Source: Alphaproteobacteria bacterium (GTDB lineage: Bacteria; Pseudomonadota; Alphaproteobacteria; UBA2966). Taken from it: a DNA stretch of 52,849 nt. The notes below the pieces were generated by a model. It saw nothing but the letters and a program-made list of their open reading frames with translations. It was not told the DNA's origin and made no database searches. This document shows, piece after piece, positions 1 to 52,849 of this stretch. The DNA lies in assembly GCA_030740435.1 (NCBI GenBank), contig JASLXG010000074.1, positions 1-52,849 on the forward strand, given 5' to 3'. Position 1 is the first letter of the stretch. Each line of letters begins with the position of its first letter. The position numbers and the translations under genes are program-made.

Positions 1-34
1 CCTCATCCCTGATGACGAAACGTCCCGTGTTCAT
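1..34 (-). CDS. N-terminal start of a gene cut by the window edge
   Basis: On the minus strand an ATG at 34 opens a frame that runs off the left edge (first residues MNTGRFVIRDE). A strong ribosome binding site, AAGGAGG at 46-40, stands five bases before the ATG, so translation almost certainly starts here. Eleven codons are too few to assign a family. It lies 63 bp downstream of the DMT transporter in the same direction and could share its transcript. Confidence 0.6.
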   Translation of the reverse strand, partial: MNTGRFVIRDE

Positions 35-97
35 CAAAACCTCCTTGCAAAAGGAAGTTTGAATCACTTTTTGACGCTCTTGGGAATCCCTTAAATG

Positions 98-967
98 TCA
101 ACAGGCCCTAGCCCGCCAGTTCGGCAGCAACACGCCGGCCAGTACGATGACGATGGCTGTGTAGTCGAGGGCCGTTACCTGCGTTCCCAGGTACCAGGCC
201 GCCATGGGTGCGGAAAGCGGTGCGATGAGGCAGATGAAGAGGCTGATGCGCCCCACGGGAATATGCCGAAGGGCGTAATTGTAGATCAGGAACGTGCCGC
301 AGGTGCCCAAGAGTGCCATGTAGGCGATCGACGACCAGACCATGGCATCGGCCCCGGCATAAGGCGCCTCCGGGCGCTCCAGCGTCAGCATGACGAGAAG
401 CGCCAGCGCCGCCGAGACCGTCAACTGCCAGGCCGTGACCAGCAGCGGCCGGCCGTAGGCCTGGGCCACGCGGCGCGCCAGCAACTGATTGACACAAAGC
501 GTCAGCACGCCCAGCCCGACGATGAAATTCCCCAGCGCCGAGCCGCCGCCGTGACCGGCTTGGCCATGCAGCAAGAGCGCCGTGCCGGCGAAGGCAATGG
601 CGGTGCCGATGTAGACCACCGGGCGCACCGCCTCGCCCAGCACCAGACGGCCCAGGAGCGGCATCAGCACCGGCATCAGGCTGAGGAAGACGGTGGCGCT
701 GAGCGCACTGGTCATGGTCATGCCCCAGGTGATCAAGAGGCCGGCCAGGCCGGGCTCGAGGAGGCCCATGAGCAGGGGCCGCCAGCCGACCTGGCGCATG
801 GCGCGCAAATCGCCGCTCAGCACCACCAGGACCCAGAGCACGATGGCGGCTATGGCGAAGCGGCCGCTAACCACCTCGCTGGGTCCGATGAAAGGCAGCA
901 CCGACTTGTTGACCACCCAAGATGAGGCCCACAGCGCGGCGGCGAGGATCATGGCGGCAGTGGGCAT
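98..967 (-). CDS. DMT (EamA) family transporter
   Basis: The protein of 289 residues is almost wholly hydrophobic, with about ten predicted membrane segments arranged as two EamA repeats, the usual length and topology of drug/metabolite exporters such as RhaT/YdcZ relatives. The N-terminal part (AALWASSWVVNK) is the familiar start of the first repeat. It would act in the inner membrane as an exporter or importer of small metabolites; the substrate cannot be read from sequence. It is transcribed away from the SDR gene to its right, with about 115 bp between the two starts, so the gap must hold two promoters. Confidence 0.85.
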   Translation of the reverse strand: MPTAAMILAAALWASSWVVNKSVLPFIGPSEVVSGRFAIAAIVLWVLVVLSGDLRAMRQVGWRPLLMGLLEPGLAGLLITWGMTMTSALSATVFLSLMPVLMPLLGRLVLGEAVRPVVYIGTAIAFAGTALLLHGQAGHGGGSALGNFIVGLGVLTLCVNQLLARRVAQAYGRPLLVTAWQLTVSAALALLVMLTLERPEAPYAGADAMVWSSIAYMALLGTCGTFLIYNYALRHIPVGRISLFICLIAPLSAPMAAWYLGTQVTALDYTAIVIVLAGVLLPNWRARAC

Positions 968-1084
968 AGGGGGACCGGGGCAAGGCGGAGGGGCGGCAGA
1001 GCTTAGCCCCGCCTCCGTTGTCAGGCCAGCGGCGGCAGGCTAGAAAAGGATCCCCACCAGAGGCACTTCAGCAGGGAGAAAAAA

Positions 1085-1864
1085 ATGGATCTGGGAATCA
1101 CCGGGCGCAACGCCATCGTCTGCGCCTCCAGCCGCGGCCTGGGCAAGGGCTGCGCCCGGGCCTTGGCGGAGAACGGCGTCAATCTGGTGATCAACGGCCG
1201 CGACGCCGAGGTCACCCAGGCCACGGCCGAGGAGATCGGCAAGGAAAGCGACGTCAAGGTAACCCCGGTGATCGCCGATATCTCGACGCCCGAAGGCCAA
1301 AAAGCGCTCTTGGACGCCTGCCCGCAAGCCGACATCCTGGTCAACAACAACGGCGGCCCGCCCTTTCGCGATTTCCGCGAGCTCGACCGCGAAAGCATGC
1401 AGCAAGGCGTGGCGATGAACTTCGTCACCCCCATCGAGCTGGCCCAGGCGGTCATCGACGGCATGATCGAGCGCCGCTTCGGGCGCATCGTCAACATCAC
1501 CTCGGTGTCGGTAAAACGGCCGGTCTTCGGCCTCGATCTTTCCTCGGGCGCCCGCGCCGGCCTCACCGCCTTCATGGCCGGGGTGGCGCGTTCGGTGGCC
1601 CAACACAACGTCACCATCAACCACATCCTGCCGGGCTACATCGACACGGATCGCCTGCGCGGCGGCCTCGCCTTCAACGCCCAGAAGCAGAACATCTCGG
1701 TCGACCAGGCAGCGGCCAGCCAGACCAGCCAGGTCCCGGCGGGGCGCTTCGGCAACCCGGGTGAATTCGGCCAGGCCTGCGCCTTCCTCTGCAGCCAGCA
1801 CGCCAGCTACATCACCGGCCACAGCCTGCTGGTCGATGGCGGGCTTTTCGAAAGTAATTTTTGA
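1085..1864 (+). CDS. SDR family oxidoreductase, non-classical active site
   Basis: The product has 259 residues, the normal SDR length. The Rossmann nucleotide site ASSRGLG is at residues 14-20, an NNNGG motif at 87-91, and the C-terminal end LLVDGG is typical of FabG-like SDRs. The catalytic serine is present (NITS, Ser140), but the Tyr-x-x-x-Lys pair is missing: the expected positions read Ser153 and Arg157 within SSGARAG. A clade of SDRs annotated as 3-oxoacyl-ACP reductase-like shows such changes; its chemistry is not clear. A good ribosome binding site (GGGAG) lies about six bases before the ATG. The gene converges on metH. Confidence 0.85.
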   Translation: MDLGITGRNAIVCASSRGLGKGCARALAENGVNLVINGRDAEVTQATAEEIGKESDVKVTPVIADISTPEGQKALLDACPQADILVNNNGGPPFRDFRELDRESMQQGVAMNFVTPIELAQAVIDGMIERRFGRIVNITSVSVKRPVFGLDLSSGARAGLTAFMAGVARSVAQHNVTINHILPGYIDTDRLRGGLAFNAQKQNISVDQAAASQTSQVPAGRFGNPGEFGQACAFLCSQHASYITGHSLLVDGGLFESNF

Positions 1865-1870
1865 GATGAC

Positions 1871-1891
1871 GGCGGTCCCTGCGGGACCGCC
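1871..1891. terminator. Strong hairpin between convergent genes
   Basis: GGCGGTCCC at 1871-1879 and GGGACCGCC at 1883-1891 form a perfect 9-bp stem with a three-base loop, just after the SDR stop and 100 bp beyond the metH stop. There is no clear T-run, so it is a possible bidirectional or factor-dependent terminator rather than a classic one. Confidence 0.4.
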
Positions 1892-1992
1892 TGCGTTCAG
1901 GCGCCACGCAGGCTTCCGCGCCCGCGGGCGCGAGGGCGGCCGACCTTGCCCGGCGGCAAAGGGCGGTGCCCGCCGATAACGCCCCCGTGGGG

Positions 1993-4900
1993 CTACAGCG
2001 AAAAATACTTGGCCTGGGGGTGGTGGAGGACCAGGGCCGAGGTTGACTGTTCGGGGTGGAGCTGGTCCGCCTCGGCCATTTCGACGCCGATTTGTTCGGC
2101 CTCCAAAAGAGCGAGAATCTGGCGCTGGTCGGCCAGCTTGGGACAGGCCGGGTAGCCGAAGGAATAGCGTGCGCCGCGGTAGCCCTGGCGCAGCAGTGCC
2201 TCCATCTCGCGCGCGTCTTGGTGGCCAAAGCCGAGCTCGCCGCGGATGCGCTTGTGGACGTATTCGGCCAGGGCCTCGGTCAACTCGACGCCGAGCCCAT
2301 GCAGATAGAGGTAATCCTGGTAGCGGTCGTCGGCGAACCAGCGGCGCGCCGTATCGGCCACCTGCTGGCCCATGGTGACGAGCTGCAGGCCGACCACGTC
2401 GCGCTGGTTCGACGATACGTCGCGCACGAAATCGGCCAGGCACAGCCCGCCCGGCCGCGGCTGGCGGGGCAGCGGAAAACGCGCGGCCTCGGCGCCGTCG
2501 TCCGCGAACAGCACCAGATCGTCGCCTTGCGCGGCTGCCTGCCAAAACCCGTAAGCCGCCCGGGGCTGGAGAATGCCCTCGTCGGCACAGGTCTCCAGCA
2601 GCCGCACCAGGATCGGCTTGACCTCGCTTTCGGCCCAGGCCCGGAACCCGGTCAGGTCGCGGCCGGCTTTGCGAAAACCCCAGTGGAACTGGTAGAGCAG
2701 ACGCTCGTTGAGGTAGGGCAGCAGCGCCTCGACAGCCACTTCCTCGAGCACCCGGGCGCCCAGGAAGGGCGGCTCCGGCACCTCGGCGTCGGCAGCCAGT
2801 TCATCGCGCCTGAGCTCGATCTCGGTCCAATCGATGGGTCGCTCGGGAGGCGCCTCGGGCGTCTGGCCCAAGCGCTTTTTGCTGCTCGGCCTGGCGGCGT
2901 GCGCTTGGGCTTCGCCCAAAACGTGGGCGTCGAAGCTGCCGGCCGCCACCTTGTTGGCGAGGTCGAGGCCGCCGAAGGCGTCACGGGCATAGGCCACGCG
3001 GCCCGGGCCGTAGGCCTGGCGGCAGTCTTCCTCGACATATCGCCGGGTCAGCGCCGCGCCACCCAGAAAGACCGGCAGATCGAGGCCCTCGCGGGTCAAT
3101 TCCTCGAGGTTCTCGCGCATGATGACCGTCGACTTGACCAGCAGGCCCGACATGCCGATGGCGTCGGCCTGGTGGTCGCGGGCGGCCTGGATAATGGCGG
3201 CGATGGGCTGCTTGATGCCCAGGTTGACGACCTCGTAGCCGTTGTTGGTGAGGATGATGTCGACCAGGTTCTTGCCGATGTCGTGGACGTCGCCGCGCAC
3301 CGTGGCCAGCACCACGGTACCGCGGGAAGCGCCCGCGCTTTTGTCCATATGGGGCTCCAGATAGGCCACCGCGGCCTTCATGGTTTCGGCCGATTGCAGC
3401 ACGAAGGGCAACTGCATCTGGCCCGAGCCGAAAAGCTCGCCCACCACCTTCATGCCGGCCAGCAAGTGGTCGTTGACGATGTCGAGCGCCGGCATGGCGG
3501 TCAGGGCCAGGTCGAGGTCTTCCTCGAGGCCCTGGCGGTCGCCGTCGACGATGCGCTGGCTGAGCCGTTCCTCGACGGCCTCGGGGCGAATTTTCTCGCT
3601 CTGGGCGGCCGACTTGCGGTCCTCGAAAAGCGCCATGAACGAAATCAGCGGATCGTATCCCTCGTCGCCGTCGTCGCCGCTCGTGGCCGGACGGCGGCGG
3701 TCGAGGATCAGATCCTCGGCCATCTTGCGTTCGTTCTCGGGGATCTTGTGCAGCGGCATGACGCGGGCCAGGTGGACGATGGCGCCGGTCATGCCGCGCT
3801 CCAGGGCCTGCGCCAAGAAGACCGAGTTGAGCACGTGCCGGGCCGGCGGATTGAGCCCGAAGGAGACGTTGGAAACGCCCAGGATGATCTGCGAGGCGGG
3901 CATCTCGGCGGCCATGGCCTCGATGGCGTCGAGAGTGTTGAGCGCCAGGCGCCGGTCGTCTTCGTTACCGGTGCAGACGGTGAAGGTGAGGGGGTCGATC
4001 AGCAGGTCCTCGGGCGGCAAGCCATGCTGCTTGCAGGCAAAATCGTAGAGCCGGCGCGCGATCTCGAGCTTGTGTTCGGTCTCCTTGGCCATGCCGCTTT
4101 CGTCGATGGTCAGCGCAATGACGGCGGCGCCGAAACGGCGCGCCAGCTTGAGGCGATCGGCCGCCGCCTGCTCGCCGTCCTCGAAATTGATCGAATTGAT
4201 GACGGCCTTGCCGCCATAAAGCTTGAGCGCCGCCTCGATGACCGGAAGCTCGGTCGAATCGATGACCACCGGCGCCGGCACGGCACCGCGCATGCGGCCC
4301 AGCACCTGGCCGATGTCGGCCATCTCGTCGCGGCCCACGTAAGCCGTGCAGAGATCGACGGTGTGGGAGCCCTCGCGGGCCTGTTCGCGGCCCATGGCGA
4401 CGCAGGCGTCCCAGTCCTCGGCGGCCAGCAGTTCGCGGAACTTCTTCGAGCCATTGGCGTTGCAGCGCTCGCCGATGGAGAGATAGGCGTTTTCCTGGCG
4501 CAGCGGCACCTGGCTGTAGAGCGAGGCCAGCGAGGGCGTCCAGCTTCCCGGCCGGCTCGCCGGAGCGACACCCGGGCCGCCGCCGGCCAGACCCTCGAGC
4601 ATACCTCGAAGCGCCGCGATATGTTTGGGCCCGGTGCCGCAGCAACCGCCGATCAGATTGATGCCGTCCTCGCGCACGAAGCGTTCCAGCCAGCCCGCGA
4701 TCTCGTCGGGACCCAGGGGATAGCGGGTTTGGCCGTCGACCAGTTCGGGCAGGCCGGCGTTGGGCTGGACCGAAATCGGCTTGGGCCAGTTCTCGCTCAA
4801 CCAGCGCACGTGCTCGGCCATCTCCTGGGGGCCGGTGGCGCAGTTGAGGCCGAGGCTGTCGACCTCGAGGGCATGCAGCACGGTGGCGGCGGCGGCGATC

Positions 4901-5508
4901 TCGGAGCCCACTAGCAGCGTGCCCGTGGTCTCCACCGTGACCTGCACCAGGATGGGCAACTGCTGCCCGGCGGCGGCCAGGGCCAGGCGGGCGCCGTTGA
5001 CAGCGGCCTTGATCTGCAGCGGGTCCTGGCAGGTCTCGATAAGAATACCGTCGACGCCGCCGGCCACCAGGCCGGCGGCCTGCACTTCGAGGGCCGCTTC
5101 CAGGCTGTCGTAATCGACGTGGCCCAGGCTGGGAAGGCGAGTGCCGGGGCCGATCGAGCCGAGTACGAAACGGCGCTTGCCGTTCTCAGCGAACTCGGCC
5201 ACCGCGGCGACCGCGATCTCGGCCGCCGCGCGGTTGATCTCATGGGCCTGGTCGGCCAGCCCGTACTCGCCCAGGGTCAGCGGCGAGCCGCCGAAGGTGT
5301 TGGTCTGGATGATGTCGGAGCCGGCCTTGAGATAACCCTGGTGGATCTCGCGGACCACGTCGGGGCGGCTCAGGTTGAGGATTTCGGCGCAATTCTCATG
5401 GCCCTGGAAGTCGGCCTCGAGATCGAGCTCGAAGGCCTGCACCTGGGTACCCATGGCACCGTCGCAAAGCAGCACGCGGCTGGCCAGTTGGTCGAGCAGT
5501 TCAGTCAT
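1993..5508 (-). CDS. metH: Cobalamin-dependent methionine synthase
   Basis: This 1171-residue protein transfers a methyl group from 5-methyl-tetrahydrofolate to homocysteine through cobalamin, in the cytoplasm. All four modules are present: the homocysteine/zinc domain (with GGCC at 287-290), the pterin-binding domain, the B12 domain with the cobalt-ligating DVHDIG motif at 740-745 (His742), and the C-terminal AdoMet-dependent reactivation domain from about residue 890. Length matches full single-chain MetH. It follows metF by 31 bp in the same direction, and metF overlaps sahR, so the three form an operon for the methionine/SAM cycle that is likely repressed by SahR. Confidence 0.97.
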   Translation of the reverse strand: MTELLDQLASRVLLCDGAMGTQVQAFELDLEADFQGHENCAEILNLSRPDVVREIHQGYLKAGSDIIQTNTFGGSPLTLGEYGLADQAHEINRAAAEIAVAAVAEFAENGKRRFVLGSIGPGTRLPSLGHVDYDSLEAALEVQAAGLVAGGVDGILIETCQDPLQIKAAVNGARLALAAAGQQLPILVQVTVETTGTLLVGSEIAAAATVLHALEVDSLGLNCATGPQEMAEHVRWLSENWPKPISVQPNAGLPELVDGQTRYPLGPDEIAGWLERFVREDGINLIGGCCGTGPKHIAALRGMLEGLAGGGPGVAPASRPGSWTPSLASLYSQVPLRQENAYLSIGERCNANGSKKFRELLAAEDWDACVAMGREQAREGSHTVDLCTAYVGRDEMADIGQVLGRMRGAVPAPVVIDSTELPVIEAALKLYGGKAVINSINFEDGEQAAADRLKLARRFGAAVIALTIDESGMAKETEHKLEIARRLYDFACKQHGLPPEDLLIDPLTFTVCTGNEDDRRLALNTLDAIEAMAAEMPASQIILGVSNVSFGLNPPARHVLNSVFLAQALERGMTGAIVHLARVMPLHKIPENERKMAEDLILDRRRPATSGDDGDEGYDPLISFMALFEDRKSAAQSEKIRPEAVEERLSQRIVDGDRQGLEEDLDLALTAMPALDIVNDHLLAGMKVVGELFGSGQMQLPFVLQSAETMKAAVAYLEPHMDKSAGASRGTVVLATVRGDVHDIGKNLVDIILTNNGYEVVNLGIKQPIAAIIQAARDHQADAIGMSGLLVKSTVIMRENLEELTREGLDLPVFLGGAALTRRYVEEDCRQAYGPGRVAYARDAFGGLDLANKVAAGSFDAHVLGEAQAHAARPSSKKRLGQTPEAPPERPIDWTEIELRRDELAADAEVPEPPFLGARVLEEVAVEALLPYLNERLLYQFHWGFRKAGRDLTGFRAWAESEVKPILVRLLETCADEGILQPRAAYGFWQAAAQGDDLVLFADDGAEAARFPLPRQPRPGGLCLADFVRDVSSNQRDVVGLQLVTMGQQVADTARRWFADDRYQDYLYLHGLGVELTEALAEYVHKRIRGELGFGHQDAREMEALLRQGYRGARYSFGYPACPKLADQRQILALLEAEQIGVEMAEADQLHPEQSTSALVLHHPQAKYFSL

Positions 5509-5539
5509 ATTGTCCCTGTAGATTCCTGTTGCGTTGCTG

Positions 5540-7446
<1,907 letters not shown>

Positions 7447-7976
7447 GTCAGGTCATAGCCTCGCGGTTCATCGATCAATGCCGTCCTGTGTAGATACGCA
7501 TATATAAACATATATTTATATGTATGTCGAGATCATATTGCGCCGCCCTCGGGCGGCTCCCCGATCGCCTGGAAATCCGGTGTCAAGGTCGTTGGATTTT
7601 AGGCTATATTTTGTGGCCCAACATCGATCACACCCAATATGTTGAGCGATTTGAACTTGCGGCAAAAAAGCAACAGAATCCCATTTCCTGTGGCAGGAAG
7701 CCCACGGCTGGCTGGCCAAGCGTTGCCAGTTGTGCTACTGACAAAGTCGAAGTGCCTGATCCGATCGGGGCTGGGCGGCGATGTTTGCCTTGCACCTGGC
7801 AAGCGTGCTGTGAGCTTTTTTCAAGTTCATGCAGTGCCGCCAGGGTGGCCCTGAAGCGGGATCGGAACGGGACGGAGAACGACGCGAGTGGGCAACCCGA
7901 ACGGGCGACGCGTGCATGAAACAAAAGGACGCCGGATCAAGGCGGAGACAGTTGAGACGGGGAGCCCGCTAGCACC
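7447..7976. other. 530-bp divergent intergenic region (sahR / mlaA)
   Basis: I see no convincing gene here. Base composition is much more AT-rich than the flanks between about 7490 and 7730. It contains the sahR palindrome (7499-7526), a tight palindrome GCCGCCC-TC-GGGCGGC at 7542-7557, and must contain the mlaA promoter. Short open frames on both strands show no family features or ribosome binding sites. Confidence 0.6.
7499..7526. promoter_or_regulatory. Imperfect AT-rich palindrome, candidate SahR operator
   Basis: Of 28 positions, 22 are symmetric around a central ATATAT; the arms read CATATATAAA on the left and TTTATATGTATG on the right. It lies 53-80 bp upstream of the sahR start and includes TATA-rich sequence suitable for a -10 element. 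ArsR proteins bind such palindromes as dimers. Assignment to SahR is inference from position. Confidence 0.55.
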
Positions 7977-8822
7977 ATGTTGACGGGCGTAAAACTGCGT
8001 CGTTGGTGGCTGGTCGGTATGTTGGGGGCAACGCTGGCCCTGGCCGGATCGCTGGCCGGCTGTGCCTCGTTCCCCGATTCCGATGACGCCCAGGCGGTGG
8101 CCGAGTACAAGGCCGCCAACGATCCGCTGGAACCGCTGAACCGTTATTTCTTCGAACTCAACCGCGGCCTGGATATGCTGCTGCTGCGCTGGGTGGCCGA
8201 GATCTACCGTGACGCCGTGCCCGATGTGGGCCGCTCGATGGTCAAGAACTTCCTCGACAACCTGCGCTCGCCGGTGATCTTCGGCAACGACCTCTTGCAG
8301 GGCGAGTTCCAGCGGGCCGGCGAAACCGGTGGCCGCTTCATCATCAACAGCACGGCCGGCATCCTGGGGCTGTTTGACGTGGCCTCGTACGAACGCGCCG
8401 GCGGTCTCGAATTCCACAACGAGGATTTCGGCCAAACGCTCGGGGCCTGGGGCGTCAACGAAGGGCCCTACCTGGTGCTGCCGTTGCTCGGCCCCTCGCC
8501 GGTGCGCGACACGTTCGGGCTGGTCGGCGACTACTTCATGGACCCGGTCTACTATTACGCCCGCAACGTCGACCGGCCGCTGATACCGGCCGTACGCTTT
8601 ACGCTCCGGGCCATCGATTCGCGGTCGCGCAACATCGAGACCCTGGACGAGATCGAGCGTTCGGCCATCGACCTCTACGCCACCATCCGCAGCCTCTACC
8701 GGCAGCGCCGCAACGACGAGATCCGCAACGGCCAGCCGGCACCGACCGTACCCATGCCCGAAATCTCCATTGACATGGACGACGCGATCGGCGACGAACG
8801 CGCTTCAGCAAAGCCCGAATAA
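7977..8822 (+). CDS. mlaA: MlaA (VacJ) outer-membrane lipoprotein
   Basis: This 281-residue precursor has a lipoprotein signal peptide with lipobox LAGC (Cys29). The family signature NDPLEPLNR is at 48-56, and other conserved blocks follow (STAGILGLFDVA, EDFGQTLG, GPYLVLPLLGPS, RDTFG). MlaA works in the outer membrane with a porin to remove misplaced phospholipids and pass them to MlaC. The mlaC gene follows 17 bp downstream, so the pair is an operon. The ABC transporter genes mlaFED(B) are not in this window. Confidence 0.95.
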   Translation: MLTGVKLRRWWLVGMLGATLALAGSLAGCASFPDSDDAQAVAEYKAANDPLEPLNRYFFELNRGLDMLLLRWVAEIYRDAVPDVGRSMVKNFLDNLRSPVIFGNDLLQGEFQRAGETGGRFIINSTAGILGLFDVASYERAGGLEFHNEDFGQTLGAWGVNEGPYLVLPLLGPSPVRDTFGLVGDYFMDPVYYYARNVDRPLIPAVRFTLRAIDSRSRNIETLDEIERSAIDLYATIRSLYRQRRNDEIRNGQPAPTVPMPEISIDMDDAIGDERASAKPE

Positions 8823-8839
8823 GCCAGATCCCGCGCCAT

Positions 8840-9448
8840 ATGTTTCTTCGCCGCTTCGTCCCCCTCGCGTTGCTTGGCCTGCTGCTTGGCGCCAGCGGGG
8901 CCGCGCGCGCCGACGACGAGGGGGCGACGGATTTCATCCAGACGCTGGGCGACGAGTTCGTGGCCGTGCTGGCCGACAAGGAACTGCCGGCCGAGCGCCG
9001 GCTGGAAGAGTTTCGCCGCCTCTTTATCGAGAGCTTCGACGTCGCCACCATCAGCCGCTTCGCGCTGGGCCGCTACTGGGGCCGCGCCAGCAAGAGCCAG
9101 CGCCAGGAATACGGCCGGCTTTTCAGCGACTACATAGTCAACACCTATTCGGCCCGCCTGGGCCAGTATTCGGGTGAGAAAGTCGTCGTCGGCGAGACGC
9201 GCAACGACCGCAAACGCGACCGCATCGTCGCCAGCAAGATCGTGCCCCCCGAAGGCAAGCCGGTGCGCCTCGACTGGCGGCTGCGCCGCCGCGGCGAGGA
9301 CTTCAAGATCGTCGACGTCATCATCGAGGGCGTCAGCATGGCCATCACCCAGCGCGACGCCTTCGCCTCGGTCATCCGCCGCGGCGGCGGCAAGGTCGAG
9401 AGCCTGCTCGAAGAGTTGCGCTCGAAGGTCCGCGGCGAGGAAGGTTAG
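8840..9448 (+). CDS. mlaC: MlaC periplasmic phospholipid-binding protein
   Basis: The 202-residue protein begins with a Sec signal peptide (cleavage near ARA at residues 22-24) and continues as an MlaC/Ttg2D domain: a helical N-terminal part with FRRLFIESFDVATISRFALG, then DWRLRRRGEDFKIVDVIIEGVSM (only blocks quoted). MlaC ferries phospholipids between MlaA and the inner-membrane Mla transporter. The C-terminal SVIRRGGGKVESLLEELR is typical of alphaproteobacterial members. Position directly after mlaA supports the call. Confidence 0.93.
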   Translation: MFLRRFVPLALLGLLLGASGAARADDEGATDFIQTLGDEFVAVLADKELPAERRLEEFRRLFIESFDVATISRFALGRYWGRASKSQRQEYGRLFSDYIVNTYSARLGQYSGEKVVVGETRNDRKRDRIVASKIVPPEGKPVRLDWRLRRRGEDFKIVDVIIEGVSMAITQRDAFASVIRRGGGKVESLLEELRSKVRGEEG

Positions 9449-9479
9449 CGCCGGACGGCGAACGGCAAATCAGCCAGCG

Positions 9480-9791
9480 CTACGCGGCGCTTTGAGACTC
9501 GCCTACAAACACCTCCGTCGGCTGCCAATTTTCGAGGCTCTGCTTGGCGTCATAGAGATCAACGCCGCGCTGAAGGTTGAGCCAGAGGTCGGCGCTGGTT
9601 CCGAGCACGCCCCCGACCTTGTAGGCCAGGCTAACGCCTACCCGCACCTTGCCGTGGATCACATTGCTCATGTGCTTTTGGCTGACGCCGATGGCCCGGG
9701 CGAAGCGACTGATCGAGATGCCACGCGGCTTGAGATAATGCTCGAGCAGAATCGTACCGGGTGGCGTGGGTCTGCGATTTCTGGGCAACAT
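9480..9791 (-). CDS. higA: HigA-family antitoxin (XRE HTH)
   Basis: The antitoxin starts MLPRNRRPTPPG and carries an XRE helix-turn-helix (ISRFARAIGVSQKHMSNVIHG), followed by the family segment SADLWLNLQRGVDLYDA. I chose the ATG at 9791 (103 residues) because it matches where HigA proteins usually begin and has an AAAGGAA ribosome binding site five bases upstream. A TTG at 9833, which overlaps the toxin stop as TTGA, would add 14 residues and is possible. HigA neutralises HigB and represses the operon by binding its promoter. Confidence 0.9.
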   Translation of the reverse strand: MLPRNRRPTPPGTILLEHYLKPRGISISRFARAIGVSQKHMSNVIHGKVRVGVSLAYKVGGVLGTSADLWLNLQRGVDLYDAKQSLENWQPTEVFVGESQSAA

Positions 9792-9829
9792 GAAGTTTCC
9801 TTTCTTCTTTCCACTTTGTTCCACCGGTA

Positions 9830-10108
9830 TCAATGGTAGTCCTCGAAATTCAAATCAGCGAACTCTCCATCCTCATATTTGAAGGTAACCCGCCAGTTGC
9901 GGCTGACGATCATTGCGAAGGTGCCCTTGCGGTTTCCTTCGAGCTCGTGAAAGCCCCAGACATCTTCGCAATCGCCAAGATCCACGGCCGCCCCAAGATG
10001 ATCCAAAATCATGGTCGCGGCAGCAGCGAATTGCTTGCCCAGTCTGCGGTGGGAGCCGTTGTGGAACAGCTCCCGTAATCCCTTGTGCTTGATGTTCCTG
10101 ATGGCCAT
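9830..10108 (-). CDS. higB: HigB-family toxin (RelE/ParE superfamily)
   Basis: This 92-residue protein is a HigB-type toxin, a ribosome-dependent mRNA endonuclease. Family features are GLRELF near the N-terminus, VWGFHELEGNRKGTFAM in the middle, and a C-terminal WRVTF...LNFEDYH, which is the usual HigB ending. Toxin-before-antitoxin order is characteristic of higBA. The 28-bp palindrome upstream is the likely autoregulatory site. The locus lies alone between mlaC and ettA, consistent with a mobile stability module. Confidence 0.92.
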   Translation of the reverse strand: MAIRNIKHKGLRELFHNGSHRRLGKQFAAAATMILDHLGAAVDLGDCEDVWGFHELEGNRKGTFAMIVSRNWRVTFKYEDGEFADLNFEDYH

Positions 10109-10129
10109 TGTAGGCGATACCTATCTATA

Positions 10130-10157
10130 ACCCAATAGGTAATATAACCTGTCGGGT
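10130..10157. promoter_or_regulatory. 28-bp palindrome upstream of higB, candidate HigA operator
   Basis: The site has the form ACCC-N3-AGGT-N6-ACCT-N3-GGGT, with both outer and inner arms perfectly symmetric about a central AATATA/TATATT. It lies 22-49 bp upstream of the higB start, and the AT-rich centre could be the -10 element. Binding by the antitoxin here would block transcription. Confidence 0.65.
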
Positions 10158-10202
10158 AGTATGTGATCGCATGCTTTGATTCTGCTGCCCGGCTCGGTGC
10201 CC

Positions 10203-11885
<1,683 letters not shown>

Positions 11886-11996
11886 GGAATTTTCCGCCGT
11901 TTTCGGGGCCCCAAAATACAGCCCTTTCAGCCGGGGGCAATAAGGCGTTACCGTCGGCCCTTCCGGGCTGGCAAACAAACAAAGTGGATCGGACCC

Positions 11997-12716
11997 GTGA
12001 CCATAGATCTTTCCCGCATCCGGGCGCTCACCTTCGATGTCGGCGGCACCGTTTTCGACTGGCAGAGCACCATCATCGGCGCCGTCGGCGAACTCGCCCA
12101 GGCCAAGGGGGCCTCCGTCGACGCCGAGGCCTTCGCCCGCACCTGGCGGGCCGCCATGTTCGGCCACTTGGTGGCCATGAATAAGGGTGAGGCTGAGGTC
12201 ATGAACGCCGACGGCATGCACAGGAAGGCGCTCGACGGCATGGACGAAGCCTTCGCTGACCTCGCGCTAAGCCCGACCGAGAAGGACGATCTGACCCGGG
12301 CCTGGCACCGCATGCCGGCCTGGCCGGGAGTGCCCGAGGCCATCGCGGCGCTGCGTCAGCGCTACGTGGTCTCGATCCTCTCGATCCTCAGCGTGCCCAT
12401 CCTGGTGGGCTCGTCGAGGACCGCGGGCATCGATTGGGATTTGATCCTGTCTTGCGAATTCCTACCGGCCTACAAGCCCGAGCCCGAATCCTACCAGGGC
12501 GCCGTTGGCCTGCTGGCCATGCAACCCGACCAGGTGATGATGGTGGCGGCGCATCCCTTCGACCTGCGCGGCGCCCGCGCCGCCGGCCTGAGGACCGCCA
12601 ACCTGCAGCCCAACCTCAGCGAGCCCAACGAATTCCTGCCGCCCGAAAGCGAGCCCGGCGAGTTCGACATCGAAGCCGAGAATTTCGCCGATCTGGTGCG
12701 CCAGCTTTGTCCTTGA
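11997..12716 (+). CDS. Haloacid dehalogenase type II family hydrolase
   Basis: A HAD-superfamily protein of 239 residues with the nucleophile motif FDVGGT (Asp14), a Ser-rich motif II (SILSVPILVGSSRT), lysine in YKPEPESY (motif III) and VAAHPFDLRGARAAG as motif IV. This pattern fits L-2-haloacid dehalogenase and related HAD type II enzymes, which hydrolyse 2-haloacids; the true substrate is not determinable. The start is a GTG at 11997, since conserved sequence begins six codons later and no ATG is available; the ribosome binding site is weak. It is divergent from ettA, with 111 bp between starts. Confidence 0.8.
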   Translation: MTIDLSRIRALTFDVGGTVFDWQSTIIGAVGELAQAKGASVDAEAFARTWRAAMFGHLVAMNKGEAEVMNADGMHRKALDGMDEAFADLALSPTEKDDLTRAWHRMPAWPGVPEAIAALRQRYVVSILSILSVPILVGSSRTAGIDWDLILSCEFLPAYKPEPESYQGAVGLLAMQPDQVMMVAAHPFDLRGARAAGLRTANLQPNLSEPNEFLPPESEPGEFDIEAENFADLVRQLCP

Positions 12717-12745
12717 GGGCGGAGTCTGGGGGAAGCGGATGGTTG

Positions 12746-12822
12746 ACCACAGAGGCACAGAGACGCAGAGAAGATTCGGGGTCGCCCCCTACGGAATCTC
12801 TGTGCCTCTGTGCCTCTGTGGT
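12746..12822. repeat. Dispersed inverted-repeat element of the ACCACAGAGGCACAGAG type
   Basis: The left arm begins ACCACAGAGGCACAGAG and the right arm ends CTCTGTGCCTCTGTGGT; each is about 30 bp and they are near-perfect inverted copies around a GC-rich centre of roughly 17 bp. Each arm is itself built of short CACAGAG-like units. Elements of this look occur in many copies in unrelated environmental bacterial genomes; whether other copies exist in this genome cannot be seen here. Confidence 0.75.
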
Positions 12823-12840
12823 TCCCTACCCCACTTTGAG

Positions 12841-12890
12841 TAATTCGCGGACTGGGACTAATTAATTCGGGGACCAATTAACTCGCGGAA
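12841..12890. repeat. Three degenerate copies of TAATTCGSGGAC
   Basis: Units start at 12841 (TAATTCGCGGAC), 12863 (TAATTCGGGGAC) and 12879 (TAACTCGCGGAA). Similar TTAATTCGGGGAC strings often flank REP-associated tyrosine transposase genes in proteobacteria. No transposase is present here, so this is probably a leftover or a target of such an element. Confidence 0.5.
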
Positions 12891-12904
12891 GGGCACCCGC
12901 GCCT

Positions 12905-14938
<2,034 letters not shown>

Positions 14939-14971
14939 GGGGAACCGGAGCTTACAAACAGAAGACCCGTG

Positions 14972-15757
14972 CTACCACTCCGGCTTGCGCTTGTCGAGGA
15001 AGGCGCTGAGGCCCTCGATGCCCTCGGCGCTGGCGCGGCGCGTGGCGATGCGCAGCGCCGTGTCCTCGATCATGGCGTCGTCGACCGGCCGCGCCCGCAC
15101 CGCCGCCACCAGGTCCTTGGCGGCCCGCGCCGCCTTGGGCGCGGCCTCGTGGATATGGCGCAGCAAGCGGTCGCGGGCGGCAAGCATCTCGCCGCCGTCG
15201 GTGACCACGATGTGCACCAAGCCCATGCGCTTGGCCTCTTTGGCATCGAAGCTCTCGCCGGTGATGAAGTAGCGCCGCGCCTGGCGCGTGCCGATGGCGC
15301 TGATGACGTAGGGCGAGATGGTGGCCGGCGTCAGGCCCAGGCGCACTTCGGAGAAGGCGAATTTGGCGCTCTTGACCGCCACCGCGATGTCGCAGGCGGC
15401 GATCAGGCCGACGCCGCCGCCGAAGGCCGAGCCCTGGACCAGCGCGATGGTGGGCAGCGGCATCGAGTTGAGGCGGTACAAGAGGCGGCCCAGAAGGCGG
15501 GCGTCGGCGAAATTTTCCTCCTCCGAGAAGCCGGCGGCCTGCTTCATCCACTCGACGTCGGCGCCGGCGCTGAAGGTTTGGCCGCGCGAGGTGATGACCA
15601 CCACCCGGGTTTCTTCGTCCGCGGCCACCTGGTCGAGTTTTTTCATGAGATCGGCGACGACCTCGTCGTCGAAGGCGTTGTGAACGTCGGGCCGGTTGAG
15701 GATGATGGTGGCCACGCCCTCGCTATCCTGCTGCAGCAGTACCTTGCCCACGCTCAT
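14972..15757 (-). CDS. liuC: Enoyl-CoA hydratase, probable methylglutaconyl-CoA hydratase
   Basis: A crotonase-fold protein of 261 residues. The oxyanion-hole segments SAGADVEWMK and GSAFGGGVGLIAACDIA are intact, as is the C-terminal domain with RSARIE-like AAKDLVAAV. In the leucine (liu) pathway it hydrates 3-methylglutaconyl-CoA, the product of the carboxylase encoded on both sides of it. The position between mccB and mccA is the main reason for the specific assignment; the fold alone would only give a general enoyl-CoA hydratase. Spacing to mccB is 53 bp, consistent with one transcript. Confidence 0.85.
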   Translation of the reverse strand: MSVGKVLLQQDSEGVATIILNRPDVHNAFDDEVVADLMKKLDQVAADEETRVVVITSRGQTFSAGADVEWMKQAAGFSEEENFADARLLGRLLYRLNSMPLPTIALVQGSAFGGGVGLIAACDIAVAVKSAKFAFSEVRLGLTPATISPYVISAIGTRQARRYFITGESFDAKEAKRMGLVHIVVTDGGEMLAARDRLLRHIHEAAPKAARAAKDLVAAVRARPVDDAMIEDTALRIATRRASAEGIEGLSAFLDKRKPEW

Positions 15758-15810
15758 GCGATCAGTCTCCCTTGACGCAGCCGCTTGGCCCTGACTTCCT
15801 CAACCTACCT

Positions 15811-17418
<1,608 letters not shown>

Positions 17419-17542
17419 GACGCCGTCCGGAAATTTTCCTTCGCCACGGACTCCTACTCCCTATCCAACGGCTGCCGCCTCTTTTAGCATGGCCGGCGGC
17501 GGTTGGCGTCCATCTAGTACCCACTCGAACAAACGGTGCAGC

Positions 17543-18325
17543 ATGACCTATCAGGCTTTCGATCTCAGCGGCAAGGTGGCACTGGTCACGGGCGGCAACG
17601 GCGGTATCGGACTGGGCATGGCCGAGGCCGCGGCCCAGGCCGGCGCCGACGTCTGCATCTGGGGCCGCAACGAGGAAAAGAACGCCGCCGCCGTGGCCCA
17701 GCTCGAGGCCGCCGGCGCCAAGGCGCTGGCGCTGCCCGTCGACGTCGTCGACCAGGCAGCCGTCAAGGACGGCATGGCCCGCACCATCGCCGAGTTCGGC
17801 CGTATCGACGCCTGCTTCGCCAATGCCGGTGCCAGCACCCGGGGCAAGACCATCCTCGACATCACGGCCGAGGAATGGCACCGCATCATCTCGGTCAACC
17901 TGGACGGCGCCTTCTACACCATGCAGGCGGCGGCGGCGCACATGGCGGAACGGGCCCAGGCCGGCGACCCGGGCGGCCGTATCATCGGCACCGCCAGCCT
18001 GGCCGCCGTCTCCGGCGCGCCGGGCAACGAGCACTATGCCGCCACCAAGGGCGGCCTGATCTCGATGATCCGGGCCATGGCGGTCGGCCTGGCGCGCTAC
18101 GGCGTCACCGTCAACGCCGTGCTGCCGGGCTGGATCGAAACCGCCATGACGGCCGACGCTTTCGCCTGGAAGAAATTCGAAGATGCCGTGCTGCCGCGCA
18201 TCCCCATGCGGCGCTGGGGCAAGCCCGAGGACTTCGGCGCCATCGCCGTCTACATCATGTCGGACGCCTCGGCCTACCACACCGGCGAAACCTTCATGAT
18301 CGACGGCGGGTATTTTTTGTTCTAA
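17543..18325 (+). CDS. SDR family oxidoreductase (classical)
   Basis: The 260-residue protein has TGGNGGIG as nucleotide site, NAGAS, the catalytic serine in TASLAAVSG and an intact YAATKGG active-site motif. The C-terminal GETFMIDGGY is typical of FabG-like 3-oxoacyl reductases and sugar/alcohol dehydrogenases. The substrate is unknown. It faces away from the mcc operon, but may act in the same acyl metabolism. The ATG at 17543 is preferred over an in-frame extension that would run into mccB. Its stop overlaps the GT41 gene stop by three bases. Confidence 0.87.
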   Translation: MTYQAFDLSGKVALVTGGNGGIGLGMAEAAAQAGADVCIWGRNEEKNAAAVAQLEAAGAKALALPVDVVDQAAVKDGMARTIAEFGRIDACFANAGASTRGKTILDITAEEWHRIISVNLDGAFYTMQAAAAHMAERAQAGDPGGRIIGTASLAAVSGAPGNEHYAATKGGLISMIRAMAVGLARYGVTVNAVLPGWIETAMTADAFAWKKFEDAVLPRIPMRRWGKPEDFGAIAVYIMSDASAYHTGETFMIDGGYFLF

Positions 18326-20223
18326 AGCGCGATGCGGGCCGGAGGCTGGCCACGGTCCTGGCGCGCCACCATCTCGGCAAAGGCGGCTTCCAGGTGGCCG
18401 ACCAATTGGGCGGTGTCGAAAAGCGCGCAGCTCTCGCGGCCCTGCCGCAGGCGCCGGCGCAGGTCTTGAAGACGAGCCGGGTCACGGGCCAGCGCCAACG
18501 CCGTTTCTTCGTACTCGGCCGGCGATGCGGCTATCAGTTCATCGATTCCGGCCGCCGCCACCAGGCTGGCGCCAACCCGGGCGGAAAAGTTGGCGCCGGG
18601 GCAGGTCAGTACCGGCACCCCGGCCCACAGCGCGTCGCTGGCCGTGGTGTGGGCGTTGCAGGTGATGGTGTCGAGAAAAAGATCGGCCGCCTGGCAGCGT
18701 GCCAGATGGGCCTCGGGCTGGAGGCGCGGGGCGGCGATCAGGCGCTCGCCGGCCAAACCCCGAGACGCGGCCTCACGGCGTAAATTCTCCAGGGTCTCGG
18801 GGTGATCCACCAGCAGCCACAGCACTGCCCCGGGCAGACCTTCGAGGATGTCAAGCCACAGCCTCAGGCTGGCGGCGTCGATCTTGCGTGAGACGTTGAA
18901 GCAGCAGAAAACAAACCCCTCGGGCAGCCCCAGCTCGGCCCGCCCGGGCATTGGCCCCAGCGCCATGGCGCGGTAGCTGTTGACCTGGTAGCTCTCGGGC
19001 AGCAAAACCGGCGCCTCGCTGACGAAGGCCTCGTTTTCGGGCGGCAGCACCCGGTGGTCGGCAATCATGTAATCCATGTAGGCCGCCCCCGTGGTGCCGG
19101 GAAAGCCCAGATAGGAAACCTGCAGCGCCGCGCCCCGCAGCGCGAAGATGCGGGCCCGGTTGCCGCTGACGAAGCCGTCCAGGTCGACCAGCACGTCGAG
19201 GCGGTCGCGGCGCATGGTGTCGGCGGCCTGGCGGTCGGAGTGGCCGGAGAGGTCGTGGAAGATGTCCATGTCGGCGACGATGCGTCGGCGCAGCTCGGAG
19301 CCGTCGCTGGGTTTGAGGCCGTAGCCGATGATCTCGAAGCGCCCGCGGTCGTGGTGGCGGAACATGTCCTGCACCAGGTGGCCGGTGGCGTGGCCGGCGA
19401 ACTGGCCCGAGGCATAGCCGATGCGTAGCCGCTGGGCGCGGCGGGGCGAGAGGGGGGGACGGCCCTCATCGCTGCCCGCCCCAGGGCTGGTGGTGGCGGC
19501 GATGGCGCCGGCGCGGTCGCCGGCCAGGCGCTGAAAGTCGGCCGGGGGCAGATCGAGGAAGCAGGCCAGGAAGGGATCGATGGGGCTGGGTTGGCCGGCC
19601 GCCAGGGCCGCCGCCGCCAAGGCGTCGAGCTCGCTGGTTGCCGCTTCCAGTTCGGCGAAGCGGCAGAGCGTCATCAAGGCGTAGACCAGGTTGCCCAGTA
19701 CGCCGCCGTTGTCGGGGTCGAGCTCGAGCGCCCGGCGATAGCAGCTTACGGCTTCCTGCCAGCAGCCCAGCTCGCGCTGCACGTCACCCAGGTTGGACCA
19801 GGCGATATCGAGCTCGGCATCGAGCTCGACGGCACGTTGCAGGCGCTCGGCGGCGGCCGTGAAATCGCCGCTGCGAAACAGCAGGTGGCCCAGGTTGCTG
19901 AACACCAGTGCCGCCTCGGGATCGAGTTCGGCCGCGCTTTCCAGGCTGCTCCGGGCCGCCGCCGCCAGGCCCAGCTCGGCCTGCACCACACCCAACTTTC
20001 CCAGAGCTTCGGCGTGGTTGGGATGATGGCGCAGCAGCGCCGCGAAGCACTCGGCCGCCGCCTCGAGTTGGTGGGCTGCGGCCTGCAGGCCGCCAAGCCG
20101 CAGCAGGGCTTCCAGGTTGTCCGGCTCGCGCACCAGGATCTCTTGGCAGAGCGCCATGGCCTGGCCGCCCTGCCCCGCCGCTTCCAGTTCGGCCGACCGG
20201 GCCAGAAGTTCGTGTAGCGCCAT
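18322..20223 (-). CDS. TPR protein with GT41 (O-GlcNAc transferase-like) domain
   Basis: Of 633 residues, the first ~230 form repeated 34-residue TPR units (several contain the pattern LG...A...Y/F....L.P). From about 260 to the end is a GT41/SPINDLY-type glycosyltransferase: LRIGYASGQFAGHA, DVLVDLDGF, VSYLGFPGTTG, and FCCFNVSRKI resembling the UDP-sugar site. Bacterial members modify proteins with sugars, for example adhesins or flagellins. No target gene is evident nearby. The C-terminal QDLRRRLRQ...LFDTAQLVGHLEAAF is the usual family ending. It is a single gene convergent with the SDR. Confidence 0.87.
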   Translation of the reverse strand: MALHELLARSAELEAAGQGGQAMALCQEILVREPDNLEALLRLGGLQAAAHQLEAAAECFAALLRHHPNHAEALGKLGVVQAELGLAAAARSSLESAAELDPEAALVFSNLGHLLFRSGDFTAAAERLQRAVELDAELDIAWSNLGDVQRELGCWQEAVSCYRRALELDPDNGGVLGNLVYALMTLCRFAELEAATSELDALAAAALAAGQPSPIDPFLACFLDLPPADFQRLAGDRAGAIAATTSPGAGSDEGRPPLSPRRAQRLRIGYASGQFAGHATGHLVQDMFRHHDRGRFEIIGYGLKPSDGSELRRRIVADMDIFHDLSGHSDRQAADTMRRDRLDVLVDLDGFVSGNRARIFALRGAALQVSYLGFPGTTGAAYMDYMIADHRVLPPENEAFVSEAPVLLPESYQVNSYRAMALGPMPGRAELGLPEGFVFCCFNVSRKIDAASLRLWLDILEGLPGAVLWLLVDHPETLENLRREAASRGLAGERLIAAPRLQPEAHLARCQAADLFLDTITCNAHTTASDALWAGVPVLTCPGANFSARVGASLVAAAGIDELIAASPAEYEETALALARDPARLQDLRRRLRQGRESCALFDTAQLVGHLEAAFAEMVARQDRGQPPARIAL

Positions 20224-20349
20224 GAGGAACCCCCGCCCCCGGGGACGGGACGTGTTTCGAGACGACGCTGAATCTACACCAAAATGGGCCGGGGTATTTC
20301 GAGCTTGCGCCGAATCCTCCGATGTCGGCGCCTTTTGTGCATCTTTGCC

Positions 20350-20799
20350 TCAGTGCTGATGGCGGTGGACGAAGGTCGTCCGGTGCACCCGCGGCTGGCC
20401 GGGAAGCCGAATGCCGAAGCTGAGCTCGAAGGTCTGCCCGGTGGACATGGCGAAATAATTGCAGTAGCTGACGGCCCCGGCGGTTTCCGTCGCCGCCATG
20501 ACCCGCTCGTTGCCCACCAGGCCCAGCTCCGACACCCGGCCCGCGACTTCGGCCCCGTCTACGCGTTGGCCGGTGCGGCGATCGAAAAGCGCCACCAGCA
20601 CGTGGTGCAGATTCTTGCCTTTCGGCAGCACCCCGGGATGGTCCTTGACCTGCTCGACGGCCGTGATGCCGAGATGGACATCGAGACCGTCGACCACGTG
20701 GTAACGCTCGCCAAGATGCCCGGCCAGGGCGGCCGGCCACCAGAGCAGCGCCAGCACGACGCCAGAGAGGCCTATTCTCCTTATCATAAGCATGCCCAA
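20350..20799 (-). CDS. Secreted protein of unknown function
   Basis: The 149-residue product starts with a signal peptide (hydrophobic LSGVVLALLWWPAALAG) and continues as a mostly beta-looking domain: VDGLDVHLGITAVEQV, HHVLVALFDRRTGQRV and FELSFGIRLPG. It is histidine-rich at both ends of the mature part, including a terminal HRHQH, which could bind metal. The layout (short secreted domain with a conserved ALFD-T sequence) resembles periplasmic accessory proteins of the FixH/YtkA kind, but I do not recognise the family. An ATG at 20787 is an alternative start. Confidence 0.6.
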   Translation of the reverse strand: MGMLMIRRIGLSGVVLALLWWPAALAGHLGERYHVVDGLDVHLGITAVEQVKDHPGVLPKGKNLHHVLVALFDRRTGQRVDGAEVAGRVSELGLVGNERVMAATETAGAVSYCNYFAMSTGQTFELSFGIRLPGQPRVHRTTFVHRHQH

Positions 20800-20971
20800 C
20801 CCCCTTTTCCGGTGGAGGGTGGGAAGGGTTTCGGCAGGATCCGGACGAAGGCTCGCGACCGCATCCTGCCCGCCCGCCGGTTCGACACGAGGTAACGGGC
20901 GAGGGACTCCACCGCGTTCAGGCTAGCCCCGCCCAGGATCCCTGTCGCCGTGGCATATGGTCACGCCCCCC

Positions 20972-20995
20972 CCTCACGTCCCGCCTCACGTCCCG
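20972..20995. repeat. Two tandem 12-bp units
   Basis: CCTCACGTCCCG occurs twice without a gap in the region between the secreted protein and the DUF3179 gene. The rest of 20800-21074 shows no gene; it must hold promoters for both divergent genes. Confidence 0.6.
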
Positions 20996-21074
20996 CATCA
21001 CAAAACAGTGAATCGCGGTGACTTGCCAAGCCGCCGCCGGGCCCCGACCATGGGGCGGCGAAAATTCCGCCACC

Positions 21075-22124
<1,050 letters not shown>

Positions 22125-22145
22125 GCCGGGCTCAACCCACACAAA

Positions 22146-22184
22146 AACCCCCCGGCAAAGCCATTTCCTGGTGGCAGGGGGGTT
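22146..22184. promoter_or_regulatory. C6/G6 hairpin before the VWA gene
   Basis: AACCCCCC at 22146-22153 pairs with GGGGGGTT at 22177-22184, enclosing a small GGC-AAA-GCC hairpin. It ends 46 bp upstream of the VWA start and 22 bp after the DUF3179 stop. It could end the DUF3179 transcript, though there is no T-run. TATTAT at 22189-22194 just after it is a possible -10 element for the next gene. Confidence 0.35.
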
Positions 22185-22230
22185 GAGGTATTATGTCTAT
22201 TGTGGGCTTGCCGCCCGCAGGGAAGGGACG

Positions 22231-22944
22231 ATGGCCAGGAAATCCGGCAGCCTGACGCCGCGCAGTTCGCGGACCCAGGTCGACGAATTCATCAAGCAGG
22301 TGGCGACGCGGCCGGCGCTTAGGCCGGAGGCTGCCCGCGGCCGCCTGATCTTCGCCCTCGACGCCACCGCCAGCCGCCAGCCGGCCTGGGACCGGGCCTG
22401 CCACATCCAGGCCGAAATGTTCAACGAAACCGCGGCGCTTGGCGGCCTCGAGGTGCAGATGGCCTACTACCGCGGCTTCGGCGAATTCCGGGCCGGCAGC
22501 TGGTCGGCCAACTCGCATGACCTGGTGCGCCAGATGGGGGCCGTTTATTGTCTCGGCGGCCACACCCAGATCGAGCGCGTGCTGCGCCACGCCATCGATG
22601 AGACGCGCAAAAAGGCGGTCAACGCCCTGGTCTTCGTCGGCGATTGCATGGAGGAAGATGTCGACGGGCTTTGCCAACTGGCCGGCGAGTTGGGCATGCT
22701 GCGGGTGCCGGCCTTCGTCTTCCAGGAGGGCCAGGAGCCGGTGGCGCGCCAGGCCTTCGAGCAGATTGCCCGGCTCAGCGGTGGCGCCTATTGCAGTTTC
22801 GACGCCTCCAGCGCGCAGCAGTTGCGCGAGCTGCTGAGTGCCGTTGCGGTCTACGCCGCCGGCGGCCGCCGGGCGCTCAAGGACTACAGCCGCCGGGCCG
22901 GCCGCGAGGTCATGCTGTTGACCAGCCAACTCGGATCGGGTTGA
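22231..22944 (+). CDS. VWA-like protein with DxTxS motif
   Basis: The 237-residue protein begins with a basic N-terminus and enters a von Willebrand A-like fold at LIFALDATASRQ, where Asp44, Thr46 and Ser48 match a MIDAS metal site. Later blocks GHTQIERVLRHA and VNALVFVGDCMEEDVDG fit the second and third strands of the fold. There is no signal peptide, so it is cytoplasmic. The start has a clear GGAAGGG ribosome binding site. The next gene (membrane DnaJ-like) starts three bases after its stop, so the two are co-translated and probably work together; the role is unknown. Confidence 0.75.
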   Translation: MARKSGSLTPRSSRTQVDEFIKQVATRPALRPEAARGRLIFALDATASRQPAWDRACHIQAEMFNETAALGGLEVQMAYYRGFGEFRAGSWSANSHDLVRQMGAVYCLGGHTQIERVLRHAIDETRKKAVNALVFVGDCMEEDVDGLCQLAGELGMLRVPAFVFQEGQEPVARQAFEQIARLSGGAYCSFDASSAQQLRELLSAVAVYAAGGRRALKDYSRRAGREVMLLTSQLGSG

Positions 22945-22947
22945 GCC

Positions 22948-23697
22948 ATGCCCTGGCTGGTCCTTGGCCTCAGCGTTCTGATCGCCTTGATCCTGGCCGC
23001 CCGCTGGTTCATCAGCGCCGATCCCAAGCTGCTGGCCCGACTGCTCAAGTGGGGCAGCCTGGGCCTGTTGGTTCTGGTCGCGGCATTTTTGGCCCTCACC
23101 GGCCGGCTGGTCCTGGCGCTGCCCTTGGCCATCCTGCTGCTGCCGCTGATCAGGGGCTGGCTGCGCCGCCGCATGGGTCTCGCGCCGGGCGGCGGATTTG
23201 GCGGCCTGGGCGGTTTTGGGGGCTTTGGCCGCTTCGGCGCCGGGCCTTCGCAGGGGCAGTCCTCGGAAGTCGAGACCGACATGCTGAGCATGACGCTGGA
23301 CCACGATTCCGGCGCCATCAGCGGCACCATCAAGAAAGGCCGTTTCGGCGGCCAGCAGCTCGTCGACCTGGATCTTGGCGACCTTTTCAAGTTGCTCGAC
23401 GAGTGCCGCCAAAAGGACCCCGAATCGGCTACCGTGATAGAAGCCTACCTCGACCGCATCGTGCCTGACTGGCGTGGCGATGAGAGCGCTGAAAACAGCG
23501 CTGGCGCCGCCGGCACCCGGGGCGCCATGAGCCGCGAGGAGGCCTGGCGTATCCTCGGCCTCGAGCCCGGCGCCAGCACCGACGAGATCCGCGAGGCGCA
23601 CCACCGCCTGATGCTGAAACTGCATCCCGACACCGGCGGTTCGACCTATCTGGCCAGCCAGATCAACCAAGCCAAGGAAGTTCTGGAAAGCTCCTAG
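22948..23697 (+). CDS. Membrane-anchored J-domain protein
   Basis: Of 249 residues, the first ~65 contain two or three membrane segments, followed by a glycine-rich linker (around 77-95) and a C-terminal J domain, MSREEAWRILGLEPGAS..., with the essential HPD at 226-228. This order (membrane, linker, J domain at the C-terminus) is like mitochondrial Tim14/Pam18 and its alphaproteobacterial relatives, so it should recruit DnaK to the inner face of the cytoplasmic membrane. It is tightly coupled to the VWA gene and lies about 90 bp before galU in the same direction. Confidence 0.85.
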   Translation: MPWLVLGLSVLIALILAARWFISADPKLLARLLKWGSLGLLVLVAAFLALTGRLVLALPLAILLLPLIRGWLRRRMGLAPGGGFGGLGGFGGFGRFGAGPSQGQSSEVETDMLSMTLDHDSGAISGTIKKGRFGGQQLVDLDLGDLFKLLDECRQKDPESATVIEAYLDRIVPDWRGDESAENSAGAAGTRGAMSREEAWRILGLEPGASTDEIREAHHRLMLKLHPDTGGSTYLASQINQAKEVLESS

Positions 23698-23790
23698 AAC
23701 ACTTTCCGACCGGGCTTGCCAGGTTGGCGTGGGCGTGGCAAAAAGCAGCGCCTGCCGGCCCGGCCCGGCGGCAGCAGGAAAAAGGGCGCC

Positions 23791-24669
23791 ATGACGACAA
23801 AGGTGAAGAAGGCCGTCTTTCCAGTCGGCGGGCTGGGCACGCGTTTCCTTCCGGCCACCAAGGCCCTGCCCAAGGAAATGATGCCGGTGGTCGACAAGCC
23901 ATTGATCCATTATGCCGTCGAGGAGGCGGTGGCGGCCGGCATCGAGGAATTCATCTTCGTCACCGGCCGCGGCAAGAGCGTCATCGAGGATCACTTCGAC
24001 CAGTCCTACGAGTTGCGTGCCGAGCTGGCGGCGCGCCACAAGACATCCGAGATCGCCGCACTCGACGCCTGGCTGCCGCCGGCCGGTGCCGTCGCCTATA
24101 CCCGCCAGCAAGTGCCCAAGGGGCTCGGCCATGCCGTCTGGTGCGCCCGCAACCTGGTCGGCGACGCGCCTTTCGCGGTGCTTCTGGCCGACGACCTGGT
24201 GCTGGCCGAGAAGCCCTGCCTGGCCCAGATGATCGAGGCCCACGGCGAGACCGGCGGCAACCTGGTGGCGGTGATGGACGTGCCGCGCGAGCACACCCGG
24301 CGCTATGGCGTGCTCGAGGTGGGCGAGACGCGCGGCCCCTTGGTCGAAGTCAAGGGGCTGGTGGAAAAGCCGGCCCCGGCCGAGGCACCGTCCACGCTTT
24401 CGGTGATCGGGCGCTATATCCTGCAGCCCGAGGTCTTCGGCCACATCGAGCGCCAGGACCCCGGCGCCGGCGGCGAGATCCAGCTCACCGACGCCCTGGC
24501 CCGGATGATCGGCGACGATCCCTTCCACGGCTTCCGCTACCAAGGTACCCGCTTCGATTGCGGTGACAAGGTCGGCTTCATCCAGGCCAATATTGCTTTC
24601 GCCCTGGCCCGCGACGACCTGCGCGAGGGCGTCGGCGCCTACCTCAAGACTCTCGACCTCGACGCCTGA
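23791..24669 (+). CDS. galU: UTP-glucose-1-phosphate uridylyltransferase
   Basis: The 292-residue enzyme makes UDP-glucose from UTP and glucose-1-phosphate. The nucleotide-binding motif GGLGTRFLPATKALPKEM is at 13-30, and LADDLVL, VEKPAPAEAPS and GEIQLTDAL follow as in GalU. The ATG at 23791 is preceded by GGAAAAAGGG and begins the conserved sequence; the in-frame upstream extension is low-complexity. The product feeds directly into the UDP-glucose dehydrogenase encoded 31 bp downstream. Confidence 0.95.
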   Translation: MTTKVKKAVFPVGGLGTRFLPATKALPKEMMPVVDKPLIHYAVEEAVAAGIEEFIFVTGRGKSVIEDHFDQSYELRAELAARHKTSEIAALDAWLPPAGAVAYTRQQVPKGLGHAVWCARNLVGDAPFAVLLADDLVLAEKPCLAQMIEAHGETGGNLVAVMDVPREHTRRYGVLEVGETRGPLVEVKGLVEKPAPAEAPSTLSVIGRYILQPEVFGHIERQDPGAGGEIQLTDALARMIGDDPFHGFRYQGTRFDCGDKVGFIQANIAFALARDDLREGVGAYLKTLDLDA

Positions 24670-24700
24670 CGGGGCGCGCCCTGAGAACGGAGAACCGCTA

Positions 24701-26023
24701 ATGCGAATTGCCATGATCGGCACGGGCTACGTCGGCCTGGTCTCGGGCGCCTGCTTTTCCGAGTTCGGCGTCGACGTCACCTGCGTCGACAACGACGGCC
24801 CCAAGATCGCCACCCTGGAGGCTGGCGAGGTGCCCATCTTCGAGCCCGGCCTGGCCGACCTGGTGGCGCGCAACGTGGCCGCCGGCCGGCTTTCTTTCAG
24901 CACCGAACTGGGGCCGGCAGTGGCCGCGGCGGACGCCGTTTTCATCGCCGTCGGCACACCCAGCCGCCGCGGCGACGGCGACGCCGACCTGAGTTATGTC
25001 TTCGCCGCCGCCGAGGAAATCGCCGACGCCCTCGAGGGCTATACCCTGGTGGTGACCAAGTCGACGGTGCCGGTGGGCACCGGTGCGGGGGTGGCCGAGC
25101 TGATCGCCAAGCTTAGCCCCGGGGCCGATGTCGACGTCGCCTCGAACCCCGAATTCCTGCGCGAAGGCGCCGCCATCGAGGATTTCATGCGCCCCGACCG
25201 GGTGGTCGTGGGCACCGACAGCGAGCGCGCCCGCGAGGTCATCCGCGAGATCTACCGGCCACTCTTTCTCAACGAGACGCCGGTGCTGTTTACCAGCCGC
25301 GAGAGCGCCGAGCTCATCAAGTACGCCGCCAACGCCTTCCTGGCCACCAAGATCAGCTTCATCAACGAGATGGCCGACCTTTGCGAACGCCTGGGCGGCG
25401 ACGTGCAGGACGTGGCCCGCGGCATCGGCCTCGACGGCCGCATCGGCGCCAAGTTCCTGCACGCCGGTCCCGGTTTCGGCGGCAGTTGCTTCCCCAAGGA
25501 CACGCTGGCGCTGGCCCACCTGGCCAGCCGCCGGGGCGTTCCCAGCCGCATCGTCGAAGCGGTGGTCGCCGTCAACGACGCCCGCAAGCGCGGCATGGCG
25601 CAGCGCATCATCCGGGCGCTCGGCGGCGATGTCGCGGGCAAGACGGTGGCACTGCTGGGTACCACGTTCAAGCCCAACACCGACGACATGCGCGCCTCAC
25701 CCAGCCTCGATATCGTGCCCGCCTTGCAGGCCGCCGGCGCCCAGGTCCGGGCCTTCGATCCCGAGGGCATGGCGGAGGCGCGGAAACTGCTGCACAACGT
25801 GGTCTGGTGCGATGATGCCTACCAGGCCGTCACGGGCGCCGACGCCCTGGCCATCGTCACCGAATGGAACCAGTTCCGCGGCCTCGACCTGGGACGCGTG
25901 CGCGGTCTTATGAAGAGCCCGCTGTTTATCGATCTGCGCAACATCTACGCCCCCGAGGAGATGGCCGCCGCCGGCTTCGACTACCACAGCATCGGCCGTC
26001 CGGCTAAACCGCCCGAGGCCTAG
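24701..26023 (+). CDS. ugd: UDP-glucose 6-dehydrogenase
   Basis: The 440-residue protein oxidises UDP-glucose to UDP-glucuronate with two NAD+. The dinucleotide motif IGTGYVG is at 6-12, the KSTVPVGTG and NPEFLREG blocks are intact, and the catalytic cysteine is Cys263 in GFGGSCFPKDT. It sits between galU and a phosphohexomutase gene, forming a nucleotide-sugar operon for acidic exopolysaccharide or lipopolysaccharide. The start follows a GGAGAACC ribosome binding site. Confidence 0.95.
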   Translation: MRIAMIGTGYVGLVSGACFSEFGVDVTCVDNDGPKIATLEAGEVPIFEPGLADLVARNVAAGRLSFSTELGPAVAAADAVFIAVGTPSRRGDGDADLSYVFAAAEEIADALEGYTLVVTKSTVPVGTGAGVAELIAKLSPGADVDVASNPEFLREGAAIEDFMRPDRVVVGTDSERAREVIREIYRPLFLNETPVLFTSRESAELIKYAANAFLATKISFINEMADLCERLGGDVQDVARGIGLDGRIGAKFLHAGPGFGGSCFPKDTLALAHLASRRGVPSRIVEAVVAVNDARKRGMAQRIIRALGGDVAGKTVALLGTTFKPNTDDMRASPSLDIVPALQAAGAQVRAFDPEGMAEARKLLHNVVWCDDAYQAVTGADALAIVTEWNQFRGLDLGRVRGLMKSPLFIDLRNIYAPEEMAAAGFDYHSIGRPAKPPEA

Positions 26024-26026
26024 CGC

Positions 26027-27406
26027 ATGAGCCACCGTTTCGACCCCACCATCCTGCGCGAATACGACATCCGCGGCATCGTCGGCGAGACGCTCTCGCA
26101 AGCCGACGCCGGGGCGCTGGGCCGCGCCTTCGGCAGCGTCGTGGTGGAACGAAACGGCGGCCGTGTGGCCGTGGGCTACGATGGCCGGCTGACCTCGCCC
26201 GGGCTCGAAGAAGCCTTGTGCCAGGGCCTGGCGGCTTCTGGCCTCGAGGTGCTGCGCATCGGCCGCGGCCCGACGCCGATGCTCTACTTCGCCGTCCACC
26301 ACCTGGACGCAGAGGCCGGGGTGATGATCACCGGCTCGCACAATCCGCCTGACCACAACGGCTTCAAGATGATGCTGGGCACGGGCCCCTTCTTCGGCCC
26401 CCAGATCCAGGAGCTGGGCCAGCGGGCGGCGACCGGCGATTTCGCCCAGGGCGCCGGCAACATGCGCCAGGCCCCGGTCTTCGATGCCTATCTCGAACGG
26501 CTGGTTAGCGAGGACCCCGGCGATTGGCCCCTGGCCGCCGCCTGGGATCCCGGCAACGGCGCCTCGGGCGAGGTCTTGGCGGCGCTGCTGCCCCGGCTTT
26601 CGGGCCGCCATGAGTTGCTGAACGGCGACATCGACGGCAGTTTTCCCAACCACCACCCCGACCCCAGCGTGGCCGAGAATCTGGTGCAGTTGCAGGACGC
26701 CGTGAAAGCGGGGGGCCTCGACCTGGGCCTCGCTTTCGACGGTGACGGAGACCGCCTGGGGGCGGTTGACGGAGAGGGCCGGATTCTTTGGGCCGACCAA
26801 TTGGTGGCGCTTTACGCCCGCGAGGTGCTGGCCCGAAACCCCGGCTCCACCATCATCGCCGACGTCAAGTCGAGCCAGGTGCTGTTCGACGAGATCGCCC
26901 GGCTGGGTGGCCAGCCGCTGATGTGGCGCACCGGACATTCGCTGATCAAAAGCAAGATGGCCGAGACCGGGGCGCCGCTGGCCGGCGAGATGTCGGGGCA
27001 CCTGTTCTTCGCCGACCGCTACTTCGGCTATGACGATGCCCTCTATGCGGCACTCCGGCTGCTGCGCGTGGTGGCCCAAAGTGGCCTCAGCCTGGGCCAG
27101 CTGATCGACGCCCTGCCGGCGCTGGTCAACACCCCCGAGTTGCGCTTTACGGTGCCCGAGGAACGCAAATTCGCCATCGTCGAAGAAGTACGCCAACGCC
27201 TGGCCACGGCAGAGGGCATAGAGGTCAACGCCATCGATGGCGTACGCGTCTCGAACGCCGACGGCTGGTGGTTGCTGCGCGCCTCCAACACACAGAACGT
27301 GCTGGTGGCGCGCTGCGAGGGCGGCGACAGGGCGGCGCTGGAACGCCTCAAGCAGGGCTTGGCCGAGGCCCTGGAGCCCAGCGGCGTCGAGGTGCCGTTC
27401 GCTTAG
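26027..27406 (+). CDS. Phosphomannomutase / phosphoglucomutase
   Basis: A 459-residue alpha-D-phosphohexomutase. The phosphoserine loop [11 protein letters not shown] has its serine at 104, the metal loop DGDGDR is at 238-243, and the sugar-binding EMSGH and phosphate-binding RASNTQN motifs are present. The family interconverts hexose 1- and 6-phosphates (AlgC/ManB type) and so supplies glucose-1-phosphate to GalU. It starts three bases after the ugd stop. Its 3' end overlaps the convergent MFS gene by four bases. Confidence 0.93.
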
Positions 27407-28641
27407 CTCGGCTTCGCCTTCAGCAATCTTCCGGCCACGAAGAACCAGAGCAGCGCCGTCACCTCGATGGCCAGCATGGTGCCGAAAGCGGCCTGGTAGG
27501 CCCCCGCCTGGTAGTTGCCGCCGGCCAGCGGCGGCCACAGGTCGATGATGGCGCCGATGGCGTACTGGGCGGCGAAGGAGGCGGAAAACACCATGACGTT
27601 GAGGCCGGTGTTGGCCCGGCCCGAGAACTCGGGCGGGAAGTGCTGCGAGAGGATGGCGAAGGAGAGCGAGATAAAGGCCGACAAGGCGCCGACTCCGATC
27701 CACAGCGCCAGGGCGATGCTGGTCAGTTCGGCAACCAGGCCGGCCTGCACCAGGAGCAGCGCGCTGAGGCCGCCGCCCAGCACCGTGATCGGGCGGATGG
27801 CGAAACGGCGGTAGAGAAAGTCGGTGAGGAAGGCGGCGAAGGCAAAGCCCAGCGTCATGGCCAGGGCCATGATAAAGAGGTGGTTGGCCACGGCGGCGCG
27901 ATCGAGCCCGGCCACGTCCCTGAGCCAGGGCCCGGCCCACAGGCCCTGGATTGCCATGGTGGTAGCCGGCGTCACCACACAGAGTGGCGCCAGGCGCCAG
28001 AACAGGCGGTCGCGGTAGACCCGGCCGAGATCACGGAACTGCTTGACCAGGCCGCCGCTGGGCGCCACGCCGGGCCGCGTCGGCACGACGAAAAAGACCA
28101 GCGCCGCGGCCACGAAGGTGGCCAGCCCGAGCGCGCCATAGACGCCACGCCAGTCGGTCACGCCCAAGGCCAGCTCGACCGGTACCGTGGCCGCCATGGC
28201 GCCGACCCCGCCGAAGGCGAGAAAGAGCCCGTTGAAGAGCGGCAGGCGCTGGCGGGGGAACCACAGCACAATGGCTTTCAGCGAAGCCATCAGGCCGCCG
28301 GCCACGCCCAAGCCGATCATGGCCCGGCCGATGATCAGGGTCTCCGGCGCCTGGCCGTTGGCGAAGACCAGCGCCCCCAGGCCGGCCGAAAGCAGCAGCA
28401 CGCCCTGCACGCGGGACGGGTTGAAGCGGTCGAGGAGCAGGCCCAGCGGCACCTGGAAGGCGGCGAAGGCGAGGAAGTAGGCGGCCGTGATCAGGCCCAG
28501 GTCAGCCGCCGAGAGGCCGATCTCAAGCACCAAATGCGGCGCCAGCACGGCATTGATGGTGCGAAAGACATAGGAAAGCGTGTAGCCGGCGGCAAAGGGC
28601 AGAAAGACGACCAGGACGCTCCGCGCGATGCTAGCCCGCAT
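27403..28641 (-). CDS. MFS transporter, start codon inside a mobile-like element
   Basis: The 412-residue protein has about twelve membrane segments and the MFS patterns [15 protein letters not shown] after segment 2 and [15 protein letters not shown] in segment 4, suggesting a nitrate/sugar-phosphate-like or organic-anion carrier; the substrate is unknown. The first in-frame ATG (28641) lies within the left terminal repeat of the 293-bp element at 28631-28923. The bases GGTGAGAA before it, and codons 2-4, also belong to the repeat, and a TGA stop is two codons upstream. The native start may therefore have been replaced by the insertion. Confidence 0.85.
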
Positions 28642-28923
28642 TTCTCACCTGGTCATGGCCTGCGCGTCGCTGTCGCGCCGACAGGGTAGGAGCGCTGCGC
28701 CGCGCGATGTGGGACATCGGGCAAGCAGCGTGACGCACCCTGTCGGTGCGACAAGGGACGACCCTGGGGCGCCCGAAGGGTCGCTCCGCAGAGTCCCTGT
28801 GCGCGCGCCCGCTTTGGCAAAAGGTCGAAGAGCGTAGTCCCACTACGCTCATCGACCTTTTCCTTCCGGATCGCATCACCTGGGGGCTTTGCTGCCCGTG
28901 ACCCGGTGAGAAATGCGGGCTAG
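28631..28923. mobile_element. 293-bp non-coding element with 25-bp terminal inverted repeats (MITE-like)
   Basis: The left end (28631-28655, beginning CTAGCCCGCATTTCTC) and the right end (28899-28923, ending AAATGCGGGCTAG) are inverted copies with 24 of 25 matches. Both outermost four bases are CTAG, which could be a target duplication rather than part of the repeat. The interior has no gene but is packed with stems: 17-bp arms at 28671-28687 and 28737-28753 (one mismatch), CGATGT-GGG-ACATCG at 28705-28719, CGACCCT/AGGGTCG at 28759-28783, and a long hairpin at 28819-28861 with AGCGTAGT/ACTACGCT arms. This fits a non-autonomous insertion element; the parent transposase is unknown. Confidence 0.75.
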
Positions 28924-28975
28924 GCGCCGAAGGCTGGCGGGTGGCCTGGCGCTTCATATCAAACTTGAAACACCC

Positions 28976-30445
28976 TCAAACGGCCGTCAGCAGGCGGCGC
29001 CAATAGGGCGTGGCGTAGTGGCGCTTGAGCCCTGCCGCGGTTTCACCGTCGCTGGCGTAGATCTCCATCTCGGTGCCGGGCACTGTCTCGAAGACCTGGC
29101 CGGGATGGCGAAAGACCACCTCCGAGCCCAGCGTGAGGTGCGTGGTGTAGTCGTGCCAGGCCAGCCAGGCCCGGTCTATGGCGATCTCTTCGCCGGGCGG
29201 CCGGCCGGCCAATCCGTCCCGGAAATCGCTCTCGTATCCCAGCTCGCCGAGCAGCGAGGCGTAGTCGAGCTCTTCCAGCGTGGCGGCGTGGGCGGCACCC
29301 AGCAGCCCCTTCCATTTGCCCGCCGAGGGCTTCCACATATGGCCGCTCTCGAACAAGGCGGCCGGCGAGCCGGGTTGTTGCAGCGACTTGAAAAGGAACT
29401 GGTCCCTCAGTTCCTCGGCGTAGGAATCGTCGGGCAGTGGCAGGCCGGCGATCTCGGCCAGTTTGTGGATCTCGCGCACGGGCTCGGCCAACAGGTCCTC
29501 ATAGCGCACCAGCGGCACCTCACCGGCACCCAGCGCCGCCGCCCACCAGTCACGCAATACCGTTGCCATGGTGCGGAACCAGTCGGCATCGTGCAGCACC
29601 GCATCGGGCGGCCGCCAGTACTTGGCGGCCAGCGACACCAGCACGTCCAGAGGATGGCGGCAGATGGCGACGGTGGTGTAATTGAGCGCCGCCATCTCGC
29701 GCCTGAGCGCCGCATCCGGCGCTTCGTGGCTGGCATAGAAGGGCCGCGTCGGGTGGCTGAAGGCGCTGAGGCCGGAAAGATAGAGAAAGCCGTCGGAGAG
29801 GAACCCCCGCTCCGCCTCCAGCGGCCGCCGGGCGCCGGTGCCGAGCGCCACTTCGAGCCGGCCCATACCGTTGGGCCGGAGCTGAAAGCCCCAGGCCCCG
29901 AGGCCGACGGTGCTGTGGTATATGGCGTCATAGAGCACTTCGAGGTGATCGGCACAGAGCGCCCGGATCTTGCCGGCCACCGGGTCCAGGCCGGTGGCGT
30001 CGGGGTCGCGGGCCGCCAACAGCGAGCCCAGGATCGAGTTGATCACCGTGTTGCCCGATGAGGGAAAGCCGAAGACGCCGAGGCCGCCGGGAAAGCGCGG
30101 CGTCACGTAGCGCTTGATGAAGGCGGGATGGCGCAGCGGGCAGTCGATCCCCCATTCGTTGAGGATGGCCACGAAGTTGCGCGAAAAATCGCTCTGCCGG
30201 CCGTCGGCCGAGCGGCTGGCCACCACCACCGGAAGGGCCGCCGCCGGATCGTAGCGCCGGCGGAATTCCTCCTCGTCGACGATCGGCGCTCCCTGGAAAT
30301 CGGCGCCCTCGGCCTGGCTGCCGACGACGTAGGGCAGGGCCACCTCGAGCTGGCGCAGCACGCCGGCCAGGAAGGCGCTCCAATCGTTGAGGCCCCAGAT
30401 GATGACGGCGTCGGGCGGGCTAGTGTTCAGCGCTCTCGGGCCCAC
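28976..30445 (-). CDS. Sulfotransferase-family protein with extra N-terminal domain
   Basis: From a GTG start at 30445 the protein has 489 residues. Residues 10-110 look like a small Rossmann-type domain ([18 protein letters not shown], then [17 protein letters not shown]). The sulfotransferase domain starts near 120: the 5'-phosphosulfate loop GFPSSGNTV at 126-134 and the 3'-phosphate block [10 protein letters not shown] at 262-271. Such enzymes transfer sulfate from PAPS to sugars, lipids or alcohols. The start overlaps the response-regulator 3' end by 19 bp; open sequence further upstream is the shifted reading of that regulator and is not coding. GTG is the best start available, but a rarer codon slightly downstream cannot be excluded. 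Confidence 0.78.
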
Positions 30446-30813
30446 ATCTCGCGTATGGTGTCCGCGAGCTTCATCGGATCGAAGGGCTTGGCGATGACGT
30501 CGATGGCGCCCAGCTCGCGGTACTGGGCGACCTCGGCGGGCTGCACCTTGGCCGTCATGAAGATCACCGGCGTGGCCGCCAATTGGGGCAGTTGGCGCAG
30601 CTCCGCCAGCGTCGTCGGGCCGTCCATGCCCGGCATCATGACGTCGAGCAGGAAGAGCTGCGGAGCGAAGCCCGGCGCGCGCTCCAGCGCCTCGGGGCCG
30701 GAGCTGCAGACCTCGACCGTGAAGCCGCCGGCCAATTCCAGGGCCATGCGCGCCACCTGCTGGATGTCGGGCTCGTCCTCGACGAAAAGAATGCGCTCGA
30801 GGGTCTCGGTCAT
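30427..30813 (-). CDS. Single-domain response regulator (CheY-like)
   Basis: The 128-residue protein is a stand-alone receiver. The acidic pair is at 12-13, the phosphoacceptor is Asp57 in [11 protein letters not shown], Thr87 is in FMTAK and Lys109 in AKPFD. There is no output domain. The ATG at 30813 follows GGGAG at a spacing of six bases; an in-frame ATG eight codons earlier has no such site. No histidine kinase is adjacent. The overlap with the sulfotransferase gene suggests a shared transcript, possibly linking phosphorelay signalling with surface sulfation. Confidence 0.92.
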
Positions 30814-30928
30814 GTTTGGCTCCCGTGACGTCCGCAAGGAGTCTGGGCACCCACCCGGTGTACGTCAAGGCGGTGCTATGCAAGGAGATGTCCCTTTTCT
30901 AGACTAAGGCGCAAACAGGGAGGCAAAC

Positions 30929-32368
30929 ATGGTCGACATCAAGGACCTGCAGGCCATCGTCAAGGCGCTGGACAAGATGGGCCGGCTGGTGCGCGTCAAG
31001 TCCGAGGTCGATCCGGCCTACGACCTGGCCGGCATCGCGGCGCGCTTCGAGGGCGGGCCCAGGGCGGTGCTCTTTGAAAACGTCAAGGGTTACGACGAGC
31101 CGGTGCTCACCGGGCTCTACTGGTCGCGCGAGCTCCTTGGCGCGCTCCTGGGCAAGGCCGAAGGGGATCTTCCGGGCTACGTTCAGGACTGCATCGAGAG
31201 CTGGCAGAAGAAGCCCATGGCTCCCGTCAGCGTGACCAAGGCGCCGGTCATGCAGGTGACGGAAAACCGCGTCGATCTCAGCAAACTGCCCATCCCGACC
31301 CACGCGCTGGACGACGGCGGAGCCTATTTCGATGCCGGCGTGGTCATCGCCCGCGACCCCGAGACGGGCGTGCGCAATGCCTCGATCCAGCGCTTCATGG
31401 TGGTCGACCAGGACACCCTGACCATCAACATCGACGCCGGCCGCCACCTCGAGCTTTATCTCGAGAAGGCGGCAAAGCGCGCCGAGACGCTCAAATTCTC
31501 GCTCAATCTGGGCGTCGGGCCCGGGCTCCATTTCGCCGCCGCGACGCCGGCCGAGGCGGCGCCGGCCGACACCGACGAGCTAGGCATCGCCAGCGAGTTT
31601 CACGGCGAGCCCTTGGAGCTGGTGGACGGTACCGTGCTGCCGGTCGAGTGCGTGGCCCACGCCATGTGGTCGCTGGAATGCCAGATCGCACCCGGCGTGG
31701 TGGGCGCCGAAGGCCCCTTCGCCGAGGTCACCGGCTATTACGCCACGCGCGCGCCGCGCCCCGTGGTGCACGTGCGGGCCGTGCACCGGCGGCGAAATCC
31801 CATCTTCCAAACCATCATCTCGGGCAAGGAGGTGTTCAATTCGGTGGGCCTCTTGGGCGAGGCCAACGTGCTGGCGCTCTTGCAAAAGCAGGTGCCCGGG
31901 GTGCGCGACGTCTATTTCAGCCACGGTGGCGCCGGTTTCTACCATGCCGTGGTGCAGATCGCCCAAGGCCGCGCCGGCTGGTCCAAGCAGGCCCTGATGG
32001 CGGCCTTCGCCGCCTTCCCGCCCTTGAAGATGGTGACGGTAGTGGACGACGACGTCGACATCCGCAACCCCAGCGACGTCGAATGGGCCATGGCCACACG
32101 CCTCGATGCCGCCAGCGGCATTCTCACCATCGACCAGGTCTTCGGCCACGGCCTGAATCCGAGCTTTCCCGATTATCTCGGCGCCAAGGTGGGTTTCGAC
32201 GCGACGCGCCCCTTCCCCCACACCCGCGAATTCGACCGCGCCAAGATGAAGGAGGTGGGCCTCGAGGGCCTCGATATCGAGGTGCCGGAGATCGCCGCCA
32301 AGGCCAAGCGCCCGCGGCGCAAGGCGGCGGCCAAGAAGCCCAAAGGCAAGCGCAAGAGCAAAAAATGA
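30929..32368 (+). CDS. UbiD-family decarboxylase with lysine-rich tail
   Basis: The 479-residue protein is a UbiD-type (prenylated-FMN) decarboxylase: the N-terminal RLVRVKSEVDPAYDLAGIA, the central IPTHALDDGGAYFDAGVVIARDP and the pre-catalytic SEFHGEPLELVDG with conserved acidic residues. It could act in ubiquinone synthesis or on another unsaturated acid; no ubiX is nearby, so the substrate is open. The last ~25 residues are almost all Lys, Arg, Ala and Pro, which is not a family feature. A strong AGGGAGG ribosome binding site precedes the ATG. The next gene overlaps its stop as ATGA. Confidence 0.88.
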   Translation: MVDIKDLQAIVKALDKMGRLVRVKSEVDPAYDLAGIAARFEGGPRAVLFENVKGYDEPVLTGLYWSRELLGALLGKAEGDLPGYVQDCIESWQKKPMAPVSVTKAPVMQVTENRVDLSKLPIPTHALDDGGAYFDAGVVIARDPETGVRNASIQRFMVVDQDTLTINIDAGRHLELYLEKAAKRAETLKFSLNLGVGPGLHFAAATPAEAAPADTDELGIASEFHGEPLELVDGTVLPVECVAHAMWSLECQIAPGVVGAEGPFAEVTGYYATRAPRPVVHVRAVHRRRNPIFQTIISGKEVFNSVGLLGEANVLALLQKQVPGVRDVYFSHGGAGFYHAVVQIAQGRAGWSKQALMAAFAAFPPLKMVTVVDDDVDIRNPSDVEWAMATRLDAASGILTIDQVFGHGLNPSFPDYLGAKVGFDATRPFPHTREFDRAKMKEVGLEGLDIEVPEIAAKAKRPRRKAAAKKPKGKRKSKK

Positions 32369-33063
32369 CCCCCTTCGCGGCTCTTTACGAACGCGCGGCC
32401 GGGCGCAAGGGCGGCCCGGCCGAGCTGGAAAAGCAGCTGCCGACCCCCAAAAGCGCGGCCGAGCTGGCCCGGCTGCCCGACGACCGCTGGCTTTCGGGCA
32501 TGAGCAAGATCGTCTTCCAGGCCGGCTTCAACTGGCAGGTGGTGGACAACAAGTGGCCGGGCTTCGAGGAAGCCTTCGCGGCTTTCGACCCGGCCCTGTG
32601 TGCCGCCTTCGACGACGACCGTATCGATGCGCTGCTGAAGGACAGGCGCATCATCCGCAACGGCGCCAAGGTGCTGTCGGTGCGCGCCAACGCCGTCTTT
32701 TTGCGCGAGCTCGCCACTGAGTACGGCAGCGCCGGGCGCTGTTTCGCCGACTGGCCGGCCGAGGATTTCGTCGGCCTGCTGGCCATGCTCAAGAAACGCG
32801 CCAGCCGGCTGAGCGGCCGTTCGGCGCAATATTTCCTGCGCAGCATGGGCAAGGACGGTTTCATCATCTCGCCCGATGTGGCCACGGCGCTCATCCGCGA
32901 AGGCGTGGTGACCAAGGACCCGACATCGGCCCGCGATCTCAAGGCCGTGCAGGAGGCGTTCAATGCCTGGCGCACCGAGAGCGACCGGCCGATCAGCCAT
33001 ATCAGTCGCGTGTTGGCGATGACGGTGGAGCGCGAGATGCCCGAGGGGCGGGTTAGGCTGTAG
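32365..33063 (+). CDS. DNA-3-methyladenine glycosylase I-like protein
   Basis: The 232-residue protein resembles Tag-family alkyl-adenine DNA glycosylases: MSKIVFQAGFNWQVVDNKWPGF is the counterpart of the Tag core, followed by DDDRIDALLKDRRIIRN and the SVRANA segment. Tag removes 3-methyladenine in base-excision repair. The zinc-binding Cys/His residues of E. coli Tag are not seen, so this belongs to a divergent subfamily. It overlaps ubiD by four bases (ATGA). Confidence 0.75.
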   Translation: MTPFAALYERAAGRKGGPAELEKQLPTPKSAAELARLPDDRWLSGMSKIVFQAGFNWQVVDNKWPGFEEAFAAFDPALCAAFDDDRIDALLKDRRIIRNGAKVLSVRANAVFLRELATEYGSAGRCFADWPAEDFVGLLAMLKKRASRLSGRSAQYFLRSMGKDGFIISPDVATALIREGVVTKDPTSARDLKAVQEAFNAWRTESDRPISHISRVLAMTVEREMPEGRVRL

Positions 33064-33067
33064 GGCC

Positions 33068-33574
33068 ATGTTTAGCTCCAGCCACACCTCCCACGGCCGT
33101 TGGAGCGAACCCGGCGTTCCCCATAATGGCTGGCGTTGCATCGACTTCATCGATCTGGGGCGGCCCTCGGAAACCTGCGGCATGTGCGAGCGCCAGCAAA
33201 TCCGCTACGTCCACGTCATGGAGCACGCCGAATTTCCCCAGCGCATCCGGGCCGGCTGCGTCTGCGCCGGCAACATGGAATCCGACACGGTGGCGGCGAA
33301 GGAGCGCGAGCACCGGGCCAAGAGCCTGGAGGCCCGGCGACGGCGCTGGGTGGAAAAGGTCTGGCGGGTGTCCAGGCGGGGCAACCCGTTCCTCAACGTC
33401 GATCGCTTCAACGTCGCGCTGTTTCGCAAAGAAGGCGCCTGGTCGGGGCGGATCGAGGACAAGACCTCGGGCAAGACGATTTTCGCCAAGCGCCGCTATG
33501 CCGACCAGAACGCCGCCAAGCTGGCCGCCTTCGACGCCGTTGCCGTGCTCAAGCAGCGCCGCGAGAAGCGCTGA
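33068..33574 (+). CDS. Conserved hypothetical protein with cysteine cluster
   Basis: The 168-residue protein has a cysteine-rich N-terminal part: Cys24, the pair Cys37 and Cys40 in CGMC, and Cys64 and Cys66 in CVCAG, with His near them, suggesting a structural zinc site. Residues 71-115 are highly basic and alpha-helical (VAAKEREHRAKSLEARRRRW), and the end is again basic. I do not recognise a named family. It starts four bases after the glycosylase stop, so it shares the transcript and may act on nucleic acid. Confidence 0.65.
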   Translation: MFSSSHTSHGRWSEPGVPHNGWRCIDFIDLGRPSETCGMCERQQIRYVHVMEHAEFPQRIRAGCVCAGNMESDTVAAKEREHRAKSLEARRRRWVEKVWRVSRRGNPFLNVDRFNVALFRKEGAWSGRIEDKTSGKTIFAKRRYADQNAAKLAAFDAVAVLKQRREKR

Positions 33575-33597
33575 GAAAACTAAAGGAAGGCCCAACC

Positions 33598-34014
33598 TTG
33601 ATCCGCAACGACGTCAATGCCGCGCCCATCTTCAGCCAGCACCTGCCCATGCAGGTGATGGAGCGCGGGCCTGGCCGCCTGGTGCTGGCCGCCGCCTTCG
33701 ACGAGATCCACTTGAACGCCGCCGGCATCGTGCATGGCGGCCTGCTGTCGTCGCTGCTCGACTGCTGCCTGGCCGGCGCCGCCTCGGCGGCCGTGGGCGA
33801 CGAGCTCGGTGAGGGCGGGGGTTATGGAATTACGCTCTCCATGACAGTCAACTTCGTGCGCGCCACCGGCGCCGGCGAAGTGCGCTGCGAGGCCCAGGTG
33901 CAGGGCGGCGGCAACAGCACCAAGTTCGTCGAGGCGCGGGTGCTGGACGGCGGCCAGGGGCCGGTGGCCACGGCCAGCGGCACGGTTCGGGTTATTCCCA
34001 TGCCAAGCGCCTGA
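33598..34014 (+). CDS. PaaI-type hotdog thioesterase
   Basis: A 138-residue hotdog-fold protein with the diagnostic AGIVHGGLLSSLLDCCLAGA segment (HGG, with the helix behind it) and MTVNFVRA strand. Members hydrolyse acyl- or aryl-CoA thioesters. The start is a TTG at 33598, chosen because AAAGGAAGG lies seven bases upstream and because the protein would otherwise lack a start before the conserved core. It follows the cysteine-cluster gene by 23 bp. The last 23 bases overlap the convergent secreted-protein gene. Confidence 0.82.
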   Translation: MIRNDVNAAPIFSQHLPMQVMERGPGRLVLAAAFDEIHLNAAGIVHGGLLSSLLDCCLAGAASAAVGDELGEGGGYGITLSMTVNFVRATGAGEVRCEAQVQGGGNSTKFVEARVLDGGQGPVATASGTVRVIPMPSA

Positions 34015-34624
34015 GGGGCGCCCTGCCGGGCTCCTCGACCGGCCCCTCGACCATGGGCGTCTTGGGCAACTGGATGAGATAGAAAATCCCCTGGGGCGAG
34101 GTGTCGGTGATCACCAGATCAAGGTTGGCGGCGCCTCCCGGCCGCACCTCGCCGCCCGAAAAACGCAGGAAATCGAAAGACTCCATGATCGGTTCGATAA
34201 TCTGGAAACGGTCCGAGGCAAAGGGGACCGGGGTGGTCGAGGCCTGATCGAACGATAGCCCGTCGAAATAATCGCTGGGCAGGCCCACCTGCTCGCGCAG
34301 CTCGAGATCGAAATGGCCCCAGACGTCGGCCGTCAGGTTGCGCACCTGTTTGCGCAGGTGAATGGCGATGGGCCGCGTCTCACCGCGCTTGCCGCCCGCC
34401 AGCCGGTCCAGCCCGCGGACCACCAGGACAGCCGGTCCCGGGCCGAAGATTTCCTCCACCAGCACGAAGGGATCGGCGCGGCTGCCGCGGCCCGAGGCCG
34501 CCAGCAGACGAAAGCCGCCGCGTTCGTCGCTGAACTCGACGCCCTGGATGACGAAGGCGGCCGCCGCGGCGGCTGCCGGCAGCAGCAGCACGACCAGGGT
34601 GGCCAGCATGAGACGAACGGGCAT
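33992..34624 (-). CDS. Secreted protein of unknown function
   Basis: The 210-residue precursor has a clear signal peptide (RLMLATLVVLLLPAAAAAAA). The mature part is beta-rich with no cysteines and no domain I recognise; it includes IAIHLRKQVRNLTADVWGHFDLELREQVGL and an NLDLVITDTSPQG stretch (blocks only). It lies directly after the pentaheme cytochrome gene on the same strand, 72 bp away, so it could be the last member of the cytochrome operon and serve as a periplasmic accessory protein. Confidence 0.6.
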   Translation of the reverse strand: MPVRLMLATLVVLLLPAAAAAAAFVIQGVEFSDERGGFRLLAASGRGSRADPFVLVEEIFGPGPAVLVVRGLDRLAGGKRGETRPIAIHLRKQVRNLTADVWGHFDLELREQVGLPSDYFDGLSFDQASTTPVPFASDRFQIIEPIMESFDFLRFSGGEVRPGGAANLDLVITDTSPQGIFYLIQLPKTPMVEGPVEEPGRAPLRRLAWE

Positions 34625-34696
34625 GCGGCGATTGTCGGCCGGCCGCCGTCCGGCGGCAAATAGATTCGCTGGGATACTGTGGCGACCGCCGTCGCG

Positions 34697-35446
34697 CTAG
34701 CGTTGATCGCCCAGCGCTCGCCGGCGCCGGTGACGCGTAATCGCCGCCTTGATGCGCAATAGCGCACCGTCGAGCGCCGCCTGGCCGAGCCACCATTGAT
34801 GGTCGGGGGAGTGGTGGGCCAGGCCCTGGCGCAACGCCGCCAGCGGCCCCTCGCGCATGGCCTTGAGCTCTGCCCCGAGATCGATGCCGGCAGCAGCCGC
34901 CGCGGCGGCCGCCGCCTCGGCTTCGCGGAACTTCAACTGGCCGATGGCCAGGCCGCGCCGCGCACTGGCCAGCAGGGTATCGACGAAGCGCGGCGAGTGG
35001 CAGTCGAGGCAGGCGGCCTCGGCCGTCTCGGCGCTGGCGCCGTGGTCGGCCTCGTGCAGGTGGCAGTAGGCGCAGCTCGGCGCCCGCTGGTTGCCCTCGG
35101 CCAGCGGCAGCGTGAAATCCGCCTCGGCCGCCTCGAGTCCGGCGATGACGCCGTGCTTGGAAACCGTGTAGGCGTGCACCAGCGAAGCCTTCGGCCCGCC
35201 ATGGCAGTCGACGCAGGCCTGGCCCTGCCGGGCCGCCGCCAGAGCGCCGTGGAGCTGGCCGTGGCAGGCCGCGCAGCCGGCCTGCTCGGGCCCGTGCCGG
35301 CCATCACGCCAGTCGGTCACCAAGTCGGGCGTCTGCTGCCGGTGACAGTCGCGGCAGGCCGCTTCGTCGAAGGGTCCGGGCGGCAATTCCGCGGCCGCGA
35401 GCGGCGGCGCCAGCAGAAAAAAAGCCATGACCAGCACGCCGCGCAT
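34697..35446 (-). CDS. Periplasmic pentaheme cytochrome c
   Basis: The 249-residue precursor has a signal peptide (MRGVLVMAFFLLAPPLAAA) and five CXXCH heme sites at 31, 58, 78, 125 and 146. Residues after about 165 are alanine-rich and without hemes. The start overlaps the stop of the octaheme gene by one base (TGATG), so translation is coupled. It should act as electron carrier for the octaheme enzyme, in the place that tetraheme cytochrome c554 has in nitrifiers, but it is not that family. An upstream in-frame extension lies inside the octaheme gene. Confidence 0.88.
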   Translation of the reverse strand: MRGVLVMAFFLLAPPLAAAELPPGPFDEAACRDCHRQQTPDLVTDWRDGRHGPEQAGCAACHGQLHGALAAARQGQACVDCHGGPKASLVHAYTVSKHGVIAGLEAAEADFTLPLAEGNQRAPSCAYCHLHEADHGASAETAEAACLDCHSPRFVDTLLASARRGLAIGQLKFREAEAAAAAAAAAGIDLGAELKAMREGPLAALRQGLAHHSPDHQWWLGQAALDGALLRIKAAITRHRRRRALGDQR

Positions 35447-36810
35447 CAGTTTTGCTCGCGGTTGAGGCCGGTATAGGGGCCGTCGAGCCACAGCCGGCCG
35501 GGATCGAAGATCGCCCCGGCCGCTTCCTCGCGGGCCCCCAGCGTCCGCAGCTCGCGGGCCCGTTCCTCGATGCCCTGCAAGGAATGGCGCAGCCGGCGGT
35601 GGCCTTCGCGCACGCCCTTTGCATCGCCGTGGGCGGCCGCCTTGTAGGAGCCCAGGCCGTCGAAGTACCACATCTCGAAATAGTCGCGCTCGATGGCCGA
35701 GACGTTATAGAAGGCCGAGGCCTGACCTTCGTAAAAGCCGATGCGCAGCGTCGGCCAGAAGCTTTCCCACCAGTCCAGCGGATAGGGCGGGCGGCGGCCC
35801 GGCGGCGGCTGGATGAGGTCGCCACGGCGCAGCGCACGCAGCTCGTCCTCGGCCCGGTACAGGAGCTTCCAGGCCGCCTTGCGCTCGTCGTCGAGGCCCC
35901 GCAGCCAGGCCGCGGCCTGGGCCCTCTCGTGGCAGTCCGCACAAACCGCGATCCAGCGCTTGCGTTTGACCTGGTTCTGGGCCGTGCGCGGATTGCGCTG
36001 GCGCAGGCCGAACTTCCAGATCGCCTTGTCGGCCACCTGATGGTTGCCGCCGCCAAGGTGGCAATAGGCGCAGGTCGGCACTGGGTAGTTGCCGGGCCTA
36101 AGCGGCTTGGACCAGTCCCAGCCGGCGCCCTCGGCCAAGTAAAGCTGGCCGTGGGCCGAGGCCAGGTAGCTTTCATCGTCGGGGTGCGGCGGGCCGGAAT
36201 GGCAGGTCAGGCAGGCCTCGGGGCGGCGCGCCTCGGCGGCCGAGAAGCGGTGCCGGGTGTGGCAGGAATCGCACTTGGTGGCCACCGAATGGCATTGCAG
36301 GCAGGCCGTCACTTCGGCCTTGGGCTTGTCGACGAAGTGCTTCGAGTTGACGGCCCTGGTCATGGCCAGGGCGTGGCTGGGAAAGCCGTAGCGCCGCTCG
36401 GCCAGGAACTGGCCATGCTGGCGCTCATGGCAGGCGCCGCAGTCGGCCGGGGTGGGAAAGCGCAGGTCCTGGTGGTCGCTGCCGTGGCAGCCGTCGCAGG
36501 CCACCGCGGGGACAAGGCCTTGCCCCTGACTGGGCGCGGCATGGCGGCTTTGGCGCCAGTCCTTGACGATGCCCGGGGTGACGCCGGCATGGCATTCGAG
36601 GCATTCGGCGGCGCCGAAGCGGCCCTCGACGAGTTCCGTTTCGGGCCGCTGGAAGGTTTCCGGATCCCAGTATTCCTGTACCGCCTCGGGTCGCCAGAGA
36701 TGACCGTAGAGGCCGTTGCCGCTGGCCTGCTCGTCCATGCCGGCCCGAGCCGGAGCGGACAAGACCGCCGCTGCCAGTAGCAGGGCGAGGACTGTCAGTG
36801 GGTGAAGCAA
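35446..36810 (-). CDS. Octaheme hydroxylamine oxidoreductase-like cytochrome c
   Basis: The precursor (454 residues from a TTG start at 36810) has a signal peptide ending ARA and eight CXXCH sites at residues 70, 105, 124, 170, 180, 200, 247 and 290. The block KCDSCHTRHRFSAAEARRPEAC, the HP after CLTCH and SAHGQLY follow the HAO pattern, and a C-terminal ERDYFEMWYFDGLGSYKAAAHG holds tyrosines 377, 382 and 389, candidates for the residue that cross-links to the catalytic heme in true HAO. If that tyrosine is present it would oxidise (hydroxylamine); without it, it would reduce. The TTG start has a weak ribosome site and overlaps the upstream gene by 16 bp; a GTG further upstream is possible. 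Confidence 0.82.
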   Translation of the reverse strand: MLHPLTVLALLLAAAVLSAPARAGMDEQASGNGLYGHLWRPEAVQEYWDPETFQRPETELVEGRFGAAECLECHAGVTPGIVKDWRQSRHAAPSQGQGLVPAVACDGCHGSDHQDLRFPTPADCGACHERQHGQFLAERRYGFPSHALAMTRAVNSKHFVDKPKAEVTACLQCHSVATKCDSCHTRHRFSAAEARRPEACLTCHSGPPHPDDESYLASAHGQLYLAEGAGWDWSKPLRPGNYPVPTCAYCHLGGGNHQVADKAIWKFGLRQRNPRTAQNQVKRKRWIAVCADCHERAQAAAWLRGLDDERKAAWKLLYRAEDELRALRRGDLIQPPPGRRPPYPLDWWESFWPTLRIGFYEGQASAFYNVSAIERDYFEMWYFDGLGSYKAAAHGDAKGVREGHRRLRHSLQGIEERARELRTLGAREEAAGAIFDPGRLWLDGPYTGLNREQN

Positions 36811-37988
36811 AAGCTGGCCGATGACAATAGGGTGGGAAGTTCGTCGGCGCTGCCCACCGCCGCCGAGAACCACCACGAGGCTGTCAAGGAAAGCATCAGC
36901 ACCGCGGCAAAAACCCAGGCCTGGGGTCGCGCTGTCGGCAGCCGGCCCGAAGCCCAGGCGCGCAGCCGGCCGCGATTGCGCACCACGGCCGGGCTGAGCA
37001 CGCTGCGCACGTCGTGGAAAGCCAGGCTGCCGGGCGCGCATTCGCTGACGCAGCGGCCGCAACCCATGCAGTCGGCAACGTCGATGCGGCCTTTCTCACG
37101 CCCCAGCCCGAGCACCGGGATGCCCATGTCGCAGACCTGGTCGCAGACGCCGCAGTCGTTGCAGCTTTGGCCGTCGAAATCGAGGCGGTAGAAGCCGACC
37201 CGGTTCAAGATGCCGAAGGTGGCGCCATAGGGACAGAGATAGCGGCAATAGGCGCGGTTGCCGGTCAGCGGCGACAACAGCATGGAGGCGAAGTAGGGCA
37301 GCACCACGAGCATGCCGAAGATGCCCAGGTAGCCGGCCGACCAGGCGTTGGGCGGGAACAGCAAAAGCGCCCCGGCGGCCAGGTAGAGTGCGAAGAAGAA
37401 CCATTTGATGTGCCGCAGGCGCCAGGCCCAGGGCCCGCGCGGGGTTTTGTGGCGGAAGACGAATCCCACGGTCTCGCGGATGGCGACGCAGGGACATCCC
37501 CAGCCGCAGATAACACGGCGGCCAAAGAGCAGCACCGCCGCCAGCACCAGGAAAAACGTCAGCGTTCCCGGCCGGTGCAGATCGGGAAAGGCGGGCTGCG
37601 CCCCGGGGTAGCCGAGATAGGGCTCGAAGAAGGGAAAGAGCCATGGGATCAGCCACCAAAAGACGCTGATCACCGACACCAGGACGATCAGGCGCTTGCG
37701 CGTGTAAGGGTTCTGCTCGGCCCTGATGCGCCAGATGCCGAAGCCCAGGATGATGGCGTATTCGCTGTAGCGGTTGAGCCAGATCGGGTTGTCGCCGATA
37801 AACAGCCAGGTTTCGTTGAACCAGCCCAGGAAGGCCCAGGCGAAGGCCGCCAGGGCCACAAGCCGCAGCGGCCAAGCGTAGCGCCCGGCCAGCGAACGCT
37901 GCTGCCCGACCGGCAGCGCCTTGGCCCGGTAGACGCCGGCCAGGCGCCCGCCCGGGGCGCCGGTGGCCCTGTTCGTGGCGGCGCTCAC
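36795..37988 (-). CDS. NapH/NosR-like membrane polyferredoxin
   Basis: The 397-residue membrane protein has four to six membrane segments. Two CxxxCP motifs are near the membrane (CGWGCPC at 161-167, CRYLCP at 248-253), then two [4Fe-4S] ferredoxin motifs follow (CNDCGVCDQVC at 276-286 and CMGCGRCVSEC at 307-317). This is the NapH/CcoG/NosR layout, which moves electrons between quinol pool and periplasmic redox proteins. A last membrane helix is near 365-385. It starts with GTG overlapping the stop of the broken desaturase gene (GTGA), and overlaps the octaheme gene downstream. Confidence 0.85.
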   Translation of the reverse strand: MSAATNRATGAPGGRLAGVYRAKALPVGQQRSLAGRYAWPLRLVALAAFAWAFLGWFNETWLFIGDNPIWLNRYSEYAIILGFGIWRIRAEQNPYTRKRLIVLVSVISVFWWLIPWLFPFFEPYLGYPGAQPAFPDLHRPGTLTFFLVLAAVLLFGRRVICGWGCPCVAIRETVGFVFRHKTPRGPWAWRLRHIKWFFFALYLAAGALLLFPPNAWSAGYLGIFGMLVVLPYFASMLLSPLTGNRAYCRYLCPYGATFGILNRVGFYRLDFDGQSCNDCGVCDQVCDMGIPVLGLGREKGRIDVADCMGCGRCVSECAPGSLAFHDVRSVLSPAVVRNRGRLRAWASGRLPTARPQAWVFAAVLMLSLTASWWFSAAVGSADELPTLLSSASFCFTH

Positions 37989-38463
37989 AGCGCTCTCTCC
38001 TGTGTCGCCGCGCGGCCGCCGGCCTGGCGGAAGGGCTGCGACAGCATGCGGTCGAGGCGCAGTTCGGCAGCTTCGCGGAAGTCCTCGAGGCCGATGCTCA
38101 TGGCCTCGTGGCCGGCCGCCGGTTGGGCCCGGTAGCTGCGTAGCAGGCGGTCCCACCAGGGCAGGTTGAAGCCGAAATTGCTGTCGCTTTCGGCCGCCAC
38201 GGTGGAATGGTGCACGCGGTGCATGTCGGGGGCGACCGCCAACAGCCGCAGTCAGCGATCGAGGCCGCCAGCCAGGCGCCGCCCAACGCGGCGCCCGGGA
38301 AGATCAGGCGCAACAGCACGATGTCGAGCATCACGATGCCCAGATTGGCCGGCCAGCGCCAGCGCCGCGGCGCCGCCACTTCCCACGGCATCATGGCTGC
38401 CAGCAGCCCGAAGAAGACGCCCAGCCGCAAGCTGCTCTCCTGCTGCAAGAGGTTTGCGCTCAT
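37985..38463 (-). pseudogene. Sterol desaturase / fatty-acid hydroxylase family, internal deletion and frameshift
   Basis: From an ATG at 38463 the frame reads MSANLLQQESS with membrane segments up to about LAASIA (near 38255). In the next frame follows LRLLAVAPDMHRVHHS, the third histidine motif of sterol desaturases, then a typical C-terminus that ends at 37985. The middle third of the family, with the first two histidine motifs (about 140 residues), is missing, and the two parts are out of frame. The join lies near 38250-38256. It cannot be an active di-iron enzyme. Deletion in nature or a collapsed assembly are both possible. Confidence 0.8.
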
Positions 38464-38593
38464 GGCCCCACAGGTCCTACAGCCGTCCTTGCCCCGCCAC
38501 CGGCGCACCATTTGTCCCCGGGGATCCGGCCCGTGATGGCAAAACCGTCCGGCACCGCTTTCATCTTGGCTGCCACGCACTTTCTCTTTTGAC

Positions 38594-38623
38594 TTGATTC
38601 AAGCATTCAATTGAATGCATAAT
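38594..38623 (+). promoter_or_regulatory. Promoter with perfect 16-bp palindrome, candidate ArsR operator
   Basis: TTGATT at 38594-38599 and CATAAT at 38618-38623 are spaced by 18 bp and make a plausible promoter for the ArsR-rhodanese gene. Between them, GCATTCAATTGAATGC at 38603-38618 is a perfect palindrome that touches the -10. The ATTC...GAAT half-sites resemble those reported for persulfide-sensing ArsR proteins. It lies 140 bp upstream of the divergent desaturase/NapH/HAO-like operon and could control both directions. Confidence 0.6.
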
Positions 38624-38717
38624 AGGATTTCACGAGTTCGATTGTCAAGCTGGTGCGTTTGGGGCGGCGCCGATTTGGGCCGGCCGACCTGAGCCGCAAA
38701 GAATGGGAGCGGCGACG

Positions 38718-39389
38718 ATGGCCGAGGAGATCAACGTCAAGAAGGCGCTGTTTGCCGAGTTCGCCGTGCTCGCCAAGGCCCTGGCGCATGGCAACCGGCT
38801 CGAGCTTTTGGAACTGGTGGCTCAGGGCGAGCGTTCGGTCGAGGCTCTGGCCAAGGTCGCCGGGCTGAGCATCGCCAATGCCTCGCAGCACCTGCTCAAG
38901 CTGCGCCGCGCCGGCTTGGTTTTGACCCGGAAACGCGGCGCTTACGTTTATTACCGCCTGCGTGACGAGGCCGTGATCTCGCTCTTGGGCAACCTGCGCG
39001 CCTTGGCCGAGCAGAACCTGGCCGAGGTCGATCGCCTGGTCGAGCGTTTCCTGCACGACAAGGACGAGCTCGAGCCGGTCTCATCGCGGGAGCTGCTGGC
39101 ACGCAGCCGCCAGGGCCAGGTCACGGTGCTCGACGTGCGGCCGGCGGAAGAGTTCGCCGCCGGCCACCTGCCCGGCGCCGTCAACATTCCGCTACGTGAG
39201 CTGGAAAGCCGCCTGGCCGAGCTGCCGCGCCGGCGCCAGGTGGTGGCTTATTGCCGCGGCCCCTATTGCGTGCTGGCTTTCGAGGCGGTGGCAACCCTCA
39301 GACGCCAGGGCTTCGAGGCCCGCCGCCTCGAACAAGGCTTGCCCGAATGGCGCCGCGACGGCCTGCCCGTGGAAACCCGCCCGGCTTGA
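38718..39389 (+). CDS. ArsR-family regulator fused to a rhodanese domain
   Basis: The 223-residue protein has an ArsR winged helix at 10-100 (VEALAKVAGLSIANASQHLLKL) and a rhodanese domain at 120-220 with active-site loop CRGPYC (Cys179, Cys184). The ArsR part contains no cysteine at all, so sensing would depend on the rhodanese thiols, for example by carrying a persulfide. GGGAG precedes the ATG at 38718 by nine bases. It is divergent from the cytochrome operon with a palindrome in the shared region, so it probably controls that operon and itself. Confidence 0.9.
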   Translation: MAEEINVKKALFAEFAVLAKALAHGNRLELLELVAQGERSVEALAKVAGLSIANASQHLLKLRRAGLVLTRKRGAYVYYRLRDEAVISLLGNLRALAEQNLAEVDRLVERFLHDKDELEPVSSRELLARSRQGQVTVLDVRPAEEFAAGHLPGAVNIPLRELESRLAELPRRRQVVAYCRGPYCVLAFEAVATLRRQGFEARRLEQGLPEWRRDGLPVETRPA

Positions 39390-39396
39390 ATCCGCG

Positions 39397-40284
39397 CTAA
39401 GCCGTTTCTGCCAAAGCCGCCCGGGCCAGGGCCTCGAGCTCGTCGAGGCATTCCGCGGCATTGCGGCCCGAGGTCTCGACCACGGCGCCGGCCTTCCGGT
39501 AAAGCGCTTCGCGTCCGGCCAGGATGCGGCGCAAATCCTCCATGGCCTCGGCGTTGCCGGCCATCGGCCGCTGGTCGCCCTGGGCCACGACGCGGCTCAT
39601 GTGATCCTCGGGCCGGGCCTTGAGCCAGATGGTGGTGCAAGCGGCCAGCAGGCGCTCGAAGGTGGCGGCCTCGGAAACCAGGCCGCCGCCGCTGGCGATC
39701 ACCGCCAGTTCGTGGCGCGCGATGACACCCTCCAGGGCCCGGCGTTCGTGGCGCCGGTAGGCGGTCTGGCCGGAAAGCGCGAAGATCTCCTCGGCGCTCA
39801 TGCCGGCCTCAGCCTCGGTCTCGGCCACCAGTTCGATGAAGGGTACGGCCAGGCGCTCGGCCAGGCCCCGACCCAGGGTGCTCTTGCCGGCACCGCGCAG
39901 GCCGATCAAGGCAATGCGGCCCTGGCGCTCGTCGCCCAGGTCCTGGGCCAGGATCTCGGCCAGCAAGGTGTCGACCCGTGCCAGGGCGGCGCCGTCGAGG
40001 CGGGCCAGCCGCTCCTGCATCAGTGCCAGCTCCGGCGCCGCCTCCGGCCCCTCGCGCAAGAGATCCCCGAGCTTCAGGCCCAGCGCGCCCGCCACCTGGC
40101 GCAACCGCCCGATGGAAATGTTGCCCTGGCCGCCCTCGAGCTGTGCCAGATAGCGCTCCGAGACCCCCGAATCCCCGGCCAACTGGCGCCGCGTCATGCC
40201 CCGCCGGGCGCGCCCCGTGCGCACCCGCTCGCCCAACGTGCGCAGGAATTCGCCATCGTCGCGGGCGTCTCGTGAGCTTTCCAT
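39397..40284 (-). CDS. boxR: BoxR/BzdR-like regulator: XRE HTH plus shikimate-kinase-like domain
   Basis: The 295-residue protein has an XRE helix-turn-helix at 13-75 (MTRRQLAGDSGVSERYLAQLE) and a C-terminal shikimate-kinase fold with Walker A GLRGAGKST at 128-136 and the SGGGLV segment. This fusion is known from BzdR and BoxR, which sense benzoyl-CoA and repress anaerobic and aerobic benzoate genes. The divergent aryl-CoA ligase supports that role: its product would be the inducer. It is unlikely to be a metabolic shikimate kinase because of the fused HTH and context. Confidence 0.88.
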   Translation of the reverse strand: MESSRDARDDGEFLRTLGERVRTGRARRGMTRRQLAGDSGVSERYLAQLEGGQGNISIGRLRQVAGALGLKLGDLLREGPEAAPELALMQERLARLDGAALARVDTLLAEILAQDLGDERQGRIALIGLRGAGKSTLGRGLAERLAVPFIELVAETEAEAGMSAEEIFALSGQTAYRRHERRALEGVIARHELAVIASGGGLVSEAATFERLLAACTTIWLKARPEDHMSRVVAQGDQRPMAGNAEAMEDLRRILAGREALYRKAGAVVETSGRNAAECLDELEALARAALAETA

Positions 40285-40289
40285 GCATT

Positions 40290-40345
40290 ATAGTGCCACT
40301 GTTTTTCGCGAATTTCCAGAACGGCACTATGTCGCACCAAGGTGC
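40290..40345. promoter_or_regulatory. Inverted GTGCC/GGCAC repeats between boxR and the ligase gene
   Basis: ATAGTGCC at 40290-40297 is mirrored by GGCACTAT at 40323-40330, and a second pair GCACC/GGTGC sits at 40334-40345. Four GGCAC-like half-sites within 56 bp in the shared promoter region suggest a repressor array. The first lies six bases from the boxR start, the last 86 bp upstream of the ligase start. Confidence 0.5.
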
Positions 40346-40430
40346 CCCTCTTGTATTTCCGCCCCGGAACAATAGAGTCCACGGCGCTTCCAGGGGCGCC
40401 CAGCGCCGATCGAGAGCCGGGAGAGCCAGC

Positions 40431-42032
40431 ATGCCCGAATTCGCCACGGAATTTGCCCTCGTCGACCTGACGCAGAGGCCGCCCGCGGTCAGCCTGCCGC
40501 GCCATTACAACGCGGCCCACGATTTCGTCGACCGCCACCTCACCGAGGGCCGCGGCGACAAGCTCGCCATCATCGACGATGGCGGCCAGTACAGCTATGC
40601 CGAGGTGGCGGAGCGGGTGAACCGGGCCGGCAACATGCTGCGCGCCCTGGGGGTGGGCATGGAGCAGCGGGTCTTTCTTTGCCTGCTCGATTCCATCGAC
40701 TTCGTGGCCTGTTTCTTCGGCGCCATCAAGATCGGCGCCGTGCCGGTACCGGTGAATACGCTGCTCACCAGCGCCGACTACGCCTACATGCTGGGCGACA
40801 GCCGGGCCGGCGTGCTGGTGGTCAGCGACGTCTTGCTGGAGAAATTCACACCCCTGATCGCCGACCAGGCCCAGCTCGAACACGTGCTGGTCTCGGGTGA
40901 TGGAGTCGAACATGGCCACAGCAGACTGGCCGCCTTGCTGGCCGCCGCCGAGAGCGCCCTCGAGCCCGCGGCCACGACGGCCGACGACGTCGGTTTCTGG
41001 CTCTATTCCTCGGGTTCCACCGGCGCCCCCAAGGGTGCCGTGCACCTGCAGAGCGATGCCGTCCAGACGGCCGCACTCTATGGCTCGGCCGTGCTCGGCA
41101 TCGTCGAGGACGACGTGGTCTTTTCGGCCGCCAAGCTTTTTTTCGCCTATGGCCTGGGCAACGCCCTGACCTTCCCCTTCCACGTCGGCGCCACGGCGGT
41201 GCTGATGGCCGAGCGGCCGACCCCTGAATCGGTGATGGCGCGGCTCAAGCGCCACGACCCCACCATCTTCTACGGCGTGCCGACGCTCTATGGCGCCATC
41301 CTGGCCGACCAGGGGCTGGACAAGGGGGCAAGCTCCCAACGCCTGCGCCGCTGCGTCTCGGCCGGCGAAGCGTTGCCCGAGGACATCGCCAAGCGTTGGG
41401 TCGAGCGCTTCGGCATCGATATTCTCGATGGCATCGGCTCGACCGAGATGCTGCATATCTTTCTTTCCAACGCGCCCGATGATTTCAGCTACGGCACCAC
41501 CGGCAAGGCGGTGCCGGGCTACGAGCTCAGGATCGTCGACGAAGACGACCAGCCGGTGGCGGCCGGCGAACTCGGCGAGCTCTTGGTGCGCGGCCCCTCC
41601 AGCGCCACGGCCTACTTCAACAACCGGGCCAAGAGCCTGGCCACCTTCCAGGGCCCCTGGACCCGCACCGGCGACAAATACCTGCAGGACGAGGCGGGCT
41701 ATTACGTCTATGGCGGGCGTTCCGACGACATGCTCAAGGTGGGCGGCATCTGGGTCTCGCCCTTCGAGGTCGAATCCGCCCTGATGGCCCACGACCAGGT
41801 GCTGGAAGCGGCGGTGGTCGGCCAACCCGACGCAGACGACCTGATCAAGCCCAAGGCCTTCGTCGTGCCGACCGAGGGCAGCAACGGCTCGCCCGAGCTG
41901 GCCGACGAGATCAAGGCCTTCGTCAAGGACCGCCTGGCGCCCTACAAGTACCCGCGCTGGGTCGAGTTCGCCGACGAATTGCCCAAGACCGCGACCGGCA
42001 AGATCCAGCGCTTCAAGCTGCGTGGCAACTAG
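40431..42032 (+). CDS. Benzoate-CoA ligase family protein
   Basis: The 533-residue adenylate-forming enzyme has the P-loop YSSGSTGAPKG at 192-202, the DGIGSTEMLHIF block typical of benzoate/hydroxybenzoate-CoA ligases, GRSDDMLKVGGIWVSP and the catalytic lysine in TATGKIQRF (Lys524). It activates benzoate or a close aryl acid to the CoA thioester. GGGAGA precedes the ATG by six bases. The divergent BoxR-like gene and the downstream hydrolase point to an aromatic-acid catabolic locus; boxABC genes are not in the window. Confidence 0.88.
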   Translation: MPEFATEFALVDLTQRPPAVSLPRHYNAAHDFVDRHLTEGRGDKLAIIDDGGQYSYAEVAERVNRAGNMLRALGVGMEQRVFLCLLDSIDFVACFFGAIKIGAVPVPVNTLLTSADYAYMLGDSRAGVLVVSDVLLEKFTPLIADQAQLEHVLVSGDGVEHGHSRLAALLAAAESALEPAATTADDVGFWLYSSGSTGAPKGAVHLQSDAVQTAALYGSAVLGIVEDDVVFSAAKLFFAYGLGNALTFPFHVGATAVLMAERPTPESVMARLKRHDPTIFYGVPTLYGAILADQGLDKGASSQRLRRCVSAGEALPEDIAKRWVERFGIDILDGIGSTEMLHIFLSNAPDDFSYGTTGKAVPGYELRIVDEDDQPVAAGELGELLVRGPSSATAYFNNRAKSLATFQGPWTRTGDKYLQDEAGYYVYGGRSDDMLKVGGIWVSPFEVESALMAHDQVLEAAVVGQPDADDLIKPKAFVVPTEGSNGSPELADEIKAFVKDRLAPYKYPRWVEFADELPKTATGKIQRFKLRGN

Positions 42033-42043
42033 GTATTAGCGCC

Positions 42044-42826
42044 ATGCCGCATTACGACGTCGACGGCGTGCGGCTGGAGTACGCCTGGCACGGCCCCCGG
42101 CCGGACCAGGCACCGACCATCGTCTTTTTGCACGAAGGCCTGGGCTGCGTCTCTATGTGGCGCGACTTCCCGGCCGAACTGGCAGCCGCCACCGGTCTCG
42201 GTGCCCTGGTCTACAGCCGCCGCGGCTACGGCACCTCCGATCCTTGCGAACTGCTGCGCCAGCCCGACTTCATGCACGTCGAGGGTCTCGAGGTGCTGCC
42301 GCGCCTGGTCGAGCTGGCGGGGCTGGGCGATTTCCTGCTGGTGGGTCATTCCGACGGCGCCTCCATCGCCCTCATTTATGCCGGCAATCCCGCCGGCTAC
42401 GGCCGTGATGGCCTCAAAGGGGTGATGGTCGAGGCACCGCATGTCATGGTCGAGGAGATCTCGGTGCAGGGCATCAAGCAGGCCCACCGGGCCTTCGAGA
42501 ACGGCGACCTGCGCCAGCGCCTGGCGCGCCACCATGGCGACAACGTCGATTGCGCCTTCTACGGCTGGAGCCTGGTTTGGCTGCAGAACGATTTCGCCCA
42601 ATTCAACATCATGGACTATGTCGGCCGCATCGAGGTGCCGCTGCAGGTCATCCAGGGCGAAGGCGACGACTACGGCACGCCCGGGCAGTTGGCGGCCATC
42701 GGCCGCGCCTTGGGCGACGGCGTCGAGCTCAACCTGTGGACCGATTGCGGCCACGCACCGCACCAGGAGAAGCCCCGGGAAGTGCTGGCTGCCATGACCC
42801 GCTTCATAGGGGAAACCCTGGGCTGA
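42044..42826 (+). CDS. Alpha/beta hydrolase
   Basis: The 260-residue protein has the alpha/beta-hydrolase elbow GHSDGAS with nucleophile Ser103, an oxyanion HEGLG at 30-34, and a late histidine in DCGHAPHQEKP. It starts 11 bp after the ligase stop and so belongs to the same operon. Hydrolases at this position accompany benzoyl-CoA (box) clusters and may open a lactone or cleave a thioester; the exact substrate is not determinable. Confidence 0.85.
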   Translation: MPHYDVDGVRLEYAWHGPRPDQAPTIVFLHEGLGCVSMWRDFPAELAAATGLGALVYSRRGYGTSDPCELLRQPDFMHVEGLEVLPRLVELAGLGDFLLVGHSDGASIALIYAGNPAGYGRDGLKGVMVEAPHVMVEEISVQGIKQAHRAFENGDLRQRLARHHGDNVDCAFYGWSLVWLQNDFAQFNIMDYVGRIEVPLQVIQGEGDDYGTPGQLAAIGRALGDGVELNLWTDCGHAPHQEKPREVLAAMTRFIGETLG

Positions 42827-42852
42827 AGGCCGCTTGGCCCCTTGCAACTGCG

Positions 42853-42880
42853 TTGAACCGTCGCGGCAAGGCCCTATAAT
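42853..42880 (+). promoter_or_regulatory. Near-consensus sigma-70 promoter
   Basis: TTGAAC at 42853-42858 and TATAAT at 42875-42880 are separated by 16 bp. It lies 31 bp upstream of the GTG start of the cyclic-nucleotide-binding protein gene and is the cleanest promoter in the window. Confidence 0.75.
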
Positions 42881-42911
42881 AGCTCGCCTTTCGTCAAGGG
42901 AGCGCGGTCAG

Positions 42912-43256
42912 GTGTCACGGCAAGTATTCGAGCGTCAGACCTTTCAGCCCGGCGAATCCGTCTTCAAGCAGGGCGAGGCGCCGCGTTGCGCCTACCTGAT
43001 TCAGGCCGGCAACATCGACATCGTGGCCAACGAGACGGTGGTCGACACCTTGGGCCCCGGCGATATCTTCGGCGAGATGGCGCTGGTCGACGATGAGCCG
43101 CGCTCGGCCGCCGCCGTAGCCAAGGGGGCGGCGACGGTAGTACTGATCTCGAAGCAGGATTTCGAACAACGCATCGCCAAGGCCGATCCCTTCACGCGGG
43201 CATTGCTCAAGCTGTTTTCCAAGCGCCTGCGCAAGATGACCTCGGGAGCCGCCTAG
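42912..43256 (+). CDS. Small cyclic-nucleotide-binding-domain protein
   Basis: The 114-residue protein is a single cNMP-binding (Crp-like) barrel: FQPGESVFKQGEAPRCAYLIQAG at the start, GPGDIFGEMALVDDEPRSAAA as the phosphate-binding cassette. There is no DNA-binding domain and no membrane part, so it would be a regulatory partner or sensor module. The start is a GTG at 42912 with AAGGGAG eight bases upstream. A two-base gap to the next gene shows co-translation. Confidence 0.85.
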   Translation: MSRQVFERQTFQPGESVFKQGEAPRCAYLIQAGNIDIVANETVVDTLGPGDIFGEMALVDDEPRSAAAVAKGAATVVLISKQDFEQRIAKADPFTRALLKLFSKRLRKMTSGAA

Positions 43257-43258
43257 TC

Positions 43259-43525
43259 ATGCCGACCACGGCACAGCGCCAATACCTCAGTCGCGGTCTC
43301 TCGCAGGCCGGCGGCAAGCTGCCTCTGTTTGACGAATGGGGCCAGGCTATCAACCCCAAGACCATACGCGCCTGCGTTCGCGCCGGCTGGGCCGAACCTT
43401 GGTTCAACAACCCGCTCAAGCCCGACTGGCTGGTCTGCAAGTTGACCGCCAAGGGGCGCCAGATGCTCGACCCGGCGAGCCCGGCGGCCGGGGCTGAATC
43501 GGGCGCTGCCGACGCCCTGGCCTGA
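43259..43525 (+). CDS. Small conserved hypothetical protein
   Basis: The 88-residue protein has the pattern LSQAGGKLPLFDEWGQAINPKTIRACVRAGWAEPW (two blocks) and LVCKLTAKGRQML, which looks like a compact winged-helix domain with the strand-turn at KLTAKG. It could be a small DNA-binding protein. The stop codon of the cNMP protein is two bases before its ATG. I know no function. Confidence 0.65.
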   Translation: MPTTAQRQYLSRGLSQAGGKLPLFDEWGQAINPKTIRACVRAGWAEPWFNNPLKPDWLVCKLTAKGRQMLDPASPAAGAESGAADALA

Positions 43526-43575
43526 AGCGCGGCCGTTCCTCCGGCCCTGCCCTTGACGCAGAACGGCAAGCGCTG

Positions 43576-44478
43576 ATGGACGCCTGGATCGCCATCACCA
43601 TTGCCGCCGCCTTTTTCCAGAATCTGCGCATGGCGGTGCAGAAACACCTGACGGCGCGTCTCAGTACCGCCGGCGCCACCTCCGTGCGCTTCTACTATGC
43701 CTTTCCCCTGGCCGCTCTCTACGCCCTGGCGGTGGCCAACTTGACGGGCCAGGCGCTGCCCCCGGCCAATACCTCGTTCGTGCTCTACGCCATGGTTGGC
43801 GGCGGCGCCCAGATCGTCGCCACGGCGCTCCTGGTGTCGCTCTTTTCGCTGCGCAACTTCGCCGTCGGCACGACCTTTTCCAAGACCGAGACGGTGCAGG
43901 CGGCGGTCTTCGGCATCGTCATTTTGTCCGACCCGTTGAGCGCCTGGGCGCTGGCTGGAATCCTGGTCAGCCTGGCCGGCGTGATGGCCATCTCGATGGC
44001 CCGTGGCAAGGCCGGCCTGGGCGGCCTTGCCCGGGGCTTGAGCGGGCGGCCGGCGCTCTTGGGCATGGCCTCTGGGGCGGCTTTCGCGGTTTCCGTGGTC
44101 TCCTACCGGGCGGCGGCTTTGTCGTTGGAAAGCGGCGGCGTGGCGCTGCGGGCCGGACTGACCCTGGCCGTGGTGACGGTGATGCAAACCATCGCCATGA
44201 CGGTCTACTTGCGCTGGCGCGAGCCCGGCCAGATCAGCCTCGTCTTCCGCTCCTGGCGGGTCTCGGTCTGGGCCGGCATCTTCGGCACCGCCGCCTCGGC
44301 GTGTTGGTTCACCGCCTTCACGCTGCAGAACGCGGCCTACGTTCGGGCCGTGGGCCAGGTCGAGCTGGTCTTCACTTTCGCCATTTCGTATTTCTTCTTC
44401 CGCGAACGCGCCACACCGGTCGAGATCGCCGGAATCCTGCTCGTCGTGGCCGGCATCCTGGTGCTGCTGCAGGGCTAG
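43576..44478 (+). CDS. EamA/DMT family transporter
   Basis: A 300-residue protein with about ten membrane segments and two EamA repeats; the second ends in the usual FFFRERATPVEIAGILLVVAGI. The charged AVQKHLTARLS loop after the first segment is typical. It would export or import a small metabolite across the inner membrane. It is 50 bp after the small hypothetical gene on the same strand and may share the promoter at 42853. Its 3' end overlaps the convergent methyltransferase gene by four bases. Confidence 0.85.
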   Translation: MDAWIAITIAAAFFQNLRMAVQKHLTARLSTAGATSVRFYYAFPLAALYALAVANLTGQALPPANTSFVLYAMVGGGAQIVATALLVSLFSLRNFAVGTTFSKTETVQAAVFGIVILSDPLSAWALAGILVSLAGVMAISMARGKAGLGGLARGLSGRPALLGMASGAAFAVSVVSYRAAALSLESGGVALRAGLTLAVVTVMQTIAMTVYLRWREPGQISLVFRSWRVSVWAGIFGTAASACWFTAFTLQNAAYVRAVGQVELVFTFAISYFFFRERATPVEIAGILLVVAGILVLLQG

Positions 44479-45245
44479 GCAGTAGCCGTGAAGCGACCGC
44501 CGCCGAGGCGGCCTTCGGTGATGCGACCGACGAAGAACTCGTAAGCCGTGATGTAGGTCTCGTGGCGCTGTTGGCCGAAGCTGGCCACGGTGCCAGCTTC
44601 CATGCCGCGGAACATTTCCAGACGCTGGATGAGCAGATCGTGCCACCAGGCCGAGAGGTCCTCGTGGATGATGGCCTGGAAGCCGGCGGCAGCTATCAGA
44701 TCGCGGTACTCCTCGGGCTCGTGGATGGCCTGGGCCATGATGCCGCTTTGCAGCCGCTGGCGGTCGGCCGGCGAGAGGCCGGGGCCGGCCAGCCAGTCCG
44801 TGAAGCAGAGCCGGCCGCCCGGCCTGAGCACGCGGCGCAACTCAGTGAACAGCGCCGGCTTGTCGGCGATGTGGAGAAAGGCTTCTTGCGAGAGCGCCGC
44901 ATCGAAGCTCTGCCCGGCAAACGGCATGTTCGTGGCATCGCCCTCGGCGAACCTGCACCGAGCGTCCAGCCCAACCAGGTGCGTCAGTTTTTCCGCCCCG
45001 GCGACGCGGCCGGCGTTGAGGTCGAGGCCCTGCACCTTGACGCCAAAGCTGGCGGCCAGAAAGCGGGCCGGCCCGCCGAGGCCGGCGCAGACGTCGAGCA
45101 CTTGGTGCCCGGGCGCGAGCTCGAGCCGGGCTGCGATGGTGCGCACGGCATCGAGGTGGCCGTAGTGGTCCTGATCAAAGGGGTAGAGGTCGGCGGGCTG
45201 CAGCGCCGCCAGGTCCTTGCCCTCGCGTTCCAGTCCGGCCAGCAC
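44475..45245 (-). CDS. Class I SAM-dependent methyltransferase
   Basis: From the GTG at 45245 the protein has 256 residues with SAM motif DVCAGLGGPAR at 51-61, DLNAGRV and EGDATNMPF, then QEAFLHIADK and RVLRPGGRLCFTDW as in type 11 methyltransferases. The codons just upstream (to about 45278) read FYDEHPINEGS, which resembles the usual N-terminus of this group, but no ATG, GTG or TTG is in frame there; an ATT at 45284 may be the real start. The substrate is unknown. It is divergent from the selenoprotein methyltransferase. Confidence 0.8.
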   Translation of the reverse strand: MLAGLEREGKDLAALQPADLYPFDQDHYGHLDAVRTIAARLELAPGHQVLDVCAGLGGPARFLAASFGVKVQGLDLNAGRVAGAEKLTHLVGLDARCRFAEGDATNMPFAGQSFDAALSQEAFLHIADKPALFTELRRVLRPGGRLCFTDWLAGPGLSPADRQRLQSGIMAQAIHEPEEYRDLIAAAGFQAIIHEDLSAWWHDLLIQRLEMFRGMEAGTVASFGQQRHETYITAYEFFVGRITEGRLGGGRFTATA

Positions 45246-45373
45246 CGAGCCCTCGTTGATGGGGTGCTCGTCATAGAAAGAAATAACGTCGATGATCGCG
45301 CCCCTGTCTCTATCCGCCCTGGGCGAAATGAAGCTACAATAATAGACACTTCGGCGGATCGGGGGGATTTGAG

Positions 45374-46165
45374 ATGACCGACGAGTTGATCGCGGACGAC
45401 GTCATCGTCGACGCGGAGGCGCTGCGCGAACAGGTCCGGGAAAAATACCGCGAGGTGGCGCTGGAGCCCGAGCGCGAATTTCATTTCCATACCGGACGGC
45501 CGCTGGCCAAGCGGCTGGGCTACGACCAGGCGCTGGTCGATGCCTTGCCCGATGCGGCCGTCGAATCCTTTGCCGGCGTCGCCAGCCCGTTTGCCTTGCA
45601 AGCGCTGCAAGCGGGCGAACGCGTGGTCGACGTGGGCTCGGGCGCCGGCTTCGACAGTTTCATCGCGGCCGCCCAGGTCGGTGCCGAAGGCCAGGTCGTG
45701 GGCGTCGACATGACCGAGGAAATGCTGCTCAAATCCCGCGCCACGGCGCAGCAAATGAATTGCCGCCAGGTCGAATTCCGCGACGGCCTGGCCGAAGAAC
45801 TGCCTATCGAGGATGGCTGGGCCGACGCCGTCGTCTCGAACGGCGTGATCAACCTCTGCGCCGACAAGCAGCGGGTGTTCAGCGAAATCGCGCGCGTGCT
45901 CAAGCCGGGCGGCCGGCTGCAGTTCGCCGACATCGCCAACGGCCAGCCGGTACCGGCCTCGGCGGTGCGCGACATCGACTTATGGACGGCCTGAATTGCC
46001 GGTGGCCTGCCGTGTGCAGGCTGGCAGAAGATGCTCGAAGATTCAGGCTTCACGGACGTCGCCATCGGCCCACCCAACGACACCTTCGGTGGCGCCGGCG
46101 GTGAAGCCAAGGCGCGGCAGTTCGAGGTTTTTGGCTACTCGTTCCTGGGCCGCAAACCGCGGTAG
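45374..46165 (+). CDS. ArsM-like methyltransferase, probable selenoprotein (TGA at codon 207)
   Basis: Reading the TGA at 45992-45994 as an amino acid, the protein has 263 residues and ends at TAG 46163-46165. The SAM motif DVGSGAG is at 86-92, SNGVINL at 155-161 and RVLKPGG at 174-180. The sequence around the TGA is DIDLWTA-U-IAGGLP, where Cys relatives read WTGCIAGGL; beyond it KMLEDSGFTDV and ARQFEVFGYSFLGRKPR are fully conserved-looking in the same frame. A SECIS-like hairpin follows immediately. A cysteine at this place is one of the metal(loid)-binding residues in ArsM enzymes. Methylation of arsenic, selenium or a related thiol-bound substrate is likely but unproven. The other ArsM cysteine (SNCV) is glycine here. 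Confidence 0.78.
45996..46027 (+). promoter_or_regulatory. SECIS-like stem-loop after the in-frame TGA
   Basis: The RNA can form an upper stem GCCUGC (46005-46010) with GCAGGC (46016-46021), closed by the five-base loop CGUGU, and a lower stem UUGCC (45996-46000) with GGCAG (46023-46027). The loop starts 16 bases after the UGA and has G as second base. These agree with the general rules for bacterial SECIS elements (loop 16-37 nt from UGA, G among the first two loop bases). Confidence 0.65.
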
Positions 46166-46443
46166 CGCCGAACTGTTTGCCGCTGCTGCCGAGCGGCGGG
46201 GCCGACGAGATCAGGCCGGCTGTGATCAACGCGGTGGACGGGGTGTGACTGCTCTCGATCGCCATTGCCGGTTACTTCCCGCGCGCCCTGAGGCCGCCGT
46301 TGCGTCGGACCTTTGCCGGAGCCGGCCTGACCGATATCATCGGGGTGGCCGGTGGTCTGGCGCTGATCGGCTACGAGGTGTTGATGGCGCGGCGCCAGGC
46401 AGCGATGTCATGGAGTTCGCCTGAAAGCAGCGGAGACAAAGAC
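46166..46443 (+). other. Gap with decayed membrane-protein-like sequence
   Basis: This 278-bp gap has no complete gene. One frame from about 46249 codes for hydrophobic stretches (LLSIAIAGYFP, then TDIIGVAGGLALIGYEVLMARR) without a start codon, and a TGA at 46246 interrupts it upstream. This may be the remnant of a small membrane protein. The last 15 bases include the ribosome binding site (CGGAGA) of the amidohydrolase gene. Confidence 0.4.
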
Positions 46444-47457
46444 GTGAAAATCGACATCTACAACCACATCTTTCCGCAAATCTATTTCGACGCCATGATG
46501 AAGGTGGCACCCGCTCACACCGACATGGGCAAGCGGGTGCGCAACATTCCCATCCTCACCGACCTCGACATCCGCTTCCGCTGTATGGACCTGTTCGGCG
46601 AATATCAACAGATACTCTCGCTGGCCTCGCCGCCTATCGAGGTCTTGGCCGACGCCGAGACCTCGCCCGAGCTCGCCCGGCTGGCCAACGACGGCATGGC
46701 CGAACTCTGCCGGAAATACCCTGATCGCTTCCCCGGCTTCGTCGCTTCGCTGCCGCTCAACAACCCCGAGGCCAGCCTGGCCGAGGCCGAACGGGCGCTC
46801 AGCGAACTGGGTGCCCGGGGCACGCAGATCTTCTCCAACGCCGCCGGCCGGCCCATGGACGAGCCCGACTTCATGCCGCTCTACGACCTCATGGCCGCGC
46901 ACGACCTGCCGATTTGGCTGCATCCGGCCCGGGGCGCCAAGCATCCCGATTACCTGGGCGAGGAGAAATCCCTCTACGAGATCTGGTGGACCTTCGGCTG
47001 GCCCTACGAGACCTCGGTGGCGATGGCGCGGCTGGTCTTCGCCGGACTCTTCGACAAGCACCCCGGCCTCAAGATCATCACCCACCACCTGGGTGCCATG
47101 GTGCCCTATTTCGAGGGCCGTGTGGGACCGGGCTGGGACCAGCTCGGCAGCCGCACCTCGGACCAGGACTATGGCGCGCTGCTCGACCAACTGGAAAAGC
47201 GGCCGCTGGACTATTTCAAGATGTTCTATGCCGATTCGGCGGTCTTTGGCTCGGCCTCGGCAACGCGCTGCGGTCTCGATTTCTTCGGTGCGGACAAGGT
47301 GCTGTTCGCTTCCGATTCGCCCTTCGATCCGGAAAAGGGGCCGGGCTATATCCGCGAGACCATCGCCGTCCTCGACGGCCTCGGCTTGAGCCCGGCCGAG
47401 CTCGAGCAGATCTATCGCGGCAACGCCGTCAAGCTGCTCAAGCTCGAGGGCGACTGA
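46444..47457 (+). CDS. Amidohydrolase family protein (ACMSD-like)
   Basis: From the GTG at 46444 the protein has 337 residues (MKIDIYNHIFP...). The amidohydrolase-2 fold is shown by LPLNNPEASLAEAERAL, LPIWLHPARG, the ITHHLGAMVPYFEGR metal-side block and ASDSPFDPEKGPGY with the catalytic aspartate. This group includes 2-amino-3-carboxymuconate-6-semialdehyde decarboxylase and gamma-resorcylate decarboxylase relatives, so a decarboxylation or ring-cleavage hydrolysis is likely. It lies 14 bp before the TPP enzyme gene, and the two probably act in one pathway. Confidence 0.83.
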   Translation: MKIDIYNHIFPQIYFDAMMKVAPAHTDMGKRVRNIPILTDLDIRFRCMDLFGEYQQILSLASPPIEVLADAETSPELARLANDGMAELCRKYPDRFPGFVASLPLNNPEASLAEAERALSELGARGTQIFSNAAGRPMDEPDFMPLYDLMAAHDLPIWLHPARGAKHPDYLGEEKSLYEIWWTFGWPYETSVAMARLVFAGLFDKHPGLKIITHHLGAMVPYFEGRVGPGWDQLGSRTSDQDYGALLDQLEKRPLDYFKMFYADSAVFGSASATRCGLDFFGADKVLFASDSPFDPEKGPGYIRETIAVLDGLGLSPAELEQIYRGNAVKLLKLEGD

Positions 47458-47470
47458 GGCGGCGCGCAAC

Positions 47471-49168
47471 ATGGCCTACGAGACCGTCGGCGACCGCCTG
47501 TTGGCCCGCTTGGCCGACCATGTCGATTACCTCTTTGCCAACGCCGGTACCGATTTCCCCTCGCTGATCGAGGCCATCGCCCGGGCCGAAACGACGAACG
47601 CAGCGGCTCCCAAGGCCATCGCCGTACCGCACGAAAACCTCGCCGTGGCCATGGCGCTGGGCCACACCATGGTCTCGGGCAGGGCCCAGGCGGTCATGGT
47701 GCATGTCGGCGTGGGCACCGCCAACGCCATCTGCGGTCTCCTCAACGCCAGCCGCGAGCGCCTGCCGCTGCTGCTGGCGGCCGGGCGCACGCCGCTTTTG
47801 GAGGCAGGCGCTGAGGGCGCGCGCAGCCGCTATATCCACTGGGCCCAGGAGATGTACGACCAGGCCGGCATGTTGCGCGAGGCGGTCAAGTGGGACTATG
47901 AGCTGGGCCGGCCGGAACAGCTCGAGACCGTGCTCGACCGCGCCTTCGCCATCGCCACCAGCGAGCCCCGGGGCCCGGTCTATTTGTCGTTGCCACGCGA
48001 AGTGCTGGCAGCGCCTGCCGCCGCCACCGCCACCACCGCCACCACATTGCCCGCCGCCCAAGCGCCGGCTGCCACGGCGAGCGCCATCGACGCCGCCGCG
48101 GCCATCCTGGCGGAGGCCCAGCGGCCCCTGATCGTCACCGCCAGCGCCGGCCGCGACCCGGCCGCGGTGGAGCACCTGGCCCGCCTGGCCGAGCGCTTCG
48201 CGCTGCCGGTGGTGTCGTTTTTTCCGCGCCAGCTCTGCCTGCCCAGCGACCACCCCATGCACCTGGGCTATGAGCCCGGCCCCTTGCTGGCCGAGGCCGA
48301 CGCCGTGCTGGTGCTGGAGTGCGACGTGCCCTGGATCCCCAGCCTGCAGGGACCACCGCAAGGCGCCCGCGTCATCCAGCTCGGCGTCGATCCGCTGTTC
48401 GCCGACTACCCGCTGCGCGGCTTCCCGGCCGAGCTCGCCATCACGGCCCAGCCGGCGGCGGCGCTCGAGGCCCTGGGCGAGGCTTTGGCGGCCCGCCTGG
48501 TGGGGGCCGGCGAGGCAGTCGCGGAACGCCGCCAGCGCCTGGCTCAGGCGCGCCAGGAGCTCGAAGCCGGCTGGCTCGAGACCCGCGAGCGCCTGGCCGG
48601 CGCCACACCCATCCACCCGGTCTGGCTCAGCCACTGTCTCGACCAGGTCATCGACGACGAGGCCATCGTGGTCAACGAGATGGCGCTGGCGCTGGCGCAC
48701 ATCACCCGGCGCCGGCCCGGCAGCTACTTCGGCCCCAGTCCGGCCGGCGGCCTGGGTTGGGGCCTGGGGGCGGCGCTGGGGGCCAAACTGGCGGCGCCCG
48801 AACGCTTCGTGGTGGCCGCGGTGGGCGACGGCTCCTACATGTTCGGCAACCCCACGCCGGCCCACTTCGTCAGCCGGGCCCACGACCTGCCAGTACTGTT
48901 CATAGTTGCCAACAACTCGGGCTGGGGGGCGGTGAGCGCCGCCACCCGCGCCATGTACCCGGACGGCGAGGCGCTGAAGCGGAACCGCATGCCCCTGGCG
49001 ACGCTGGAGCCGACGGTGGCCTTCGAGCACGTGGTCGAGGCCAGTGGCGGCTGGGGCGAAAGGGTCGAGGACCCGGCGGCACTGCCCGAGGCCTTGCAGC
49101 GCGCCGTCCGGGTGGTGCGCGAAGAGGGCCGCCAGGCGCTGCTCAACGTCATCACCCAGGACCGCTGA
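47471..49168 (+). CDS. Thiamine pyrophosphate-dependent enzyme (acetolactate synthase / benzoylformate decarboxylase-like)
   Basis: The 565-residue protein has the three-domain TPP fold: the N-terminal domain with the activating glutamate (HEN, Glu55), a central domain with an alanine-rich linker near 182-200, and the C-terminal TPP-binding domain with GDGSYMFGNP at 452-461 and NNSGWG from Asn481. It would decarboxylate a 2-keto acid or ligate its product; the substrate is not known. It forms a pair with the amidohydrolase in front of it. A SLC13-type transporter gene once followed, of which only the start is left. Confidence 0.87.
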   Translation: MAYETVGDRLLARLADHVDYLFANAGTDFPSLIEAIARAETTNAAAPKAIAVPHENLAVAMALGHTMVSGRAQAVMVHVGVGTANAICGLLNASRERLPLLLAAGRTPLLEAGAEGARSRYIHWAQEMYDQAGMLREAVKWDYELGRPEQLETVLDRAFAIATSEPRGPVYLSLPREVLAAPAAATATTATTLPAAQAPAATASAIDAAAAILAEAQRPLIVTASAGRDPAAVEHLARLAERFALPVVSFFPRQLCLPSDHPMHLGYEPGPLLAEADAVLVLECDVPWIPSLQGPPQGARVIQLGVDPLFADYPLRGFPAELAITAQPAAALEALGEALAARLVGAGEAVAERRQRLAQARQELEAGWLETRERLAGATPIHPVWLSHCLDQVIDDEAIVVNEMALALAHITRRRPGSYFGPSPAGGLGWGLGAALGAKLAAPERFVVAAVGDGSYMFGNPTPAHFVSRAHDLPVLFIVANNSGWGAVSAATRAMYPDGEALKRNRMPLATLEPTVAFEHVVEASGGWGERVEDPAALPEALQRAVRVVREEGRQALLNVITQDR

Positions 49169-49189
49169 GGCGCCTTTCAGGAGCGCACC

Positions 49190-49363
49190 ATGGCCGCCGA
49201 CCCCAGCCTGCAGATGTGGCTCACCTTCGGCATCATTGCGCTGGCGCTGGTGCTCTACATGCAGGAGCGCCTGGCGCTGGAGCTGACCTCGCTGGGCGTC
49301 ATCTGCGCCCTGATCGTGCTCTTTCAGATATTGCCGCTACCCGGCCCCGCCAGTTCGTGCTGA
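49190..49363 (+). pseudogene. N-terminal fragment of a SLC13/DASS-type transporter
   Basis: An ATG at 49190 with AGGAG upstream opens MAADPSLQMWLTFGIIAL followed by LYMQERLALELTSLGVICAL, the standard first membrane region of SLC13-type permeases. The similarity ends near 49340, after which a few foreign codons lead to TGA 49361-49363. A complete member has 450-600 residues, so about nine tenths of the gene are gone. Confidence 0.7.
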
Positions 49364-49473
49364 CGCCACACTATTTCGGGCCCGACCGGCGCCGGCGCGA
49401 GGTCGAGATGGAAAGCTCCGAACGTCGCCTGCGCGGCGAGGAAGACGCTGAAATCCACTACGAAAACGCCTAG
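49342..49473 (+). pseudogene. C-terminal fragment of a regulator-like gene
   Basis: In another frame than the SLC13 fragment, 49348-49473 encodes RQFVLTPHYFGPDRRRREVE and ends in EIHYENA. The segment FVLTPHYFGPDRRRR is found at the C-terminus of alphaproteobacterial response-regulator-like proteins. No N-terminal domain is present: the preceding sequence belongs to the transporter fragment. The two fragments meet at about 49325-49350. Confidence 0.6.
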
Positions 49474-49482
49474 GATCCGCCC

Positions 49483-50084
49483 ATGGCGACCGACAAGAGC
49501 CCCGCAGCCGCCTCGCACGACGCCAAGGAACGGCCCCGCATCCGCTATTTCCGGCTGCGCAACAAGCTCAAGGAAAAGGCCAGCGGCGGCATGATGGGGG
49601 CCGGCGGCGGCGGCGGCGAGATCACGGCCGAGCTCTTGGAGAAAGCCATGGCCGAAGTCCAGAAGGTGGCCGAGGACTACCCTGACTGGGTCAAGGGCTT
49701 TATCGCCGAGCTGGCCAGCGAACACGGCGCCGCCCTGGGCCAGCAACCGGCCGAGCGCGTGCCCACTTCAAGCGCATCAGCGAAATGGCGCACGAGCTCA
49801 GGGGTCAGGGCGGCACCTTCGGCTACCCCTTGATCTCGGTTTTCGGCAAGTCGCTTTACGGCTTCACCAGCCCCGGCGCGGTCTATTCCGACAGCCACCT
49901 GGAAATCGTCAAGGCGCACATCGATTCCATGCGCGTGGTGATCAACGATCGCATCGAGGGCGACGGCGGACGCCTCGGCCTCGAGCTCAGCAAGGGCCTG
50001 CAGGTGGCCATCGCCAAGCACACCAAGGTCGAGAGCGGGAAGGCCCCGGCCAAAGGCAGCGCCAAACCGACGCCAAAGCGCTGA
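49483..50084 (+). pseudogene. Hypothetical Hpt-like or signalling protein, single frameshift
   Basis: The ATG at 49483 opens MATDKSPAAASHDAKERP, then a helical part (LLEKAMAEVQKVAEDYPDW). At about 49755-49765 the frame changes: the downstream frame reads AHFKRISEMAHELRGQGGTF, then GYPLISVFGKSLYGF and on to a stop at 50082-50084. The AHELRGQGGTFGYPL block is found in alphaproteobacterial proteins encoded beside response regulators, and may be Hpt-related (histidine in a helix). One missing or added base explains the break, so it may be a sequencing error in a working gene. Confidence 0.65.
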
Positions 50085-50102
50085 GCGGCGCGGTCTGAGG
50101 AT

Positions 50103-50132
50103 TTGACAGGGCCGGCCGACGGTCTGTATATT
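50103..50132 (+). promoter_or_regulatory. Sigma-70-like promoter of aprBA
   Basis: TTGACA at 50103-50108 and TATATT at 50127-50132, with an 18-bp spacer, lie 242 bp upstream of the aprB start. The -35 is a perfect consensus. AT-rich sequence follows. Confidence 0.65.
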
Positions 50133-50214
50133 AGAAAATCATAATATTAAGAAAAGAGCCGGCCGCCAGGCTGGGTAGGGAGAGGGTTGATCGTGTTGTA
50201 ACCATTTTTTTCAG

Positions 50215-50258
50215 GGACCGGCGAGGGCCGCCTTGGGCGGCGTTGACTCAGCCGGTCC
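50215..50258 (+). promoter_or_regulatory. Structured aprB leader hairpin
   Basis: GGACCGGC at 50215-50222 pairs with GCCGGTCC at 50251-50258 and encloses a second hairpin, GCCGCC (50227-50232) with GGCGGC (50236-50241). It starts about 80 bases after the predicted transcription start. No T-run follows, so it is not a clear terminator; it may stabilise the mRNA or be a regulatory leader. Confidence 0.45.
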
Positions 50259-50373
50259 GGTCCGCTAGAGGGAGACTTCACAGGGCTCCAAAGCATATCC
50301 TGTGTGGAATTCCGTCGTCCGGGGCGCGCCGCTTGGAGCGCTTTCGCGTTGCCGACTTCAGGGAGAACATTTG

Positions 50374-50799
50374 ATGCCGACGTTTGTGCACACCGACAAG
50401 TGTGACGGCTGCAAGGGCGGTGAGGTCACCGCCTGCATGCACATCTGCCCCAACGACCTGATGGTGCTCGATACCGGGCGCATGAAGGCCTACAACCAAG
50501 AACCCGAGCAGTGCTGGGAATGCCAGTGCTGCGTCAAGGCCTGCCCCCAGCAGGCCATCGAGGTGCGGGCCTACGCCGACGTCGTGCCCATGGGCGGTGC
50601 CGTCATCCCGCTGCGCACCGACGACGCCATCATGTGGACCATCAAGTTCCGCGACGGTGAGCTCAAGCGCTTCAAGTTCCCCATCCGCACCACTCCGGTG
50701 GGCTCCATCGAGCCCTACGCCGGCAAGCCCGAGGCGGACGACCTGGAGAACCAGAACCTGTTCACCGAAGCCGGCCGCAATCTACCCACGATCGCCTGA
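50374..50799 (+). CDS. aprB: Adenylylsulfate reductase, beta subunit
   Basis: The 141-residue protein carries two [4Fe-4S] clusters: Cys10, 13, 21, 25 and Cys47, 50, 53, 57, the spacing known for AprB. The C-terminal tail that wraps around AprA is present (IKFRDGELKRFKFPIRTT). AprB passes electrons to the FAD of AprA, encoded 81 bp downstream. AGGGAG precedes the ATG by eight bases. In the cytoplasm AprBA interconverts sulfite plus AMP with APS; direction depends on the rest of the pathway. Confidence 0.96.
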   Translation: MPTFVHTDKCDGCKGGEVTACMHICPNDLMVLDTGRMKAYNQEPEQCWECQCCVKACPQQAIEVRAYADVVPMGGAVIPLRTDDAIMWTIKFRDGELKRFKFPIRTTPVGSIEPYAGKPEADDLENQNLFTEAGRNLPTIA

Positions 50800-50880
50800 T
50801 CGGCGGCCCGCACTCAAGTCATCGAGACACCCGACGGCGGCGCCCGGCGCCCAGACCGTCACGCAGTTGGAGGAGACACC

Positions 50881-52791
50881 ATGATCGAGGGCACCTTCGG
50901 TAACCCGGAAATCATCGAGATCGAGACCGATATCCTCATCATCGGCGGCGGCATGGCGGCCTGCGGCGCGGCCTACGAGGCCAAGCGCTGGGCTGGTGAC
51001 GACGTCCGCATCACGCTGGTCGACAAGGCCGCCATGGACCGCTCGGGCGCCGTGGCCCAGGGCCTTTCCGCCATCAACACCTATCTCGGCGAGAACTCGC
51101 CAGACGATTATTGCCGCATGGTCTCGGCCGATCTCATGGGGCTGACGCGCGACGACTTGGTTTACGATGTTGGCCGCCACGTCGACGACTCGGTTCATCT
51201 CTTCGAGGAATGGGGCCTGCCCATCTGGAAGGACAAGGAGACCGAGGGCGTGGCGCTCGGCGATGGCGGCAAACCGGTACGCTCGGGGCGCTGGCAGATC
51301 ATGATCAACGGCGAGAGTTACAAACCCATCGTCGCCGAGGCGGCCAAGAAGGCCGTCGGCATCGAAAACGTCTACGAGCGCGTCTTCATCGTCAAGCTGC
51401 TGCTCGACGAAAACGAAGATAACCGCATCGCCGGCGCCGTCGGCTTTTCGGTGCGCGAGCACAAGCTCTATGTCTTCCGCGCCCAGGCCGTGCTCAATGT
51501 CTGCGGCGGCGCCGTCAACGTCTTCAAGCCGCGCTCCATCGGCGAGGGCATGGGCCGTACCTGGTATCCGGTGTGGAACGCCGGCTCGACCTACGCCATG
51601 GCGGCCGAGGTCGGCGCCGAGATGACGATGATGGAAAACCGTTTCGTGCCGGCCCGCTTCAAGGACGGCTACGGCCCGGTGGGCGCCTGGTTCCTGCTCT
51701 TCAAGTCGCAGGCCACAAACGGCTACGGCGAGAACTACATGCAGAAGAACGCCCACATGCTGGAGGATTTCGCGCCTTACGACAAAGCCGCCGTGGTGCC
51801 GACATGCTTGCGCAACCACGCCATGCTGCACGAGATGAAGGAGGGCCGCGGACCCATTTTGATGGATACGCCGACGGCCATGGCCAACCTCTCCGAGACC
51901 ATGACACCGAAGGAGGTCAAGCACCTGGAGGCAGAGGCCTGGGAGGATTTCCTCGACATGTGCATCGGCCAGGCCGGGGTCTGGGCCGGCATGAACATCC
52001 GGCCCGAGGAATCACCCTCCGAGCTGATGCCGACCGAACCCTACCTGCTGGGTTCGCACTCGGGTTGCTGCGGCATCTGGGTCTCGGGACCCGAAGACAT
52101 CGAGGCACCGGCCGAATGGAGCTGGGGCCACAACCGCATGACCACGGTCACCGGCCTCTTCACCGCCGGTGACGGCGTCGGCGCCTCGGGTCACAAATTC
52201 TCCTCGGGCTCGTTCACCGAAGGCCGCATCGCCGGCAAGGCCATGGTCCGCTTCGCCGGCCAGCAAAGCGCCTTCAGCCCGGCGCTGAAGGATGACATCG
52301 CGACCATCACCGAGGAAATCTACAAACCGGTCCGCACCTACCTCGAGCACAAGGACAAGACCACGTCGGAAGACATCAACCCGCACTACATCTCGCCCAA
52401 GATGTTCCAGATGCGGCTGCAAAAAAATATGGACGAATACGTCGCCGGCGTCGGGCCCTACTACCAGACCAACGGCAAGCTGCTGGAGATCGGCCTGCAT
52501 CACCTGGAGCTGCTCAAGGAAGACAGCCAGCACCTCAGGGCCAATGACTTGCACGAGCTGCTCAGGGCCTGGGAAAACTACCACCGCCTGCGCACCGCCG
52601 AGGCCCATTTGCGCCACATCCTCTTCCGCGAGGAATCGCGCTACCCGGGTTTCTACTACCGCGCCGACTTCCCCGGACTGGACGAGGACAACTGGAAGTG
52701 CTTCGTCAACTCGCGCATGGATCCGGAAAGCGGCGAATGGGCCATGAAAAAGGTGCCGCACAAGGACCTAGTGGAAAAACACTACGGCTGA
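50881..52791 (+). CDS. aprA: Adenylylsulfate reductase, alpha subunit
   Basis: The 636-residue flavoprotein has the FAD motif IIGGGMAACGAAYEA at 20-34, the substrate-side VDKAAMDRSGAVAQGLSAIN and NRFVPARFKDGYGPVGAW blocks, and GEGMGRTWYP. It is of normal AprA length and complete. With AprB it reduces APS or, in sulfur oxidisers, oxidises sulfite to APS. A membrane partner (aprM or qmoABC), which would tell the direction, is not in the window; a terminator follows, so it is not co-transcribed downstream. GGAGG lies eight bases before the ATG. Confidence 0.97.
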   Translation: MIEGTFGNPEIIEIETDILIIGGGMAACGAAYEAKRWAGDDVRITLVDKAAMDRSGAVAQGLSAINTYLGENSPDDYCRMVSADLMGLTRDDLVYDVGRHVDDSVHLFEEWGLPIWKDKETEGVALGDGGKPVRSGRWQIMINGESYKPIVAEAAKKAVGIENVYERVFIVKLLLDENEDNRIAGAVGFSVREHKLYVFRAQAVLNVCGGAVNVFKPRSIGEGMGRTWYPVWNAGSTYAMAAEVGAEMTMMENRFVPARFKDGYGPVGAWFLLFKSQATNGYGENYMQKNAHMLEDFAPYDKAAVVPTCLRNHAMLHEMKEGRGPILMDTPTAMANLSETMTPKEVKHLEAEAWEDFLDMCIGQAGVWAGMNIRPEESPSELMPTEPYLLGSHSGCCGIWVSGPEDIEAPAEWSWGHNRMTTVTGLFTAGDGVGASGHKFSSGSFTEGRIAGKAMVRFAGQQSAFSPALKDDIATITEEIYKPVRTYLEHKDKTTSEDINPHYISPKMFQMRLQKNMDEYVAGVGPYYQTNGKLLEIGLHHLELLKEDSQHLRANDLHELLRAWENYHRLRTAEAHLRHILFREESRYPGFYYRADFPGLDEDNWKCFVNSRMDPESGEWAMKKVPHKDLVEKHYG

Positions 52792-52812
52792 ACGGGCCGT
52801 CGAGACCAACGC

Positions 52813-52840
52813 AAAGGGGCGCCTGGCGGCGCCCCTTTTT
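52813..52840 (+). terminator. Rho-independent terminator after aprA
   Basis: GGGGCGCC at 52816-52823 and GGCGCCCC at 52828-52835 form a perfect 8-bp stem with a four-base loop, preceded by AAA and followed by five T. It starts 24 bp after the aprA stop. Confidence 0.9.
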
Positions 52841-52849
52841 GTCTGCACG

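Follow-up and report, generated by a model that had tools for sequence, protein, structure and literature searches.

Both methylation steps of human AS3MT require Cys156 and Cys206, the first step also requires Cys61, and the number of cysteine ligands falls from three for arsenite to two for methylarsenite and one for dimethylarsenite (PMC3877260). Selenocysteine (Sec)-containing proteins of this kind have been catalogued: a table in PMC13188914, citing Fomenko 2007, lists a Sec-containing arsenite methyltransferase with the motif UxxG, an entry in PMC5029168 counts 41 such genes in 39 organisms, and the protein is also named in PMC2398784. In addition, a Sec-containing ArsM-like domain is part of three fusion families in NCBIfam, NF041537 (ArsM/AhpD), NF041536 (ArsM/DUF2284) and NF047649 (MTase/UXPK-star), and fusion selenoproteins of this type have been catalogued with the motif UxxG. 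The Sec methyltransferase is thus already known as a kind and is not new, and an earlier sequence-only reading of the present locus, which proposed a probable new selenoprotein, claimed too much in this respect.

The locus lies in a window (the whole stretch of DNA that was analysed, 52,849 nucleotides) which is one contig of a fragmented alphaproteobacterial draft genome of 236 contigs, and this genome was itself searched family by family. Standard annotation, including the plain list of open reading frames used here, ends the gene at a UGA; thus, in Alphaproteobacteria, Actinomycetota and Chloroflexota the enzyme can readily be overlooked or taken for a truncated protein. As had been proposed from the sequence, the frame that begins with the ATG at 45374 remains open past the TGA at 45992-45994 for 56 further codons, up to the TAG at 46163-46165 (Table 1). 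The read-through product matched Pfam Methyltransf_31 (6e-29), and its AlphaFold2 model, built from 44 homologs, had a mean pLDDT of 92.7. The best structural match of the model was C. merolae ArsM 4fr0 (Z 26.1, rmsd 2.4, 216 residues), and the nearest solved structures are arsenite methyltransferases (4fr0, 4fs8 and 6cx6, CmArsM; 5evj, CrArsM). The product can be assigned with practical certainty to the class I SAM methyltransferases of the ArsM fold. Elsewhere in the window, a divergent neighbor (44475-45245, minus strand) encodes a small SAM methyltransferase (Methyltransf_11), which also adjoins the ortholog in locus L040. Two further genes, at 50302-50799 and 50881-52791, resemble by eye AprB and AprA, the subunits of adenylylsulfate reductase, and suggest dissimilatory sulfur metabolism.

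Table 1. Coordinates in the window of the predicted selenoprotein gene, its compared residues and the putative SECIS-like element.
Feature	Position	Strand	Remarks
Predicted Sec-containing class I SAM methyltransferase gene	45374..46165	+	263 aa when read through; stop TAG
His-Phe-His (HFH), codons 37-39	45482..45490	+	H37 and H39 in 50/52 Sec forms; a Cys pair lies nearby in canonical ArsM-like proteins
Val, codon 69	45578..45580	+	Replaces the third As-binding Cys (Cys72 of C. merolae ArsM)
SAM-binding motif VVDVGSGAGFD, codons 84-94	45623..45655	+	
Gly, codon 157	45842..45844	+	Replaces As-binding Cys174; Gly in 52/52 Sec forms, Cys in 20/20 canonical forms
Cys, codon 162 (INLC)	45857..45859	+	In 49/52 Sec forms and 0/20 canonical forms
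UGA, codon 207, predicted to be read as Sec	45992..45994	+	Aligns with As-binding Cys224 of C. merolae ArsM
C-terminal part after the predicted Sec, 56 codons	45995..46162	+	Contains the last two core strands
SECIS-like hairpin	45997..46026	+	Lower stem 45997-46000/46023-46026; upper stem 46005-46010/46016-46021; loop CGUGU 46011-46015

One alternative is that the TGA is a real stop, the gene being a pseudogene, a product of sequencing error or the source of a functional protein of 206 residues, and TGA does serve as the normal terminator of other genes in the window. However, the codon-207 column is occupied exclusively by TGA or Cys in approximately 80 homologs, with TGA in approximately 60 relatives and TGC or TGT in all of the remaining ones. 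The TGA forms come from Alpha-, Gamma- and 'Beta'-proteobacteria, Myxococcota, SAR324, Actinomycetota, Chloroflexota, Dormibacterota and a planctomycete, and the related motif WTGCIAGGL, in which the sequence-only reading saw the Cys replaced by the TGA, is indeed present in a Cys form (L083). Because the TGA is common to approximately 60 genes of other genomes, a sequencing error is excluded. Comparison with a sister species revealed purifying selection on the region after the TGA (pS 0.30, pN 0.024), and codons 208-222 showed no change at all, synonymous or nonsynonymous. Among 47 TGA forms, codons 207-221 constitute the peak of synonymous conservation of the entire gene, with ten-codon windows as much as 0.25 above expectation, while the gene median is 0.04. 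In the AlphaFold2 model, residues 227-231 and 253-260, which form the two final core strands, both follow Sec207; thus, a stop there would break the fold, in agreement with the earlier expectation that truncation would cost the protein its C-terminal region. Together with the covarying hairpin and the selB linkage described below, these observations make a real stop very improbable.

A hairpin immediately follows the TGA, with an optional extra G-U pair (46004-46022). The sequence-only reading had described a two-part stem with the loop CGUGU starting 16 nt after the TGA; the hairpin is present and covaries, but the distance of 16 nt leads to the loop and not to the stem. Folding energy is weak as a sole test of a SECIS, and it was therefore replaced by covariation and synonymous conservation. 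In the upper helix, 93.8% of cells were paired across 35 distinct sequences, and two-sided changes were found in 4 of the 6 pairs. The covariation score was 0.33, compared with 0.14 for shuffled alignments (none of 500 reached the observed value) and no more than 0.08 when the hairpin was slid. Against a null of synonymous codons, folding energy showed a modest excess in the TGA forms (mean z -0.86) vs. +0.12 in the Cys forms, which fold at the hairpin site no better than their codon choice predicts; the hairpin signal is thus present in the TGA forms and absent in the Cys forms. Folding was weak in the actinobacterial PRAG variants. An Rfam scan of the window at the gathering threshold matched no family, and the hairpin therefore fits no family catalogued at that threshold. 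A SECIS-type hairpin, as would be looked for in a selenoprotein gene, is predicted directly 3' of the UGA.

The machinery for Sec insertion is complete in the same genome: selA and selB were found on contig C145, and tRNA-Sec (selC, anticodon TCA) and selD on contig C164. Formate dehydrogenase (TIGR01553) was sought as a second Sec protein of this genome and was absent; a PrdB/GrdB-like gene (L157:1259-1960, genome G000, contig C164), with an in-frame TGA in VPIUPFC, was therefore used as the second selenoprotein, and it adjoins tRNA-Sec and selD. Among 385 genomes of the class, selB was found in 8/8 carriers of the methyltransferase and in 45/377 others (Fisher p=8e-8, kinship ignored). In a second count of 50 genomes with homologs, comprising 37 TGA carriers and 13 Cys carriers, selB scored above the cut-off in 32 of the former vs. 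3 of the latter, and in 0/6 close Cys carriers; among the five TGA carriers missing selB, two (G009 and G040) look like cases in which selB is split or cut between contigs. In some genomes, the methyltransferase is linked to sel genes (G247, L047, L053, L070/L140, L072, L100 and L151). The order is selA-selB-selC-MTase-selD-PrdB(Sec) in G247, with a single opposite-strand gene between selB and selC, selB-selC-MTase-selD-PrdB in L047 and selA-selB-selC-MTase in L053, while in L140 the methyltransferase adjoins selB-selA-selD. Joint transfer, instead of a functional tie, may account for this closeness.

A decoding of the UGA as Cys or Trp, through a suppressor tRNA or an alternative code, would fit the Cys at the aligned position of Sec-free relatives. 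The chance of this is negligible: the genome possesses the complete Sec machinery including tRNA-Sec(UCA), the hairpin signal is limited to the TGA forms and missing from the Cys forms, and the neighboring genes terminate at UGA, so the codon is not generally reassigned. We consider it almost certain, from comparative sequence evidence, that the UGA at 45992-45994 codes for selenocysteine, which SelB with tRNA-Sec(UCA) would insert under the guidance of the hairpin. The sequence-only reading had called the gene a probable selenoprotein and named four ways of checking this, namely the Sec machinery of the genome, the homolog column, covariance of the hairpin and a misread TGC or TGT; the column, the covariation and the sel genes bear the claim out, and the TGA shared with other genomes answers the last. 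The explanation as a whole, that the gene is a genuine selenoprotein of the ArsM fold with Sec207 at the acceptor site and a sulfur or selenium species as its likeliest acceptor, has in our estimate a probability of about 0.88.

To compare the active site with that of ArsM, 52 Sec forms and 20 canonical relatives were aligned. The proteins share the fold, the SAM motif and the WxxC/U-IAGGL segment, in which the predicted Sec aligns with the As ligand Cys224; this column holds Sec in 52/52 Sec forms and Cys in all 20 canonical ones. The expectation that the Sec would occupy the column of an As-binding cysteine is thereby supported. In contrast, the Cys72 column contains Cys in 20/20 canonical forms and in 0/52 Sec forms (Val in 44), the Cys174 position is Gly157 here, as the sequence-only reading had noticed for the second ArsM cysteine, and the N-terminal Cys pair of the canonical relatives gives way to HFH. 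Among the As(III) ligand positions Cys72, Cys174 and Cys224, only the last is kept, as Sec; Cys156 and Cys206 of human AS3MT correspond to residues 157 and 207 of the window protein. The protein scored 214.9 bits against NF008823 (ArsM), below the curated cut-off of 263, and eight other members of the subfamily or its vicinity scored 205.8-231.1 bits, all below this cut-off; no NCBIfam model scored above its cut-off for the window protein. The canonical Cys-type ArsM of the same genome (L017:974-2600, contig C4), which has an ArsR-type regulator and an AhpD-like protein on its two sides, reached 339 bits against the same model. Thus, the genome has a proper arsenic enzyme besides the Sec enzyme. 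The latter is very probably not a canonical three-cysteine arsenite methyltransferase, and the earlier doubt about arsenite as the substrate gains support from the lost As ligands and from the separate canonical ArsM. By analogy with ArsM, we infer that Sec207 occupies the metalloid-binding position, near the methyl group of SAM.

The window protein shares the motif UxxG (U-I-A-G) with the catalogued Sec arsenite methyltransferase; the entries concerned in PMC13188914 and PMC5029168 carry no alignment, and likeness to the subfamily with HFH, V69 and G157 is judged by motif only. The N-terminal methyltransferase part of NF041537, NF041536 and NF047649 aligns with it over approximately 218 residues at 220, 202 and 196 bits, less than half of each cut-off. 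Unlike these double selenoproteins, the window protein has no second domain and, at 263 aa, only one Sec. Compared with NCBIfam, PMC2398784 and the entries concerned in PMC13188914 and PMC5029168, the stand-alone HFH/V69/G157 subfamily looks uncatalogued.

Could the enzyme be an arsenic methyltransferase after all, perhaps for partly methylated arsenicals, with one selenolate instead of several thiolates? The closest solved structures are ArsM, the known Sec homologs are named arsenite methyltransferases, the Sec takes the place of an As ligand, partly methylated arsenicals use fewer cysteines (two for methylarsenite and one for dimethylarsenite; PMC3877260), and ArsR-type regulators adjoin some homologs. 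However, all 52 aligned Sec forms lack counterparts of Cys72 and Cys174, the human enzyme requires both Cys156 and Cys206 (PMC3877260), the genome already contains a canonical ArsM, whose locus has the order ArsR-ArsM-AhpD-like, inspection of the listed neighborhoods by eye revealed neither an arsenite exporter nor an arsenate reductase, and the adjoining ArsR regulators bear rhodanese domains. We regard an arsenical substrate as somewhat unlikely.

The neighborhoods, whose genes were identified by a codon-scored gene call and targeted searches, hint at sulfur or selenium. An ArsR-rhodanese regulator was found near the methyltransferase in 12 loci, mostly of Actinomycetota and Chloroflexota, and most of these add a metallo-beta-lactamase/rhodanese protein and an MFS transporter, while some add a DsrE or TusA-like domain. 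The cassette of ArsR-rhodanese, metallo-beta-lactamase-rhodanese and MFS genes recurs in L071, L044, L045, L077, L079, L101 and L086. Locus L071 belongs to Pseudonocardia asaccharolytica, a carrier in culture whose genome contains the methyltransferase gene twice. Genes of this sulfur cassette were found in none of the 19 flanks of canonical ArsM examined, mostly archaeal. In the window's own class, the methyltransferase has no constant neighbor, and the sulfur-related neighbors come mainly from other phyla. In a planctomycete (L097:2977-4527), a Sec ArsM-like methyltransferase is fused to the methanethiol S-methyltransferase MddA (360.9 bits, cut-off 270), the fusion's own TGA at codon 517 being treated as a stop; this homolog, a single distant case with 43% identity, encodes its Sec at the corresponding codon, is preceded by an ArsR-rhodanese gene and lacks the HFH motif. 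Within the class, MddA was present in 3/8 carriers and 25/377 others, a weak association (p 0.015, kinship ignored). MddA is a membrane enzyme that is unrelated to the window protein, and MddM1 and MddM2 are UbiG/UbiE-type proteins of 204-210 aa (PMC12904073); these descriptions set the latter two apart when they are considered as known relatives. None of MddA, MddH, MddM1 and MddM2 is described as a selenoprotein in PMC12904073, and they resemble the Sec methyltransferase only in the proposed chemistry and, in the case of MddA, through the L097 fusion. The rhodanese and DsrE neighbors and the MddA fusion favor a sulfur or selenium substrate, and an acceptor of this type is a reasonable prospect, somewhat short of an even chance.

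On the reading that we prefer, Sec207 would replace the catalytic As-binding Cys beside the SAM methyl group, the other As(III) ligands being lost (Val69 and Gly157), and its selenolate would bind or activate a soft, thiophilic acceptor, perhaps assisted by the HFH motif and Cys162. SAM would then methylate this acceptor, most likely reduced or sulfane sulfur (HS-, a thiol or a Sec-bound persulfide) or selenide, with a partly methylated arsenical as the main alternative.

The tree of the homologs requires no more than three Sec/Cys changes. An actinobacterial Cys clade, consisting of Glycomyces and an acidimicrobial genome without selB above the cut-off, is nested in the Sec clade; therefore, the simplest reading is a reversion from Sec to Cys. 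Position 199, which precedes residue 207 by eight and is Arg in the window protein, carries an additional Cys in 9/10 non-canonical Cys forms (L082, L083, L085, L095, L096, L149, L150, L152 and L153) vs. none of more than 60 Sec forms; because the nine represent at least two lineages, the p value of 1.5e-10 overstates their independence. This distribution suggests that one Sec may do the work of a Cys pair, and the extra Cys199 is possibly a compensation for the loss of Sec. Sec is a strong ligand of soft metals, and a C199/C207 pair would fit a dithiol metal site; moreover, related fusions of Sec methyltransferases are catalogued among prokaryotic selenoproteins. Methylation of a different soft element (Hg, Te or Sb) or of a larger organic thiol, rather than of inorganic sulfur or arsenic, could thus be envisaged, but genes for mercury or tellurium were not noticed beside the methyltransferase, and we consider it unlikely. 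Returning to sulfur and selenium, we put forward only tentatively, as rather less probable than not, a widespread family of Sec-dependent S (or Se) methyltransferases in which a lone selenolate carries or activates reduced sulfur and in which loss of Sec was survived through Cys and a second Cys eight residues upstream.

The enzyme would extend the use of Sec to the acceptor site of methyl transfer, beyond classical redox chemistry, and its Cys forms, in which at least two lineages bear a second Cys missing from the Sec forms, offer a natural experiment on the benefit of Sec. Should sulfide, a thiol or selenide prove to be the substrate, volatile methylated sulfur or selenium would also arise by a pathway that depends on selenium. 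In several Actinomycetota (L081, L082, L084, L085 and L142), a second ArsM-like methyltransferase lies just upstream, and genes that look like those of an ECF sigma factor and a zinc-finger anti-sigma factor are also present at these loci.
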